Assembly: GCA_004195045.1 (NCBI GenBank)
Contig: SGBC01000001.1
Location: 496,001 to 560,000 of the forward strand
DNA length: 64,000 bases
Reading direction: 5' to 3'
From: Candidatus Acididesulfobacter guangdongensis
Lineage (GTDB): Bacteria > SZUA-79 > Acidulodesulfobacterales > Acidulodesulfobacteraceae
In this document: piece after piece, positions 1 through 64,000 of the stretch
Layout: the number at the start of each line of letters is the position of its first letter
Position numbering within the stretch: the stretch's first letter is position 1
The notes under the pieces: generated by a model
Told to the model about the DNA's origin: nothing
Databases searched by the model: none
The model's input: the letters and a program-made list of their open reading frames with translations, nothing else
Made by a program: the position numbers and the translations under genes

Positions 1-1593
1 ATGCTCCTTATAAAAATCTACTATTTCTTCGGTTAAAGAATCAATATTAACATCTTTTGATATTATATCAGATTTTATGCCAAACCTGAAAGCATATTCG
101 GCTGTTTTTCTGCCTATAGCGGCAAAGCGGATGCCGCAGCGTACATCGGCATTAGTTCTCTGCAATATACCCAATAAACCTTCCTGCGCCGATTCAATGC
201 ATTTTACAAAATTTTCAACCGTTGAATAGCTTGTAAATGTTATAAGATTTACAGAGGGATTTGCGGCATTAAAACCTTTAAATAGATTTGCTGTATTCTC
301 AATGGATTCCGGCGGCAAAACTGTTTCATAAACAGGAATATTATTCAACACGCCTCCTGAAGAAATAATATATTCAGGCAGCGTGCTGTTGATATTTAGA
401 GCCTGCGGAAATAGAAAATTCTTTCCCTTAATATTTGTAACGCCATATAGCATATCCAGTTCTTTTATAATCCCGTCCTGTGAAAATATTTCAGACGACG
501 AAGGAAAAATATCTGCTATTATACCGTATTTTCTTAGTTCAGCCGATGTTGCCGCACCGACGGAAATGATTTTGCAATTATTTAATATTCTTAAATCTTT
601 ACCTCGGGAAAATATTCTTTCAAAGTATCCTTCTACTGCATTAGCGCTTGTAAATATTAAAAAATCATAGCGGCTAATATCTTCAATAGACTTTAAGATT
701 GCATTTTCGTCAATATTTTTGCTTTTTTGTATAATTTCAATTAAAGGAAGTTCTATAGTTTCCGCACCATATTTTTTTAAATTAGCGGCAAGCGACGAGG
801 CTTTCCCTGTAGAACGTGTAATTAAAGCTTTGACGCCGTATAGCGGTCTTTTCTCAAACCATTTTATTCTTTGCCTTAAGCGGACTACCTCGCCTACTAT
901 AAATATCAAAGGGCTTTTTAAACCCTCGCTGCGCATTTCCTTTTCAATAGTTTTAAGCGTCCCGACGGCAACTTTCTGACGTGCGGTAGTTCCTTCCTGA
1001 ATAACAGCCGCCGGGGTGTTTTCGTCTTTCCCCGCTTTTATAATTTCATTTATGATATTGGTAATATTTTTATATCCCATCAAAACGACAATGGTAGAAG
1101 CGCCCGCTATATTATCCCAGTTTATAGTCGTTTCTTCCTTATGCTCTCCTTCATGCCCAGTTACTATAGCAACGGTGGATGAATAATCTCTGTGGGTCAG
1201 AGGAATACCTGCATATGCAGGAACCGCAAAAGAAGACGAAATACCGGGTATGATTTCAAAATCTATGCCTTCTTCATGCAATTTTTCAGCTTCTTCGCCG
1301 CCTCTTCCGTACAGAAAAGGATCTCCTCCTTTAAGTCTTACCACTATTTTATTTTCTTTAGCTTTTTTAGCCAGCAGCTCATTTATAGAATACTGAGGAA
1401 GCGTATGATTAGAAGAACGTTTGCCGGCGTAAATTATCTCGCAGTCCTTCCGTGCGTACTTAAGCAGGTCCGTAGAAATAAGACTATCGTAAACTATTAC
1501 ATCTGCTTCGCCTATAACCCTTTTTGCTTTAAGGGTTAAAAGTTCCGGATCTCCTGGTCCTGCGCCGGTTAGATAGACTAAGGGTTTATTCAT
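1..1593 (-). CDS. cobA-hemD: Fused uroporphyrinogen-III C-methyltransferase / uroporphyrinogen-III synthase (CobA-HemD), 3' end cut by window
   Basis: The reading frame is open from the ATG at 1593 to base 1 (531 codons), so only the C-terminal end is missing. The first ~245 residues are a SAM-dependent tetrapyrrole methylase: the N terminus reads MNKPLVYLTGAGPGDPELLT and there is a VVRLKGGDPFLYGRGGEE segment. They convert uroporphyrinogen III to precorrin-2. Residues from ~260 onward resemble HemD, which cyclises hydroxymethylbilane, with the typical LITRS start and an LIFTSANAV-type segment. It is the last visible gene of a minus-strand siroheme/heme operon, 140 bases after hemC. A fused CobA-HemD next to hemC is common in deltaproteobacteria and Firmicutes. 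Truncation is due to the window edge, not decay. Confidence 0.93.
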   Translation of the reverse strand, partial: MNKPLVYLTGAGPGDPELLTLKAKRVIGEADVIVYDSLISTDLLKYARKDCEIIYAGKRSSNHTLPQYSINELLAKKAKENKIVVRLKGGDPFLYGRGGEEAEKLHEEGIDFEIIPGISSSFAVPAYAGIPLTHRDYSSTVAIVTGHEGEHKEETTINWDNIAGASTIVVLMGYKNITNIINEIIKAGKDENTPAAVIQEGTTARQKVAVGTLKTIEKEMRSEGLKSPLIFIVGEVVRLRQRIKWFEKRPLYGVKALITRSTGKASSLAANLKKYGAETIELPLIEIIQKSKNIDENAILKSIEDISRYDFLIFTSANAVEGYFERIFSRGKDLRILNNCKIISVGAATSAELRKYGIIADIFPSSSEIFSQDGIIKELDMLYGVTNIKGKNFLFPQALNINSTLPEYIISSGGVLNNIPVYETVLPPESIENTANLFKGFNAANPSVNLITFTSYSTVENFVKCIESAQEGLLGILQRTNADVRCGIRFAAIGRKTAEYAFRFGIKSDIISKDVNIDSLTEEIVDFYKEH

Positions 1594-1733
1594 AAAAATT
1601 TTCCTTATTTTTATTTTTTTATTGTATTTTTTATTTTTTATGTTGTTTTGTTATCAAATTCATTTGCGTCTTTATGTAGTTTATATAATACTGTACTAGT
1701 ATTGCAGCAGTATTATACTGTGTTATCGCAATA

Positions 1734-2783
1734 TTATTTATTTTTAGACAAAATTTCCAGCCCGCCCTTTTCTACAATGTTATGCGCCAATTTTTTACCC
1801 AATTCTTTATATTCCGTTTTGCTTCCGCTAATGTCTGCTTCTAAATATTCTCCGTTCATATTGGAGACGAATCCTTTAATATAAATTTTGCTTTCGCCGG
1901 AAATGTCATCATCGGACAAATAAGAATAAACCCCGACCGGCGAAGCACAGCCGCAGTCTAATATTCTAATGAAATCTCTTTCGGCGTACGTTGAAACGAA
2001 GGTATAGCCATCGTTAATAAATTGCAAAACTTCAGCTAATTCTTTATTATTTTTTGAAAATTCAATCGCTATAACCCCCTGACCGCACTGGGGAATAAAC
2101 ACAAGCGGGTCAAGATAAAAATCTATCAGCGGGTCTAGTCCCAATCTTATCAATCCGCTTGAAGAAAGTATAATAGCATCGAATACACCGTCTTTTACCT
2201 TTTGAATTCTTGTGTCGATGTTGCCTCTTAAAGGCTCAAAAATTAAATCGTCTCTTAATCTTTGCATAAGAATTCTTCTTCTGAGGCTTGACGTGCCGAC
2301 TACGGCATTGCGCTTAAGCAAACCGATGGCAGCGGCACATGCGGCTGCGTTCTTTTCTGAAATTGTATTATTATCTGTACCTATTTTAACATCTGCAGTA
2401 TATTCAGTTCCGTCAGTTCCGTCTTTTAATATGAGGCAATCACGAGGGTCGTCCCGTTTAAGCGTGCATCCTATAATCAATTCATCCGGTATAACCTGAG
2501 GCACGTCTTTTAAACTGTGCACCGCTATATCTATTTTTCCTGCAAGCAAAGCTTCTTCAATCTCTTTTACAAATAGACCTTTCCCGCCGAAAGAGCTTAA
2601 TGAGGCATGCGTTATTTTGTCGCCTGATGTTTTAATCGGTATAATTTCTACACCTGCATCAATGTTTTGTCCTTTAAAAACATTCAATAACTGGTCCTTA
2701 ACGGTATTCGCCTGATAAAGCGCAAGTTTACTGCCGCGCGTTCCTAATTTTAGAATATACTTTCTAGTATTATTAGATAACAT
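1734..2783 (-). CDS. hemC: Porphobilinogen deaminase (hydroxymethylbilane synthase)
   Basis: This cytosolic enzyme polymerises four porphobilinogens into hydroxymethylbilane, the HemD substrate. The N-terminal LGTRGSKLALYQA motif, the LRGNIDTRIQKV segment and the cofactor-binding Cys at about residue 279 (GCGCASPVG context, here DCGCASPVG) are all present. At 349 residues it is longer than the usual ~310, because a poorly conserved Thr/Asn/Ala-rich stretch is inserted at about residues 120-155. It lies 15 bases downstream of hemA in the same operon. The start chosen puts the LGTRGS motif about 13 residues in, as is usual. Confidence 0.96.
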   Translation of the reverse strand: MLSNNTRKYILKLGTRGSKLALYQANTVKDQLLNVFKGQNIDAGVEIIPIKTSGDKITHASLSSFGGKGLFVKEIEEALLAGKIDIAVHSLKDVPQVIPDELIIGCTLKRDDPRDCLILKDGTDGTEYTADVKIGTDNNTISEKNAAACAAAIGLLKRNAVVGTSSLRRRILMQRLRDDLIFEPLRGNIDTRIQKVKDGVFDAIILSSSGLIRLGLDPLIDFYLDPLVFIPQCGQGVIAIEFSKNNKELAEVLQFINDGYTFVSTYAERDFIRILDCGCASPVGVYSYLSDDDISGESKIYIKGFVSNMNGEYLEADISGSKTEYKELGKKLAHNIVEKGGLEILSKNK

Positions 2784-2798
2784 AATTTTATTATTTAA

Positions 2799-4277
2799 TT
2801 ATTTAGCTTTATTATTATTCAATTGAATAATTTTATTGTTGTAATAATGTCCATTGTTTGCGTTATTTGCATTATCGCCGTCTGCTCCATAGTCTTCTGC
2901 GTCTTCTGCGTTCAATATTCCTTTTTCAACCTCTTTGCTTTCTTGAGATATACTGTTAAGATTTATTTCCAGATCGAAAAGTATTTTGGCTGCTTCCATA
3001 AGATTTAACCCGTTAAAATCAACCTCGGATCTTTTAATTTTTGTAATAGGTTCGTGAAGAATCTTATTTGTGATAGAATTCACTATTGCTTCTATATTCT
3101 CATCTTTATTATTTATATATTTACACAATTCAGCCGAAAGAATACCGTTAACTTTATTTCTTAAATTTACAATTATCGGAACGGCATTAAGGGAATTTTT
3201 CCAATTTATAAAGTCTTCCGCTTCTTCGTCTATTATTTTTTCTGCAAAATCTGCCTCCTGCTGCCTTACGTCAAGATTATTTTCAATAATTTTGCCGATA
3301 TCGTCAATATCAAAAAGATATACATTGGAAATTTTATTTATTTCAGGGTCAATATTGCGCGGAACGGATATATCTATTAAAAAAATCGGTCTCTGCTTGC
3401 GCATTTTAATAATAGGCTGAATATCTTCATATTTTATAATATATGAATCTGCTCCGGTGGAACATAATACTATATCGGCTACCGTCAATATTTTATAATA
3501 TTCGTTAAAGTCAACAATCGTCTTGGAATCGTATCCGTCTAATTCCTCCGCAAGTTTAACAGCCTTTTCTCTTGTTCTGTTTGTAATAAATATTTCACTG
3601 ACTCCCTGCTTTATAAAATGTTTGGCTGCAATTTTCCCCATTTCTCCAGTTCCAAGCAGTAAAACCTTTTTATTGCTTATATCATTAAATATTTTTTTAG
3701 CAAGTTCCACGGCGGCATAGCTTATCGAAACAGGCGCTGCCGCTATTTTTGTTTCTGTCCTTACCCTTTTAGCGCAGTAAAAAGACTTATGAAAAAGTTT
3801 GTTTAAAATTAAACCGGTATTTTTAAATTCACAGGCTTCATTATATGATTCTTTAATCTGGCCTAAAATTTGCGGTTCTCCTATTATCATGGAATCTAAG
3901 CTTGATGCAACTTTAAAAAAATGAAGTATCGCTTCAGAATTTTTATACGTATAAAACATATTCTGCAATTCTTCATTTGCAAAATTCTCACCGAATAAAT
4001 ATTTAATTATAATATTTTTTATAACTAATACATAGTCGGTATTTTTATTGCCGCCCGAAGAATTACCGGATACCGCGAATATAAACTCGGCTCTGTTGCA
4101 TGTAGAAATTATTGCGGATTCTTGAATTAACTGTTTTCCGGTTTCTTCATTAAATAAACGTTTGATATTAAAAATAAATTCATTCCTCAATTCTTTTGTA
4201 AGAATTTTCTTTGATACTTCTTCTCTGTGAATTATATCCGAAGATTTATGATTTAATCCGGTAATAATAATTTCCAT
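2799..4277 (-). CDS. hemA: Glutamyl-tRNA reductase
   Basis: This enzyme reduces glutamyl-tRNA(Glu) to glutamate-1-semialdehyde, the first step of the C5 route to tetrapyrroles. Cys60 in STCNRAEF is the expected catalytic thiolate. The NADPH fold is visible as LLLGTGEMG near residue 210, and the DSMIIGEPQILGQIK segment is typical. At 492 residues it is longer than the usual 420-450. The last ~40 residues form an Asn/Asp/Ala/Glu-rich tail (AEDAEDYGADGDNANNANN) unrelated to the normal dimerisation domain. It sits between the HemX-like gene (78-base gap) and hemC (15 bases). The tail resembles low-complexity insertions in other proteins of this window. Confidence 0.96.
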   Translation of the reverse strand: MEIIITGLNHKSSDIIHREEVSKKILTKELRNEFIFNIKRLFNEETGKQLIQESAIISTCNRAEFIFAVSGNSSGGNKNTDYVLVIKNIIIKYLFGENFANEELQNMFYTYKNSEAILHFFKVASSLDSMIIGEPQILGQIKESYNEACEFKNTGLILNKLFHKSFYCAKRVRTETKIAAAPVSISYAAVELAKKIFNDISNKKVLLLGTGEMGKIAAKHFIKQGVSEIFITNRTREKAVKLAEELDGYDSKTIVDFNEYYKILTVADIVLCSTGADSYIIKYEDIQPIIKMRKQRPIFLIDISVPRNIDPEINKISNVYLFDIDDIGKIIENNLDVRQQEADFAEKIIDEEAEDFINWKNSLNAVPIIVNLRNKVNGILSAELCKYINNKDENIEAIVNSITNKILHEPITKIKRSEVDFNGLNLMEAAKILFDLEINLNSISQESKEVEKGILNAEDAEDYGADGDNANNANNGHYYNNKIIQLNNNKAK

Positions 4278-4355
4278 ATTAATTTAGTTTAATTAATTAT
4301 AAAAGCAATTATAAGTAAGGTTGAGATATCAATATATAATTTTATTTTATCCCGT

Positions 4356-5243
4356 TTATTTTAATCCGTGAAATTCAGGAAACAAGTACAGGGAAAAGCC
4401 CACTGTCAAAATAATCATAATAAAACCTGCTATACTAAGCATAGCCGCTTTATTACCCCTTAAGCCTTTAGCAACGCGTTCGTGCAGCAAAATTGCGTAT
4501 ATAAGCCATGTAATCAGTGAAATAATTTCAATTGGTTTTACCGAAGCCACCGACTTAAACAAAGCGCTTGAAAGATATATGCCTATTACTATGCCTGCGG
4601 TTAAAGCAGGAAATCCTAATTTTAGACACTGATAATTCATATTATCCAACAATTCCAAATTGTACCCCTTGCCTAAATTAAAGTAATTAAAATTCCTGCG
4701 AAAATTAAATAATCTGCCCTCATTTTTGCCGCTGCTGTTTTTATTGCCGCTATTTATAATTTTCAAATTCTTTTTAAGCTTTAGTTTTCTTTCCTGAAGA
4801 ATATATATTAAAGATAAAATAAATGCAAGGGTGAACAGCGAATCACCCGTTAATATAAGAACAATGTGCGCTATTAAAAGCCATGAATCTACTTTTAATA
4901 TAGTGTTGATATCCATAGAAGGCGCAAAATAAGATATTAATAATGCAGCAATGACTATCGGTGTTGCATAGATAACAATATATTTAGCTTTGTATAAAAG
5001 TTCAAAAAGAATAACTATGAGCATGAGTATCCACGAATTGAAAAAAATCATCAAATCGATAGGTATAATCATGGTAAAATGATATTTGTCTAAACCTGCA
5101 ATAACAATTATACTCTGAATAACAAAAGTGAAATAGATTAAAAAAATAAAGGAATTATATGGATTATTTTTCTTAATATAAAGAACTGCATAGGATAAAA
5201 AAAATAATAAAATCGGGATAAAATAATAATTTTTAAAAATCAT
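4356..5243 (-). CDS. HemX/CcsA-family membrane protein of the heme operon
   Basis: This 295-residue protein is largely hydrophobic with about eight predicted membrane segments. It has the C-terminal pattern of the cytochrome c assembly family (LKLGFPALTAGIVIG, then ITWLIYAILLHERVAKGLRG). Family members either handle heme for c-type cytochrome maturation (CcsA/ResC) or are HemX proteins that influence GluTR levels. It overlaps the siroheme synthase gene by 4 bases and precedes hemA, the HemX position in heme operons. No WWD heme motif is obvious, so HemX is likelier than a complete CcsA. A charged Lys/Asn-rich loop lies near residues 150-185. Confidence 0.82.
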   Translation of the reverse strand: MIFKNYYFIPILLFFLSYAVLYIKKNNPYNSFIFLIYFTFVIQSIIVIAGLDKYHFTMIIPIDLMIFFNSWILMLIVILFELLYKAKYIVIYATPIVIAALLISYFAPSMDINTILKVDSWLLIAHIVLILTGDSLFTLAFILSLIYILQERKLKLKKNLKIINSGNKNSSGKNEGRLFNFRRNFNYFNLGKGYNLELLDNMNYQCLKLGFPALTAGIVIGIYLSSALFKSVASVKPIEIISLITWLIYAILLHERVAKGLRGNKAAMLSIAGFIMIILTVGFSLYLFPEFHGLK

Positions 5244-5890
5244 TTACAAGCTTCCTCGAGGAAATCGCTTAAAAATAAACTTATATCATTATATTTTTTT
5301 TCCTTCACCATAACAAAAAGTTCAGATGAAAGAAGTTTGCCGAATATTTCCTGATTTTTTTTCTGCGGCAGATTCTTCTTCTTTACTTCTTTTCTGACTA
5401 AACCCAGAATCTTTACAAAGACCGTATATTCTTCTCCATATATTTTTTCTAAACTTTCTCTGATCTTTCTTGCAAAAAGAGGACTGAGTCCGCCGGTAAA
5501 CACGGCTATTTCAAATTCTCCTCTAGAAACTAAAGCCGGAAGCGTGAATGTACATAGCGCCGGTTTATCGGCAACGTTTATCAAAATATTTTTTTTTATA
5601 CATCTTTCATATAATTTTTCTTCCGTTTTTTTGTTTGATTCGGTAGAAGAAATAGCGCAAAAAACTGCAAAAAAACCATCCTCATCGCCAATTTTATATA
5701 TGCTTTTAATCCATTTAATTTTTGCTTTTTTAGCTGCATCATAAATTTCATTTGTAATCTCAGGGGAAATGACAGTTATTACGGCGCCCTTTTCAATAAG
5801 CCGCTCTATTTTTCTTGATGCGACATTCCCTCCGCCGACAACAAGCACTTTTTTTTCAAAAATATTTAAACCTATAGGATAATATTTCAT
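5240..5890 (-). CDS. Precorrin-2 dehydrogenase/sirohydrochlorin ferrochelatase (Met8/CysG-N type)
   Basis: This 216-residue protein starts with the CysG N-terminal signature: YYPIGLNIFEKKVLVVGGGN followed by VASRKIERLIEKGA, an NAD-binding Rossmann motif. The central LINVADKPALCTFTLPALVSRG region is the family's second conserved block. It oxidises precorrin-2 to sirohydrochlorin and may insert iron. The methylase domain of full CysG is absent here and is supplied by the CobA-HemD fusion at the other end of the operon. It is the promoter-proximal gene of the cluster and overlaps the HemX-like gene by 4 bases, suggesting coupling. Confidence 0.9.
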   Translation of the reverse strand: MKYYPIGLNIFEKKVLVVGGGNVASRKIERLIEKGAVITVISPEITNEIYDAAKKAKIKWIKSIYKIGDEDGFFAVFCAISSTESNKKTEEKLYERCIKKNILINVADKPALCTFTLPALVSRGEFEIAVFTGGLSPLFARKIRESLEKIYGEEYTVFVKILGLVRKEVKKKNLPQKKNQEIFGKLLSSELFVMVKEKKYNDISLFLSDFLEEACK

Positions 5891-5960
5891 AAAAAACTTT
5901 TAATTTTAAGTATTTTGCCTTCAAAAAAAAATTATATAATTACTTAATTAATTTGCAAAC

Positions 5961-6527
5961 TCACTCGCCAAAAATTTCTGCCGAAAATATATAAATATCC
6001 GCATTTTCTTTGTAGGCATCTTCGGGTAATCCCGCTTTTTGAGATACCGCTTCTAAAAATTGCGTTTTATTCATATGGTATTCTGTTGCTACCTGAGGCA
6101 GCAAAACACCGTGATACGGTCCTTTCATTATATATAAGCCGTGCTTTCCTATTATAATTTCATCAAGACTGCCGATTTTTTCTAAAGGACTTAAAACTGA
6201 TATTTCAATACTGATTTTACTTAGCTCGGAGATGGATAGAGGCATGAACCTCGGGTCATTGAATGCGGCTTCGTATGCCATTTTATATATATTTTTGTAA
6301 ATTGGCTCATTTGAAATAAAATTTCCGATACATCCCCTTAACTGTTCGCCGTTAAATTTCAAGGTTACAAAAACTCCGGCTTTTTTCCTCAAATTGTCCG
6401 TCAAAGAATTTAAAAGTTCATCGGAGTTCAGATAGGCGTCTTTTTTTCCGTTTAAAGAATCTTCTATGGATTTCCGGGCAATTCTAATCAGCTGTTTTTT
6501 TTCATTATCGTTTAAATTAAATTCCAT
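5961..6527 (-). CDS. AMMECR1-domain protein (AmmeMemoRadiSam system protein A type)
   Basis: This 188-residue protein consists of a single AMMECR1 domain. The hallmark RGCIGNF is present at about residue 65, followed by YKMAYEAAFNDPRFMPLS and the HGLYIMKGPYHGVLLPQV region. In many prokaryotes this domain occurs with a Memo homologue and the radical SAM enzyme AmrS. An AmrS homologue is in this window at 42907-43950, far from this gene, and no Memo gene is seen. The biochemical role is unknown. It lies 70 bases upstream of the siroheme gene on the same strand, so it could be the first gene of that transcript. Confidence 0.9.
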   Translation of the reverse strand: MEFNLNDNEKKQLIRIARKSIEDSLNGKKDAYLNSDELLNSLTDNLRKKAGVFVTLKFNGEQLRGCIGNFISNEPIYKNIYKMAYEAAFNDPRFMPLSISELSKISIEISVLSPLEKIGSLDEIIIGKHGLYIMKGPYHGVLLPQVATEYHMNKTQFLEAVSQKAGLPEDAYKENADIYIFSAEIFGE

Positions 6528-6750
6528 AATTGTATACCTGCTTTAATATATTTATATATTTAATATATTTCAAAATATTTTAGAAATTTATTTTGACCCT
6601 TTTGACCCCTATTTATAATAATCTAATAATGCAATGCGCAAATACTTACGACATATTTAGTATTATAATATATTTAAAAACATTTTAAAAATTTATTTGA
6701 TTTTATCTTGATTTAAGAGATTCTATATCACCGTATATAATCATAAGTTT

Positions 6751-7179
6751 TCATGCAATATTATAAGAAAATTCTATATCGGCAGCCTTCTGGAGCATTG
6801 CCCAGACGCTGCAGTATTTGTCTTTTGAAAGAAAAATTGCCCTGTCTACCGCTTCTTTATCAATATTTACCCCTTTAAAATTATAAATGATGTTTATTTT
6901 AGTAAAAACCATCGGATGGGATTCGGCTCTCTGCCCTCTGACCGTCACGTCAAAAGATTCAATGACCTGTCTTTTCTTATTTAAAATTGATATAATATCC
7001 ATTGAACTGCAGCCCGCAAGACTGACAAGAAGAAGCTCCGTCGGTTTTATACCTTCATCGCCGCCGCCTACGTCTTTTGATGTATCCATGATTACCTTAT
7101 AATCAGGATTAGACGAAGAATATGCTTCAAATTGCAAATCCTTTATGTGATTAATCTTTATCTCCATTATATCCGGCAT
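6751..7179 (-). CDS. OsmC/Ohr-family protein
   Basis: This 142-residue OsmC-fold protein has two family cysteines: one in LAGCSSMDIISIL (about residue 56) and one in SKDKYCSVWAML (about residue 123). They are the redox pair of peroxide-reducing OsmC/YhfA proteins. The GGGDEGIKPTELLLVSLAGC block is diagnostic. The start has a strong GGAGG eight to nine bases upstream (around 7190). It is flanked by AT-rich spacers of over 200 bases on both sides, so it is probably monocistronic. The YhfA-like subgroup fits better than Ohr. Confidence 0.92.
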   Translation of the reverse strand: MPDIMEIKINHIKDLQFEAYSSSNPDYKVIMDTSKDVGGGDEGIKPTELLLVSLAGCSSMDIISILNKKRQVIESFDVTVRGQRAESHPMVFTKINIIYNFKGVNIDKEAVDRAIFLSKDKYCSVWAMLQKAADIEFSYNIA

Positions 7180-7400
7180 AATAGTTTTCCTCCTTCGGCT
7201 CGTATCATATCGGTAAATAAATCCGACGGTTATTAGTTATTTTTATATATCTGCTTTTTATCAGCTTTATCTGCTTTATTATTTATTTATTTTATATTTT
7301 TCGGTATTTATTCAATATGTTGCTTAACCGAGCAAAGAAATGCATAAATATTTTCTATTGCAGAATTAAGGTTAAAGTTTAATTAATTAAATTAAGCCGG
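7180..7400. other. Intergenic spacer between osmC-like gene and gpsA, with interspersed repeat copy 1
   Basis: No coding sequence is visible. The spacer holds the ribosome binding site of the OsmC gene at its left side. The 50-bp repeat described separately lies at 7321-7370, just downstream of the gpsA stop codon on the opposite sense. Confidence 0.6.
7321..7370 (+). repeat. 50-bp interspersed repeat, copy 1
   Basis: The unit begins TGCTTAACCGAGCAAAGAAA and ends CTATTGCAGAATTAAG. It recurs at 31269-31318 (three differences) and 51145-51194 (one difference), always in the same orientation and always intergenic. The first part can form a short hairpin (TTGCT/AGCAA around TAACCG). In this copy the flanks also allow TTAACC to pair with GGTTAA just past the unit. 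Function is unknown. Confidence 0.85.
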
Positions 7401-8450
7401 TTAGTCAAATTCATTTTTAATATCTCTTTGAAGAAGCATTTTTATAGCATCATGCGGTTTTAAACCTTCATAAAGCACTAAATATACAATTTCGGTTATA
7501 GGCATATAAATATTTTTTTGTTTTGCTAATATGTGTACCGATTTGGTAGTAGTAACCCCTTCTGCAATCATTTTCATATTGTGAGTTATTGAATCGAGAC
7601 TCATTCCTTGAGCAATTTTTAAACCTACCGTTCTGTTTCTGCTTAAATCAGATGTAGAAGTTAAAATTAAATCGCCTAAACCGGATAATCCTGCAAAAGT
7701 TTGCCTGTCTGCCCCCATGGCTTCGCCAAATCTTGTAATCTCGGCTATGCCCCGGGTCAATAATGCTGCTCTGGCATTATAGCCTAATTTTAATCCATCG
7801 GAGATACCGGCTGCAAGCGCTATAATATTTTTAAGCGCCCCTCCAAGCTCTAATCCCTTTACGTCGTTCAGCGTATATATTCGGAAATTTTGATTGTTTT
7901 TAAAAAAGTCTTTAATATCTGCAAGCAATAAATCATTTGATGACGCTATGCAAACAGCCGTGGGAAGACCGGCAGCCACTTCGGCGGCAAAACTAGGTCC
8001 GCTCAGCATAGCATACTTTTCAAGCATTTTCTTTCCAAGTATGTTAAAAAAAACTTCATGCGGCATTTCCAAAGTATTCAGCCCGACTCCTTTTGCGGTA
8101 TTAATAAAAATATACTCGCTAAAATCAAACTGAGCTTCATACCGCTTGATTTCTTCGAGCGTACTTTTTAAAGCTAATGACGGAACAACTAAAAATATTA
8201 TGTTCGCATTTTTAAAAACAGGTTCAAACGTATCTTCTATGATAATATTTTCTTTTAAAACTATTCCGGGCAGGTAATCAAAGTTTTGCCTGCATTGCTG
8301 CAATTTTTTGGCAAATTCCGGATTCCTGCATTTCAGGTAAACTTTGTCAGCATATTTAGCAAAATTAACTGCTAAGGCAGTTCCGAAACTTCCTGCTCCT
8401 ATAATTCCCGGCACAAAACCGCCATTATTATTTTTTTTCATAGAATACAC
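7401..8450 (-). CDS. gpsA: NAD(P)-dependent glycerol-3-phosphate dehydrogenase
   Basis: This enzyme reduces dihydroxyacetone phosphate to sn-glycerol-3-phosphate for phospholipid synthesis. The GIIGAGSFGTALAV dinucleotide motif starts at about residue 15. Also visible are LSGPSFAAEVAAGLPTAV, the catalytic-Lys region LGGALKNIIALAAGISDGL, and the C-terminal GLGDLILTSTSDLSRNR. At 349 residues it is near family length with a short Asn-rich N-terminal extension; Met4 is an alternative start. It ends next to repeat copy 1, and its start is 42 bases downstream of the gyrA stop codon. Confidence 0.95.
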   Translation of the reverse strand: MYSMKKNNNGGFVPGIIGAGSFGTALAVNFAKYADKVYLKCRNPEFAKKLQQCRQNFDYLPGIVLKENIIIEDTFEPVFKNANIIFLVVPSLALKSTLEEIKRYEAQFDFSEYIFINTAKGVGLNTLEMPHEVFFNILGKKMLEKYAMLSGPSFAAEVAAGLPTAVCIASSNDLLLADIKDFFKNNQNFRIYTLNDVKGLELGGALKNIIALAAGISDGLKLGYNARAALLTRGIAEITRFGEAMGADRQTFAGLSGLGDLILTSTSDLSRNRTVGLKIAQGMSLDSITHNMKMIAEGVTTTKSVHILAKQKNIYMPITEIVYLVLYEGLKPHDAIKMLLQRDIKNEFD

Positions 8451-8491
8451 TTTTAAAGTAAAATTTACGAATTATATTATAATAATAAATA

Positions 8492-10933
8492 TTAATCCGC
8501 CGTTTCTTCTTCTGTTTCATCAGATGCGGATGCTACAATGGCGTTAGAAACTTTTTCTTCTTCACTAAGTCCTATGAGTTTTACACCCATTGTATTCCTT
8601 CCTATACTGCGAAGATTGGATGCTTTAATTCTTATAATCCGACCTGAAGAAGTTATTAAAATTATATCATTATCTTCTTTTACTTTTAGAACGGCTATAA
8701 CATTGCCGTTTCTTTTGCCTGTTTTAATAGCTATAAGCCCGCTTCCGCCTCTATTTTGCTTACGAAACTCCGTCATGGTCGTCTTTTTGCCGTAGCCGTT
8801 CTCTGTAATACCCACAAGGAAATCATCTTTAGACGTTAAAATATCCATAGAAACTACAGCGTCGTCTTTTAGAAGTTTTATTCCCCTTACGCCCATAGCG
8901 CCTCTTGCAAGAAGCCTGTAATCATTTATGTCGGAACAAATTGATTTGCCTAATTTTGTCGCTATTGTTATTAAGGTGTCCCGTAAAGAGTTATCCACAA
9001 TCTTAACGCTTATAACTTCATCTCCTTCTCTGAGCTTCACGGCTATCAATCCGCCCTTTCTCACATTTGCAAAATGAATCAGGGAAGTTTTTATAATTTG
9101 TCCTTTTTTTGTTGCAATAATTAATGAATAGCCTTCGTTAAAATTTTTAACCGGTACAAAAAATGAAATTTTTTCATTTTCTCTTAAATTAAGAAGATTA
9201 ACTATCGGTTTTCCTTTTGACTGTTTCTGCGTTTCAGGAATATCGTAAACTTTAAGTTTATATGCTATCCCTAAGTTAGTCAGGAATAGTACACTGTCGT
9301 GAGCCATTGCGCAAAAAGAATCCGTTACAAAATCATCTTCTTTTGATTTTATACCTATATGTCCGCGCCCGCCTCTATGCTGAGATTGGAAGGAATCAAG
9401 CTTAGTTCTTTTTATGTATCCGCTTCCAGTCATCATAACAATCATTTCATCATTGGGAATAAAATCTATTTCATTTACTTCCGCTTCTTCGACAACTATT
9501 TCGGTTTTTCTCGGATCTCCAAATTTTTCTTTTATAAAAATTAGTTCATCTTTTATAATTTTTACGATAAGATTTTCATTAGCTAATATTTCTTTCAGTT
9601 TATTGACCTTACTTAATATTTCTTCATATTCTTTTATAAGCTGTTCTCTTTCCAAGTTGGTTATCTTTTCGAGTTTCATATCAAGAATAGCCTGCGCCTG
9701 AATGTCTGAAAAATTATATTTTTTAATAAGAGCCGCCTTAGCTTCTTTCGGAGATGCAGACATTTTTATTAATTCAATAACTTCGTCGATATTTTGAGCC
9801 GCTATTCTCAGAGCTTCTAATATATGAAGTCTCGCCTGCGCTTTTTTTAATTCGAATAATGTTCTTTTGACCACTACTTCTTTTCTAAAATCGATAAAAT
9901 ATGAAAGTACCGATTTCAGATTGAGCACCTTCGGCTGATTGTTCACTATCGCAAGCATAATGACTCCGAATGTTTCTTCGAGCTGCGTATGCGAAAAAAG
10001 TTTATTCATCAAAATAGTTTCATTTGCATCTCTTTTAAGTTCGATAACAACCCTCAGTCCTTCCCTGTCTGATTCATCTCTCAAATCTGATATTCCTTCC
10101 ACTCTCTTGTCTCTGACAAGTTCTGCAATTTTTTCAAGTATTTTAGCTTTATTAACCATATATGGAACTTCGGTTATAATTATTTTATCTTTTTCGGTAT
10201 GATATTTAGCCCTTACTTTAACAATGCCTCTTCCGGTGTTAAAATAGTTTATTATGCCGGAATATCCGTAAACTATGCCGCCAGTGGGAAAATCGGGTCC
10301 TTTCATAAATTTCATAAGGTCATTTATCAGACAATCCGGATTGTCCATAAAATACAGTAATGCGTCTATAGTTTCGCTTAAATTATGAGGCGGTATATTT
10401 GAAGCCATACCTACCGCAATTCCTGAAGATCCGTTAATAAGCAGATTAGGAAATTTTGCCGGCAAGATTGTAGGTTCTTTTAACGAACCGTCATAGTTTG
10501 GAATAAAATCAACCGTTTCATTGTCTATGTCGTCAAGCATAAAAGAAGACAGTTTTGTCATTCTGATTTCGGTATATCTCATAGCAGCCGGAGGGTCTCC
10601 GTCAATAGAGCCGAAATTTCCCTGCCCGTCGACTAACGGATATCTTAATGAAATGTCCTGCGCCATTCTGACTATTGAGTCGTAAACTGCCGAGTCTCCA
10701 TGCGGATGATATTTACCTATAACATCTCCGACGATTCTTGCGGATTTTTTGTATGGTTTATTGTAATCATTGCCTATTTCGTTCATAGCAAATAAAATCC
10801 TTCTGTGAACAGGCTTTAATCCGTCTTTGATTTCAGGCAGCGCCCTTCCGATAATAACGCTCATAGCATAGTCAAGATAAGACTGCCTCATTTCATCTTC
10901 AATGTTAATATTGATAATATTATTCTGCTCCAT
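8492..10933 (-). CDS. gyrA: DNA gyrase subunit A
   Basis: This 813-residue protein is a type II topoisomerase breakage-reunion subunit. The catalytic Tyr120 lies in [10 protein letters not shown], and the quinolone-resistance region is present ([19 protein letters not shown]). The C-terminal beta-pinwheel carries QHRGGRG, close to the gyrase-specific GyrA box, which supports GyrA rather than ParC. No gyrB is in the window. The tail is acidic (DETEEETAD). A 42-base gap to gpsA downstream suggests co-transcription. Confidence 0.96.
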
Positions 10934-11127
10934 CTACAGTTTAGCCTCCGATTGATTTGTAATATATAATAATTGATATCTTGCTATTGGCATTTATATT
11001 AGTTAATTTACACCTGTTTCAATGTATGACGAGTGCACACGGTATTCTGAATACTCGTCTAAGTATACTCGTTAAGCCTTATTTGGCGGTTTCCTGCCCA
11101 TGATCATTTGCATCTATAAAACATTAA

Positions 11128-12177
11128 TTACCCCCCTATTTTATTCATATAAATATTACCGGCTGCTGCAATATTGCTGTTTTGAAGATTATCAGTTTCA
11201 TTTTTATTGTTTTTATTATTGAATAAATGAGTCTGCCGTTTTTTTTGTAATATATTTAATAAATATTTATAGATATATTCGTCAGATGCATTGCTGTTTA
11301 AAATTTCTTTTATATCATATTCTTCATCATAAAAAAGACAAAGCCGCAATTTACCGGATGCAGTTATTCTAAGTCTGTTGCAATCATTGCAGAAATGTTC
11401 GGATAACGGGCTGATAAAACCTATTACAGCCTTATTATTTTTTTGAGCTGAAAAATAATATTCTTTGCTGACGGAACAATCGCCGATTTTCTTAGGTTCA
11501 AAATCTTTATGCTCTATCTTAATTTTATCTATCAGTTCTTTTGAAGTAATTGTTTGATTTATATTTTGCCCTATAGGCATATATTCTATAAATCTTAAAT
11601 TAAGCTCATTTTTTACTGCAAAATTTATAAAATTCATCAATTCTTTGTCGTTGTCGCCGCGCATCAATACCGTATTTATTTTAATTGGTTCAAAACCCAC
11701 GGTTTTCGCAATATCAATACCCTTTAGAACGGAATCAAGATTGCCGCCCCGCGTTAATTTGCTGAAAATCTCATTGTCTAATGAATCAAGACTTATATTT
11801 ATTCTTTTAAGTCCTGCATTATATAAATCTTGCGCATACTTATCAAGAAGGATGCCGTTAGTGGTCATGGCTATATCTTTTATGCCGCCGATATTGTTCA
11901 ATTTTTCAATAAAATTGACGACACCTTTTCTGACAAGAGGCTCTCCGCCGGTAATTCTTATTTTATTAACGCCATAGCCGGCCAGTATATTAACAAATTT
12001 TAAGATTTCTTCATAAGATAGCATCTCGCTATGGCTGAGCAATCGAACTCCGTCTTCCGGCATACAATATACACATCTTAAGTTGCATCTGTCGGTCAAA
12101 GAAATTCTTAAATAGGTAATCTGCCTTCCGAAACCGTCAACTAAAAGTTGAGCCGGTTCATTATTATTAATATCCAT
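11128..12177 (-). CDS. moaA: GTP 3',8-cyclase, molybdenum cofactor biosynthesis
   Basis: This is a radical SAM enzyme that converts GTP to 3',8-cyclo-7,8-dihydro-GTP. The N-terminal cluster motif is CNLRCVYC. The C-terminal second cluster ligands are CNDCNRLRITASGKLRLC. The protein ends in Gly-Gly, the conserved MoaA C-terminal dipeptide needed for activity, even though a 30-residue Asn-rich linker precedes it. The start lies only 2 bases after the stop of the penicillin-binding protein gene, so the two are probably cotranscribed, an unusual pairing. No other moa genes are in view. Confidence 0.96.
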   Translation of the reverse strand: MDINNNEPAQLLVDGFGRQITYLRISLTDRCNLRCVYCMPEDGVRLLSHSEMLSYEEILKFVNILAGYGVNKIRITGGEPLVRKGVVNFIEKLNNIGGIKDIAMTTNGILLDKYAQDLYNAGLKRINISLDSLDNEIFSKLTRGGNLDSVLKGIDIAKTVGFEPIKINTVLMRGDNDKELMNFINFAVKNELNLRFIEYMPIGQNINQTITSKELIDKIKIEHKDFEPKKIGDCSVSKEYYFSAQKNNKAVIGFISPLSEHFCNDCNRLRITASGKLRLCLFYDEEYDIKEILNSNASDEYIYKYLLNILQKKRQTHLFNNKNNKNETDNLQNSNIAAAGNIYMNKIGG

Positions 12178-12179
12178 AA

Positions 12180-14567
12180 TTAAGGCATCTCAAAAAAAGA
12201 CTGGGGGTTTGATATCTTCTCCGTTTTTGCCGTCGATTTCGGTTCAGTTCCTGCAATATAAGGCATTAAAACGGGGTCCTGAAAGCTTGAATCGGCAAGC
12301 AGTCCGGTATGAGGGTTTATTTCTGCAAAAACAATCCCCGAAGGTATCTTAAACGGTTTGGGCTTAAAAATCATTAATGCTTTTGACATATATCCATACC
12401 ATATCGGAGCCGCCGTTATAGCCCCTACCATAAATCTGCCCATAGAATGAAAATCATCCAGTCCCGTCCATACGGCCGTCACAAGGGAAGATGTATAGCC
12501 GACAAACACTCCGTCTCTATATTGACTAGAAGAGCCTGTTTTACCTGCTACATACGGAGTAATGCTTCTTATTTTAGATATCGTAACACCTGTTCCGTTT
12601 GTAATAACACGTTCAAGCATATTTGTCAGCACAAAAGAAACCTGAGGCGACAACACCTGTTTGCATTCAGGCTTTTTATAATATAATATTTTACCCTGGG
12701 GCGTTAATATTTTTACTATAAAAACAGGTTTGCACTCAGTGCCGCTGTTAGCAAATGCAGTATATCCGTCGGCTAAATCTACGAGCCTCACGCTTGATGA
12801 ACCCAATGCCATCGTCAGATTATGCACAAGGTGATGCAGTCCCATTCTATTGGCAAGCGCTACGACTTTATTGACGCCGACTTTATCTAAAAGCTTAACC
12901 GCAATAACATCTATAGAATGAGCCAGCCCAATCAAAAGGGTTGTCGGTCCCGTAAATCTTCTTGAAAAATTATGCGGTTTATAGTATTTTCCGGGAACGC
13001 CTGTCGGATAAATTACAGGCGTATTGTTGATAATTGAAGACGGCGTATATCCCAGCGTTAAGGCTTCGGCATAAACAAAAGGTTTAAATGCCGAACCGGT
13101 CTGCCTTTTAGAATACAAAGCACGGTTAAATTCAGTATCTTTATAGCTATATCCGCCAACCATAGCTCTTACATAACCGTTCTTCGGTTCTATCGATATC
13201 AATGCCCCTTCTATTACGTCTTTTTCTTCAAGTGAAAATACAGGGGTATGATTTCTGTTAAAACCGTCAAATTTTGCCAGAATTTCATACCCGGGCTTCA
13301 ACGCTTGCCCTGCATTATTTATTCGTCTATAGGCAAAATAAACATAACGCTGAAATTTAGTTGCCCATCTCATATTGCTTACAGGAATAATACCGTTATA
13401 TTTCCCCACTGATATATAAGCTGCCTGTCCATTTTTTGAGATTCCGGTCACAAAAGCTTTATAGGTATAGTCCTTATAAAGACTTTTTATATTGTTTCTG
13501 TCCATTCTGATAGCGCTTTTCATCTGTGAATAAGAAAGGATTTTCAGCGGACCGGTATAACCGTATTCATGGGATAAAATCTTTAGATGCGATTTTACCG
13601 ATTTATCGGCATACTCCTGAGCTCTGGCGCTTAAAGCAGAATAAATTTTTAATCCGCCTTCTTTATATATCTGTTTACCATATCTTGAAATTATCAGCTG
13701 TTTTATTAAAGCAACATAATATGGAGCTACTCCGGCGTATTTAAAATAGTCGTTTAATACAATAGGCGTATTATATGCCTGGATAGCCTGCTGTTTGGTT
13801 ATAAAACCGTCCTTATACATCTGATTCAAAACATATTTTTGCCGCCTCTTCATGTCTTTAAAATGAATAAAAGGATCAAGAAATGACGGCGCCTGCGGCA
13901 ATCCGCCAAGCATAGCGGCTTCAGCCAGATTAAGTTTCCAGACCGGTTTGCCGAAATAGCTCAAGGATGCCGCTTCTATTCCGTAGGAACCGTTTCCCAG
14001 ATAAATCTGGTTTAAATATATATCTAAGATGTCATTTTTTGATAAATGGTCGGCTATGCGGTATGCAAGTATGGCCTCCCTTAATTTCCATATATAAGTT
14101 CTTTGATATGGAACAAGTATTGTTTTAGCAACCTGCTGAGTTATTGTAGAACCGCCTTCCACAATATGCCCAGCCATCAAATTTACGATAAAAGCCCTTA
14201 AAATTGCTTTAAAATCAATAGGTCCTTGATTATAAAAATTTTTATCTTCAGCGGCTAAAAAAGCTTCTCTTACCTGAACCGGTATATCAGAAAAAGGCAC
14301 TACTTCCCTGTTGACAGGGCCAAGATATCCAACGAGTTTGCCCGTTGACGAATATACATAATTAACCTGCTGGGGATGATAATCTCTAAGGGATGTAATA
14401 TTGGGAACCGTAGAGGCAAGCGAAAAATACAATATAGCTACTATTGCTATAGGCACTACTATAATTACCGATACTGTAATTATAATTATTTTAAACAGAC
14501 TTTTCTTTTTTTTTATTTTTTTGTTTTCAGTTTCGTTTTTTGTATCATTTTTACTTCTGCTACTCAT
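12180..14567 (-). CDS. Class A penicillin-binding protein (PBP1A family)
   Basis: This 795-residue bifunctional peptidoglycan synthase has a Lys-rich cytoplasmic start and one membrane segment at about residues 25-50. The GT51 glycosyltransferase has AFLAAEDKNFYNQGPID and GGSTITQQVAKTIL. The transpeptidase has its serine nucleophile, about residue 492, in TGSAFKPF, and the KTG box in VAGKTGSSSQYRDG. It inserts new peptidoglycan at the inner membrane. Upstream (68 bases) is a periplasmic binding-fold protein that may act with it; moaA follows 2 bases downstream. Confidence 0.94.
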   Translation of the reverse strand: MSSRSKNDTKNETENKKIKKKKSLFKIIIITVSVIIVVPIAIVAILYFSLASTVPNITSLRDYHPQQVNYVYSSTGKLVGYLGPVNREVVPFSDIPVQVREAFLAAEDKNFYNQGPIDFKAILRAFIVNLMAGHIVEGGSTITQQVAKTILVPYQRTYIWKLREAILAYRIADHLSKNDILDIYLNQIYLGNGSYGIEAASLSYFGKPVWKLNLAEAAMLGGLPQAPSFLDPFIHFKDMKRRQKYVLNQMYKDGFITKQQAIQAYNTPIVLNDYFKYAGVAPYYVALIKQLIISRYGKQIYKEGGLKIYSALSARAQEYADKSVKSHLKILSHEYGYTGPLKILSYSQMKSAIRMDRNNIKSLYKDYTYKAFVTGISKNGQAAYISVGKYNGIIPVSNMRWATKFQRYVYFAYRRINNAGQALKPGYEILAKFDGFNRNHTPVFSLEEKDVIEGALISIEPKNGYVRAMVGGYSYKDTEFNRALYSKRQTGSAFKPFVYAEALTLGYTPSSIINNTPVIYPTGVPGKYYKPHNFSRRFTGPTTLLIGLAHSIDVIAVKLLDKVGVNKVVALANRMGLHHLVHNLTMALGSSSVRLVDLADGYTAFANSGTECKPVFIVKILTPQGKILYYKKPECKQVLSPQVSFVLTNMLERVITNGTGVTISKIRSITPYVAGKTGSSSQYRDGVFVGYTSSLVTAVWTGLDDFHSMGRFMVGAITAAPIWYGYMSKALMIFKPKPFKIPSGIVFAEINPHTGLLADSSFQDPVLMPYIAGTEPKSTAKTEKISNPQSFFEMP

Positions 14568-14635
14568 AATTAAAATCTTCCTGCCACATAATATAATGTG
14601 AATATAAAGTTATCTTTATTTATAAATTAATGGGA

Positions 14636-16129
14636 TTAGAAAGGGCTTTTTATTATATATATTTTGTTATTCTTCAGTTGAAAGAGGTAGAGCCCTTTTA
14701 CAAAATCTCTGCCTTTAATATGACTGATACCGCATACGCCTTTAAAAGATTTGATATTTAGCAGATTGCGGTACAACGATTTTCTGTTTATAGCTGCAGC
14801 GCTATGAACGCCGCCGTTAATCTGCATGCTGCTGTTCAGTCCTTTATCGTAAGCATTGCCGCCGTTATGCGTCATTGCAGCCGATCTTATTATGATACTT
14901 CCCATGTCATATCCTTCTGCAGACAATATGTTCGGCTTTTCATTATAGTAGTTTTTATAAGATTTTACAAAATTTTTAACTAATTGATTCCTGCTATTCG
15001 AAAAAAAACCGTTTGGATAAACTATGCCCTGCATATAAAAACCGTACTTATTCAAGAATGTTTTATTGTCAACTTGACTTAATCCAAAAAGTTTAATTCC
15101 GGTAATATTATAATATGCAAGCTGCGTCAATATTAATTTTAATTTTCCGATAGATCCGATTATAAAAAGACCCTTAAACGGAATATACGGTTTTGCTTTT
15201 GTAATGCCGTGCATAAGATCATACGGCGTTACACCTAATTGCGCTTCTTCCGCTTTTGTCATATGTCCCTGTCCCATGTCCTGAAATCTGACGAGAGAGG
15301 TAAAGTTATAAAAGAAATCAACTCTTCTGTTTCCGTATGCTGTTTCGTCAACAACTTTTATTCCCAATTTGCTGCCTATTGTATTTACATATTGAATCGT
15401 TTTTCTGCCGTATGCGTTATCGGGATATATAGCCGATATTTTGGTAATCCCTCGGTTTTTTGCATACTGCAGATCGTTTAATACCTCGTTTTTTACCGTC
15501 ATTCCATAGTGAAATATATATGGAGACCTGTACTTTGAAAAATTTAACGGAGCAGGTGTAAAAACAGGAATTTTATATACCGAAGAATATTCTGAAAAAT
15601 ATTTGAGTTGTCCGGCAAACAAGGGACCGATAACAGCACTGATATTTTTTTGGGCAATGCTTTTAAATAAATTTTTAATAGAACCGTTTCCTGCGCCGGC
15701 AGGAAGACTTATAACGATAAATTTAACATCCGCTTTCTTATGTTTCTGTACTGAAAAGAAAATCCCGTTTAAAAATTGTTTTCCGAAATATTTATATCTG
15801 CCTGTTGTCGGCACCACAACGGCGATATCGGTCGGATCATTTTTAACTTCTTTAATTTTCCGATTTTTATTATCGGTTTTCTTTGCAGTATTTACGATAT
15901 TAGCATCATCTACTTTGTCTATTTTTTTGTCTGCGCCGCCTGCATTGTTCAATAAATCTGCGCCGTAGCCGTAGCATATGCCAAAATTATTAAAACCGGT
16001 TGCGAGAGTTAAAAAAACGCCTGCAAGCACAATAATAATTAAAGATAACACTTTATTATTATTATTATTCTTATTACCGCGGATAAAACTGCATTTTAAA
16101 CTGCTTAAACTGCTATTGAAATATTTCAT
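14636..16129 (-). CDS. Periplasmic binding-protein-fold lipoprotein-like/Leu-Ile-Val-type receptor, possible PBP activator (LpoA-like)
   Basis: This 497-residue protein has a basic N terminus, a hydrophobic segment at about residues 28-45 (VLSLIIIVLAGVFLTLATGF), a low-complexity Asp/Lys/Asn linker, and a type I periplasmic binding fold. Fold motifs include DIAVVVPTTGRYKYFGKQFL, ISAVIGPLFAGQL and ISAIYPDNAYGRK. The fold occurs in branched-chain amino acid receptors and in LpoA, which activates PBP1A. No ABC transporter genes lie nearby, while a class A PBP follows directly, so an LpoA-like role is reasonable but inferred. It is also likely to be the first gene of that transcript. Confidence 0.7.
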   Translation of the reverse strand: MKYFNSSLSSLKCSFIRGNKNNNNNKVLSLIIIVLAGVFLTLATGFNNFGICYGYGADLLNNAGGADKKIDKVDDANIVNTAKKTDNKNRKIKEVKNDPTDIAVVVPTTGRYKYFGKQFLNGIFFSVQKHKKADVKFIVISLPAGAGNGSIKNLFKSIAQKNISAVIGPLFAGQLKYFSEYSSVYKIPVFTPAPLNFSKYRSPYIFHYGMTVKNEVLNDLQYAKNRGITKISAIYPDNAYGRKTIQYVNTIGSKLGIKVVDETAYGNRRVDFFYNFTSLVRFQDMGQGHMTKAEEAQLGVTPYDLMHGITKAKPYIPFKGLFIIGSIGKLKLILTQLAYYNITGIKLFGLSQVDNKTFLNKYGFYMQGIVYPNGFFSNSRNQLVKNFVKSYKNYYNEKPNILSAEGYDMGSIIIRSAAMTHNGGNAYDKGLNSSMQINGGVHSAAAINRKSLYRNLLNIKSFKGVCGISHIKGRDFVKGLYLFQLKNNKIYIIKSPF

Positions 16130-16460
16130 TAAAAAAAATTAATATGCGTGCTATATTGTTATATTATAGTTATTATATATTTTTATATTATAATTATAAG
16201 TTATATTGTCATATTAAAAACTGGCAAAAATTATTTCGTACACTAAAATTATCATATAATAATGTTATAAATAAATCAAAAAACTTCAGCAGCCTATTTA
16301 AACATTAATAAATTATAAATTTTGCTGCGCAAATATTTATACAACAATCATAATATCATTCAAAACAAATTATATCATCATTCATTGTTTGATATATAAT
16401 ATTTATTCTAATAATTTTATCATATAATTAAAAATATTTAAAGAAACAAAAAGAAACAAT
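16130..16460. other. Divergent intergenic region
   Basis: This AT-rich stretch lies between the minus-strand periplasmic-binding protein gene and the plus-strand dprA-like gene. It must contain promoters in both directions. Many TATAAT-like hexamers are present but none is convincing above the base composition. No hairpin terminator or RNA gene is seen. Confidence 0.5.
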
Positions 16461-17882
16461 ATGAAAAATCAAATAATCGGCACGATCGGAGATATTTATT
16501 CCGATAATAATTTAATTAATTTGTTCTATTCTTACCGCAGAATTTTTTCACAGCTTAAAAATGTCCAAAAAAGCGATATAAAAAAAATATTTCAAAAAAT
16601 TATCGGCTCATACATATCATCAGGTAATAATTGCGGCGATATAACCAGAATTGCAGAAATTCTAAAAACTGAGGCGGCGGAAACATTTAAAATTAATAAA
16701 AACGATTTTGACGGATTAAAAAATATTGCCGAAAATGAAATTAATATATTAGATAAATTAAATATTGTGCGTTTTTTAAATATAAGCAATAATAATACGA
16801 TACCGATGTTTTTATATTATTATAATGCAGATAAACAGGAAAACATTGATAAAAATAATAAAAAAACATCATCGGACTTATCTCTATATTTAAATATCAA
16901 TTTTATACGTTTTATACGTGAAAAAATATATAACGGTAAAACATATAACGGTAAATTTGTATTTATTACATCTTCAAGATATAAAAACGCCGGTATATTC
17001 AAATTTAACAGCGGCTCAATAGACCGTTTAAATAGCCTCATAACCTCTTACGAATCAGACAAAAATCAGAATACGGATGAAAATACAAAAGCACCGTTTA
17101 AAACGCAACTTATAGATATTTTATATCTTATAGGAACCGCAAGTGAGGCAGAAAACGCTCTGATAAAAAATTATGCTAAGATTTTCAATCATAAAAATAA
17201 AATTATCTTAGCGCCTCATTATCCAATGATCTATTTTTTAGAAAATTATCCGCAATACTCAGAGTTTTCGGCTATTTCTGCTATAAATCCTTTTGAAACA
17301 AATTTTAAGTATTGTTATACTTGCAGAAATAATCTAATATCAAATTTAGCATCGGAAATGGTTGTGCTATATTTATCAAAAAACAGTTCTTTAAATAATC
17401 TTATTAAAAAATTTGAAAAATCAAATAAAAATGTTAATATCATAGAAAAGTTTATTGAAAATAATAAAATTGCTTCAGCGGGCAAAAAAACAGATATCTC
17501 AAACTTAAAAAACGATACTGCTTATGCGGATAATGCGGATAATGCGGACAGCATAAAACATTCCGAGACAGACACGGATATAATATATGCGGGTAAAAGC
17601 GATGAGAAAAAAATCAACGGGGCAAATAAATATATATATGAGCTGCAGTGTATTGAAAAAGAAATATTACATTTTCTGGAGCATGGCGGTAAAATAAGCG
17701 GCAACACCGGAATAACAATAACGGTTGACGATATAATTAATAATCTAACAAAGATTGTTCAGCAGATAAATCCAGATAATAAAATAAATAAAATTAAAAA
17801 AATTATTCTTCAATCAATTTCTTTAATGGAAATTAAAGGCGTTATAAAAAGAGAAATCTCAGGGGTAATAAAAAAAATATGA
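16461..17882 (+). CDS. Highly divergent DprA/Smf-like protein
   Basis: This 473-residue protein is not recognisable by a strong motif, but three things point to DprA. It is coupled to topA by a 4-base overlap, and dprA-topA adjacency is widespread. A central Rossmann-like pattern ends in YTCRNNLISNLASEMVVLYL, matching the DprA F-x-RNR-I-I-agLs-vvVvea block. The last ~75 residues (ECIEKEILHFLEHGG onward) look like the DprA winged helix. The canonical SG-x-A-x-GID and PG motifs are missing, and Asn/Asp repeats (YADNADNADS) interrupt the C-terminal third. DprA loads RecA on incoming ssDNA; whether this one does is uncertain. Confidence 0.55.
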   Translation: MKNQIIGTIGDIYSDNNLINLFYSYRRIFSQLKNVQKSDIKKIFQKIIGSYISSGNNCGDITRIAEILKTEAAETFKINKNDFDGLKNIAENEINILDKLNIVRFLNISNNNTIPMFLYYYNADKQENIDKNNKKTSSDLSLYLNINFIRFIREKIYNGKTYNGKFVFITSSRYKNAGIFKFNSGSIDRLNSLITSYESDKNQNTDENTKAPFKTQLIDILYLIGTASEAENALIKNYAKIFNHKNKIILAPHYPMIYFLENYPQYSEFSAISAINPFETNFKYCYTCRNNLISNLASEMVVLYLSKNSSLNNLIKKFEKSNKNVNIIEKFIENNKIASAGKKTDISNLKNDTAYADNADNADSIKHSETDTDIIYAGKSDEKKINGANKYIYELQCIEKEILHFLEHGGKISGNTGITITVDDIINNLTKIVQQINPDNKINKIKKIILQSISLMEIKGVIKREISGVIKKI

Positions 17883-20281
17883 AAAATTTAGTTATAGTGG
17901 AATCTCCATCAAAAGCCAATACAATAAATAAGTACCTCGGCGACAATTATTCTGTCAAGGCCACGATGGGGCATATAAAAGATTTGCCTAAAAGTAAAAT
18001 AGGCGTCGATATTGAACATGGATTTGAACCTTTTTACGAAATTATAAAAGGCAAGGAAAAGACTGCGGAAGAAATAAAAAAATATGCTAAAGCCGCAGAT
18101 ACTGTTTTCCTTGCCGCCGACCCCGATAGAGAAGGAGAAGCTATAGCATGGAATGTAAAAGAAATTATAGACACCATAAAAGGTAAAAAACCTGCCGTTA
18201 AAAGAGTTCTCTTTAATGAAATAACAAAAGACGCCGTTAACGAGGCAATTAAAAATCCGACAGAACTCAATGAATTCATGTTTGAATCCCAGAAAGCCAG
18301 AAGAATATTGGATAGATTAGTCGGCTATAATTTAAGCCCTTTTTTATGGAAAAAAGTCGGCAGAGGACTTTCGGCCGGAAGGGTTCAATCGGTTACACTA
18401 TATTTAATAGTTGAAAGGGAAAAGGAAATTAATAATTTTGTCAAAGAAGAATACTGGACGCTTTCGGCTGTTTTTTTAATCAGAAACAGCGCGGGCAACT
18501 CATTTACTATCACCTCAGAACTTGCAAAAATAAATAGCAAAGACCCTGAAATAAAAAATGCGGAAGAAGCTGAAGATATTAAAAATTTACTATTAAGCAT
18601 AACTGAATATAAAATTAACAGTATAGGCAGAAAATCCGTCAAAAGAAATTCTCCTGTGCCTTTAATTACAAGTACTATGCAGCAGGAAGCTTTTAAAACC
18701 ATTAGGTTTTCCGTTAAAAAAACAATGAATATCGCACAGAAACTTTATGAAGGAATTGAACTGGGAAAAGTGGATAATATTGGAAAGGGCAAGTTGGGAC
18801 TTACAGGCCTTATAACTTATATGAGAACAGATTCTACAAGAATATCAGATGTCGCTGCCAAAGCCGCAAATGATTTTATTGTTAAAGAATTCGGGAAAGA
18901 CTTTGCAAAAAACGGGGCGGCGGTTGTTTCAAAAAAACAAAAAACAAAAAAAATTCAGGATGCTCACGAAGCAATAAGACCTTCAAATGTTTTTTTGACG
19001 CCTGAAAAAATAAAAAATTATTTATCTGCCGATGAGTACAAACTTTATAAACTCATATGGACGTATTTTGTCGCTTCGCAGATGTCCCAGAGCATTTATG
19101 ACCAGTATTCCATAGTAATAAGCGGCAAAGGTGCGGATGAAAATGAATATCTATTTAAAACTGCGGAAAGCGTACTTAAATTTGAAGGATATTTAAAAGT
19201 CCTTAATAAACTGCATGAACATTACCAGGAAAACTCAGACTCTGATTCAGGCGAGGAATCAAATTTAAATACGGACAACTCTGCAAATAGCACATATAAT
19301 AATAAAAAGTCTGAAAACAAAAATAATAAAACCGGCTATAAAGAACAGGATTCAAAATATATTTCAAAAATATTCGAGGTATTAAAAGAAAACGACCCTG
19401 CTTTCATCCAAGATTTAAATCTTGCGCAGCACTTCACGGCGCCTCCGTCCAGATATACCGAAGCCTCTCTCGTTAAAGCATTAGATGAAAATGGCGTAGG
19501 AAGACCGTCTACTTATCAGACGATTATATCAAATATTAAAAATAAAGATTATGTTGAAACGGAAACCGAAACAAGTTCCGTAGCTAAATTTAAACCGACA
19601 GAGCTTGGGATTGTCGTATCTGATATTCTGAAAGAAGGCTTCCCAGATATTTTAGATATTAAATTCACTGCAAATATGGAAAATAAGCTTGATGAAATAG
19701 AAAACGGGACTTTGGATAAAAATACCCTGCTAAAAGGATTTTACGATAAACTTATTGAAAGACTAGCGGTTGCGGGAAAAGATATTGCAAGTATAAAAGG
19801 CACGTCTATTCCAACAGATATAGTCTGCGATAAATGCGGGAAACCTATGGTCGTAAAATTCGGCAGATTCGGAAAATTTTTGGCGTGCAGCGGTTATCCC
19901 GAATGCAAAAATACAAGAGAGCTTTCCTCAAGTACTGAAAGTAATATAGCAGGAGCACAGAATCTAAGCACTGCCGACGGTTCCCAAAACGATGAGAATT
20001 CGGGTCATATGTATCAGGCAGACGAACCGGCGGTACTTTGCGAAAAATGCGGAAAACCTATGGTGCTTAAATCAGGCAGATTCGGAAAATTTCTGGCGTG
20101 CAGCGGTTATCCCGAATGCAAAAATACAAAACCTGTGCCTCTGAAATCTAATATACCCTGCCCAAACGGGTGCGGAGGCTATCTTGCTATAAAAAAAACA
20201 AAAACAGGAAAAAGGTTCTACGGATGTTCAAATTATCCTACCTGTAATTATACGACATGGAAATTACCGAAAACAGAGTAG
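17879..20281 (+). CDS. topA: DNA topoisomerase I
   Basis: This 800-residue type IA topoisomerase relaxes negative supercoils. The Toprim domain begins at the N terminus (LVIVESPSKANTINKYLG) with the DPDREGEAIAWNV acidic motif. The nucleophile is Tyr314 in LITYMRTDSTRIS. The C terminus has three zinc ribbons: two near-identical CxKCGKPM...CSGYPEC modules and a third starting CPNGCGGYL. An Asn/Ser/Asp-rich insertion of about 40 residues sits near residues 445-490, and a low-complexity linker separates the first two zinc ribbons. It is translationally coupled to the DprA-like gene. Confidence 0.97.
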   Translation: MKNLVIVESPSKANTINKYLGDNYSVKATMGHIKDLPKSKIGVDIEHGFEPFYEIIKGKEKTAEEIKKYAKAADTVFLAADPDREGEAIAWNVKEIIDTIKGKKPAVKRVLFNEITKDAVNEAIKNPTELNEFMFESQKARRILDRLVGYNLSPFLWKKVGRGLSAGRVQSVTLYLIVEREKEINNFVKEEYWTLSAVFLIRNSAGNSFTITSELAKINSKDPEIKNAEEAEDIKNLLLSITEYKINSIGRKSVKRNSPVPLITSTMQQEAFKTIRFSVKKTMNIAQKLYEGIELGKVDNIGKGKLGLTGLITYMRTDSTRISDVAAKAANDFIVKEFGKDFAKNGAAVVSKKQKTKKIQDAHEAIRPSNVFLTPEKIKNYLSADEYKLYKLIWTYFVASQMSQSIYDQYSIVISGKGADENEYLFKTAESVLKFEGYLKVLNKLHEHYQENSDSDSGEESNLNTDNSANSTYNNKKSENKNNKTGYKEQDSKYISKIFEVLKENDPAFIQDLNLAQHFTAPPSRYTEASLVKALDENGVGRPSTYQTIISNIKNKDYVETETETSSVAKFKPTELGIVVSDILKEGFPDILDIKFTANMENKLDEIENGTLDKNTLLKGFYDKLIERLAVAGKDIASIKGTSIPTDIVCDKCGKPMVVKFGRFGKFLACSGYPECKNTRELSSSTESNIAGAQNLSTADGSQNDENSGHMYQADEPAVLCEKCGKPMVLKSGRFGKFLACSGYPECKNTKPVPLKSNIPCPNGCGGYLAIKKTKTGKRFYGCSNYPTCNYTTWKLPKTE

Positions 20282-20484
20282 TTATTATTTATAATTATTT
20301 ATATTATAATTATAATTATAATATTTACTTATAGTATTGTTATTGTTATATTGCATTATTATTGCTATATTATTATGCACGGCACATTAATATATTATAT
20401 AATATAGTCATTTATGCAATAATATTAAAATATTAAAAACCAACTTAATTCTATCATTCTATTATTATCTATCTGGAGGCTGAA

Positions 20485-21315
20485 ATGTTTAGCTGGATAA
20501 GAGATGTTTCTATCAAAACAAAAATCATCGTTCCTCTTGTTGTATTAATTTTAATACCGATTATTTTAATTTCTTACATTTCATTCAATCTTCAAAAGCA
20601 GCTCACTATCTCATTAACAAAACATGATGCGGAGGTTACGGCAAAAACCGCTCTTTCTACTCTTAATACGATGATGCTGACTCATACCATACAAAATAAA
20701 TCGTACAGAAGAACGCTGATAAAAATATATAAACGAATCAAAGGAATAAAAGGTTTTCAGGTTATACGCGGCAATCTTGTAAATGAAGAGTTTGATAAAA
20801 AATTTGGTCCGGGTCTTAAAGAAGAAGAACCGAATTCAAATTTTGACAGAGAAATCCTTGCTTCTCCAATCCCTATAACAAAAGAAATATATAATAACCG
20901 TCATGCATATTTAATGGTCGGCATTCCTTTTGTTGCAAAAACGGATTCAAGAGGGATTAATTGCTTAGTTTGCCATAGGGATGCGGTCAGCGGCAGTGTA
21001 TTGGGCGGAATAAAAATTATCTATTCTTTAAAAGCATTAGACGCTGCACAGTCATATTTTATTAAATATTCCATAATTATAGCTCTAATTTCTATTGTTT
21101 TAATTATTATAGTTCTTTACATAATAATTAAAAATGCGATCATCAATCCTACGATAAAATTATCAAAAGCTGCAGATAATATATCGAAAGGCGATTTTAA
21201 ACAGGAAATTCCGCACACAAGAAATGATGAGATAGGAAAATTGGCAAAATCATTCAGCAGAATGGAAATAAGTCTAAAAAAAGCCATAGAAATGCTTAAG
21301 GAAAAACAAAAATAA
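20485..21315 (+). CDS. Membrane HAMP protein with periplasmic c-type heme motif, no output domain
   Basis: This 276-residue protein has a membrane segment at residues ~13-34, a periplasmic domain, a second membrane segment at ~195-216, a HAMP domain at ~215-268, then a stop. The periplasmic domain contains CLVCH at 160-164, a covalent heme c site near the membrane as in the heme-binding chemoreceptor sensor domains of Geobacter (GSU0582/GSU0935). The MCP signalling or kinase domain expected after HAMP is absent and no partner follows. An ATCTGGAGGC ribosome site fits the start. It may be a stand-alone redox sensor or a truncated receptor. Confidence 0.8.
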   Translation: MFSWIRDVSIKTKIIVPLVVLILIPIILISYISFNLQKQLTISLTKHDAEVTAKTALSTLNTMMLTHTIQNKSYRRTLIKIYKRIKGIKGFQVIRGNLVNEEFDKKFGPGLKEEEPNSNFDREILASPIPITKEIYNNRHAYLMVGIPFVAKTDSRGINCLVCHRDAVSGSVLGGIKIIYSLKALDAAQSYFIKYSIIIALISIVLIIIVLYIIIKNAIINPTIKLSKAADNISKGDFKQEIPHTRNDEIGKLAKSFSRMEISLKKAIEMLKEKQK

Positions 21316-21365
21316 TAAAACGATACTGCTATTAATTATTACATAGGGCTATATTGCGCTAAAAA

Positions 21366-22079
21366 TTATATTAAGTTATATCTTTTAAGCAGAGGGATTA
21401 ATTTTTCTATACACAAGCCCTCTGCGTTTTTATATGACCCAGAATATGATTCCACTATGTTTTGTGAATCCTGAATGCCGTACGCTCCTGCTTTATCGAA
21501 AGGCTTACTTTCACGTATGTAGCCGTATATTTCTTCATCGGATAATTTTTTTATTTTAACTTCCGTCTTATCATATGCAGATTCGTAAAGCCGCATATTT
21601 TTATTAATCAGCGCTACGCCGGTGTAAACATTGTGAGCATTGCCGGAAAGCATACTGAGCATATTAAAAGCAGAGACGGCATCTTTCGGTTTGCCTAAAG
21701 ATAAGCCGCGATTAGCTCTCTGAGGCAATGTGTCAGAAGCAGCAGATGATAATAAAGGTAAATTTACGGTAGAAGAAAACGGCGGCAGACAAGACGACGC
21801 TGACGATGCCGATGAATAATGGGCTATAGTATCGCTTAAATCATCAAATATGACGACAGTGTCCGAACCTATGATAAAACAGTCGGGATACCGGTTTTCA
21901 ATACTTTTCGCTTTATCAAGGGCAAGATTTTCCGCAAATTCAAAAGGTTCAATATCGCCTGAGTATTCCGGCTCATTGATAATTTTATGTTCTGCCGCTA
22001 TAAAATCAATTTTATATTCTTTTAAAATATCTGAGCGACGGGGCGAAGACGACGCTAAAATTATGCACGGTTTAATCAT
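21366..22079 (-). CDS. maf: Maf-family nucleoside triphosphate pyrophosphatase
   Basis: This 237-residue protein begins with the Maf signature LASSSPRRSDIL. It also has IIGSDTVVIFD and the C-terminal DKAGAYGIQDSQNIVESYSG region, which hold the catalytic Asp and Glu residues. Maf proteins hydrolyse modified or canonical nucleoside triphosphates (dTTP/UTP in the YhdE type). It is about 40 residues longer than usual because a Ser/Ala/Pro-rich stretch (SSASSASSCLPPFSS) is inserted between the SDTVV strand and LGKPKDAVSAF. The stop of proC lies 61 bases upstream. Confidence 0.93.
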   Translation of the reverse strand: MIKPCIILASSSPRRSDILKEYKIDFIAAEHKIINEPEYSGDIEPFEFAENLALDKAKSIENRYPDCFIIGSDTVVIFDDLSDTIAHYSSASSASSCLPPFSSTVNLPLLSSAASDTLPQRANRGLSLGKPKDAVSAFNMLSMLSGNAHNVYTGVALINKNMRLYESAYDKTEVKIKKLSDEEIYGYIRESKPFDKAGAYGIQDSQNIVESYSGSYKNAEGLCIEKLIPLLKRYNLI

Positions 22080-22140
22080 TTTAAAAATATTTTCACAAAA
22101 TTTTTATGCAAATAAATATTATTGCTTTGATTATTGATTG

Positions 22141-23148
22141 CTAATTTCCAAGTTCTTTAGAGCGCAAATAAGCGGCATTAACGGCGGAATCTATAACATA
22201 TTTAATTCTCCCCTCTTCCAGTTTGCTTAAACCGTATGCGGTAGTGCCTCCGGGAGAGGTTACTAGATCCTTAAGGTCTTTAGTGGAGTATTTGCTAAAT
22301 TCTTCAGAACTCAAAAGCTCTCCTGAACCTAGTATCGTTTGTACGGCTAAAATAGATGCCGTGTTTCGAGGCAGTCCCAATTTGACGGCAGCTTCAATAA
22401 AACCTTCGGCAATTAAAAATAAATAAGCCGGACCGCTTCCGCTGACGGCGGTAACCGCATCAAAATATTTTTCCTCAATGGTCAGAACCTTTGAAGACAT
22501 TTCAAGAATGTTTTTTACTTTATTGTAATCCTCTTCCTTCACGGCATTATTATAACAAACGGCGCTCATACCTTTTCCGGCGAGTGAATTTATATTCGGC
22601 ATAATTCTAATAATTTTAGGATTATATTTGCCGCGGAATTTTTCATAAAATAATCTGTCGATAGCTTCAATCTTCACACCGCCTGCTATTGACACAAAAA
22701 TAAGATCTTTAATTTTACCGTCAGAAGAAGAATTAACAGAATTTTTATCGTGAGCCTCAACGCCTGCATTATGGCCGTTGTTTGTGAAATTTGCATCATT
22801 TGCATTATTATCCGATATATTTATCGTATCTGCTTTGTTAATATTATCATTGCCGCTGCTGCCGAAAATCTCATGAAACATATGCAGAATAGTATCTGCT
22901 GCAATGCTTAAGACATCTGCGACTACATTAGGTTTTACTGCTATAAAAATAATGTCTGAATTTTCGATTATCTCGCCTACGCTGTTTAGAATTGCAATGT
23001 CAAAATTACTTTTCATGAATTCCCGCCTTTCTAATGACGGATCGTATATTGCTATGCCTGTATCGTTGGTATTTTTATTATTAATTATCCCCTTTATTAA
23101 ACCGAATGCCATATTCCCTGCTCCGATAAAACCTATTTTAAGCCCCAT
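22141..23148 (-). CDS. proC: Pyrroline-5-carboxylate reductase
   Basis: This enzyme catalyses the last step of proline synthesis, reduction of pyrroline-5-carboxylate with NAD(P)H. The N-terminal IGFIGAGNMAFGLIKGI, the MPNINSLAGKGMSA block and the C-terminal VTAVSGSGPAYLFLIAEG and DLVTSPGGTTAYGL motifs are all present. At 335 residues it is ~65 longer than the typical 270. The extra sequence is an Asn/Asp-rich insertion at about residues 92-145, between the NAD-binding strand and FVSIAGGV. It precedes maf on the same strand. Confidence 0.95.
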   Translation of the reverse strand: MGLKIGFIGAGNMAFGLIKGIINNKNTNDTGIAIYDPSLERREFMKSNFDIAILNSVGEIIENSDIIFIAVKPNVVADVLSIAADTILHMFHEIFGSSGNDNINKADTINISDNNANDANFTNNGHNAGVEAHDKNSVNSSSDGKIKDLIFVSIAGGVKIEAIDRLFYEKFRGKYNPKIIRIMPNINSLAGKGMSAVCYNNAVKEEDYNKVKNILEMSSKVLTIEEKYFDAVTAVSGSGPAYLFLIAEGFIEAAVKLGLPRNTASILAVQTILGSGELLSSEEFSKYSTKDLKDLVTSPGGTTAYGLSKLEEGRIKYVIDSAVNAAYLRSKELGN

Positions 23149-23494
23149 AATGAGTTTCTCCAGTTAGTATCTATTTTTTAATTAATATTTTTCCGTTATA
23201 ATTATATAATGTAGTCGGATTCTGTGTTTTTGCATTATGTTGTTATATTAATTATAATTTAGTACTTAGTACGTATTACGATTGTCGCATATTGTATCAC
23301 ATATCGTAATTTAATGAAAATAAATTATAGCAAAAGGCATTTATATTTGCATCGGAAGATATTTTATAACGCCGATTAATTTATAATAATTTGCTCGTAA
23401 ATAAAAAATTATTCTTTTATTTATTTTTTTCTTGAAATTATTTTTTAAATGTGTAAAATAATAAGAACATTGATTCTTAAGGGATATTATTATT
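23149..23494. promoter_or_regulatory. Divergent spacer proC/fumarase with an 8-bp inverted repeat
   Basis: AT-rich, non-coding. ATTACGAT at 23275-23282 and ATCGTAAT at 23303-23310 form a perfect inverted repeat separated by 20 bases. It could be an operator or a hairpin ahead of the fumarase transcript. Function is not demonstrated; nothing else is recognisable. Confidence 0.35.
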
Positions 23495-24334
23495 ATGAAA
23501 ATAATTAAACTTGACCAAATTTCAAACGCTGTTATAGATTTAATAACACACGCTGCATCCAATCTTTCCGAAGATGTTATTAAAAGTCTGAATAATTCAT
23601 TAGATATTGAAATTTCTGAATCGGGGAAAAGCGTTTTAAATAAAATAATTAAAAATGCAGAAATAGCAAAAAATGAAGACAGGCCTTTGTGCCAGGATAC
23701 AGGGCTAGCCGTTTTCTTTGTAGAAATAGGCAATGATGTCGCCATAGAAGGCGGAACCATAACCGAAGGCATCAATGAAGGAACAAGAAAAGGTTATGAA
23801 AAAGGCTATTTGAGAAAATCAACATGCGATCCTCTGACAAGAAAAAATCTGGGCGACAATACACCTGCTATAATACATTATGAATTTACCGGCGGCGATA
23901 AACTAAAAATATCTTACGCTGCCAAAGGCGGCGGCAGTGAGAATATGAGTAGAATAAAAATGATGAAGCCGTCTGACGGAATTCAAGGAATTATTGATTT
24001 TGCCGTTGAAACAATGGAAATAGCCGGACCTAATCCATGTCCGCCTAATATCATCGGCATTGGAATAGGCGGAAATTTTGAAAGATCGGCTATTATAGCT
24101 AAAAAAGCGCTTTTCAGAAATATCGGAACAATTAATCCGGATAAAGAACTTGCACAAATTGAACAAACCATATATAATAAAATCAACAATATAGGCACTG
24201 GACCAATGGGATTCGGCGGCGTCTGCACAGCCTTAGCGGTGCATATAATTAAAGAGCCGTGCCATATCGCAAGTATGCCCGTAGCTATCAATATTGAATG
24301 TCATTCCCACAGACATGGGTCTGTCGTTTTATAA
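23495..24334 (+). CDS. Class I fumarate hydratase, alpha subunit
   Basis: This 279-residue protein is the N-terminal half of the iron-sulfur fumarase, which interconverts fumarate and malate. RPLCQDTGLAVFFVEIG holds the first cluster Cys. GGGSENMSR, the PNIIGIGIGGNFE block and IGTGPMGFGGVCTALAV with a further Cys are typical. A separate alpha/beta pair is the two-subunit arrangement common in anaerobes. The beta subunit follows after a 187-base AT-rich spacer. It begins a plus-strand block of TCA-cycle genes. Confidence 0.94.
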   Translation: MKIIKLDQISNAVIDLITHAASNLSEDVIKSLNNSLDIEISESGKSVLNKIIKNAEIAKNEDRPLCQDTGLAVFFVEIGNDVAIEGGTITEGINEGTRKGYEKGYLRKSTCDPLTRKNLGDNTPAIIHYEFTGGDKLKISYAAKGGGSENMSRIKMMKPSDGIQGIIDFAVETMEIAGPNPCPPNIIGIGIGGNFERSAIIAKKALFRNIGTINPDKELAQIEQTIYNKINNIGTGPMGFGGVCTALAVHIIKEPCHIASMPVAINIECHSHRHGSVVL

Positions 24335-24521
24335 TTATAATCATAAATATAATAAATATATAAATAAATGCAAATTCAGCAATATTATGTATATTTAAAC
24401 CTAACTTATATTAACTAATAGAAACTAAATAGAAAATATATTCTAATAAATATTACAATGCAATTATTGTTATTATAGTTATAACTATTAAAAAAATAAT
24501 TAAAAAATAAAAAAAATAAAA

Positions 24522-25082
24522 ATGGAATTTAAAAAAATAACAACTCCTTTAAGCGAAGATACAATTGCTAAGCTTAGAACAGGCGATGAAGTATTAATAA
24601 GCGGCACTATTTATACAGCCAGAGATGAAGCGCACAGAAGACTTACATTGCTGATTGCAGAAAACATGCCGCTGCCGTTTAATATTGAAGGTCAAATTAT
24701 TTATTATGTCGGTCCTTCACCGGCTAAACCGGGTGAAGTTATAGGTTCGGCAGGTCCCACTACAAGCTACCGCATGGATAAATACGCTCCAACTCTCATG
24801 GAGCATGGACTTAAAGGAATGATTGGCAAAGGTAAGCGTTCGGAAGAAGTTAGAAACGCTATAAAAAAGTATAAAGCCGTATATTTTGGCGCAATTGGCG
24901 GGGCGGGAGCTTTGATAGCTAAATCCATTAAATCTTCCAGGGTTATTGCCTATGAGGAACTGCTTTCCGAAGCTGTAAGGGAGCTGACCGTTGAAGACTT
25001 TCCGGCAATAGTCGTAAATGATATTTTTGGAGGAGATCTGTACAACGAAGGCAAATTAAAATTTGCAGGCAAGTTTAAGTAG
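24522..25082 (+). CDS. Class I fumarate hydratase, beta subunit
   Basis: This 186-residue protein corresponds to the C-terminal domain of class I fumarase. LRTGDEVLISGTIYTARDEAHRR is the family start, followed by GPSPAKPGEVIGSAGPTTSYRMD (substrate binding) and AIGGAGALIAKSIKSS. It pairs with the alpha subunit upstream to form the [4Fe-4S] hydratase. sucC begins 69 bases downstream, so fumarase and succinyl-CoA synthetase are probably expressed together. Confidence 0.94.
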   Translation: MEFKKITTPLSEDTIAKLRTGDEVLISGTIYTARDEAHRRLTLLIAENMPLPFNIEGQIIYYVGPSPAKPGEVIGSAGPTTSYRMDKYAPTLMEHGLKGMIGKGKRSEEVRNAIKKYKAVYFGAIGGAGALIAKSIKSSRVIAYEELLSEAVRELTVEDFPAIVVNDIFGGDLYNEGKLKFAGKFK

Positions 25083-25151
25083 TTATGTATTATTATTATG
25101 AAGGTTTTTACATAAATATAAATACTTTTAATATTAATAAGGGTTAATCTA

Positions 25152-26315
25152 ATGGATATACATGAATATCAGGCAAAAGAACTGCTTACAAAAAATAATG
25201 TCAAAATTTTACGCTCAACTTTGTGCCATAGCGGCGACGAAGCTTATAATGCGGCAATCAGCTTAAATACTCCGGTTGTTGTCGTAAAAGCTCAGGTACA
25301 TGCAGGCGGCAGAGGCAAAGCGGGCGGCGTCAAAATAGCCAGGACACCGGATGAGGCAAAAAATATAACGGAACAAATGCTGGGAATGACGCTTATAACC
25401 GCTCAAACAGGTAAAGACGGTAAAGTAGTGCATAAAGTGCTTGTGGAAGAAGGTGCAGATATTAAAAAAGAACTATATTTATCTGTAACTATCGACAGAA
25501 GAACTTCTGATATTGCGTTTGTCGTCAGTGCAGAAGGTGGAATGGAGATTGAAGAAATATCAAAAAAATCGCCTGAAAAAATTCTTACGGTATTAATAAA
25601 TCCTTCTAACGGCGTTAAATCTTATCACGCGTTAAAAATGTTTTTATTTTTAGGTCTGGATAAATCTATTTATAACGAATTTACTAATTTTGTCACTTTA
25701 TTATATAACGCCTTTTTGGCGGAAGATATGTCAATGCTTGAAATTAATCCGCTTATTATAACGGGCGGCGGCAATTTGATACCGCTTGACGCAAAAATTG
25801 CCCTTGATGATAACGCTTCATTCAGGCATCCATATTATAACGACTTCATTGACGAAGATGAAGAAGACCCGCTTGAAACTAAAGCTAAAAGCGTGGGTCT
25901 TAATTATATAAGACTTGACGGAAACGTAGGCTGCATGGTAAACGGAGCCGGACTTGCCATGGCCACTATGGATACTATAAAAGAATTTGGCGCAGCGCCT
26001 GCAAACTTTCTTGACGTGGGGGGCACGGCTGACAGCAAAAGAGTTGAAACAGCCTTTAATATTTTATTATCCGATAAAAACGTAAAAGCTATTTTTATTA
26101 ATATTTTCGGCGGCATAGTAAAATGCGATATGGTAGCGGACGGTGTAATTACAGCCGCAAAAAATATAGGATTAAAACTGCCGGTCGTCATAAGGCTTGA
26201 AGGTACAAATGCCGACAAAGCATCTGAGCTTTTAGAAACTTCAGGCTTGAATTTTATTGTGGGAAACTCTTTAGCCGACGGAGCGCGGAAAGTATCAAAA
26301 ATTGTAAACGGTTAA
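25152..26315 (+). CDS. sucC: Succinyl-CoA synthetase, beta subunit (ADP-forming type)
   Basis: This 387-residue protein has the ATP-grasp start MDIHEYQAKELL, the KAQVHAGGRGKAGGVKIA nucleotide loop, LEINPLIITGGGNLIPLDAK and the C-terminal FINIFGGIVKCDMVADGVI. Together with SucD it interconverts succinyl-CoA and succinate with substrate-level phosphorylation. Length matches the family. It lies between fumarase and sucD in a metabolic block that also holds kor genes, so it links 2-oxoglutarate oxidation or reductive carboxylation to succinate. Confidence 0.96.
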   Translation: MDIHEYQAKELLTKNNVKILRSTLCHSGDEAYNAAISLNTPVVVVKAQVHAGGRGKAGGVKIARTPDEAKNITEQMLGMTLITAQTGKDGKVVHKVLVEEGADIKKELYLSVTIDRRTSDIAFVVSAEGGMEIEEISKKSPEKILTVLINPSNGVKSYHALKMFLFLGLDKSIYNEFTNFVTLLYNAFLAEDMSMLEINPLIITGGGNLIPLDAKIALDDNASFRHPYYNDFIDEDEEDPLETKAKSVGLNYIRLDGNVGCMVNGAGLAMATMDTIKEFGAAPANFLDVGGTADSKRVETAFNILLSDKNVKAIFINIFGGIVKCDMVADGVITAAKNIGLKLPVVIRLEGTNADKASELLETSGLNFIVGNSLADGARKVSKIVNG

Positions 26316-26532
26316 AATCTAATTATACGGCACCACGATATAATTAATAATTAATATAAATGATATCCGTCACTAAATTACTAACTTATTTTTACTAACT
26401 TATTTAATATTAATACTATTAACATGATATAAATATAAATTATATAAGCAGTGTCTGTTATTAATTTTTTAATAAAATGGCGTATGCACCTAATTTAAAT
26501 AAATTATTATTATAAGGCAAGGTATAAAATTT

Positions 26533-27411
26533 ATGAGTATTCTGATTAATAAAGAAACGTCGGTTCTCGTTCAGGGTGTTACCGGCAAAGAAGGTTCCTT
26601 TCATACTTTGAAATGTTTGGAATATGGCACAAAAATCGCAGCGGGCGTAACCCCCTTTAAAGGCGGTTCGTTATTCAACGATTCAATTCCGGTATTTAAT
26701 ACTGTTGCGGAAGCTAAGTCTAATATTAAAATCGATGCGACTGTTATTTTTGTTCCGGCGGTATTCGCATCTTCAAGCGTAATTGAGGCGATAGAGTCGG
26801 AAATTCCGCTTATTGTGTGCATAACCGAAGGCATACCTACTCTAGATATGATGAATGTTAAATCTGCATTGAGAGGTTCAAATTCAATTATGATAGGTCC
26901 TAATTGCCCGGGAATAATAACTGCGGATGAGTGTAAAATCGGAATTATGCCCGGGTTCATTCACAAAAAGGGTAAAATTGCAGTATTATCGCGAAGCGGA
27001 ACTTTAACATATGAAGCCGTTAATCAATTAACGGAGGCAGGTTTGGGAGAAACCACCTGTATAGGCATAGGCGGAGACCCTATAATAGGTTCTTCTTTCT
27101 TAACCTTTTTAAAAATGTTCGAAAACGATCCTGAGACTGAAGGCGTAGTTTTAATTGGAGAAATAGGCGGAACGCAGGAGGAAGAAGCTTCCGAATATGT
27201 AAAAAATTATATGAAAAAGCCTGTCGTCGGATTTATTGCAGGAAAAACCGCCCCTGAAGGGAAAAGAATGGGGCATGCGGGCGCAATAATTTCTGGAGGA
27301 AAAGGAACTGCTTCGGAAAAATTGAAAATAATGAAAAAAAACAGGATTCATATCGCCGAAAATCCGTCTGTTATCGCTGAAACAATGATAAAGGCATTAA
27401 AAAAGCATTAA
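26533..27411 (+). CDS. sucD: Succinyl-CoA synthetase, alpha subunit
   Basis: This 292-residue protein starts with the CoA-binding region ([15 protein letters not shown]). It contains [23 protein letters not shown] and the phosphohistidine in [17 protein letters not shown]. It forms the active heterotetramer or dimer with SucC. The spacer from sucC is 217 bases, AT-rich and without visible signal. The ferredoxin subunit of the 2-oxoglutarate oxidoreductase follows 42 bases downstream with a good AAGGAGG site. Confidence 0.96.
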
Positions 27412-27453
27412 AATAAATTTATTTAATTAATTTATTAATTTAAGGAGGCATGT

Positions 27454-27807
27454 ATGCCTAATCAGGACAATCAACATAACACTAACAATAACCCCAATAA
27501 CTTAAAGTTAAATCAATCCGCAGATGCAACTATTCCCAACTATAAGTCTTGCGACTCAATTGAAATTACCGTTAAACCTGAAAGTAAACTAACAATCAAA
27601 CAATACACCGGTATGGGTAAAAAAGAAAGGGTCCAGATAGATATAGTAGTTAACTATTGCAAGGGATGCGAATTGTGCGTCGCTTTCTGCCCAGAAGAAG
27701 TTCTAGTCATGAATAAAGAAACTGCGGAAGTGATAAATATTTCCAGATGTACAAAGTGTAACATCTGTGAGTATCTTTGTCCGGATTTTTCCATATCTGT
27801 AGAATAG
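27454..27807 (+). CDS. korD: 2-oxoglutarate:ferredoxin oxidoreductase, delta (2x[4Fe-4S]) subunit
   Basis: This 117-residue protein has a ~45-residue Asn-rich N-terminal extension followed by a two-cluster ferredoxin. Cluster motifs are CKGCELCVAFCP and CTKCNICEYLCP. It passes electrons between the KorAB catalytic core and ferredoxin. It starts after an AAGGAGG ribosome site and is 13 bases upstream of korA. In other bacteria the family member is usually ~70-100 residues, so the extension is extra. Confidence 0.9.
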   Translation: MPNQDNQHNTNNNPNNLKLNQSADATIPNYKSCDSIEITVKPESKLTIKQYTGMGKKERVQIDIVVNYCKGCELCVAFCPEEVLVMNKETAEVINISRCTKCNICEYLCPDFSISVE

Positions 27808-27820
27808 GAGGAAACAAATT

Positions 27821-28951
27821 ATGAGCGAAAATATTAAATTAATGCAGGGCAATGAAGCAATCGCCGAAGGAGCTATGATTGCAGGATGTGATTTCTTTGC
27901 GGGATATCCTATAACTCCTTCATCCGAAGTTTCAGAAATATTATCGGCAAGACTTACTAAAAAAGGACACATAGTAATTCAGATGGAAGATGAAATAGCA
28001 GCGTTGGGAGCTGTTCTGGGAGCTGCGCTCGGAGGAGCAAAAGCTCTAACGGCTACCTCCGGACCTGGTATGTCTTTAAAATCGGAACATATAGGCTATG
28101 CCTCTATGTGTGAAATTCCGTGCGTAATAGTTAATGTTATGAGGGGAGGACCTTCTACAGGCAATCCCACGCTGCCTTCTCAGGCGGATATTATGCAGGC
28201 AAAATGGGGAACTCACGGGGACCATGCTATTATAGCCATCACACCTTCAAGCGTTAATGAATCTTTTTATGAAACTATAAGAGCTTTTAATCTTGCCGTT
28301 AAATACAGAACGCCCGTATTGATACTAACCGACGAGATTATCGGACATATGAGAGAAAAGGTAGTAGTGCCTGAAAAAGATACTTTAGAGATAATTGATA
28401 TAAAATTGCCGGACGTGCCGCCCTCAGAATATAAACCTTACAATTATACCAGCGGCAAAGTTACGCCTTTAGCTCCCATGGGGGAAGGCTACCGCTTTCA
28501 TGTAACAGGACTTAGTCACGATGAAACAGGTTTTCCTTCGGCAAAAGTCGAAGTGTTGGAAAATGAGCAGAATTGGCTTATAAATAAGATTTATAATAAC
28601 GTAAAAGATATTGAAAAATATGAAGAAACCATGACCGAAGACGCAGATATATTAATAGTGGCCTACGGTTCGGTTGCGCGTTCCGCAAAAGCAGCTTTGT
28701 CTATTGCAAGAGCAGCGGGTATAAAAGCCGGATTATTCAGACCGATAACAATATGGCCGTTTCCGGAAGAAAGAATTAAAGAATTATCTAAAAAAATAAA
28801 AAAAATACTTGTTCCCGAAATGAATATGGGACAGATAATATTGGAAGTCCAGAGAGCAGCTTGTAATAATACCGTAAAAGGACTTAATATTGTCAGCGGG
28901 GAACCTATAACGCCCGATAGAATATATTTAAAAATTAAAGAAATGATGTAA
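27821..28951 (+). CDS. korA: 2-oxoglutarate:ferredoxin oxidoreductase, alpha subunit
   Basis: This 376-residue protein contains the pyrimidine-binding domain of the thiamine-PP enzyme: GNEAIAEGAMIAGCDFFAGY then PITPSSEVSE, followed by ATSGPGMSLKSEHIGYA and the MRGGPSTGNPTLPSQAD block. The C-terminal domain is VAYGSVARSAKAAL. It forms the catalytic core with KorB, interconverting 2-oxoglutarate and succinyl-CoA plus CO2. The subunit pattern (delta, alpha, beta, gamma) and the sucCD neighbours favour 2-oxoglutarate over pyruvate or branched keto acids. A 244-base gap with a strong hairpin separates it from korB. Confidence 0.92.
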   Translation: MSENIKLMQGNEAIAEGAMIAGCDFFAGYPITPSSEVSEILSARLTKKGHIVIQMEDEIAALGAVLGAALGGAKALTATSGPGMSLKSEHIGYASMCEIPCVIVNVMRGGPSTGNPTLPSQADIMQAKWGTHGDHAIIAITPSSVNESFYETIRAFNLAVKYRTPVLILTDEIIGHMREKVVVPEKDTLEIIDIKLPDVPPSEYKPYNYTSGKVTPLAPMGEGYRFHVTGLSHDETGFPSAKVEVLENEQNWLINKIYNNVKDIEKYEETMTEDADILIVAYGSVARSAKAALSIARAAGIKAGLFRPITIWPFPEERIKELSKKIKKILVPEMNMGQIILEVQRAACNNTVKGLNIVSGEPITPDRIYLKIKEMM

Positions 28952-29195
28952 TGAACGGAGCCGACAAATTAAAACAGATATTGCTGCAATAATATCTTGC
29001 AGTAATATCTGTTAATTAATATATATTTATAGAGGCTATTTAATTTGTAAACTTTATAATATATACGCACGTATGTGTGTGTTTGCTTGTACTTTATAAC
29101 AATTTTTTTATTTAAATCTATACTGTTATATTTAATAAATATAAGTCATTTTATTCATTTTTAATTTTATTCAATTTATTGTTAAGGAGGTTAAT
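28952..29195 (+). promoter_or_regulatory. korA-korB spacer with long hairpin at 28973-29013
   Basis: The arms at 28973-28989 (AACAGATATTGCTGCAA) and 28997-29013 (TTGCAGTAATATCTGTT) pair along 17 bases with one G-T wobble around a 7-base loop. No T-run follows, so it may be an mRNA processing or stabilising element rather than a classical terminator. The rest of the spacer is AT-rich and ends in an AAGGAGG ribosome site for korB. Confidence 0.6.
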
Positions 29196-30026
29196 ATGCC
29201 TAAAACTAAGACAAAATTTGATTACGATAAATATTTAAGAAAAAACACTCTTCCTCATATATGGTGCCCAGGATGCGGAGACGGAATAATACTAAAATCT
29301 CTTTTAAGAGCCATAGACGGGCTTCAGTATAAGAAAGACGACATAGTTATAACATCGGGGATCGGCTGCGCTTCAAGGCTTCCTGGGTATGTTGATTTTA
29401 ATACTATTCATACAACGCATGGAAGAGCCCTGACATTTGCAATCGGAATGAAAATGTACAAACCGAGATTAAAGGTTATTACCATTTCAGGCGACGGGGA
29501 CGCACTTGCAATAGGCGGAAATCATTTTATCCATGCCGCAAGAAGGAACATAGATATAACTCTTATTGTATTTAATAATTATACTTATGGGATGACAGGC
29601 GGACAGGCTTCTCCTACTCAGCCTTACGGATCTTATGCTACTACTACTCCTTACGGAAGCGTCGAACCGCCTTTCGACACATGCGAACTTGCAAAAGCAG
29701 CCGGCGCTACATGGGTTGCAAGATCGACTTCCTATCATGCCGTTCAGCTTGAAAAACTTATAGCAGACGCTATGACTCATAAGGGTTTTTCCGTACTGGA
29801 CGTTATAACTAACTGTCATATATCATACGGAAGAAGAAACAAAATGAAGTCTCCGGTTGAAATGGTTAAATATCAAAAAGAAAAAGCCGTTCCGAACAGG
29901 TCTGCTCAAAATATGACGGCGGAAGAACTCACGGGAAGATTTAAAACAGGTCTTATCTATGAAAAAAAAGACTCTTTAGAATTTGCTGAAGAAAATTATA
30001 AAAAATTAGCATTACTTAAACAATAA
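29196..30026 (+). CDS. korB: 2-oxoglutarate:ferredoxin oxidoreductase, beta subunit
   Basis: This 276-residue thiamine-PP-binding subunit has IWCPGCGDGIILKSL (cluster and TPP region), SGIGCASRLPGYVDF, TISGDGDALAIGGNHFIHAARR (Mg/TPP motif) and FNNYTYGMTGGQASPT. These are characteristic of Kor/Por beta subunits. It follows korA after a hairpin-containing spacer and precedes korC by 14 bases. Together KorDABC forms the oxygen-sensitive ferredoxin-linked replacement for 2-oxoglutarate dehydrogenase and can run reductively. Confidence 0.94.
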   Translation: MPKTKTKFDYDKYLRKNTLPHIWCPGCGDGIILKSLLRAIDGLQYKKDDIVITSGIGCASRLPGYVDFNTIHTTHGRALTFAIGMKMYKPRLKVITISGDGDALAIGGNHFIHAARRNIDITLIVFNNYTYGMTGGQASPTQPYGSYATTTPYGSVEPPFDTCELAKAAGATWVARSTSYHAVQLEKLIADAMTHKGFSVLDVITNCHISYGRRNKMKSPVEMVKYQKEKAVPNRSAQNMTAEELTGRFKTGLIYEKKDSLEFAEENYKKLALLKQ

Positions 30027-30040
30027 TAAGGAGAAGGCAA

Positions 30041-30592
30041 ATGGATAATATAACTGAAATAAGATTTGCCGGTTCGGGAGGACAGGGATTAATACTGGCA
30101 GGAATAATTTTAGCCGAAGCCGCAGCAATTTATGAAGATAAAAATGCCGTTCAAACTCAGAATTACGGTCCTGAAGCCAGAGGGGGCGCATCTAAGTCGG
30201 AAGTTCTGATATCTACCGGACCTATTGCTTATCCTAAAGCAATTTCGATAGATTATATGGTTGCATTAACACAGGTCTCATTTTCTAAATATTCCGGAGA
30301 TTTAAAAGATACGGGCACAATAATAACGGATAAGGAACTCGTGACCGACTTTTCAAAAGCGAAAGGTAAACTTTACGTTTTAGATATGGAAAAATCGGCG
30401 AGGGAAGAGCTTGGTAAACTGTTGGGGCTTAATGTTATAGCTCTCGGTGCTCTGGTCGAAATATCAGGTATCGTATCTAAAGATTCCATTGAAAAAGCAC
30501 TTATGAAAAGAGTGCCTAAAGGATTTGAAGATTATAATAAAAAAGCGCTGGAAATTGGTTTTAGATTGGGAAGCGAAGCAAAGAAAAATTAA
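30041..30592 (+). CDS. korC: 2-oxoglutarate:ferredoxin oxidoreductase, gamma subunit
   Basis: This 183-residue protein is of the Por/Kor gamma family. EIRFAGSGGQGLILAGIILAEAA is the signature start, followed by QNYGPEARGGASKSEVLIS. The subunit helps bind CoA and completes the four-subunit complex. It has an AAGGAGA ribosome site and lies 14 bases after korB; ndk follows 33 bases later, so korB-korC-ndk look cotranscribed. Confidence 0.94.
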   Translation: MDNITEIRFAGSGGQGLILAGIILAEAAAIYEDKNAVQTQNYGPEARGGASKSEVLISTGPIAYPKAISIDYMVALTQVSFSKYSGDLKDTGTIITDKELVTDFSKAKGKLYVLDMEKSAREELGKLLGLNVIALGALVEISGIVSKDSIEKALMKRVPKGFEDYNKKALEIGFRLGSEAKKN

Positions 30593-30625
30593 AAAATAAA
30601 AAAATTTATAAAATTCGGAGAGTAA

Positions 30626-31042
30626 ATGCTTGAACAAACTTTATCAATAATTAAACCCGACGGTGTAGCAAAAAATATAACCGGCAGCATTATTCAGTTG
30701 TTTGAAAATAATGGATTTGAAATTAAGGCAATAAAAAAAACAATACTTACAAAAAAAGACGCAGAAAGTTTTTACTATGTGCATAAAGAAAGACCTTTTT
30801 TTAAAAGTTTAGTCGATTTTATGACGGAAGGTCCTATAGTTCCTATGGTTTTATTCAGAGAAAATGCTATTTTGAAAAATCGTGAGATTATGGGCGCGAC
30901 TAACCCTGCAGATGCAGCGGAAGGTACAATCAGAAAAATGTACGCCGAAAGCATTGAAAGAAATATAGTTCATGGGTCTGATTCATCTGAATCAGCAAAA
31001 TTTGAAATCTCATTTTTCTTTAATTATTTTGAAATAATTTAG
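30626..31042 (+). CDS. ndk: Nucleoside diphosphate kinase
   Basis: This 138-residue enzyme transfers the terminal phosphate between nucleoside tri- and diphosphates via a phosphohistidine. The family start QTLSIIKPDGVAKN, the GPIVPMVL segment and the active-site RNIVHGSDSSESAKFEI with its His are present. The placement after korC may reflect use of ATP made by succinyl-CoA synthetase, an inference from context. It is the last gene before a 600-base repeat-rich spacer. Confidence 0.96.
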   Translation: MLEQTLSIIKPDGVAKNITGSIIQLFENNGFEIKAIKKTILTKKDAESFYYVHKERPFFKSLVDFMTEGPIVPMVLFRENAILKNREIMGATNPADAAEGTIRKMYAESIERNIVHGSDSSESAKFEISFFFNYFEII

Positions 31043-31130
31043 GCTGTAATTTTATTTATTTATTTATTTCATTTATATTTCTATTTCTATTTCTATTTTT
31101 TAACCTTAATCCTGCAATAGAAAGTTATTA

Positions 31131-31157
31131 CGGAAAAGGTGTCTGACACCTTTTCCG
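31131..31157. repeat. Perfect 13+1+13 palindrome of the GGTGTCTGACACC type
   Basis: CGGAAAAGGTGTC is followed by one T and its exact complement GACACCTTTTCCG. A second copy of the core is at 31201-31213 and a half copy (TCTGACACCTTTT) at 31236-31248. Similar GGTGTC-n-GACACC elements are dispersed in many genomes and sometimes accompany REP-type tyrosine transposases, but no such transposase is in this window. It could also terminate ndk transcription, having a T-rich 3' arm. Confidence 0.7.
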
Positions 31158-31162
31158 ATATT

Positions 31163-31563
31163 ATTGACTTATTGCAGCTGCCGCAATTTTATAATTTATA
31201 GGTGTCTGACACCTTTTCCTAACAAAAAAATAAAATCTGACACCTTTTACCACCTTTTCCTTAAATTCTGCTTAACCGAGCAAAAAAATGCATAAATATT
31301 TTCTATTGCATGATTAAGATTTTAATTTTACTATTTAAATTTTATTATTTAACTGATAAAATTGATTTTTTATTCTAATTTTTTATTATAAAATAGAATT
31401 ATAAAATAAATACATATTGAATTATTTAAGATTATCGGTTATTCTATAATAAGTATAATAGAATAAAAATACGATACGGCAGCTCAATAAAGCGTTAAGT
31501 TTTTTTCGAGATTTATTAATTTATAGGTTTATTGACTTATTGCAGCTGCCGCGATTTTATAAA
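31163..31563. repeat. Pair of ~33-bp direct repeats (31163-31197 and 31531-31563)
   Basis: Both copies read ATTGACTTATTGCAGCTGCC followed by GC(A/G)ATTTTATAA. They flank, in direct orientation, a 330-base segment that contains the second and third palindrome copies and the second 50-bp repeat. This could be the footprint of an inserted element or simply a local duplication. No coding sequence lies between them. Confidence 0.65.
31269..31318 (+). repeat. 50-bp interspersed repeat, copy 2
   Basis: Same unit as 7321-7370 with three substitutions (one in the A-run after GAGC, two near the 3' end, CATGATTAAG instead of CAGAATTAAG). It is intergenic, downstream of ndk, in the same orientation as the other copies. 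Confidence 0.85.
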
Positions 31564-31647
31564 TTTATCTTTATATATAATTATTAATAAAATAATAGAA
31601 ACATTAATTAATTTATTAATTTTTGTTTAATTTTATGGAGAAACCGA

Positions 31648-34155
31648 ATGCTTCAACATTTTTCTACGAGGATATTGCCTTCAGGATTAGAATTTTTAGC
31701 TGAATTATCTTTCGACCTCAGATGGACATATAATCATAAAGCCGATGAACTTTTTAAGACCCTTGACCCATACCTCTGGGAACTGACCCATAATCCGTAT
31801 CTTATAATACAGACAGTTTCGTTAGACCATTTAAACAATCTTGCCAAAGATAAAACATTTATAACTAATCTTAATAATATCAGAGAAGAATGGAAGAATT
31901 TCGACTCCTCTTCCACCTGGTTTGCAAAAAATTATCCCGATACAAAAATTAAAAATATTGCGTATTTCAGCATGGAATTCGGAATAGACGAGTCTTTGCC
32001 TTTATATGCAGGTGGACTTGGAATTCTGGCAGGAGATTATCTTAAAACGGCTGAGGATTTGGGTGTTCCTGTAATCGGAGTAGGATTATTATATCAAAAG
32101 GGCTATTTTCATCAGATTGTTGACAGTACGGGGATGCAAAACGAAGTATACCCTTATAATGATCCTCATTCTTTGCCGATTGCACCGTTAAGGGACAAAT
32201 CCGGCGAATGGCTTAGAATTACTATTACTCTTCCTGAAAGAGTGATAACCCTCAGAGTGTGGTTTGCCAAAATAGGCAATACTCAACTGTTTTTTTTAGA
32301 TTCAAACGACCCTGTTAATTTACCGATAGACAGAGGTATAACCGGAGATTTATACGAAGCCGGTAAGGAAATTAGACTGATTCAGGAAATGATACTCGGC
32401 ATAGGCGGCTTTAAACTTTTAAAAAGTTTAAAAATAGACTTTAATCTGTGCCATATGAATGAAGGTCATGCTGCCTTCGTAGTACTGGAAAGGATTTACG
32501 ACTGGATGATAAGTAATAATTGCGGCAATTTTTATGAAGCTTTGACTTCAACAAGAGCCGGAAATATATTTACGACTCATACTCCTATTGCCGCCGGGTT
32601 TGACCTGTTTGACCCTTCGCTCATAAGACATTATTTATCGCATTATATTACAAGATGCAATATAAGCGTTGAAGATTTTGTCAACCTCGGACAAAAAACA
32701 CCAGGCAAAAATTTAGACGAACCTTTTAATATGGCGTATTTAGCAATAAGGGGAAGCAACTTTGTAAATGCTGTAAGCAAAATACATCAGGATGTCAGCA
32801 AAGATTTATTTTCCCATTTGTTTGACAGATGGCCGCTGGAAGAAATTCCCGTTGAGTATATTACAAACGGTGTGCATACGCCGACGTGGATTTCTGAAGA
32901 ATCCGATAAATTTTGGATGAAATATTGCGACGGGCTGCCTGAACACGAAAAATTTTCATATGAAAATTCTAAATTTGCTTTAAAAGTTTCTGATTCGGAC
33001 ATATGGGATTTTGAAATGAAAAACAGGCTTTACATGATTAATGAGATTCAAAAACATATGAATAAAATGCAGGTATGCTGCAATTTGACGCAAAGAGCTG
33101 TTTTCCTTGACCCTAATGCGTTATATATCGGGCTTGCCCGCAGATTCACGGAATATAAAAGATTAAATTTGCTTCTTAACGATAAGAACAGATTAAAAAA
33201 GATTTTAACCAATCCTAACTACCCTGTCAGAATACTGATAGGCGGTAAAGCACACCCAAGCGATATGAAAGGGAAAGAATACATTAAAGAATGGATTGAA
33301 TTTGCATCTGACCCGGAATTAAACGACAAAGTATTCTTCTTGCTAGATTACGATATGGATATCGCGCAAAAACTTACCGGCGGAATTGACATCTGGCTAA
33401 ATTGCATGGAAAGACCATTAGAGGCAAGCGGTACCAGCGGAATGAAGATTTTATCCAACGGAGGTCTTAATTGTTCTATCTTAGACGGCTGGTGGGGTGA
33501 AGCATATAACGAAAACGTAGGCTGGGCAATAGGAAATAAATCTGACAAAGTTCAATATTTTAATGATGACAGACAGGACGCACAATCTCTTTATAATTTG
33601 CTTGAGAACGATATAATACCTGAGTTTTTCAATAGAGATAAAGACGGTATTCCGGTAGCATGGGTACAAAAAATTAAACAGAGTATGACAACATTAACCC
33701 CTGCTTTTTCTACTTACAGAATGATGAAAGAATACATTGAAAAAGCATATATACCTATGTCGGAAAATTATGAAAACCGCAACGCAAATAATGGGCAAAT
33801 TGCCCTTGAAATAGTAAATTGGAAAAATAAATTAAATAAAAATTGGGACGGAATACATTTTGCCAATCCGTCTTTCGAATCGAATAACTCCGTATATAAC
33901 GTAAAATGCATGATATGGCTCGGCATAATAGAACCGGAGGCAATAAAAGTTCAACTATATACTATACTGAACGGAAAACCCAACATTACAGACATGAAAA
34001 TAACTAAAAGCATACCCGGAGCTATTAACGGTTTTATCTATGAAGCCCAAGTCACCTCCGAAATTACGTCGGACAATTATACGCTAAGGGTAATACCTTA
34101 CCATAAAGACGTTATAGTACCGCTTGAATTTGGAAGAATATTCTGGCAGAAATAA
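31648..34155 (+). CDS. glgP: Alpha-glucan phosphorylase (GlgP family)
   Basis: This 835-residue enzyme releases glucose-1-phosphate from glycogen or maltodextrin. It belongs to the long bacterial/archaeal subgroup. Its start (LAELSFDLRWTYNHKADELF) is followed by IAYFSMEFGIDESLPLYAGG, NEGHAAFVVLERI, THTPIAAGFD and YITNGVHTPTW. The PLP region is LEASGTSGMKILSNGGLNCS with ILDGWWGEAY after it. The C-terminal ~140 residues are a beta-rich extension typical of the subgroup. It stands alone after a long spacer. No other glycogen genes are in the window. Confidence 0.95.
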   Translation: MLQHFSTRILPSGLEFLAELSFDLRWTYNHKADELFKTLDPYLWELTHNPYLIIQTVSLDHLNNLAKDKTFITNLNNIREEWKNFDSSSTWFAKNYPDTKIKNIAYFSMEFGIDESLPLYAGGLGILAGDYLKTAEDLGVPVIGVGLLYQKGYFHQIVDSTGMQNEVYPYNDPHSLPIAPLRDKSGEWLRITITLPERVITLRVWFAKIGNTQLFFLDSNDPVNLPIDRGITGDLYEAGKEIRLIQEMILGIGGFKLLKSLKIDFNLCHMNEGHAAFVVLERIYDWMISNNCGNFYEALTSTRAGNIFTTHTPIAAGFDLFDPSLIRHYLSHYITRCNISVEDFVNLGQKTPGKNLDEPFNMAYLAIRGSNFVNAVSKIHQDVSKDLFSHLFDRWPLEEIPVEYITNGVHTPTWISEESDKFWMKYCDGLPEHEKFSYENSKFALKVSDSDIWDFEMKNRLYMINEIQKHMNKMQVCCNLTQRAVFLDPNALYIGLARRFTEYKRLNLLLNDKNRLKKILTNPNYPVRILIGGKAHPSDMKGKEYIKEWIEFASDPELNDKVFFLLDYDMDIAQKLTGGIDIWLNCMERPLEASGTSGMKILSNGGLNCSILDGWWGEAYNENVGWAIGNKSDKVQYFNDDRQDAQSLYNLLENDIIPEFFNRDKDGIPVAWVQKIKQSMTTLTPAFSTYRMMKEYIEKAYIPMSENYENRNANNGQIALEIVNWKNKLNKNWDGIHFANPSFESNNSVYNVKCMIWLGIIEPEAIKVQLYTILNGKPNITDMKITKSIPGAINGFIYEAQVTSEITSDNYTLRVIPYHKDVIVPLEFGRIFWQK

Positions 34156-34477
34156 ATCATGATAAAATAAAAAAAATGCTACTTCGGAATGGATTTTGAA
34201 AAATTTGAAAAATATTTCTGCAAATATAAATTCTGAAAAATCAGGACAAATATTTCTGCAAAATAAATCATGATAATAAAATGGCTGCTTCAGACCTTGA
34301 CTTTTAAAAGCTTGAATAAACGCTATCAACGCTAAATAAGCTTAATATGCTTATAATTAAGCAGTAAAAAAGGTCTTCAGCAGCCAAAAACTCCACATAA
34401 CTGCTGCAATTTAACGCAACAGATAACAGTACTCAACTAACCTGACAACACACCCAAAACTTGATAAAATAATAAAC
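34156..34477. other. Spacer between glgP and hsp20 (convergent) with imperfect duplication
   Basis: No gene is visible. Short direct repeats occur: AAATAAATCATGATAA at 34151-34166 and 34261-34276, and AAATATTTCTGCAAA at 34208-34222 and 34247-34261. These suggest an old ~110-base tandem duplication starting at the glgP stop codon. A weak AT-only hairpin (GATAAAATAA/TTATTTTATC, 34463-34487) overlaps the hsp20 stop and could serve as a terminator. Confidence 0.5.
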
Positions 34478-34915
34478 TTATTTTATCTCAATTTTAATCG
34501 GCTTAGCCGGTTTAACTTTCTTTAAAGCAACCTCTAAGATGCCGTCCTTCAAAACAGCCTCTGCAGATTCGCTTTCTACATCCGACGGCAGCTCAACACT
34601 TCTGTAAAAAGACCCGAATTGGATCTCCTTCCTATAATAATCTTCTTTTTTCTCTTCTTTTTCTTCTTTATGCTCCCCTTTTATAATCAGAACATTTTCA
34701 TGCACTTCAAGTTTGACATCTTCCTTATTGACGCCTGGAATAGAAGCTTTCACGACAATCGAATCATCCTTTTCAATGACATCAACCGCCGGCTCCCCTA
34801 TTCCGGGGTTCATACCCCAAAATCTCTTCATGCTTGAAGGCATAAACTCAGAGAACATCTTTTCAACATCATTTTTCATACTGTACACAGGATCCCACAA
34901 TGAAATGTTTGCCAT
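34478..34915 (-). CDS. Hsp20/alpha-crystallin small heat-shock protein
   Basis: This 145-residue ATP-independent chaperone has an alpha-crystallin domain at about residues 42-135: AVDVIEKDDSIVVKASIPGV, then KLEVHENVLIIKGEHKEE, then FYRSVELPSDVESESAEA and DGILEVALKKVKPAK. The final residues KPIKIEIK substitute for the IxI/V tail. A strong GGAGGTG ribosome site precedes the start. A heat-shock-like promoter lies 145-170 bases upstream. Confidence 0.95.
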   Translation of the reverse strand: MANISLWDPVYSMKNDVEKMFSEFMPSSMKRFWGMNPGIGEPAVDVIEKDDSIVVKASIPGVNKEDVKLEVHENVLIIKGEHKEEKEEKKEDYYRKEIQFGSFYRSVELPSDVESESAEAVLKDGILEVALKKVKPAKPIKIEIK

Positions 34916-35302
34916 GACAAAAACACCTCCAATAAATGTAATTTAAACACCGCAATATAAATAAAAATTTATACAACTTAATACAACTTACAACAGTATC
35001 AACTTTCCACGTTCATAATAATTTAATACAACACGCTGTTTTTTTCGCTCTTTACTTTGAGTATATCTCAATTTTAAAAATTTTCAAGAGCATACAATAA
35101 ATTTTTTCGAAATGGGAAAATATAAAAAGAATAAAAATAAGAAAAAGTATAATACATAATATATAATAATAAAGAAATAGTATCCGTTAAACAATTGACT
35201 AACTGTATTTTATATAATTAACCGCATGCTTCCGAAAGAACATGGGCTGACGCCTTTTTTGAAAATACGAAACGGATAGTTTATATATCCTTCGACTGAA
35301 AT
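34916..35302. other. Divergent spacer hsp20/mug-like gene
   Basis: This stretch holds the putative hsp20 promoter (35060-35088, minus strand) and a long AT-rich leader. The plus-strand start of the Mug-like gene is at 35303 without an obvious strong ribosome site. A short unassigned ORF of 17 codons begins at 35226 on the plus strand; nothing indicates it is expressed. Confidence 0.45.
35060..35088 (-). promoter_or_regulatory. Putative hsp20 promoter with CTTGAAA -35
   Basis: On the minus strand CTTGAAA (35088-35082) is followed after 16 bases by TATACT (35065-35060). CTTGAAA is the sigma-32-type -35 core. The -10 looks more like sigma-70 than the sigma-32 CCCCAT, so recognition by either is possible. 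The leader to the hsp20 start would be about 140 bases. Confidence 0.45.
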
Positions 35303-35824
35303 ATGATTCGTTATCAATACAAAAAATCGCAAATACTTTTCGTAGGCATCAATCCCCATTTTGGGTCATACGATAAAGGCGTACCGTTTTCTAATAATAA
35401 AATGTTCTGGTATCTTCTTTCCGATGCCGGAATTATCAGGGAAAAAAGAAATGAACTAAGAGAGGACAACTCATTAAGATTATTTTATAAAACTAAGTTT
35501 AATAAATTCTATAAATTGGGGTTAGTAAATATTATTGACAGACCTACCCGTGATGTTTCTGAAATTCACACTGGCGAAGAATTGCCCGGTCGTAAAAAGA
35601 TTTGTGCAATAATAAGAGAGCAGAAGCCTAAAATAGTCTGTTTTATCGGCAAAATAACTTATGAAAAATATATAAATTCAAAAGATTTTACATTTGGCTG
35701 GCAAAAAAAATCTATCGGAGAAACAAAATTCTATGTCATGCATTTTCCATTGAGAGGGGCGGCTGTCGTAAGAATTAATGAATTAAAGGAAATTGTGCAG
35801 GCAGCTAATTACAGCGTATTTTAG
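35303..35824 (+). CDS. Mug/TDG-family uracil (mismatch) DNA glycosylase
   Basis: This 173-residue protein shows the Mug-family first motif LFVGINPHFGSYDKGVPFSN with NNKMFWYLLSDAGII, then GLVNIIDRPTRDVSEI and a PKIVCFIGKITYEKY strand. Family members excise uracil or thymine from G-mismatches. The catalytic Asn of GINPG is retained although Gly is replaced by His. The C-terminal PS-SG loop is changed to MHFPLRGAAV. It is single, plus strand, with no obvious operon partners. Confidence 0.8.
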   Translation: MIRYQYKKSQILFVGINPHFGSYDKGVPFSNNKMFWYLLSDAGIIREKRNELREDNSLRLFYKTKFNKFYKLGLVNIIDRPTRDVSEIHTGEELPGRKKICAIIREQKPKIVCFIGKITYEKYINSKDFTFGWQKKSIGETKFYVMHFPLRGAAVVRINELKEIVQAANYSVF

Positions 35825-35958
35825 AAAACGTAACGGCGCATTATTTATTTGTTTATTCTCGAATAAGCACACTTTCATGCTCAAGCAATAATCGTTTACG
35901 TACTATTTCATTTTTAATATTTTCTATAAATTCTTATTCCAAATTCAGCTCTATTCTA

Positions 35959-36039
35959 TTTTAGCTAATTGTGTTTTATTTCATCGTCAAGCCTCTTCTA
36001 TTCCTTCATTTGCTTCGATAGTTCCGCCGTCAGCCGTTT
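35959..36039 (-). pseudogene. Possible vestige of an HsdM C terminus
   Basis: Minus-strand translation reads KRLTAELSKQMKE, stop, KRLDDEIKHN, stop, LK. This resembles the C-terminal LTAEL...LD..I..NL helix of type I methylase subunits. It is very short and carries two in-frame stops, so this is a weak call. It sits just downstream of the broken HEPN gene in a region rich in gene remnants. Confidence 0.25.
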
Positions 36040-36061
36040 TATTAATATCTAAAAATGAAAA

Positions 36062-36558
36062 TTACTCACCGTTATTATTTGCAGAAATTTTTAGATTTTG
36101 CAAGTATATCGATACTGCTTCTATTTCGTTATTTATTTTCGTTAAGGCATTCGGCAGCTTTTTTACCAGAATTTCTATCTTTTCGGGATGAATTTTATAA
36201 GAATAAATATTCAGCACAATATGTCTAAAACCGAGATAATCTTCCAGAATATTTTTAGTTTCCTCTGAAATTACAGGCGGTCTAACACCTGGAATTTCGG
36301 ATGCCATCTGCATAATAACTCATGATGCCAATTTGATCCTGCCGGCATCGATTCATCGATACCGGACGCTATTTTTTGAAATATTCTTTCTAATCCGGTA
36401 TAAAAACTATGAATATTAAAAGCAACAGCGTCTATGTAGTATTCATCACCACTGGTTTTTGCTTTGTCCCATTCTTTTAAAATTCTATCGGCTACCCTGT
36501 TTAATTCGATTAATTCGGAATTTAAACGTCCGGCTATAACTGCGGCTTTTTTATTCAT
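36062..36558 (-). pseudogene. HEPN-domain toxin-like gene, frameshifted
   Basis: The N-terminal part (36558-36271, starting MNKKAAVIAGRLNSEL) ends ...GSNWHHELL and then continues in the wrong frame. The correct continuation (QMASEIPGVRPPVISEE..., LGFRHIVLNIYSYKI) is in the -1 frame, 36313-36062. Combined, this is a ~175-residue HEPN protein of the type that partners MNT nucleotidyltransferases. The family pattern WHxELL-x-QMAxEIPGVRP identifies a single missing base near 36305-36312. No slippery heptamer is present, so a real lesion or a sequence error is likelier than programmed frameshifting. The start overlaps the MNT gene by 4 bases. Confidence 0.8.
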
Positions 36559-36929
36559 ATCTCAATACCGTCCCGTTTTATGCTGTCTAATAAACTATCG
36601 GAGGCGTCTTTGGCGTCTACTAAATCCACTTTAAATTTTTTACTAAATCCTGAGGCAAAGGTTACCGCCTTAAAAAAATCATCATAGGGAATTCCCCGCA
36701 CCGCTATATCAATATCCGAACCTTCGATAAATTCCATGGTGGCTAACGAACCAAATAAAACGACCTTTTTTGCGTTAAAATTTTTTCTTAACCCGTTTGC
36801 TATTTCTTTGGCAACATTTTTAGCTTCAGTTTCTAAAATTTCTATTTGCTCAGGCTTAGGATGAAATTTATAGCCGAATGGATTATATGCACTTAATTCC
36901 TGAAATGTTAAAGAAAAAAAAGTTTTCAT
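36555..36929 (-). CDS. MNT-domain nucleotidyltransferase (antitoxin of HEPN/MNT pair)
   Basis: This 124-residue protein has the minimal nucleotidyltransferase signature VVLFGSLATMEFIEGSDIDI, i.e. GS followed by DxD, near residues 55-76. In HEPN/MNT modules the MNT protein neutralises the HEPN RNase, in some cases by AMPylation. The gene overlaps its HEPN partner by 4 bases, the usual arrangement, but the partner is frameshifted, so this antitoxin may be orphaned. The N-terminal ~40 residues have no recognised motif. Confidence 0.85.
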   Translation of the reverse strand: MKTFFSLTFQELSAYNPFGYKFHPKPEQIEILETEAKNVAKEIANGLRKNFNAKKVVLFGSLATMEFIEGSDIDIAVRGIPYDDFFKAVTFASGFSKKFKVDLVDAKDASDSLLDSIKRDGIEI

Positions 36930-37141
36930 TATACTAATATTAATATTAATAAAAAATATTTATACGATTTACCTTAAATTATTATAATTATATCATAATT
37001 TTATATAATATTTGAAAATATGATATAATCCAAAAGAATTGATATAATTAATAACAATAAGCATCAATAAGCATATTATTAAAAAGGGTTAAAAGAAAAA
37101 TCCAAGTCCGAAGGCTGTCCAGTTAAAGTCAAATTTATCTC

Positions 37142-37357
37142 GATAATCCTACGATAGACAATCTTCTCGGTGTTTTGCCGGTTCCGGAGTCGGATGTTGC
37201 GGAAGGCAGGCTCGAAACTCCACGGTTTTACGATGCTCTCAGGATGCTTTTGCAAGTCGCGGAAGTAGATTGTTTTATGCCTGGATGCCCGCCTGAGCCT
37301 AAGCAGATTTAGAAAGCTATCGAACTCATTATTTCGGGCGCCGCTCTGCCGTCCTAA
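37142..37357 (+). pseudogene. Fossil of an MvhG/HoxY-type hydrogenase small subunit (20-kDa family) C terminus
   Basis: The plus-strand frame reads DNPTIDNLLGVLPVPESDVA, then RFYDALRMLLQVAEVDCFMP, GCPPEPKQI, stop (TAG 37310-37312), KAIELIISGAALPS. The VDCFMPGCPPEP motif, with its cluster Cys, is characteristic of the 20-kDa/F420-non-reducing hydrogenase small subunit family. There is no start codon or upstream half. The TAG replaces a codon within the conserved helix. No other hydrogenase gene is in the window. It lies between toxin-antitoxin remnants on the opposite strand. Confidence 0.6.
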
Positions 37358-37395
37358 AAAATCAAACCTGCCCCGCTTTTAATTTTACGCAAATA

Positions 37396-37653
37396 TTACT
37401 GAACACCTTTTTCCTGTTTAACTCTTTCGTAAAGCCATATTTTGACTAATGCACCCCTATCTACGCCTATTTTCATTCTTATATCGTCTATTTCTTGAAC
37501 TAAAGATGCCGATACATCTATTGTAAGGCGGACTTTTTTGCCTCCGCGTGTTATAGCGGACTTAGAAATGTCGATAAGGTCGGTAATGTCTTCTCCTTCG
37601 TCGAAACGGCGGTCGAATTCTTCTGTGGTTTTAGCTAAAATATTTTTCTTCAT
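37396..37653 (-). CDS. BrnA-like (ribbon-helix-helix) antitoxin
   Basis: This 85-residue protein has the BrnA pattern: FDRRFDEGEDITDLIDISKS, then a ribbon-helix-helix domain (KVRLTIDVSASLVQEID, IGVDRGALVKIWLYERV). It would bind operator DNA and neutralise the BrnT RNase. Its start overlaps the 3' end of the brnT-like reading frame by 23 bases, the normal brnT-brnA order. The toxin gene carries a nonsense codon, so this antitoxin may be unpaired. Confidence 0.82.
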   Translation of the reverse strand: MKKNILAKTTEEFDRRFDEGEDITDLIDISKSAITRGGKKVRLTIDVSASLVQEIDDIRMKIGVDRGALVKIWLYERVKQEKGVQ

Positions 37654-37903
37654 ATAGTTTTACATCTTTTTTTCTTGAACGTCTTGCGGAAATAATTCTT
37701 ATAGCATCTCCTCTGATTGTAAAAATGACGGTCCATAATTTTCCCTTAAGTTTTCCTGTGTTAATAAATCTATTTTCTATGGGATACGGGGCTATAATTT
37801 CAACACGGTTTTCATCTAAAAATATATTTTTTGCGGTTTCAAAATCAATGCCTTGTTTACTTTTATTTGCGTTGCTTTTAGACTCGTCCTATTCAAAATT
37901 CAT
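37631..37903 (-). pseudogene. BrnT-like toxin with a nonsense codon at position 5
   Basis: From ATG at 37903 the frame reads MNFE, TAG (37891-37889), DESKSNANKSKQGIDFETAK and on to the end, about 90 codons, closing RGDAIRIISARRSRKKDVKL. This is the full BrnT fold, whose start is normally FEWDxxK; the TAG replaces the invariant Trp by one G-to-A change (TGG to TAG). No in-frame downstream ATG is positioned to restore the protein. The remainder of the frame is undisturbed, so inactivation looks recent. Confidence 0.8.
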
Positions 37904-38007
37904 AATATCATTTTTACATATTTTATACAAATATGCAACAATATCTGTGTATAATTATATTATATAAAAATTAAAAATGAATGTAAAATCTTACGGAAAA
38001 TCAAATT

Positions 38008-38307
38008 TTGTCGTATAATACGCACAATCCGTCTTTAAACAGGACATCCATTGGGATTTCTATTTTTTCTCGACCTCCGTGCTTGAACAATCGGAAGAAT
38101 TTTTTAGAAATGGTCGAAAATCATAAATCTAAAAATAATAGAAAAGTCGCCGTCATTAAAATAAAAATAAATAAAATTATCGGAAAAGAAAGACCGTAGT
38201 ATAATTGCCGGCTTGGCGAATATGAAAGCGTGTATGCATATGCGGCCAAACGAGAATATCGGCTTGTATTTGTCATTGCAAGAAATAATCAAAATATTGT
38301 GTACTGA
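38008..38307 (+). pseudogene. Degenerate small ORF, possibly RelE/ParE-like
   Basis: One frame runs 38008-38307 interrupted by TAG at 38197-38199. The second part, YNCRLGEYESVYAYAAKREY followed by RLVFVIARNNQNIVY, resembles the C-terminal strands of RelE/ParE-type toxins. The first part contains HKSKNNRKVAVIKIKINKII, and a better N-terminal frame (DFYFFSTSVLEQSEEFFRNG) lies in another phase at ~38055-38120. The family is not established. It is included because the decay pattern matches its neighbours. Confidence 0.3.
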
Positions 38308-38350
38308 GTTTTTTAGCTATAGAGTTTTTTCAGTTAACGAATATAATTAT

Positions 38351-39196
38351 TCATTTAAGTTCTTCCGCTATTTTTAAAAAATTGGATAAGGCTTTTGTCA
38401 TCAGAGTATCCCTCCTTTTTATAAATACCGTCGTCATTTTGCCTCTGCCGTCCGAAAGCGGTATTATTTTTAAGTTTTTGTATCCTTTTTCTTTTACGAC
38501 TGAGAGCGGCAGCATAGTTACCCCCATTCCTGCGGAAACGCAGGCAAGTATAGCTTCGATAGAACCAAATTCAAATATCTTATAAGAAAATATGCCGCAA
38601 CCTTCATAAAATTTTTCAAGCCTTCTTCTGTAAGCACATCCCTTTTTAAAAACCACTATATTTTTATCCGCTAAATCATCAACTTGTTCATTTGAAAGTA
38701 TTACAAGTTCTTCTTCGAATACGGAATGCTCTTCTATATCTGGATGTTCTACCGGACCCCCGACGAAGGCTCCTTCTAGTTCATAGCTTAAGACTTTTAA
38801 AAGCAATTCTTCCGTTGAACCGCTTACAAGTTTTAAAGAGGACATTGGAAAATTTTTATTGTAGGTTATAAGGATAGGCGGCAATTTCACGGCGGCGACG
38901 GTTTCCATAAAACCGACGGCAATGCCGGCATCGTCGCCTGATGTTTCTTTTACCGCTTTTTCTGCCTCTTTTTCGATATTAACTATCTTTTCAGCAAATG
39001 AGAACAATATTTTACCCGCAGGGGTTAAAACAATTCTTCTTCCAGTTCTGTAGAAAAGAGGTACTCCAAGCTCTTCTTCAAGCTGTTTTATTCTTGCCGA
39101 AACGTTCGACTGGACATAGTTAAGCTTAGCCGCAGCCTTTGTAATACTTTCTTCTTTCGCAGCCGCATAAAATATTTTTAAAATATTCAAATCCAT
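38351..39196 (-). CDS. LysR-family transcriptional regulator
   Basis: This 281-residue protein has the N-terminal LysR helix-turn-helix: LNILKIFYAAAKEESITKAA followed by AKLNYVQSNVSARIKQLEEELGVPLFYRTGR. The C-terminal substrate-binding domain covers ~90-280. It diverges from the cysteine hydrolase gene at 39461, the classical arrangement for a LysR regulator and its target. The 264-base intergenic region is AT-rich and would hold both promoters. The inducer cannot be inferred. Confidence 0.93.
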   Translation of the reverse strand: MDLNILKIFYAAAKEESITKAAAKLNYVQSNVSARIKQLEEELGVPLFYRTGRRIVLTPAGKILFSFAEKIVNIEKEAEKAVKETSGDDAGIAVGFMETVAAVKLPPILITYNKNFPMSSLKLVSGSTEELLLKVLSYELEGAFVGGPVEHPDIEEHSVFEEELVILSNEQVDDLADKNIVVFKKGCAYRRRLEKFYEGCGIFSYKIFEFGSIEAILACVSAGMGVTMLPLSVVKEKGYKNLKIIPLSDGRGKMTTVFIKRRDTLMTKALSNFLKIAEELK

Positions 39197-39460
39197 ATAA
39201 TATTAGTTCATTATATATTATGTTTAAAATGTTTAATTATATTTTAACTATCATCATTAAAAATGATTAATAATATCAATAATAATCGTTTGTAATAGCA
39301 AAGTCAATAGTATATCCTATATTAAGTCCATATTTAAAATTAATATTTTAAGAATAGTTTTTAGATTTAATTTTACAAATTTATAAACATTTTAACAAAA
39401 TCAATCAAATTAACAAATATGTTCATGATAATTACAGTGAACATTATACCAGGAGGGATT

Positions 39461-40006
39461 ATGAAACGCGCTATAATCGTTATAGATGTCCAAAATGAAT
39501 ATTTTACCGGTAAACTGCCGGTATCGCACCCTTCAGGCAGTTTTAACAATATCCTTAGAATTATGGATGCTGCAATGGAAAATAAAATAGCTACGGCGAT
39601 TATCCAAAATTCGGCAATATCTCCTGAATCCCCTGTTTTTAGAAAAGGAAGCTATGAATGGGAACTTCACCCTGAAATTGCAAAACGGCGCAGTGATATT
39701 TTAATAGAAAAAAACTTTCCCGACAGTTTTAAAGACACGATATTAGATAAATGGCTTAAGGACATAAACGCGGATACAGTTACGATAATCGGATATATGA
39801 CCCAGAACTGCTGCGATTCTACGGCAAGGAGCGCATTTCACCGCGGTTACGGCGTGGAGTTTTTGTCAGACGCTACCGGAACTCTTTCAGTGTCAAATTA
39901 TGCCGGTTCCGTTACTGCCGAAGAACTGCACAGGGCTATATTGGTAACTCAGGTGCGGTTTGGCAGGGTAATCGGAACGGATGAATGGCTCGCCAACTTA
40001 AAATAG
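39461..40006 (+). CDS. Isochorismatase-family cysteine hydrolase
   Basis: This protein of ~181 residues starts at the ATG at 39461, preceded by AGGAGGGATT; an upstream in-frame ATG at 39419 lacks a ribosome site. The core shows the catalytic Asp in AIIVIDVQNEYF, the Lys in IEKNFPDSFKDT, and the nucleophile Cys in IGYMTQNCCDSTARSAFHRG. Members hydrolyse amides such as nicotinamide or remove N-carbamoyl groups; the substrate here is unknown. It is divergent from the LysR gene and 56 bases upstream of a drug/metabolite transporter. Confidence 0.9.
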   Translation: MKRAIIVIDVQNEYFTGKLPVSHPSGSFNNILRIMDAAMENKIATAIIQNSAISPESPVFRKGSYEWELHPEIAKRRSDILIEKNFPDSFKDTILDKWLKDINADTVTIIGYMTQNCCDSTARSAFHRGYGVEFLSDATGTLSVSNYAGSVTAEELHRAILVTQVRFGRVIGTDEWLANLK

Positions 40007-40062
40007 CAGATTAACGATAGAAGACAAAATTATCGGAATTTATTATTGCAGCGAGGGTTTTT

Positions 40063-40980
40063 ATGAATAGTTTAAAGTTTATTATATTGATTGTGTTATC
40101 CACTGCGCTGATGGGGTCGGCTTTTTCAGTAATTAAAATGGGTGACATGTATGCATCACCTTTAATGTTTGCTGCGATACGTTTCATTCTGGCTGGACTA
40201 TTGCTGGCTTTCATTGTCGGATTTATGCGAATGCCTCATCCAAAACATCCAAGCGAATGGCTTTACGTTGCAGTGATTGGATTCTTTCAAACAACGGGTG
40301 TTTTCGGAGCTATTTTTTTGAGTTTGCGCACCATCACTGCGGGGGAATCCTCTATTTTAATATTTGTAAACCCTATATTAGTTGTTTTATTTAGTGCATT
40401 TATTGGCGTGCGGTATCGTTTGCTGCAGTGGATTGGGGTTATTGTCGGCTTTATCGGTGTAGTAATACTAATTGGATTTCACCCTTATTATCGAGTAGGC
40501 GTGTGGATAGCGCTATCTGGAGCGGTATTTTGGGCAATAACCACATTGTTGGTTAAGCGGGTGGCTAGTTTTATAAACATTTGGGTGCTTACCGCTTATC
40601 AAATGCTGATTGGAGGAATATTGCTGCTCTTTATCAGTGAAATTTTCGGGCATCCGTATGTGGTTTTTAATTTTTCATTTGCTTTAATTGTTCTTTGGCT
40701 TGCTATTATGAGTTCCATTGTGCAATTTGGAATCTGGTTTTATTTAATTCAGAAAAATAACCCAGGAAAGGTCAGTTCTTTTTTATTTTTAGTTCCGCTG
40801 TTCGGAGTTTTGTCTGGATTAATTTTATTAAGCGAACCAGTCAATTTGCAAATGATTATAGGCGGTTTTTTTATTTTGACAGGCATATTTCTTGTCAATA
40901 GACCTGAATCCCGCCGGATGTTACTAAAAAAAACAGAAATGGAAGAAAAAGCGGAAATGGAAACGGAAGGCAACCCTTAA
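40063..40980 (+). CDS. EamA/DMT-superfamily transporter
   Basis: This 305-residue protein has about ten hydrophobic segments in two EamA repeats (LSTALMGSAFSVIKMGDMYA in the first, SGAVFWAITTLLVKRVASFI in the second). It ends in a Glu/Lys-rich cytoplasmic tail. It sits on the same strand 56 bases after the cysteine hydrolase and may import or export the same metabolite. Codon use (more TGG, GTG and GCG than neighbours) looks somewhat different and may reflect acquisition. The substrate is unknown. Confidence 0.88.
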   Translation: MNSLKFIILIVLSTALMGSAFSVIKMGDMYASPLMFAAIRFILAGLLLAFIVGFMRMPHPKHPSEWLYVAVIGFFQTTGVFGAIFLSLRTITAGESSILIFVNPILVVLFSAFIGVRYRLLQWIGVIVGFIGVVILIGFHPYYRVGVWIALSGAVFWAITTLLVKRVASFINIWVLTAYQMLIGGILLLFISEIFGHPYVVFNFSFALIVLWLAIMSSIVQFGIWFYLIQKNNPGKVSSFLFLVPLFGVLSGLILLSEPVNLQMIIGGFFILTGIFLVNRPESRRMLLKKTEMEEKAEMETEGNP

Positions 40981-41084
40981 ATACATTGTTAAAATGCACT
41001 GATGTATAATGATATAGCAGGCTGCAATATTTATAGATTTATCAACTATATATTATAACAGTATTTTGCCAATTTTATTTTTGA

Positions 41085-41435
41085 TTAATTAAATTTTTTT
41101 ATGCTATAGCTTTTAATAAAATAATTAAATATAATAATTCTTTTTAGTATCATATTATAATAAATTTTATCTATTTCTGCCGAAATATAATGCCTATTGA
41201 ATTGTTTAGCTAATAATATTTCATTGCCTGGACCTCCAAAATGAATTAAAACTATATCCTCTTCTTTTGTGAAAGCCTTTAGTAATTTTTCCGTTAATCC
41301 AACCGATATCTGACATGAATGTATTGTTTTATCTTTCGATACATTTTTTACTAAGTTGTAATATAACCATGAATATGGCATTCTGCCTTTTGAACCGTTT
41401 AATATATTTTGTTTAATTCTTTTTATATTATGCAA
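41085..41435 (-). pseudogene. C-terminal fragment of a site-specific DNA methyltransferase
   Basis: This reading frame of 116 codons resembles the end of N6/N4 DNA methyltransferases: TIHSCQISVGLTEKLLKAFT corresponds to HP-q-p-x-L-x-x-lI-x-a-s. It is followed by IVLIHFGGPGNEILLAKQFN, equivalent to the VLDPFxGSGT motif I, with RHYISAEIDKIYYNMI after it. The N-terminal half with the (D/N)PPY motif is missing, and motif I is altered (IHFGGPG). It begins inside the 3' end of a truncated MazF-like gene, so the junction marks a rearrangement. Confidence 0.6.
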
Positions 41436-41539
41436 TAAACAAATTTTGAAATTACTAGGGCGGGGCGTCTTTTAGCCTGGCTCAAATCGGAAAAAGGGAA
41501 AGGCACTACGACAATATCGCCTTTTACAAATTCTGCCAT
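41423..41539 (-). pseudogene. MazF/PemK-like toxin, truncated
   Basis: From ATG at 41539 the frame encodes only 38 residues: MAEFVKGDIVVVPFPFSDLS followed by QAKRRPALVISKFVYCII, then TAA. The first ~31 residues match the start of PemK/MazF RNases (GDIVxVxFPFSDLS..K.RPALVIS). The rest of the fold, usually ~110 residues in total, is gone, replaced by the methyltransferase fragment. It overlaps the upstream antitoxin by 16 bases, the normal operon layout. Confidence 0.78.
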
Positions 41540-41718
41540 GCCTTATCTTCCTCCGGCTTCAGCCAGTCTTTTTTAAGAGAGGACTCGCTTAAAACGGAAG
41601 CTTCAAGTCTTTCCTGAACGGATTTTGTTTTCAAAAAATTCATAAAATCTAAAACCTCGTCAAGAAAAGGCTCCGGAAAATGCTCTATTTCATTTAAAAG
41701 TAATTCTTTAGTGCTCAT
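41524..41718 (-). CDS. Small antitoxin-like protein (DUF2281-type), partner of truncated MazF
   Basis: The start at 41718 is chosen because AAGGTGG lies just upstream; a longer reading from 41769 has no ribosome site. The 64 residues read MSTKELLLNEIEHFPEPFLD, EVLDFMNFLKTKS, and end SSLKKDWLKPEEDKAWQNL. This pattern is typical of small antitoxins encoded before MazF/PemK toxins. The toxin is truncated, so this gene is likely a leftover, though intact. Confidence 0.72.
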   Translation of the reverse strand: MSTKELLLNEIEHFPEPFLDEVLDFMNFLKTKSVQERLEASVLSESSLKKDWLKPEEDKAWQNL

Positions 41719-41900
41719 AATCCACCTTTTATCAAGATACTGTATATAGTTTATATTATAAAAATACAAAAATCAAAGTTATAAATTCGCCCATAAAAAA
41801 GAAAATGGAATTTAGTTCCAAATTTGGACAACCAAGATTATGGCACTAAATAGCTATACCGCTTCGTCATCTGGGTTGTCCTGTGTCCCAACAACTCGCC

Positions 41901-41920
41901 TGGCTGGGGGGGAGAAGGAT
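41901..41920 (-). repeat. Partial duplicate of the tRNA-Gln 3' end
   Basis: The 20 bases here (TGGCTGGGGGGGAGAAGGAT) match the first bases of the tRNA-Gln gene region at 41995-42012, with two extra G. They include the complement of CCA and the acceptor 3' strand. The rest of the tRNA is not duplicated. This may be a relic of integration at the tRNA 3' end (attachment site) or of imperfect excision. Confidence 0.55.
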
Positions 41921-41994
41921 GACTCCCTTCGGTCGTGATCTGCTTGAACTACTGAATATTTCAAAACACAGTTAATTTTGAACAGTTTTTTGAA

Positions 41995-42068
41995 TGGCTG
42001 GGGGAGAAGGATTCGAACCTCCGTAATGGGAGTCAGAGTCCCAGGTCCTGCCGCTAGACGATCCCCCA
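41995..42068 (-). tRNA. tRNA-Gln (anticodon CTG), CCA encoded
   Basis: Read on the minus strand, the acceptor stem TGGGGGA pairs with TCCCCCA, followed by discriminator G and an encoded CCA. The T-arm contains GGTTCGAATC. The anticodon stem TGGGA/TCCCA encloses loop CTCTGAC, giving anticodon CTG, with A37. A D-arm with AGCGG fits. It lies at the right border of the remnant-rich accessory region. Confidence 0.93.
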
Positions 42069-42425
42069 ATTTTTTGGTGCGGATTGATTTGTTATTTATT
42101 TATTTTGATTTATTTATTGCTGCTGCCTTTCTTGCCTTTGCCTGTAGCATTTCATGTATCTTATATAATAATACGCTTTGTTTTTTATTAATTGCGTATT
42201 CCACATATCTAATACATATCTACGTTGCATTTTATGCATATTATATAATATACCGATGTAAATCGCAAGTTTTTATTGAACATAAACTTGTCAATTTTTT
42301 TGTTAAAATTTTATGTTCTATTTCTGCCCTGTATATTTATATTATTTATATTGTTGTCGACATATCAACTAATTGCCGTCTACTGTTTATTTTGCAATGT
42401 TTATTTTTCAATTATTATTTAATGT
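42069..42425. promoter_or_regulatory. tRNA-Gln upstream region with candidate promoter
   Basis: No gene is seen. On the minus strand TTGCGA (42268-42263), a 17-base spacer and TATAAT (42245-42240) form a plausible sigma-70 promoter about 165 bases upstream of the tRNA. Composition is so AT-rich that the match is weak evidence. Confidence 0.35.
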
Positions 42426-42872
42426 TTATTTTCCGAAATATTTAAAAATTCCCTTTTTGCTTTTTTTTATAATAGGCTTATAGCTTTCAAGATTGGCAAT
42501 ATCTTCAGGCTGCTCAATCGAAACTATAATCCACGGCGGAGGCGTAATAATAGAACAGCTGCTTCCTCCAGACATTTTAGGATGATATATTTTAATTGTG
42601 TCAGGATTGTCCGTGGTATGTACATAAAACCATCCGCAGACCTCGTCAAGAACTCTGATTTCATCAGAACGTTCTTTTAAAAAAATACCTGCTTCTTCCG
42701 CGCTAATCTCCACTGTCGGCTCATCAATCTGTGTATAATTATAATACCAATTTTTATTGGAATTTTTTACCTTTTCTACCAGAAAATCTATTTGTTCCCA
42801 TTTTAATAATCCTGAAAAAGACAGCGTATCTATTTTCCATGTTTTACTATCCTTACTATTCTTGTTGTCCAT
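42426..42872 (-). CDS. Hypothetical protein, neighbour of AmrS
   Basis: This 148-residue soluble protein is not recognised. Its composition is normal for a globular protein: a Trp/Tyr-rich middle (NWYYNYTQIDEPTVEIS, CGWFYVHTTDNPDTIKIYHP) and a conserved-looking SGGSSCSIITPPPWIIVSIE stretch near residue 108, which may hold a functional Cys. The start is 35 bases downstream of the AmrS stop on the same strand, so it may be cotranscribed. No signal peptide or membrane segment is visible. Confidence 0.7.
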   Translation of the reverse strand: MDNKNSKDSKTWKIDTLSFSGLLKWEQIDFLVEKVKNSNKNWYYNYTQIDEPTVEISAEEAGIFLKERSDEIRVLDEVCGWFYVHTTDNPDTIKIYHPKMSGGSSCSIITPPPWIIVSIEQPEDIANLESYKPIIKKSKKGIFKYFGK

Positions 42873-42906
42873 ATTATTATATTCAGAAAATTATATAAAT
42901 AACAAA

Positions 42907-43950
42907 TTATTTGAAAACACCAAATATTTTATAACCGCAAAATTTACATTTGCCTTCGGACGTTATATTATTTTCAATTATATTATAACCGCTCCTTTCA
43001 ATCAATAGTTTTTTACAGGACGGACAATATGTATTCTCGAATTTTTCAGAAATTACATTGCCTATATAAATATAATTTAATCCGGCATTTTTGCCTATAT
43101 CATAAGCATTAGCTAAACTTTTTTCATTGGTGATATGACCGTCTTTCATTTTATATAATGGGAAAAATCTTGAAATATGCCATGGAATATCTTTATTAAT
43201 CGAATTAATAAAATCTGCTATTGATTTAATTTCTTCATCGTTATTATTATAATCATCAATTAATAATGTTGTTAATTCCAAATGAACACCCATCGCATAA
43301 AATTCTTTTATGGATTCCAAAACCGGTTTTAAAGTGCCGCCGCATACCCGCCTGTAACTCTCATCTTTAAAAAATTTAATATCAACATTTGCGGCATCGA
43401 GCAGACCTTTTGTTGCTTCTGCAGACTCGTGCGTATAATATCCGTTGGTTACAAAAATATTTTTCAATCCCGCCTTATGGGCAAGACGCATAGTTTCCAG
43501 ACTGTAATCAAAAAACACCGCCGGGTCCGTATATGTATAAGAAATAGAAGAAGCACCTGCAGTTAAAGCTTTTTTTATAATTTCATCAGGCAAAGTTCTT
43601 TTCATATTTTTAAAATAATTTAAAAATTCGTCATAATTTTCATCCCTGTATGTTTGAGAAATATCTGCATTCTGACATCCAAGACATCTGAAGTTGCATC
43701 CGGGGGAAGCAATAGAATACGAAAAACTTCCGGGTAAAAAATGAAAAAGAGGTTTTTTTTCAATCGGGTCAGTACTTTCTGCGACAATTATTCCGTAATT
43801 TATTGAGTATAGGCTGCCCTCTTTATTTGTTATAGTCTTACACACTCCAAGTTTATTTTCTTTGATTTTACATCTGTGGGCACATATCAGGCACACGAGA
43901 TAATCCGGTCCGTTTTTGAACAGACTTATCTTTCTTAAATTATCTTTCAT
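42907..43950 (-). CDS. amrS: AmmeMemoRadiSam system radical SAM enzyme (AmrS)
   Basis: This 347-residue radical SAM protein has its cluster motif within SPGCNFRCLGCQNADIS (CxxxCxxC). It is preceded by an N-terminal Cys-rich segment (CLICAHRCKIKENKLGVC) as in PflA-like proteins of this family. PLFHFLPGSFSYSIA precedes the cluster, and YTYTDPAVFFDYSLETMRLA plus FVTNGYYTHESA follow. A C-terminal zinc-like CPSCKKLL...CKFCG closes it. The family is linked to AMMECR1 and Memo proteins. An AMMECR1 gene is at 5961-6527, but Memo is not seen. The reaction is not known. Confidence 0.92.
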   Translation of the reverse strand: MKDNLRKISLFKNGPDYLVCLICAHRCKIKENKLGVCKTITNKEGSLYSINYGIIVAESTDPIEKKPLFHFLPGSFSYSIASPGCNFRCLGCQNADISQTYRDENYDEFLNYFKNMKRTLPDEIIKKALTAGASSISYTYTDPAVFFDYSLETMRLAHKAGLKNIFVTNGYYTHESAEATKGLLDAANVDIKFFKDESYRRVCGGTLKPVLESIKEFYAMGVHLELTTLLIDDYNNNDEEIKSIADFINSINKDIPWHISRFFPLYKMKDGHITNEKSLANAYDIGKNAGLNYIYIGNVISEKFENTYCPSCKKLLIERSGYNIIENNITSEGKCKFCGYKIFGVFK

Positions 43951-44128
43951 AATTATTTCCCAAATTATTTCCCATAATTATAATAAGCAGCCGTCTATTA
44001 ATATTTACAATCGTTTCTTATATCTGTTTCTTATATCTATTTATATATTTGTCTATATATTTATATTTGCCTATTATAATTGTCTATTATATTTGCCTAT
44101 ATTTATTAATTTCTATTGTTTTTTTATA

Positions 44129-46108
44129 TCATATTACGACAGTATTTCTTCCCATTTCTTTTGCTTTATATAAATTTGCATCGGCAATTTTAAAAAGACC
44201 TTCAATTATCGATATATTTTCATCAGCGTAATTTTCGCCCTGTCCGTCATGTTCGATGTTTGCTTTATTATCTGACGCATTTTTATTCTTATTTTTTTTG
44301 CCGCCTTGTAACAATTGCACTTCCGTATTTATAGTATTTATAGCAGAGTCGACCGTATTTGTTTTATAGTTACCCTTTTTTCTTTCTGTATCGCCAATAT
44401 CTGCTGTCTCAGGTGAAAAAGAAGAACCGCCTATGGAAACGGTCAAATTAATCTTAATATTCTCAATACTGTTAGGCATATAAACTTTATGAGCAACAAA
44501 ATCATTAAACCTATTCAGAAGAACAGCTGCGTTATCTCTGTCGGTTTCCGGTAAAATAACGATAAATTCGTCGCCGCCGTACCGCGTAATCAGGTCCTGC
44601 TTTCTCATAAATAACTTCCGCAAATCATCTGCGAATTCTTTTAGTATGCTGTCCCCGATATAATGACCGTATGTATCGTTAATCTCTTTAAATTTATCTA
44701 TGTCTATTATGCCAAAAGACAAAGGAGATTTATTTCTTATAGCCCTGCTTATTTCCATTTTGGCAAATTCGTACATAAATCTGCGGTTGTATATTCCGGT
44801 CAATGAGTCGGTAATCGCCAATTCTTTATTATATTCTATTAATATTAATTTAGCAAAAAAAGGAGCGGCTATATTAATTATTTCGGTAATTAGCCCCTGG
44901 ATATTTTTTGAAAAAAAAGCATCGTAATCTGATTCTATGTTTACCGACCCGCTAATGCATCCCGATATATTGATAGGATAACAGTTATAACTTCCGTCGG
45001 TACCGTGAAATTCGCAATTATCAACAAAAGAGACCTCTTTTTTGTCGTTATTATTTAATACATTTTTTAATGCTGCGTTTTCAGTACCGCAAATATTTTC
45101 TCCTGATATTGTAAATTGTTCATCTGTTTCCCCAACTTCGGCAGATTCATCGGATTTGAATCTGTTGTAAACTTCAGCGCCGCCTTTATTATTATTTCCT
45201 GCATATGTATGAGGTTGACATTGTTTATTATTAACAATTATATCGTCACGGAACAGCTTACAATTCCCGACATACTCTTTATAATCTACAGGATGCGAAA
45301 ATACAGGTTTTTTATCTCTTAAATATATCATAGAGGTCAACGTTTTTTTATGCAGCGAATCAAATATATTGATATGTATTGATTTTATTTTCTCTATTTT
45401 ATTAGTTTTTATTGAAAATAAAGCTTCCGCAAATATTTTTAACGCATATTCTATACAATAAGCTAAAGACAAATTATATGCCAGATTATTTATCAGATTA
45501 AGTTTTTTATTTAATTTTTCTAACTTTAACGAACTATTTAATTTTTCATATAATTGCTGCATCTCATATGCAGCCGCAAACAAAGTCATAGCGTTTTTAT
45601 AAAAATCTGCGTCATTTTTAAAAAAATTTTTATTTCTTTTGACAACGCCGCTGACTGCCAGAAATCTATTGCTGTTTGCGCCGTTAAAACTATATAATAT
45701 TATATCCCTGACATCCATTTTTTTAAAAACTTCCGTTGCATATTCATCATTTTGATAGTTAAAAATTCCCAGAATATTTTCAGAGATTTTGATTTTAACA
45801 AATTTTGTAGGCTCAGGCGCAATAGAGCTGACTTTTATATTTTTATCCCAATTATCTGAAAAAACAGCGTTTTTAATTTTTTTGCTTATAACATCATAAA
45901 TTATAAATTCAGTAAAATCTGTATCTAATAATTTATCTATTCCGTTCAGAATTTCTTTCCGTATAAATATTCCAAACCGGTTTTCTGTTTGACTATTGAC
46001 TCCTGCGCCGCTGTAATTGCCGCTGTTAATTATCATATTCAATGTTTTTTCCGTTGCGTTAGTCAGCCATAATAATCTTTCATTATTTATTTCTTTATTG
46101 TTTTTCAT
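44129..46108 (-). CDS. Diguanylate cyclase with unrecognised N-terminal sensory region
   Basis: This 659-residue protein has no obvious membrane segment. The C-terminal GGDEF domain is intact (SLTGIYNRRFMYEFA, then RYGGDEFIVILPETD at about residue 507-521). An inhibitory I-site, RKQD, lies five residues before GGDEF, so c-di-GMP feedback is expected. A ~60-residue Asn/Lys/Asp-rich insertion splits the end of the domain between VSIGGSSF and ADANLYKAKEMGRN. Residues ~1-420 are probably GAF-like sensory domains, with another low-complexity stretch around 300-370. It is single on the minus strand. Confidence 0.92.
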   Translation of the reverse strand: MKNNKEINNERLLWLTNATEKTLNMIINSGNYSGAGVNSQTENRFGIFIRKEILNGIDKLLDTDFTEFIIYDVISKKIKNAVFSDNWDKNIKVSSIAPEPTKFVKIKISENILGIFNYQNDEYATEVFKKMDVRDIILYSFNGANSNRFLAVSGVVKRNKNFFKNDADFYKNAMTLFAAAYEMQQLYEKLNSSLKLEKLNKKLNLINNLAYNLSLAYCIEYALKIFAEALFSIKTNKIEKIKSIHINIFDSLHKKTLTSMIYLRDKKPVFSHPVDYKEYVGNCKLFRDDIIVNNKQCQPHTYAGNNNKGGAEVYNRFKSDESAEVGETDEQFTISGENICGTENAALKNVLNNNDKKEVSFVDNCEFHGTDGSYNCYPINISGCISGSVNIESDYDAFFSKNIQGLITEIINIAAPFFAKLILIEYNKELAITDSLTGIYNRRFMYEFAKMEISRAIRNKSPLSFGIIDIDKFKEINDTYGHYIGDSILKEFADDLRKLFMRKQDLITRYGGDEFIVILPETDRDNAAVLLNRFNDFVAHKVYMPNSIENIKINLTVSIGGSSFSPETADIGDTERKKGNYKTNTVDSAINTINTEVQLLQGGKKNKNKNASDNKANIEHDGQGENYADENISIIEGLFKIADANLYKAKEMGRNTVVI

Positions 46109-46611
46109 AATCTTATCGGTATATATAATAATATATAAAAATATTTAAATTAATTTTAGATTATATAACGTTAAACTTTTATTTTAATTATATTATATAA
46201 TATTTATTAAACTTATTTTATACTTAAATTATACAGCTTTTTTATTTTTTAGTTAAATTTTAATATAATTTATATTATACTTAACCTTATACAGCTTTTT
46301 TATTTTTTAGTTAAATTTTAATATAATTTATATTATAATTGAATGTATAAGTTTATCTTTTATAATATAATGTACAATATGCCGTTTATGCGAAATTGTA
46401 AAAATCTGTTTTATTTATAAATGACTAATGACGGACAGGTGTTTTTATCTTTGGCAAACATCGGCAAACCTCATACTCGGCATTATAAATTAAATATATG
46501 GTTTAAAGATAAAGATATAGTTAAATAATAGACAGTTAAATAATAGACTTGGAAATCAGTTGTTCAGTTTGTGTATAAATTTATAAATCAACTTATAAAT
46601 AAATTAAAATT
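46109..46611. other. Divergent spacer between diguanylate cyclase and IclR genes, with 58-bp tandem duplication
   Basis: No gene is supported. A 58-base unit containing ATACAGCTTTTTTATTTTTT is repeated in tandem at about 46219-46334 (offset 58: 46231 and 46289) with few differences. The region must contain promoters for both flanking genes. Confidence 0.6.
46219..46334. repeat. Two tandem 58-bp units
   Basis: Unit one starts TTATACTTAAATTATACAGC and unit two ATTATACTTAACCTTATACA. The following ~50 bases are identical. Being near-perfect in a mutable AT-rich spacer, the duplication appears recent. Confidence 0.75.
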
Positions 46612-47526
46612 ATGGATTACGAAGAGGACAAAATGGCTACGCCCGTAAAAGACATCAAAAAATCTAAAGAAACAATAAATCTTAAAGAAACAAAAGAAAC
46701 AATTCACAAGGGGAAAAAAGACAAAACTAACTACATCATAAAAACAGTTTTAAACGCATTTGAACTGCTTGAAGCTTTTAAAGGCGATAAATCCGAACTT
46801 GGCGTCAGTGAATTAAGCAAGATATTAAAACTGCACAAAAATAAAATATTCAGGCTTCTTGCAACATTGGAATACAAAGGATACATAGAACAGGATCCGT
46901 TTACGGAAAATTACAGACTCGGGCTGAAAAGTCTTGAACTTGGACAATCTTTTATCCATCATCTCAGGCTGCTGAGCATCGCAGAACCTGTATTAAAAGC
47001 GCTTGTAAATAATGTTAAAGAATCCGCCTATGTGGGAGTAATAAGAGAAAAAAATGTTATATATTTAGATATAATCGAAGCAGACCAGGTTTTAAAAGTT
47101 GCTTCAAGGGTTGGAAATATGCTGCCTATATATGCGACTGCTATCGGTAAATGTCAGGTAGCATTTGAATCTAGGGATGCTATAGAAAAATTGCTGCCTT
47201 CAGAATTAAAGCCCTATACCAAAAATACTATAACAGATAAAAATAAATTATATGAAGAACTTGAAAAGGTTAAAAAGCAGGGTTATGCAGTAGATAACGA
47301 AGAATTAGACAGCGGTATCATATGTATAGGCGTTCCATTAAGAGACTATACAGATCATATAATAGGCGGCATATCTATTTCGGCGCCGCTGATAAGAACG
47401 ACAAAAGAACGGTTGGACAACATAATTATTCCAATGACTCTTGCGGCAGCTAAAACGATATCGGCAAAACTCGGGTATGAAATCAAGAAAAAAATTGAAG
47501 AGAATAAAAATGACGAATCATTATGA
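46612..47526 (+). CDS. IclR-family transcriptional regulator
   Basis: This 304-residue protein has a Lys/Glu-rich N-terminal extension of ~45 residues. A winged helix follows (TVLNAFELLEAF, LGVSELSKILKLHKNKIFRL, LATLEYKGYIEQDP), then an effector-binding domain (residues ~120-295) ending in GIICIGVPLRDYTDHIIGGI. Met8 is an alternative start. No obvious target gene adjoins it: the next gene is 410 bases away. The ligand is unknown. Confidence 0.93.
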   Translation: MDYEEDKMATPVKDIKKSKETINLKETKETIHKGKKDKTNYIIKTVLNAFELLEAFKGDKSELGVSELSKILKLHKNKIFRLLATLEYKGYIEQDPFTENYRLGLKSLELGQSFIHHLRLLSIAEPVLKALVNNVKESAYVGVIREKNVIYLDIIEADQVLKVASRVGNMLPIYATAIGKCQVAFESRDAIEKLLPSELKPYTKNTITDKNKLYEELEKVKKQGYAVDNEELDSGIICIGVPLRDYTDHIIGGISISAPLIRTTKERLDNIIIPMTLAAAKTISAKLGYEIKKKIEENKNDESL

Positions 47527-47936
47527 AATTCATTAAATCATTATAAATAATTAAACGTAATAAAATAAAAAATAAAGACCGGAAATCTATTTTTTTTATG
47601 CAATAATTCAATAATTTGCAATAATATTGTTTTTGTTATTGATTTGCGATATAATAATTAGAGGTATAGATTATTTCGTTGGCTGTTTGCTGCGGTTTCA
47701 CTGTTGTTATTTGTCTGCCTTAAAATTAAGTAAGAATTAAGTTAAACTTAAAATTTAGTAAGAATTATAAATACCGTATGCGGGTATTTTTATTCTGGGG
47801 CGGTTGATTTAAATAGATTTATATTTATAGATTTATATTTATAGATTTATATTTATTAAATCTCTATTAAAATTTATTTACTAAAAATTATCTAAATAGA
47901 TGCTAAAATTTAAAATTAATTTGGAGGTATTTAATT
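47527..47936. other. Spacer with triple 14-bp direct repeat
   Basis: AT-rich with no gene seen. Three exact copies of TAGATTTATATTTA lie head to tail at 47814-47855, 80 bases upstream of the next gene. The ribosome site TTGGAGGT at about 47923-47930 belongs to that gene. Confidence 0.6.
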
Positions 47937-48206
47937 ATGTTGTTAAAAGATGAAAAATCATTCAGAGAGAAAAGATCTGATTTCAGACATAGAATAGTTG
48001 ATGCGTTTTATGACAGAATTCCTGCCGATGTAGTAGAACATGTCGGCAATGCTAACAAAGAAGTTATTTTTGCCGTTGAAGGGTTATTTAACGGCGTCAT
48101 CAAGAGGATTGACAACAGGGTTGAAAAGACCAAAGTAAGGCAGGCTAAAAAAAGTAAAGGCGAAGACCCTGACGACTTTGAAGATACTGATAATGATGCA
48201 AAATAA
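47937..48206 (+). CDS. Small hypothetical protein with acidic tail
   Basis: This 89-residue protein has a good ribosome site (TTTGGAGGTATTTAATT). The first ~60 residues are mixed-charge and probably helical (RSDFRHRIVDAFYDRIPADV, then VIFAVEGLFNGVIKRIDNRV). A Lys-rich stretch and an acidic tail (GEDPDDFEDTDNDAK) follow. It has no membrane segment and no Cys. The family is not recognised. It is followed at 40 bases by a strong terminator, so it is a self-contained transcription unit, probably well expressed. Confidence 0.72.
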   Translation: MLLKDEKSFREKRSDFRHRIVDAFYDRIPADVVEHVGNANKEVIFAVEGLFNGVIKRIDNRVEKTKVRQAKKSKGEDPDDFEDTDNDAK

Positions 48207-48245
48207 ATATGAAATAAATTATATTTATATCAGCACGTATAGTTA

Positions 48246-48293
48246 AAAAAAGACCGTTTAGTTATTCAAATTCGATAACTAAACGGTCTTTTT
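48246..48293. terminator. Bidirectional intrinsic terminator
   Basis: The arm AAAAAGACCGTTTAGTTAT pairs with ATAACTAAACGGTCTTTTT around a 9-base loop, with A-run and T-run at the ends. It separates the plus-strand small gene from the minus-strand cydB and could terminate both. Confidence 0.93.
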
Positions 48294-48387
48294 GTTTTAG
48301 GAAAACAGTGTTTTAATAATAAAGCCAGGCGGATTTTTTAAATTAAACCATTTAACGAGTAAATAATTTAAACAATTAAATAAATAT

Positions 48388-49419
48388 TTAATAGCTGTCT
48401 TCGTCTAATTTAACTTTCAGCCCGAATCTCTTATAAGCATAAATTGAATATAATATAACTAAAGGCAGCCCTATCAACGTCGCAATAAGCATTACTACAA
48501 GCGTAAGTTCATTAGACGATGAATTAAACAGCGTAAGACTGTAGCTGCTTTTAATAGTAGAAGGTACAATATCAGGAAACAAACCGACTGCAACGCTTGC
48601 AACAGTTCCGATTATACTTAAAACGGAGAACATGAAAGGCCTTATATCGCTGTTTGATTTCATAGCTAATATGACGCCTATTGCTCCTATCAGCATTATT
48701 GCCGGTACGAGATCCCCTAAAATACCCAGACCGTTATTAAGAAGCCTCGGTGCAAATATAGGAGAAATCAACAGAAAAATGAGCGTAAGTATTATATAGG
48801 CATAAGCAAATTTTGTTCCGTAATTTCTTGCCCTTTTCCGCAGTTCTCCTTCAGTCTTCATAACAAGATAAGCAGAGCCGTGCATTAAGAACATTGATAA
48901 CGATATAAGCCCGCCGACAATCGCAAAAATGTTCAGCAAACCGAATAATGATTCAAAATCCACATGCTCTTTATTTAAAGGAATACCTCTTAATACATTA
49001 GCTAAAGCAACCCCAAGCAAAAGTCCTATGCCGAGTCCTGTTACCGTTATAACAATTTCCCAGCGCTTTTTCCAGCTTTCATCTTCTATCCTGCTTCTAA
49101 ATTCAAATGAAACCGCTCTGAATATTATTAGCCATACAACAAGCATCATTGCAAGATAAAAACCGCTGAACACCGAAGCGTAAACCTGCGGAAAAGCTGC
49201 GAAAATCGCACCTCCGCCTAAAATAAGCCATACTTGATTTCCATCCCATACCGGACCTATAGAATTTATTACTATTTTTTTCTCTCTGTCGTCTTTGGCG
49301 ATAAACGCCAACAATGAGCCTACTCCGTAATCAAACCCATCCATCGTAGCCCATCCTAAAATTATAACGGCTATAAGTATAAACCAGAGTACTTGTAAAA
49401 ATTGAAAACTCATAATCAT
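48388..49419 (-). CDS. cydB: Cytochrome bd ubiquinol oxidase subunit II
   Basis: This 343-residue membrane protein has about eight to nine helices. The N-terminal QFLQVLWFILIAVIILGWAT followed by MDGFDYGVGSL is the CydB signature, and GPVWDGNQVWLILGGGAIFA follows. It forms the bd-type quinol oxidase with CydA, reducing oxygen without proton pumping and with high affinity. It overlaps cydA by 4 bases. No cydX- or cydCD-type gene is adjacent in this window. Confidence 0.96.
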   Translation of the reverse strand: MIMSFQFLQVLWFILIAVIILGWATMDGFDYGVGSLLAFIAKDDREKKIVINSIGPVWDGNQVWLILGGGAIFAAFPQVYASVFSGFYLAMMLVVWLIIFRAVSFEFRSRIEDESWKKRWEIVITVTGLGIGLLLGVALANVLRGIPLNKEHVDFESLFGLLNIFAIVGGLISLSMFLMHGSAYLVMKTEGELRKRARNYGTKFAYAYIILTLIFLLISPIFAPRLLNNGLGILGDLVPAIMLIGAIGVILAMKSNSDIRPFMFSVLSIIGTVASVAVGLFPDIVPSTIKSSYSLTLFNSSSNELTLVVMLIATLIGLPLVILYSIYAYKRFGLKVKLDEDSY

Positions 49420-50798
49420 GCCTCCTTCGGTTTAATATTTACTTCATCTTTGCCTTCCAGTCTTCCTTTTAGTTCTCTCTTAAACAGAAACAAGGCAAAT
49501 GATAATAAAATTAGATAAATTGTTATAAACATTATTATAGATATAATTAAATCAGGTACGGTCACATTCTTGGAAACAGAATTTTGTGTTTCTAGCAGCC
49601 CGTAAACAGTAAACGGCTGTCTGCCTATTTCGGTAGTACACCACCCCATTTCAAGCGCTAGAAGTGGCAGAAAAGTTGAATACCATAACACCTTCAAGAA
49701 AAACTTATTATCATACAATCTATCTTTCCAGTAAAGTATTATAGCAATCAGCATAATCCCCGCCAAATAAAAACCTATATACATCATAATATGAAACGTG
49801 GTATAAACCGCATCTACCGGAAACATGGATGGTTTCAAATTTGTTATATGGTCTTTGTGCGCAATATATTTTATTGAACTGTCGAGCCCCATCACCTTGC
49901 CATAGGGATTTCCTGTCGCCAGCATACTTAAAAGATACGGAACTTTTATCGCAAAATAATTTTTTTGCTGCGCTTCATCCGGTATCGTAAATAATACTTC
50001 TGGAGCATCTTTCTGCGTATGCCATTGTGCCTCCATCATGGCAAGCTTTGTCGGCTGATACTTAACAACCTCTTTAGCGCTTACGTCTCCTAAAATAATC
50101 TGCACGACGGAAATAAATATTCCTGCAATTATTGCAACTTTTAAAGCCTTTCTCATAACCATATCTTTATTGTTTTTAATTAAAAACCATGAAGCGACTC
50201 CAGCCATAAAAAATGCGCCGTATTCCCACGCCCCCATAATAGTATGGGTAAATTCCGCCGGAAAATACGGATTAAATACGACATGTAAAAAATTGGTCAT
50301 TATTGGCTTTCCGTTTACCATTTTATAACCGGCAGGAGTCTGCATCCATGAATTTGCAACTATAATCCAAACGCCTGAAAGGGCTGAGCCGAATGCGGTA
50401 AGTATGGTAGAAACCCAGTGCGCCTTTGGGGATAGTCTGTTCCAGCCGAATAACATAACACCGACAAAAATAGACTCCATAAAAAAAGCAAAAAGCCCTT
50501 CTATTGCAAGCGGCGACCCGAAAATAGTTCCTACAAAAGCGGAATATTGAGCCCAGTTTGTTCCAAATTGAAATTCTAAAACTATTCCTGTGGCTACCCC
50601 TACAACAAAGTTTATTGCAAACAACTTTACAAAAAATCTGGTGATTTTAAGATAATCTTCGTTCTTGGAATAAACATAAATTCCTTCCGTGATAACGAGT
50701 AAAGCGCCCAGCCCTATAGTTAAAGGGGGGTATAAAAAATGGAAAAAAGCCGTGAGCCCAAATTGAATTCGGGCAAGAATTAATGCATCCATAAACAA
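49416..50798 (-). CDS. cydA: Cytochrome bd ubiquinol oxidase subunit I
   Basis: This 460-residue protein starts LARIQFGLTAFFHFLYPPLT, with the His ligand for heme in FFHFLYPP. It contains WMQTPAGYKMVNGKPIMTNF and the C-terminal GWCTTEIGRQPFTVYGLLET, where GRQPF replaces the more common GRQPW. The quinol (Q) loop appears short, as in cyanide-insensitive-type or Firmicutes bd oxidases. The operon order is cydA-cydB with 4-base coupling. It gives the organism oxygen tolerance or microaerobic respiration. Confidence 0.96.
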   Translation of the reverse strand: MFMDALILARIQFGLTAFFHFLYPPLTIGLGALLVITEGIYVYSKNEDYLKITRFFVKLFAINFVVGVATGIVLEFQFGTNWAQYSAFVGTIFGSPLAIEGLFAFFMESIFVGVMLFGWNRLSPKAHWVSTILTAFGSALSGVWIIVANSWMQTPAGYKMVNGKPIMTNFLHVVFNPYFPAEFTHTIMGAWEYGAFFMAGVASWFLIKNNKDMVMRKALKVAIIAGIFISVVQIILGDVSAKEVVKYQPTKLAMMEAQWHTQKDAPEVLFTIPDEAQQKNYFAIKVPYLLSMLATGNPYGKVMGLDSSIKYIAHKDHITNLKPSMFPVDAVYTTFHIMMYIGFYLAGIMLIAIILYWKDRLYDNKFFLKVLWYSTFLPLLALEMGWCTTEIGRQPFTVYGLLETQNSVSKNVTVPDLIISIIMFITIYLILLSFALFLFKRELKGRLEGKDEVNIKPKEA

Positions 50799-51254
50799 CC
50801 AACCTCCGTTAAAGTTAATAATTAATTTTTTTTAAATTAAATTAAATTAAATTAAAAACGACGTTTAATATTAAACACTAAATACCGGATATCAGACATC
50901 AAATATTAGATATTAGATATTAAAATTTATTCATATTAGTAATTATTATCAGTTGACAATAATTATAAAACAATAGAAAACGATAATCAATAAAAAAATT
51001 AATTAAAAAGTTTTATTTTTATAAATTAAAAAATATATCTGCATAGTTTCAGATATTACGGTGGGCATTAATCTTGCGAATATATAATTCAAAAAATTCA
51101 GCAAGGTTAATAAAAAAAGAAAAGGCGCTTATATCATCATATTTTGCTTAACCGAGCAAAGAAATGCATACATATTTTCTATTGCAGAATTAAGGGTAAT
51201 AATAAAAATAGACACCGGACAGCGTTAAAGCCAATATATGAAGATTATACTAAA
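50799..51254. other. Spacer upstream of cydA with simple repeat and interspersed repeat copy 3
   Basis: No gene is supported. A pentanucleotide run (four to five AAATT units) lies at 50833-50855, just ahead of cydA, and the 50-bp repeat is at 51145-51194. The cydA promoter should be in this stretch but is not distinguishable from the AT background. Confidence 0.55.
51145..51194 (+). repeat. 50-bp interspersed repeat, copy 3
   Basis: Identical to the copy at 7321-7370 except one base (GCATACATA for GCATAAATA). The left part with its flank forms TTTGCT/AGCAAA around TAACCG. Intergenic, same orientation as the other copies. Confidence 0.85.
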
Positions 51255-51307
51255 TTTATCACACCCCCTTTTATTTATTGTTAATAAACGGGAGGGAGTG
51301 TGATAAA
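51255..51307 (-). terminator. Hairpin downstream of the 21-residue peptide gene
   Basis: TTTATCACACCCCC (51255-51268) and GGGAGTGTGATAAA (51294-51307) pair along 14 bases with one G-T wobble. On the minus strand this follows the peptide stop codon by about 8 bases and ends in TTTAGTAT, only a modest U-tract. It probably is the terminator of that small gene. Confidence 0.7.
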
Positions 51308-51315
51308 CAAAGTCT

Positions 51316-51381
51316 TTATTTGCTTTTCGTTTTCGGCGGTTTTGTTTTTGTGCCTTCTCCTTTTTTTGAAGCGCATGCCAT
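51316..51381 (-). CDS. 21-residue Lys-rich peptide
   Basis: From ATG at 51381 the frame reads MACASKKGEGTKTKPPKTKS, then K and stop. A perfect GGAGGTGATTC ribosome site lies just upstream, and a stable hairpin follows the stop. The peptide has 8 Lys, one Cys and no hydrophobic segment. It is too short for standard gene finding. The strong translation signals plus terminator argue for expression. The family is not recognised; it might be a small RNA-binding or metal-binding peptide, or a leader. Confidence 0.6.
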   Translation of the reverse strand: MACASKKGEGTKTKPPKTKSK

Positions 51382-51409
51382 ATGAATCACCTCCTTGATG
51401 TTGAACTAT

Positions 51410-51463
51410 CTTAATATATTTAACTTAATATATTTAACTTAATATATTTAACTTAATATATTT
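51410..51463. repeat. Four tandem 14-bp units upstream of the small peptide gene
   Basis: CTTAATATATTTAA is repeated at 51410, 51424, 51438 and 51452 (the last is incomplete). The array is about 30 bases upstream of the peptide's start on its minus-strand promoter side and supplies repeated AT-rich -10-like sequences. Unit number could vary by slippage. Confidence 0.8.
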
Positions 51464-51659
51464 TTATTTTATTAATATTTATTATATTGAGCTACTGACA
51501 TAATCAACGGCTTTTTTAATATTCAAGTTAATATATTTTAATATCTCATTAAATTCTTATTATTCTGATACAAACACCTTTTATTAATTATATTATACCG
51601 CTATTTTTTTATTTTGAAGCTAATTAAAAAAATTTGTTTTATAACATCCTTTTTTATTT

Positions 51660-53420
51660 TTAAATTTCTATAATCATAGGAAAAATAAAAGGCTGTCTGT
51701 CGATTGTTTTATTTAAATATTTTTTCATAACCCTTCTGATCTCATCTTTTACTTTTACCCAGTCTATATTTTCGCCCTTTTCTTCCTGATTTAAACGTAT
51801 AATATTCAAGACCTGACCATTTAAATCTTTATATAAGCTTTTAAAATAATCTTCAAACACAAATCCTTTTGATGTTATCTCCGGTCCGGAAATAATATTT
51901 GCCGTTTTGGAATCAACAACTAATACTATTATTATCATGCCGTTTTCCGATAAATGCGCCCGCTCTTTTAATGTTCCGGTTTCAACATCGCCTATACCTT
52001 TTCCGTCGACAAATATTCTGCCCGAATAAACTTTATTTCCTTTTGTTAAACAATTGCAGGCATCAAAATTTAAAACATCCCCATTTTCGATAGTAAATAT
52101 ATTTGCAGAGCTTATACCCATATCGACTGCCACTTTTTTGTGCTGATAAAGGTGTCTAAGCTCTCCGTGTATAGGTATAAAATATTGCGGCTTTGTTATA
52201 TTCATCATGAGTTTCAGCTCTTCTTTGCTTGCATGACCGGACACGTGAATTGCGGATATTTTTTCGTACAGAACTTCAGCGCCCTTTTTATATAAATTAT
52301 TTATAATTTTCGTAATTGCTTTTTCATTGCCGGGTATAAACTTTGATGACAGAATAACAAGGTCATTATTCTTTATTTTTATAAACTTATGGTCGCCGAC
52401 AGAGATTCTGGATAAGGCAGACATTGGTTCACCCTGCGTTCCCGTCGTTAATATCAGCATTTCTTCCGGTTCAAAATACGGCAGCGCTTCTTCGTCTATC
52501 AAAATGTCTTCATAATAATCTAAATAACCCAATCTTTTTGCAATTCTCGTATATGTTATTAAACTTCTGCCGCTCATTAAAACTTTCTTATTAAATTCTC
52601 TCGCCAGTTCCAACAGCTGTGCAGTCCTGTGAATATTGGAAGCAAAAAGGGCTATGATTATCCTGCCTTTATGGTCTCTAAAAACGTTTCTGAATGTTTT
52701 TTTAATATCTTTTTCAGAGATTGTAAAACCGTCTTTTTCAACATTTGTAGAATCAGAAAGAAGAGCTAAAACGCCTTCATCTCCGTAATATGCCAGCCTG
52801 TTAATATTGGTAATTTGAGACTGCTCCAAAGACTGGTCTAATTTAAAATCTCCTGTATGAATAATAACCCCGAACGGAGTTCTGATAGCAAGGCATGCGC
52901 CGTCTATTATAGAATGGGCTACGCTTATAAATTCTACGCTAAAATCGCCGAGGGTGATTGTACCGCCTGTTTTAACGGTAAACAAATAAAATTTAGTAGG
53001 TAAATCATGTTCTTTTAATTTTTCTTCAAGTATGCCGAGGGTAAAAGGTGTTCCAAATATAGGAATGTTAAATTCTCTTAAGAGATACGGAATCGCGCCT
53101 ATGTGGTCTTCGTGTCCATGAGTCAGCAGCAGCCCGCGTATTTTTTCTTTTTTACTGTACAAATAGTTAAAATCGGGGATTACCATATCAATTCCGAGCA
53201 TATAGTCTTCAGGAAACATTAACCCGCAGTCAACTATAATGATATCGTTTTCAGTCTCATAAACCATCATGTTAAGACCTATCTCGCCTAAACCTCCAAG
53301 CGGAATAATCTTTAAACTATTTTTAGTATCAGAATTATTTTTTAAATTATTTACGGTACCGTTTACTAAATTACTCACCGCACTTACTGCGCTTACTGCA
53401 TTATTTGCCGCACTTGTCAT
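51660..53420 (-). CDS. rnj: Ribonuclease J (metallo-beta-lactamase/beta-CASP)
   Basis: This 586-residue enzyme is an RNA endonuclease and 5'-3' exonuclease. After a ~37-residue Ala/Val/Asn/Ser-rich N-terminal extension it reads LKIIPLGGLGEIGLNMMVYE. The zinc motif is LLLTHGHEDHIGAIPYLL; further ligands lie in SVAHSIIDGACLA and HTGDFKLDQ. The C-terminal part has IHVSGHASKEELKLMM, and the end forms the dimerisation domain. The extension is encoded by imperfect GCACTTACTGC-type repeats and is not part of the fold. It stands alone after a 278-base spacer. Confidence 0.95.
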   Translation of the reverse strand: MTSAANNAVSAVSAVSNLVNGTVNNLKNNSDTKNSLKIIPLGGLGEIGLNMMVYETENDIIIVDCGLMFPEDYMLGIDMVIPDFNYLYSKKEKIRGLLLTHGHEDHIGAIPYLLREFNIPIFGTPFTLGILEEKLKEHDLPTKFYLFTVKTGGTITLGDFSVEFISVAHSIIDGACLAIRTPFGVIIHTGDFKLDQSLEQSQITNINRLAYYGDEGVLALLSDSTNVEKDGFTISEKDIKKTFRNVFRDHKGRIIIALFASNIHRTAQLLELAREFNKKVLMSGRSLITYTRIAKRLGYLDYYEDILIDEEALPYFEPEEMLILTTGTQGEPMSALSRISVGDHKFIKIKNNDLVILSSKFIPGNEKAITKIINNLYKKGAEVLYEKISAIHVSGHASKEELKLMMNITKPQYFIPIHGELRHLYQHKKVAVDMGISSANIFTIENGDVLNFDACNCLTKGNKVYSGRIFVDGKGIGDVETGTLKERAHLSENGMIIIVLVVDSKTANIISGPEITSKGFVFEDYFKSLYKDLNGQVLNIIRLNQEEKGENIDWVKVKDEIRRVMKKYLNKTIDRQPFIFPMIIEI

Positions 53421-53527
53421 AATATTGAATTACCTCGTCATTGTTTATTTTAAAATAAAATTAATTTTGCTATTTTTGAAATTTATTGCCTAAAATTGAT
53501 TAACATATAAGTAGGTTAATTTTTTAT

Positions 53528-54295
53528 TCAGCTAAAGAATTCTTTATTTATATTCCCTTCTATATTTTGAATTAAGTCAGAAGTTGATCTTGTGCCATGT
53601 GTCTCAGTTAAAACTGGTTTTAATACCTTAAGCCGTACCGTTTTTCCTCCATAAATCCTTAACGAATTTTTTTTTAAAATACCAAATGTACCGCTTATAA
53701 CAACCGGCAAAATAGGCAAATTTAATATTTCAATAAATCTTTTCAATCCGGCTGTTTTAAAATCTTTTAATCTGCCGTCATCGGAACGCGTTCCTTCAGG
53801 AAAGATAAGAATGGATACGGCGGCGTTTTTTTTATTTTTCCGTTCTGAATCTGAAACATTTTCGGAAGCTTTATTGCTGAGATTAATTTGATTAAATAAT
53901 GATAAAGTTTTCTTCAAATTTTTTCTGTCAACTGAAATATAACCTAACCTTTTCATGCTCCATCCTAAAAATGGTATCTTAAACAAAGACGACTTTGCTA
54001 CGAATTTGAAATCTACATTGAGATACGACAGCAGTATAAAAATATCAAAATAACTTTGATGATTGGAAACTATAAGATAGGAAGATTTACGGTCTATATT
54101 TGACAAACCGTCAGCAACAACAGTGATATTAAGCAGGTATAAAATTGTTCTAGCCCACAATTTTGCAACATTTTGAGCTTTCATACCCGATGAATCAAAA
54201 AAAGAAATTACTATGGCGGCGGTTCCGAAAAATATAGTATTAATAATTATAATAAACCAGTAAAAAAAACTGTATAATGTGTCTTTAGGCTTCAT
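53528..54295 (-). CDS. plsC: 1-acyl-sn-glycerol-3-phosphate acyltransferase
   Basis: This 255-residue membrane-associated acyltransferase has an N-terminal hydrophobic segment (FYWFIIIINTIFFGTAAIVI). The catalytic NHQSYFDIF (NHxxxxD), the KSSLFKIPFLGWSMKRLGYI block, LIFPEGTRSDDGRL and the LPVVISGTFGIL strand are all present. It makes phosphatidic acid from lysophosphatidic acid. It has a small Ser/Lys/Asn-rich insertion between helix and strand near residue 150. It is minus strand, 107 bases upstream of rnj. Confidence 0.95.
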   Translation of the reverse strand: MKPKDTLYSFFYWFIIIINTIFFGTAAIVISFFDSSGMKAQNVAKLWARTILYLLNITVVADGLSNIDRKSSYLIVSNHQSYFDIFILLSYLNVDFKFVAKSSLFKIPFLGWSMKRLGYISVDRKNLKKTLSLFNQINLSNKASENVSDSERKNKKNAAVSILIFPEGTRSDDGRLKDFKTAGLKRFIEILNLPILPVVISGTFGILKKNSLRIYGGKTVRLKVLKPVLTETHGTRSTSDLIQNIEGNINKEFFS

Positions 54296-54671
54296 CGTTG
54301 CATCATCTTCGGAAATAAATTTTAATTTTTAATATTTTTAATAAGTTAGATTTTGGTTATTTTAGACTAATTTTTAAACTGCAATAAAAATGAAAGTAAT
54401 TATAGCTAAATCAAATATATTATACAATATTATTAATACAATAATGAAAATTTAATATATTTGTAATATATTTTAAATAAAAAATTCAAATAACTGTAAC
54501 TTGATTATTTATCGTTTCTATTTTATTATCAATTAAAAGACTTTATGCAATCAGGAATAAATTTGTACTGCAATGATAATTATTTATTGCATAATATAAT
54601 AAAAAATTTTATAACTAAATAAAAAAATTTACATTAATAATGTTAGAATTAATCAAACTAATGGAGGTCTT
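54296..54671. other. Divergent spacer plsC/ssb
   Basis: Very AT-rich with no gene, RNA or hairpin recognised. It must contain promoters for plsC and ssb; the ssb ribosome site (TGGAGGTCTT) is at its right edge. Confidence 0.5.
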
Positions 54672-55184
54672 ATGGCAAGTTTGAACAAAGTACAGTTAAT
54701 AGGCAATTTAGGTAAAGACCCTGAACTGAGCTATACTCAGGACGGATTAGGTATTCTAAAATTTGCCTTAGCTACAAGCGAAGCGTATAACGATAAAAGC
54801 GGAGAAAAGGTTGAAAATACAACATGGCACAATGTCGTATTATTCGGAAAATTAGCTGAAACTTTAGCTAATTATCTCACTAAAGGCAAGCAGGTTTACG
54901 TTGAAGGAAAGATTAGAAATAGTTCATATGACGATAAAGAGGGTATAAAACGCTACCGTACCGATATCGTGGCGAGCAGTGTAATTATGCTCGGCAGTAA
55001 AGGTTCCGCAAATGATTTTGAGCAAGCGCCGGACCAGCGCAACAGCGGCGCTCCTTATGCAAAATCTTATAACGGCGGCGGGAACGCTAAAGGCAAACCT
55101 AGTAACCAAAATAATAATGCCGATTATGAACCTGCAGGACAATCGCTTGGTAATTCATCGGATGATGAGGATGTGCCGTTTTAA
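54672..55184 (+). CDS. ssb: Single-stranded DNA-binding protein
   Basis: This 170-residue protein has an OB-fold in residues ~1-105 (LNKVQLIGNLGKDPELSYTQ, then TWHNVVLFGKLAETLANYLT, KGKQVYVEGKIRN, YRTDIVASSVIMLG). A Gly/Asn/Pro-rich linker follows, with the acidic interaction tip DDEDVPF at the C terminus. It is a tetrameric replication and repair protein. A strong TGGAGGT ribosome site is present. It is monocistronic. The mobile/defence island starts immediately downstream. Confidence 0.97.
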   Translation: MASLNKVQLIGNLGKDPELSYTQDGLGILKFALATSEAYNDKSGEKVENTTWHNVVLFGKLAETLANYLTKGKQVYVEGKIRNSSYDDKEGIKRYRTDIVASSVIMLGSKGSANDFEQAPDQRNSGAPYAKSYNGGGNAKGKPSNQNNNADYEPAGQSLGNSSDDEDVPF

Positions 55185-55336
55185 AACGCACCTACTACTA
55201 AAGTGTAATGATTTTTAATATAAGTCATTAAATTGCTTTGATATTACATTTTTTAAGCATAAATAAATTTGTAAATAATTGTTGGCAAAGATTAAGATAT
55301 ACGGTACATTAAAATTATGTTAATTTTAGGTGCCCT

Positions 55337-55983
55337 ATGAAATCAAATTATTCTATTAAAAGTTTTGTTATGTCAAACGGCGAACGTTATTGTTTGCTTA
55401 TATAATCTGATTCAGGGGCGCCTCTTTTTTATCCAAATCTTTATATAACAACGCAGGTAAGAAACCGCTCTTTATCTTATTCGGCTATGAAAACTTCTTT
55501 AACAGGAATTTCCATACTGCTTGATTTCATGTCCAAAAGCAACCAGCCAGTAGCTGATCGTCTAATAACCGAAACTATTAAAAAATTGCTAAAGTCGCAA
55601 ATATAGACTCCGAGAGAACCGGCGAAGCGATAGAAATTTATCTGTTCGTTTTCGTTATACGATGGGCACGAGCGCGGCGCTCTTTCGCAGCAGGAAATCG
55701 CAAAATGGGCCGGCCGGGCAAATCCTAACCAAAACAGGGTTTATAATCATATGTCCGAATATGAGATGGTCGCGATAGCCGAACAATTGGATACGTCTTT
55801 AAGCTTATTCGGTCCTAGGAGCGCTGTTGCAAAGCATATTCCTATTACCGTGCAGGAATGTAATATTTTAGAAAAGGACCCGTGCATATTACCGAATACG
55901 GCGTTTGCATGCACGACTGCACGACTACACTATCTCGCCATGCGAAAAATACAGGGGGTTTCTGTAATTTTTTGGAAAAATAA
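55337..55983 (+). pseudogene. Decayed site-specific integrase
   Basis: Three fragments align to one integrase family. From 55337, MKSNYSIKSFVMSNGERYCL, stop, then SGAPLFYPNLYITTQVRNRS and DFMSKSNQPVADRLI. At ~55690-55880, ALSQQEIAKWAGRANPNQNR followed by VYNHMSEYEMVAIAEQLDTS. At 55882-55983, in another frame, VHITEYGVCMHD. At least one nonsense codon, a missing middle and a frameshift make it non-functional. The order matches tyrosine-recombinase-like integrases of mobile elements. It lies between ssb and the restriction operon and is presumably the relic of the element that delivered it. Confidence 0.7.
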
Positions 55984-56240
55984 TTTGTTTATACTTATAG
56001 TACGTAATATAATAATATTTAAAAAACAAATTAATATTAATTTTGACTGTAATCCGGCTTATTTTTCTACATAGAATAAGTCATAAATACCAATAAGGCG
56101 GGCTGGAATAACTTGCCAAACGGCATTAAACTTGTTATAAATAATGTAGTTGCAGAAGCAAGACAATACGGCAAGGCAACGGCTAATTATTACGGATACA
56201 GGGTAATTGTCAAGGCGCAGGCGTATAACAATAATGTGAA

Positions 56241-56402
56241 ATGAATACTTTAACTTTAATGCATTCGGAACAAAACAATAGATATGATGAGATAATATTA
56301 AGAAATTTATCTAATGCCGACCTTAAAAAGATATTTGAGAATTTGTTACCTAAACTTTTAGATATGGGAATAATTCCAACACAAAATCTAGGCCTGATGT
56401 AA
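56241..56402 (+). CDS. Small hypothetical ORF, possibly vestigial
   Basis: The 53 residues read MNTLTLMHSEQNNRYDEIIL, RNLSNADLKKIFENLLPKLL, DMGIIPTQNLGLM. Its ATG overlaps the stop of an upstream frame (ATGA at 56241-56244) that reads GWNNLPNGIKLVINNVVAEA... from about 56101 but lacks a start codon. The coupling pattern suggests two former genes of the mobile element. Neither family is recognised and expression is doubtful. Confidence 0.35.
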   Translation: MNTLTLMHSEQNNRYDEIILRNLSNADLKKIFENLLPKLLDMGIIPTQNLGLM

Positions 56403-56558
56403 ATAAAGAGATGATATAATTGTCAGATGGGGACGAGGATGAGGTGAAAGCTTTTATGGATAACTCTTAGATATTGCTTAGAATAGTATTGTTGGTGGCA
56501 AATATAAATCCATAAACGATAATCAACAACCGAACATAAACAAAAATAGGGGTGACAT

Positions 56559-58296
56559 ATGTCCAACTTTAACGAAATTGCTTCTTTTCTGTGGTCAGTG
56601 GCCGACCTTCTTAGGGGGGATTATAAACAGTCTGATTACGGAAAAATAATCCTTCCTTTTACCCTTTTGCGCCGCCTTGATTGTGTGCTTGAACCTACTA
56701 AGCCTGCCGTATTGGCAGAACTTGAAGCAAAAAAAGGCTTAGGCGTTAATTTGGACATATTTCTTGAGAAAAAAGCCGGACGACATTCCTTTTATAATAC
56801 CTCACGCTTTTTAAGCTTATCGGAAGTTATCGCGGACCCCCAATAACGTAAAATCCAATCTAATAAATTATATTTCTGATTTTTCGGGAAACGCCCGTGA
56901 CATTTTCGAGCGTTATGAATTTTTCAACCATATCGAAAAGCTTGACGAGTCTAAATTACTATTCATGGTTGCGCAGAAATTTGCGGCGGCGGACTTACAT
57001 CCATCCGCGGTATCAAATTCCGATATGGGCATGGTATTCGAGGAACTAATACGTCGGTTTGCCGAGTTATCCAACGAAACCGCCGGGGAGCACTATACCC
57101 CCAGAGAAGTCATCCGGCTTATGGCAGATTTGCTTTTAACGTTAGACGACGATGCCTTGTCCGTACCTGGAACAGTAAGGACCATTTACGACCCTGCCGC
57201 CGGCACCGGCGGCATGCTTACCATAGCGGGAGAACGCATTACTGCCCGAAATCCTCAAGCTTCTGTTACCATGTACGGACAGGAACTCAATCCGGAATCC
57301 TACGCTATATGCAAAGCGGATATGCTAATAAAAGGACAGGAAGTATCTAATATCATATTCGGCAACACTCTATCCGACGATGGACTCACAGGAGAAAAGT
57401 TCGACTATATGCTTTCAAATCCTCCGTTCGGGGTTGAATGGAAAAAGGTAGAGAAATCAGTTCGGAAGGAACATGAACAAAAGGGCTATGCGGGACGATT
57501 CGGCCCAGGACTGCCCAGGATTTCCGACGGAAGTCTTCTTTTCCTTATGCATCTTATATCCAAGATGCGGCCTTTGGACAAGGGCGGCTCCAGGATTGGA
57601 ATCGTTTTGAACGGCTCGCCTCTGTTTACCGGAGGAGCAGGTTCAGGCGAATCAGAAATCCGCAAATGGATCATAGAAAACGACTGGCTTGAGGCCATTG
57701 TGGCCCTGCCGACGGACATGTTTTACAATACTGGAATTGCTACTTATATATGGCTTCTTACTAACAAAAAAACTAAGGAACGCAAAGGTAAACTCCAGCT
57801 TATAAACGGCGCAGAATTCTTCCGGAAAATGCGCAAATCGTTAGGTTCCAAGCGCAAGGAGCTTGGCCCCGAAGACATTGAGCGGATAGTGAAACTTCAC
57901 GGCTCATTTGAAGAAAACGAATATTGCAAGATTTTAGACAACGAAGAATTTGGCTACAGGACTATTACCGTGGAACGGCCTTTAAAAGATGAGAATGACA
58001 AGGTTGTTCTAGGCACTAAAGGTCCGCAGAAAGGTAAACCGCTGCCAGATACCGGCCTCAGAGATACCGAAAACGTTCCTCTTAAAGAGGATATTCAGAC
58101 TTACTTCGAGCGCGAGGTTCTTCCTCATGTGCCTGACGCATGGATTGACCATGATAAAACTAAGGTAGGATACGAAATACCTTTTAACCGGTATTTTTAC
58201 AAATATGTCTCGCCAAGACCGCTTGAAGAAATCGACGCCGACTTAAAGGCCGTAAGCGAAGAAATTATGGTCATACTTAAGGAGATAACGGAATGA
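56559..58296 (+). pseudogene. hsdM: Type I restriction-modification methyltransferase subunit, frameshifted
   Basis: The first 95 codons encode a normal HsdM N-terminal domain (NEIASFLWSVADLLRGDYKQ, YGKIILPFTLLRRLDCVLEP) and stop at TAA 56844-56846. The protein continues in the other frame ([20 protein letters not shown]) and runs to 58296. There the SAM motif DPAAGTGGM and catalytic NPPF (SNPPFGVEW) are intact. The break is at a run of five C (56837-56841); removing one C restores ADPNNVKSN. A free ATG at 56965 could give a 443-residue truncated subunit. It overlaps hsdS by 4 bases. Composition is less AT-rich than the core. Confidence 0.88.
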
Positions 58297-59567
58297 AATG
58301 GAAGCCATATCCTAAATACAAAGATTCCGGTGTAGAGTGGATTGGAGAAGTGCCAGAGCATTGGGATGTGAAGATAGTAAAGTACACGACGTACCTGAAA
58401 GGTCGCGTCGGTTGGAAGGGGCTGACATCGGAAGAGTATCAGGAAGACGGTTACGCGTATTTAGTCACTGGGACTGATTTTTTATCGAAGTATATTGATT
58501 GGAACAAGTGTCACTATGTTGAGCAGGCTCGCTACAATGATGACCCTTTTATACAATTACGCAATGGTGATTTGTTGATTACAAAAGATGGAACAATTGG
58601 AAAACTGGCGTTGGTCGAAGATTTAGATGAACCGGCTTGCTTGAACAGTGGGATTTTTCTGGTTCGCCCAAAGAACTCCTATATCACAGAGTATTTTTAC
58701 TGGGTACTTGGTTCAGATGTATTCGCAGTATTTTGCGACTTGTCCAGTCTTGGGTCAACGATACAACACTTGTATCAAAACGTTTTTGAGAATTTCGTGT
58801 TTCCAGTACCGTCTATTCCGGAACAAAAATCCATTGCTGCATTCCTCGACCGCGAAACCGCGAAAATAGATACTCTCATAACTAAGCAGGAACGGCTAAT
58901 TGAGCTTCTTCTGGAAAGGCGTAAGGCTCTTATTTCTCATGCAGTAACAAAAGGGCTTGACCCTAACGCAAAGATGAAAGATTCCGGTGTAGAGTGGATT
59001 GGAGAAATTCCAAAGAAATGGAAGCTCGATAAGATAAAACATAATGTTTTAATTATGGGAAAATCAGGATTGCCCGCTTCCGAAGGCAAAGAAGAAGGTT
59101 TATACCCTTTCTTTACATCAAGCAGGGAACAAAATAAATTTATTGATTTTGCAATTTTTGAAGATGAGTGTCTAATTATGGGAAACGGTGGTTCTGCTAG
59201 TATTCATTATATTAATGGAAAATTTTCTGCTTCAAATGATTGCTTAGTTTTAAAAAGACAAAAAAATATTATCATAAAATTTCTTTATTATTTAATATTT
59301 TCAAATATAAAAACAATTGACGATTTAGGGTTTAGCGGAATTGGACTGAGGCATCTTCAAAAAGATTTTTTTTATAATATGTCGATATATCTTCCGGCTA
59401 CCTCAGAACAACTGGGTATTGTTTCCTATATCGACCGTGAAACCACCAAAATAGATACCCTTATCGAAAAATCACACCGTTCCATAAAACTATTGCGGGA
59501 ACGCCGCAAGGCGCTGATTTCCGCGGCGGTAACCGGTAAAATCGACGTAAGGGAGGCAGGTGCATGA
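58293..59567 (+). CDS. hsdS: Type I restriction-modification specificity subunit
   Basis: This 424-residue protein has two target-recognition domains. Each begins with [10 protein letters not shown]-(I/V)-P and ends with a central or distal helix ([20 protein letters not shown] and [20 protein letters not shown]). A perfect 30-base direct repeat (58320-58349 and 58977-59006) encodes the [10 protein letters not shown] segments. The second domain (about 59020-59400) is noticeably more AT-rich than the first, suggesting separate origins. HsdS selects the bipartite DNA target for HsdM and HsdR. It is coupled by 4-base overlaps on both sides. Confidence 0.95.
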
Positions 59568-62500
59568 GCAATCCACATCATGAAATACATTTAGAATCGG
59601 ATATATGCGAACACCTTGCCGCTAACGGCTGGCTTTATTCCCCCAACGACGATGGATATAACCGGGAACTGGCCCTGTATCCCGAAGATGTTTTTTCGTG
59701 GGTGTCCCAAACTCAGCCGGAACTGTGGGATAAACTTCGACAGACGCATAACGGGGATACTAATAATACCTTTCGTAAACGCCTGGCTCAGGTACTGGAT
59801 AACGAAGGAAGTCTTGCCGTGCTGCGCGGTGGTTTCAAGAATGTTTCAAGCGGTCGGATACAGATGTGCCAGTTTCGTCCGGCGCAGACAATGAACCCCG
59901 AGACTACCTTTAAATACGAACAGGTAAGATGCCGCGTTATGCGCCAGGTGCATTACAGTACCTCAAACGAGAATTCCATAGATCTCGTGTTTTTCGTGAA
60001 CGGCATTCCGGTCGCAACGGCAGAGTTGAAGACTGATTTCACGCAGTCCGTTCATGAAGCAATCCACCAATACAAATACGACCGTATGCCTAAAGACCCG
60101 AATACTAAGAGGGAAGAACCGCTTCTTGCGTTTAAGCGAAGGACGCTGGTCCATTTTGCGGCGTCTTCCGACGAGGTTTATATGACGACTATGCTTAACG
60201 GCAAGGATACGAAATTTCTTCCATTTAACTTAGGCGATAACGGAGGCGCCGGTAATCCGGCAAACCCAAACGGCTACCGCACGTCCTACCTATGGGAGCG
60301 AATCTGGCAAAAGGACGCCTGGCTTGATATTTTAGGCAGATTCGTCCATCTTGGGCGGGAGGATAAAAAGGACGCCTCAGGCAAGAAGTCGTCTTTAGAG
60401 AAATTAATCTTTCCGCGCTTTCACCAGTGGGACGTCGTAACGCGACTTATTGCCGCCGCAAGAGAGGAAAAAGCGGGAGCGAAATATCTTGTGCAGCATT
60501 CTGCCGGTTCCGGCAAGACCAACTCCATTTCATGGCTTTCCCATCAGCTTTCGAGTCTTCATTCATTAGCAGACGGAAAAGACGAGCGCGTTTTTCATTC
60601 GGTGATAGTTATTACGGACAGAAATATATTAGACAGCCAGCTGCAGGACGCTATATACCAGTTTGAACATAAAGAAGGAGTAGTATGCCGGATTAAAGAA
60701 GGGGTAAAATCAGCCCAGCTTGCAAAAGCCTTGAAAGACGGCATACCGATAATCGTAGTTACTATACAGACTTTCCATTTCGTTTTGGAGGCAATTCGAA
60801 AAGAAACGTCTCTTAAAGGAAGAAAGTTCGCAGTCATAGCTGATGAAGCCCATTCTTCCCAGGCAGGTTCTATGGCAAAAGCATTAAAACAGGTTTTAAC
60901 GGCGGAGCAGATAGAAGAAGGTGAAGAAATATCGGCGGACGACCTTCTTGCCGCCGAAATGGCGGCAAGGCCTCAATCTTCCAACGTCAGCTACTTTGCT
61001 TTTACCGCCACGCCCAAACACAAAACGATGGAGCTATTCGGAAGGCGTCCAGACCCCAACCTTCCTTCGTCGGAAACCAATAAGCCGGATGCCTTTCACA
61101 TTTATTCCATGAGGCAGGCTATAGAGGAGGGTTTTATTCTTGACGTATTAAAAAACTACACCGCGTACAAATTAGCATTTAAACTTGCACATAACGGGCA
61201 GGATTACGACGAAGAGACATTGGACGAGAGCAAGGCCATGAAGTCGCTAATGAGGTGGGTCCGCCTCCATCCATATAACATTTCTCAAAAGGTGCAGATT
61301 ATAGTAGAGCATTTTCGTGCAAACGTCGAATGGCGGCTTAACGGTGAAGCCAAGGCTATGGTAGTAACCTCTTCGCGCAAGGAAGCGGTTCGCTATAAGC
61401 TGGCTATAGATAAATACATACGCGATAAAGGCTACGAAATCGGAACTCTCGTTGCTTTTTCAGGCGAAGTAGCGGATCAGGGAATCAGTCCGGATTCGTT
61501 TTCGGAGTTTAATATGAACCCAGGATTGCGCGAACGGGATTTGCGTGATGCTTTCGATACGGACGAGTTTTCCATACTCCTGGTCGCAAACAAGTACCAG
61601 ACGGGTTTCGACCAGCCCAAACTTACCGCAATGTACGTCGATAAAAAACTTGCCGGCATAAATGCCGTGCAGACCTTATCTCGGCTTGACAGGACGTTCC
61701 CCGGCAAAGACCAGACGTTTATCCTGGATTTCGTGAATGATCCTGAAGAGATAAGAATATCGTTCCTGCCTTATTACGACAAAGCTGAGCTTGCTGGCGT
61801 TTCAGATCCTAACATCATCCACGACATGCAGGCAAAGCTGGATTCCCATAGGATATATACTCAATCCGAGATAGACGGCTTCGTCGCCGCATATTACAAA
61901 GAAAGCCAAAAAGATATGCAGGCGCGCATCGCCCCTGCGGTTGACCGGTTTCGTAATATTTGGAAAGCAGCTTTGGAATCGAAAGACAAAAAGGGCCTCG
62001 ACGCCTTAGAAATTTTTAGAAAAGATTTAAGGGCATTTATAAGCGCCTACGACTTCCTATCCCAGATAATCGATTACAGAGATACCGACCTTGAAAAGCG
62101 GTCTATTTTTTACAAACACCTGCTGCCGCTTATTAAAGAGGAAAATCTTAACGAACCTATAGATTTATCTTCCGTTAAGTTAACGCATTACAACTTGATA
62201 GACAAAGGTAAGCGCGATATCAAGCTTGACGGGACTAACGACGACGGTAAGCTCAAACCCCTTACAGGCATAGGAACTGCCAAGCCCCATGATCCGGAAC
62301 AGGCATTTCTGTCTGAGATAATCGTCAGAATAAATGATTTATTTGAAGGTGATTTGTCCGATGCAGATAAATTATCCTACGCTCAGCATATAAGAGGCAA
62401 AATGATGGAAAACGAAATACTCTCATTGCAGGCCGAGGCCAACACTAAGGAACAATTTGCGTCCAGCCCTGATTTTAAAGATGCAATGAATAGCGCTGTA

Positions 62501-63178
62501 ACCGACGGTTTGGAAAATTATAACGAAATGGCCAAACAGATTCTAAATAATGAATACAAAAGGGAGGAACTGGCGAATATATTATTGGATATGGTTTATA
62601 TGGGGTTTGCTGAAAAACGGATGAAAATAAATGAAAGGAGGGATGAATGTAAGTTAGAAAAATCTATTATGCAAACATCGAATGGCCATTCTTTAAAAAT
62701 AGTTTCAGACATCGATATTTCTGAATCCGAAAAATTCGTCTCTTTTCTTCCTATATATTCCTTAGAAGCTGCTGCCACGGCGTTTGGAAGGGAAGAATAT
62801 GTAGAAAATTCGGGTTGGATGATTGCTACGGTTGCGGGCAGGAAACTCAATAAAGATATGTTTATAGCCAAAGTGGTCGGCAAATCTATGGAGCCTACTA
62901 TACCCGACGGCAGTTATTGCATATTTAGGTTAGACAAGGGAGGTTCCCGAAATGAAACCGTCGTTCTGGTAGAATCAAAACAAGTTGCCGACAGAGACAC
63001 AAACCAGAAATTTACGGTAAAACGTTATCATAGCGAGAAAGAATATTTCGAGGACGGAACATGGCGGCATAAACGGATTACCTTATCCCCTGACAACAAG
63101 GAATTTGAACCGATAATATTAGAAAACATGCAGGAAACTGATTTCAGGGTTGTCGCCGAGTTTATAGGCGTTATATAA
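59564..63178 (+). CDS. hsdR: Type I restriction subunit HsdR fused to a C-terminal S24 (LexA/UmuD-like) peptidase domain
   Basis: This protein is 1204 residues. The N-terminal nuclease shows Asp140, then Glu154 and Lys156 in VATAELKTDF. The motor has Walker A SAGSGKTNS (~312), DEAH (IADEAHSS, ~424) and TATP (~480), followed by RecA-like domain 2 and the helical C-terminal region to ~1030. Residues ~1036-1204 are unlike HsdR and match an S24 peptidase: MFIAKVVGKSMEPTIPDGSY with putative nucleophile Ser1108, and general base Lys1153 in FTVKRY. No helix-turn-helix is visible. The R part translocates and cleaves unmodified DNA. The S24 part could respond to RecA filaments, which is inference. Confidence 0.9.
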   Translation: MSNPHHEIHLESDICEHLAANGWLYSPNDDGYNRELALYPEDVFSWVSQTQPELWDKLRQTHNGDTNNTFRKRLAQVLDNEGSLAVLRGGFKNVSSGRIQMCQFRPAQTMNPETTFKYEQVRCRVMRQVHYSTSNENSIDLVFFVNGIPVATAELKTDFTQSVHEAIHQYKYDRMPKDPNTKREEPLLAFKRRTLVHFAASSDEVYMTTMLNGKDTKFLPFNLGDNGGAGNPANPNGYRTSYLWERIWQKDAWLDILGRFVHLGREDKKDASGKKSSLEKLIFPRFHQWDVVTRLIAAAREEKAGAKYLVQHSAGSGKTNSISWLSHQLSSLHSLADGKDERVFHSVIVITDRNILDSQLQDAIYQFEHKEGVVCRIKEGVKSAQLAKALKDGIPIIVVTIQTFHFVLEAIRKETSLKGRKFAVIADEAHSSQAGSMAKALKQVLTAEQIEEGEEISADDLLAAEMAARPQSSNVSYFAFTATPKHKTMELFGRRPDPNLPSSETNKPDAFHIYSMRQAIEEGFILDVLKNYTAYKLAFKLAHNGQDYDEETLDESKAMKSLMRWVRLHPYNISQKVQIIVEHFRANVEWRLNGEAKAMVVTSSRKEAVRYKLAIDKYIRDKGYEIGTLVAFSGEVADQGISPDSFSEFNMNPGLRERDLRDAFDTDEFSILLVANKYQTGFDQPKLTAMYVDKKLAGINAVQTLSRLDRTFPGKDQTFILDFVNDPEEIRISFLPYYDKAELAGVSDPNIIHDMQAKLDSHRIYTQSEIDGFVAAYYKESQKDMQARIAPAVDRFRNIWKAALESKDKKGLDALEIFRKDLRAFISAYDFLSQIIDYRDTDLEKRSIFYKHLLPLIKEENLNEPIDLSSVKLTHYNLIDKGKRDIKLDGTNDDGKLKPLTGIGTAKPHDPEQAFLSEIIVRINDLFEGDLSDADKLSYAQHIRGKMMENEILSLQAEANTKEQFASSPDFKDAMNSAVTDGLENYNEMAKQILNNEYKREELANILLDMVYMGFAEKRMKINERRDECKLEKSIMQTSNGHSLKIVSDIDISESEKFVSFLPIYSLEAAATAFGREEYVENSGWMIATVAGRKLNKDMFIAKVVGKSMEPTIPDGSYCIFRLDKGGSRNETVVLVESKQVADRDTNQKFTVKRYHSEKEYFEDGTWRHKRITLSPDNKEFEPIILENMQETDFRVVAEFIGVI

Positions 63179-63700
63179 TGATAAATATTTTTATTTTTAT
63201 TGACTCAAACTTAACGTTATTATAATTATATAAAAAATAAGAATGGATTAATTGCTGATTTTAGTGTTCGATTAAAACGGAATACGCACTATATATTTAA
63301 ACTATATAACATGCTATATTATTTTAGTAATTATTAAAATCCTAAACTAAATCTGAACTCTTTTATATAAAACGAAAAATTTCAAAAAGAAATTTCAAAA
63401 TTTGCTTGACTTATTTTTTGTAAGTAATATAATTAATTTAAATACTAACCGATTAGTATCTAAATTATTAAAGCATAATCTATAGTTATCATTAATTATA
63501 GCTATATAATAATATATTTTATATAACTATCATTTAATTACTTATATTGCTGCAACGTTTAATATATAAAAGTCTTATAAGGCCATATAAATTTTATAAA
63601 TTTATTTATATTTTACGTACAAAATATAAAATATGAAAATATAAATGCAATAAATATACAAAATAAATGCAAATGCAAATTCAAATGAGGATAACTTATC
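63179..63700. promoter_or_regulatory. Nitroreductase upstream region with promoter and palindromic operator
   Basis: No gene is seen. TTGACT (63406-63411), 16 bases, TATAAT (63428-63433) is the best sigma-70 promoter in the window. Ten bases downstream ATACTAA-CCGA-TTAGTAT (63442-63459) is a perfect 7-bp inverted repeat across the expected start site, placed for repression by a TetR-type dimer. The leader to the nitroreductase would be ~260 bases. Confidence 0.6.
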
Positions 63701-64000
63701 ATGGAACTGTTTGAAGCAATACTCACTCGTTCATCTAAAAGAGATTTTGAAGACAGAGCGATACCTAAGGAAACAATAGACAAGATTTTATCGGCATCCT
63801 TGAGAGCTCCGTCATGGGCAAATTCACAACCTTGGGAAATTGCAGTTTCTACCGGCAAAACCAGCGATATTATTAAGAAAGAAATATATGAACGGGCATC
63901 CAAAGACGACCCCGGCTGTCCGGACTTTCCTTTCCCCGAATGCTGGCCTGAACTTCAGGCAAAAAATATGTTTGAATCCGGTAAACACCGGTACGAGGCA
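63701..64000 (+). CDS. Nitroreductase-family protein, 3' end cut by window
   Basis: The first 100 codons are visible, starting at ATG 63701. MELFEAILTRSSKRDFEDRA is followed by IPKETIDKILSASLRAPSWA and NSQPWEIAVS, the FMN-binding N terminus of nitroreductases. Such flavoproteins reduce nitroaromatics, quinones or other acceptors with NAD(P)H. It runs open to base 64000. It has its own promoter and a palindromic operator far upstream; ribosome site AATGAGGAT. Confidence 0.9.
   Translation, partial: MELFEAILTRSSKRDFEDRAIPKETIDKILSASLRAPSWANSQPWEIAVSTGKTSDIIKKEIYERASKDDPGCPDFPFPECWPELQAKNMFESGKHRYEA

What the first reader, a model, noticed from the sequence alone, without database searches (positions are those of the whole stretch)
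62669..63178. HsdR carries a LexA/UmuD-like S24 peptidase domain
Seen: after a full-length type I restriction motor, the same reading frame continues for ~169 residues with GKSMEPTIPDGSY (Ser1108) and FTVKRY (Lys1153), the Ser/Lys pair positions of S24 peptidases, here 45 residues apart. Known: LexA, UmuD and CI-type repressors self-cleave when RecA forms filaments. Inference: restriction could be switched on or off by DNA damage or phage-induced RecA filaments through self-cleavage of HsdR, which would be a built-in SOS link or restriction-alleviation device. I have a loose memory of similar S24 tails on other helicases, so novelty is uncertain. The usual Ala-Gly cleavage pair at -34 is not present; AFG at that distance and VAG 16 residues before Ser1108 are candidates.
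Basis: partly seen in the sequence, partly recalled or inferred. Interest (0 to 1): 0.75.

Follow-up and report, generated by a model that had tools for sequence, protein, structure and literature searches.

The report
Self-cleaving switch on phage-defence enzymes
The C-terminus of this bacterial DNA-cutting defence enzyme carries a LexA-like module with an intact catalytic pair and a plausible self-cleavage site, and the same module has been moved between at least eight kinds of restriction and anti-phage enzymes in many phyla, which suggests a shared built-in damage switch that has not been tested at the bench.

Summary
HsdR (59564-63178) is one open frame, and its last ~160 residues are an S24 (LexA/UmuD) domain: Pfam E 1.2e-10, confident model (pLDDT 92.5), best solved matches all LexA. 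The LexA Ala-Gly position is EAAA|T (A1071-T1072, 36 residues before Ser1108), not AFG or VAG.

The larger result is that this is not an HsdR oddity. The same module ends (once, interrupts) HsdR, Type III Res-like proteins (several subtypes), Type ISP/IIG enzymes, Druantia DruE-like helicases and Schlafen-g3 helicases in many phyla. In 145 unique copies Ser and Lys are invariant. Of the 144 copies that cover the site, P1 is Ala (138) or Cys (6) and P1' is Gly, Thr or Ser. The tail tree needs 34 host-class changes. In one pair a 510-bp block ending at the stop codon is ~92% identical between an HsdR and a Type ISP gene with unrelated flanks.

Most likely: a mobile self-cleavage cassette that inactivates defence enzymes during host DNA damage (hard-wired restriction alleviation), probably triggered by RecA filaments. 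Cleavage itself is strongly implied; trigger and direction are inferred. I found no earlier description in the open-access library.

The parts
59564..63178 (+). hsdR: Type I restriction motor/nuclease subunit with C-terminal S24 module (1204 aa)
   Evidence: one ORF; Pfam; PADLOC REase_I E 3.8e-30; 43% to other HsdR over ~1025 aa
59612..60205 (+). HSDR_N nuclease domain (residues 17-214), D-...-ELK residues present (IDLVFF 139, AELK 153)
60422..61732 (+). SF2 motor (residues 287-723): GSGKT 315, DEAH 427, TATPK 481, TGFDQP 680, SRLDRT 706
62692..63178 (+). mobile S24 module (about residues 1044-1204) up to the stop codon; DNA similarity to tails of unrelated enzymes begins at 62692-62714 and ends at the stop
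62774..62779 (+). predicted scissile bond Ala1071|Thr1072 in YSLEAAATAF
   Evidence: P1 Ala/Cys and P1' Gly/Thr/Ser in 144 of 144 copies that cover the site; P1'-to-Ser spacing median 35
62885..62887 (+). catalytic Ser1108 (GKSMEP)
   Evidence: 145 of 145
63020..63022 (+). catalytic Lys1153 (FTVKRY)
   Evidence: 145 of 145
58293..59567 (+). hsdS, two target-recognition domains; overlaps the hsdR start
   Evidence: Methylase_S E 4.2e-26, 2 stretches
56559..58296 (+). hsdM, split by a one-base frameshift at a run of five C near 56838-56842

Best explanation
The tail is a transferable self-cleaving S24 module. In the unstressed cell the enzyme is whole. When the host's own DNA is damaged, RecA filaments (inferred trigger) hold the module in its cleavable form, and Ser1108/Lys1153 cut the enzyme's own chain between Ala1071 and Thr1072. 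The restriction motor is then released with a new C-terminus ending in ...LEAAA, which resembles the buried C-degron that LexA exposes for ClpXP, so the enzyme is inactivated and removed. That would be a hard-wired form of restriction alleviation, and placing the same cassette on many defence enzymes makes them answer one signal. Shown here: S24 fold and dyad, conserved scissile motif, transfer between unrelated hosts. Inferred from LexA/UmuD/IrvR: cleavage at that bond. Inferred only: RecA as trigger, the off direction, ClpXP clearance. My estimates: self-cleaving at that bond 0.75; RecA-triggered given that 0.6; off rather than on 0.65.
For: Ser and Lys conserved in 145/145 unique copies, including 62/62 found only by a whole-domain profile, a search not anchored on those residues. 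P1 is Ala 138 or Cys 6, P1' Gly 88, Thr 40 or Ser 16, then x-Phe; UmuD itself cleaves after Cys24 (PMC5342242). P1'-to-Ser distance median 35, as in LexA, UmuD and lambda CI (34-37, own knowledge). AlphaFold pLDDT 92.5; the 30 PDB matches at E<=0.001 are LexA or lambda repressor fragments. Hosts are nearly all DNA-attacking defence enzymes. Tails resemble others of the same lineage on a different enzyme (median 51.6%) more than others of the same enzyme class in another lineage (42.9%), as if they must fit a partner of the organism rather than of the enzyme. The window genome has RecA and a LexA-like S24 protein next to a DinB-like gene. In 104 of 144 copies the new C-terminus would end in -AA. 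LexA and IrvR expose a ClpXP C-degron on cleavage (PMC5742171, PMC7101444). EcoKI HsdR is destroyed by ClpXP during restriction alleviation (PMC4231737, PMC11109961).
Against: No cleavage has been measured. P1' is Thr in the window and Thr or Ser in 39% of copies, whereas characterised S24 self-cleavers use Gly. The model places LEAAATA in a short helix, so the predicted resting form is not obviously cleavable. EcoKI alleviation does not need SOS (PMC11109961). In L251 the module lies near the N-terminus, where cleavage would not put a C-degron on the motor. 33 copies would end in -AVA and 6 in -AAC, which fit a C-degron less well. The lineage effect could also reflect how recombination partners are found.
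Confidence: 0.4

Rival explanations
1. On-switch: the tail holds the enzyme inactive, and infection or damage signals (RecA on phage or recessed DNA) trigger cleavage that unleashes it.
For: Druantia and Schlafen-type hosts have no evident self/non-self methyl mark and might need activation. LexA, CI and UmuD cleavage all release an activity.
Against: Restriction enzymes with cognate methylases need no activation, and Type I, III and ISP relatives without the tail are active (own knowledge). A RecA trigger would switch on a nuclease just when the host genome is being repaired and under-methylated.
Confidence: 0.15
2. Self-cleavage off-switch, but with a trigger other than RecA: for example enzyme concentration, oligomer state, or a phage product that mimics or blocks LexA control.
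For: IrvR of S. mutans is a LexA-like protein that cleaves without RecA (PMC7101444). Module carriers include genomes without a detected LexA DNA-binding domain (7 of 25).
Against: All other characterised members depend on RecA (same paper), and RecA is present in the window genome.
Confidence: 0.18
3. Docking or dimerisation module: the S24 fold is kept to bind RecA filaments or to pair enzymes, and peptidase activity is incidental.
For: S24 domains dimerise and bind RecA (own knowledge of LexA and UmuD). The model's scissile segment is helical.
Against: Docking or pairing alone would not keep the Ser-Lys dyad and the small-small bond unchanged across 145 copies and many phyla.
Confidence: 0.12
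4. Artefact: a separate gene joined to hsdR by a sequence error.
For: The neighbouring hsdM does have a one-base frameshift, so the assembly may hold indels.
Against: In-frame HsdR-S24 fusions occur in over 40 other loci, and the same tail on other enzymes in over 80.
Confidence: 0.01

Closest known systems
LexA / UmuD / phage CI (S24 self-cleaving proteins)
   Same: Fold, Ser-Lys dyad in GxSM...K, small-small scissile bond ~35 residues before the Ser
   Different: No DNA-binding or polymerase-partner part; attached to restriction and defence enzymes; P1' Thr or Ser common; 45 residues between Ser and Lys (37 in LexA and UmuD); own conserved motifs (WRH, SEK, DPET)
IrvR / HdiR LexA-like regulators
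   Same: Autocleavage next to a buried ClpXP C-degron (PMC5742171, PMC7101444) is the model for the off-switch proposed here
   Different: They are HTH repressors
EcoKI restriction alleviation by ClpXP
   Same: Post-translational removal of HsdR when host DNA lacks modification or is damaged
   Different: EcoKI uses no S24 tail; its degron is unknown and alleviation does not need SOS (PMC4231737, PMC11109961)
Type I HsdR, Type III Res, Type ISP (LlaBIII-like), Druantia DruE, Schlafen-g3 helicases
   Same: Host parts are ordinary members of these families
   Different: The published types are not described with an S24 tail in anything found here

Membership tests
Peptidase S24 (PF00717) | Profile score above the curated cut-off | tested here: met
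   41.6 bits against 23.3
Peptidase S24 (PF00717) | Ser-Lys catalytic dyad | tested here: met
   S1108, K1153; 145/145 relatives
Peptidase S24 (PF00717) | LexA-type fold | tested here: met
   AF2 pLDDT 92.5, Foldseek top hits LexA E 6e-6 to 5e-4
Peptidase S24 (PF00717) | Small-small scissile bond (Ala/Cys-Gly) ~34-37 residues before Ser | tested here: inconclusive
   Position and P1 Ala met; P1' is Thr in the window where Gly is usual, Gly/Thr/Ser in relatives
Peptidase S24 (PF00717) | Self-cleavage, stimulated by RecA filaments | not testable with these tools
   needs protein
LexA repressor (TIGR00498) | Score above cut-off and DNA-binding domain | tested here: not met
   22.9 bits against 110.95; no DNA-binding domain
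UmuD (NF007621) | Score above cut-off | tested here: not met
   22.1 bits against 110
Type I restriction HsdR | HSDR_N nuclease domain and SF2 motor with motifs | tested here: met
Type I restriction HsdR | Operon with hsdM and hsdS | tested here: met
   hsdS and hsdM directly upstream, but hsdM is frameshifted
Type I restriction HsdR | NCBIfam TIGR00348 subfamily cut-off | tested here: not met
   160 against 284.55 bits: related to, but not inside, that subfamily model

The most novel reading that the evidence does not exclude
A mobile, SOS-sensing self-cleavage cassette that plugs into unrelated anti-phage enzymes (Types I, III, ISP/IIG, Druantia, Schlafen helicases) and puts them all under the same damage signal: a common post-translational off-switch for bacterial immunity.
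Probability: 0.4. Interest if true: 0.92.

Novelty: new variant of a known kind. Interest (0 to 1): 0.82.

Why it matters
How bacteria stop restriction and other DNA-attacking defences from destroying their own damaged or under-methylated chromosome is known only for a few E. coli Type I enzymes, and the signal by which ClpXP recognises HsdR is still unknown (PMC4231737). The authors of that paper ask why alleviation has not been seen in other restriction classes. A cassette fused to Type I, III, ISP and IIG enzymes and to Druantia would be a general answer. It makes a simple prediction: one Ser-to-Ala change should abolish the switch in every host enzyme. It would also be a ready-made part for building damage-controlled enzymes.

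Tried and rejected
A single-sequence phmmer search of PDB found nothing and the profile search gave only weak LexA hits; structure comparison was needed. A single-sequence scan of viral contigs found nothing; the alignment scan found two true relatives (L123, L124) while the other loci it fetched score only weakly and look like ordinary short phage or HTH S24 repressors. The tail is absent from 50,697 phage records and present in one of 72,556 plasmid records. hhalign against the genome's own LexA-like protein aligns the catalytic core but not the cleavage segment, so the site assignment rests on spacing and conservation. Published RecA-LexA contact residues were not found in the library, so RecA-binding residues were not tested. 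Sequence error and short-ORF artefacts were rejected: L102 is a frameshifted HsdR, and several short hits lie at contig edges.

Full report
Check of the observation. ORF 59564-63178 is uninterrupted. Pfam finds HSDR_N, SWI2_SNF2/ResIII, T1R_D3-like and, at residues 1088-1198, Peptidase_S24; on the isolated tail the S24 match is E 1.2e-10, 41.6 bits against a cut-off of 23.3. NCBIfam places it near, but far below the cut-offs of, LexA and UmuD. The nuclease and motor motifs of HsdR are present.

What else carries the tail. Searching relatives of the window's genome with the tail alone gave copies at the ends of long frames of very different proteins. Pfam named them Type ISP enzymes, ResIII (Type III-like) enzymes, HindI-type HsdR, a large MZB-containing helicase and, on a Halomonas plasmid next to a short S24 frame, a Schlafen-g3 helicase. 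A scan of 84,980 species genomes found 309 relatives from two short patterns alone, of which 80 were kept, in Omnitrophota, Elusimicrobiota, Acidobacteriota, Bacteroidota, Planctomycetota, Pseudomonadota, Spirochaetota, Myxococcota and others. Among the full-length frames the domain ends at most about 20 residues from the C-terminus, with one at 65. Clustering and family scans of the hosts give HsdR, Type III Res (several subtypes, some with an endonuclease or TnsA-like domain), Type ISP/IIG, Schlafen-g3 helicases and a class whose best PADLOC match is Druantia DruE at E 3.5e-106. Of 145 unique near-full copies the hosts are HsdR 42, Schlafen-g3 27, ISP/IIG 17, DruE-like 15, ResIII-RE 13, other Res 14, and 17 short or unassigned. 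The exceptions are informative: an HTH-S24 repressor carrying the same module (L098), stand-alone 265-272 aa proteins (L249, L250), an Eco57I-type methylase gene (L254), and an EcoEI-type HsdR in which the module is inserted near the N-terminus (L251).

Frequency by profile search: 35 of 237 Omnitrophota genomes, 26 of 297 Acidobacteriota, 11 of 199 Planctomycetota, 12 of 297 Bacteroidota, 5 of 399 Pseudomonadota. The phylum names are those of the centre loci's record titles; a few centre genomes may be placed differently by GTDB. No match in phage records and one in plasmids.

Is it a working peptidase? In 145 unique copies Ser and Lys never vary. In the 144 that cover the site, P1 is Ala 138 or Cys 6, P1' Gly 88, Thr 40 or Ser 16. 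The 62 copies fetched only by whole-domain profile, and so not selected on either residue, show the same: Ser 62, Lys 62, Ala-Gly 40, Ala-Thr 20, Ala-Ser 1, Cys-Gly 1. P1' lies a median of 35 residues before the Ser. UmuD cleaves after Cys24 with Ser60, that is 35. The window has A1071-T1072, 36 before Ser1108. AlphaFold gives pLDDT 92.5, and the 30 PDB matches at E<=0.001 are LexA or lambda repressor fragments. The model shows the scissile segment as a short helix, so an activating change of conformation would be needed, as it is for LexA.

The module moves. On the tail tree the host class changes 34 times among eight classes (7 would be enough), and starred branches alone force at least 10 for HsdR (quick tree, many weak branches). 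The window's own HsdR has no relative above E 1e-15 in 29 other genomes of its family and is about 43% identical to HsdR elsewhere, yet its tail is about 78% identical to tails on Type III-like Res proteins of its own family. At DNA level an HsdR and a Type ISP gene from two genomes of the family share 510 bp at ~92% that begins abruptly about 169 codons before the stop and ends at the stop codon, with unrelated sequence on both sides. Tails match others of the same lineage on different enzymes (median 51.6%) better than others of the same enzyme class in other lineages (42.9%). That suits a module adapted to a partner of the host cell, such as RecA, but can also follow from local recombination.

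How it probably works. LexA and the LexA-like IrvR expose a ClpXP C-degron when they cleave. Here the enzyme part would end in -AAA, -VAA or -IAA in 104 of 144 copies (one of these -GAA) and in -AVA or -AIA in 34. HsdR of EcoKI is removed by ClpXP during restriction alleviation through a degron that has not been found, and alleviation was not known for other restriction classes; it does not need SOS there. The window's genome has RecA and a LexA-like S24 protein beside a DinB-like gene. I therefore favour a damage-triggered off-switch. The trigger and the direction are inference; the rivals are an on-switch, a RecA-independent switch like IrvR, and a pure docking domain.

Prior art. Full-text searches for S24, LexA-like or UmuD together with restriction, helicase, Druantia or antiphage terms found no description. 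A recent review of restriction biology does not mention S24, LexA or UmuD. The library lacks most subscription papers, and Pfam architecture listings may already show such fusions, so the claim is 'not found', not 'never seen'.

Caveat on the window itself. The hsdM gene has a one-base frameshift at a C5 run. If it is real, this copy of the system is probably inactive; if it is a sequencing indel, the system is intact. Either way the family-level result does not depend on this copy.

Noticed in passing
window 56559-58296: hsdM is split by a one-base frameshift at a run of five C (about 56838-56842): HsdM_N in one frame, N6_Mtase in the next. Could be a real pseudogene, a short slippery tract, or an assembly indel.
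   Followed up: partly
L251:16-2784: EcoEI-type HsdR in which the S24 module is inserted near the N-terminus (about residues 70-230), before HSDR_N, not at the C-terminus.
   Followed up: partly
L098:4993-5796: A helix-turn-helix repressor carrying the same S24 module, a possible source or sibling of the enzyme-borne cassette.
   Followed up: partly
L257:3143-6106: A Schlafen-g3 helicase with the tail is followed by the orphan 3' half of a second tail copy (5795-6106), perhaps a footprint of module exchange.
   Followed up: no
L249 and L250:4321-5115 (-): Stand-alone 265-272 aa proteins with the module behind ~110 residues that match no Pfam family.
   Followed up: partly
L001:1027-1866: The window genome's LexA-like protein has a diverged N-terminus that does not match the LexA DNA-binding family, and lies next to a DinB-like gene.
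   Followed up: partly
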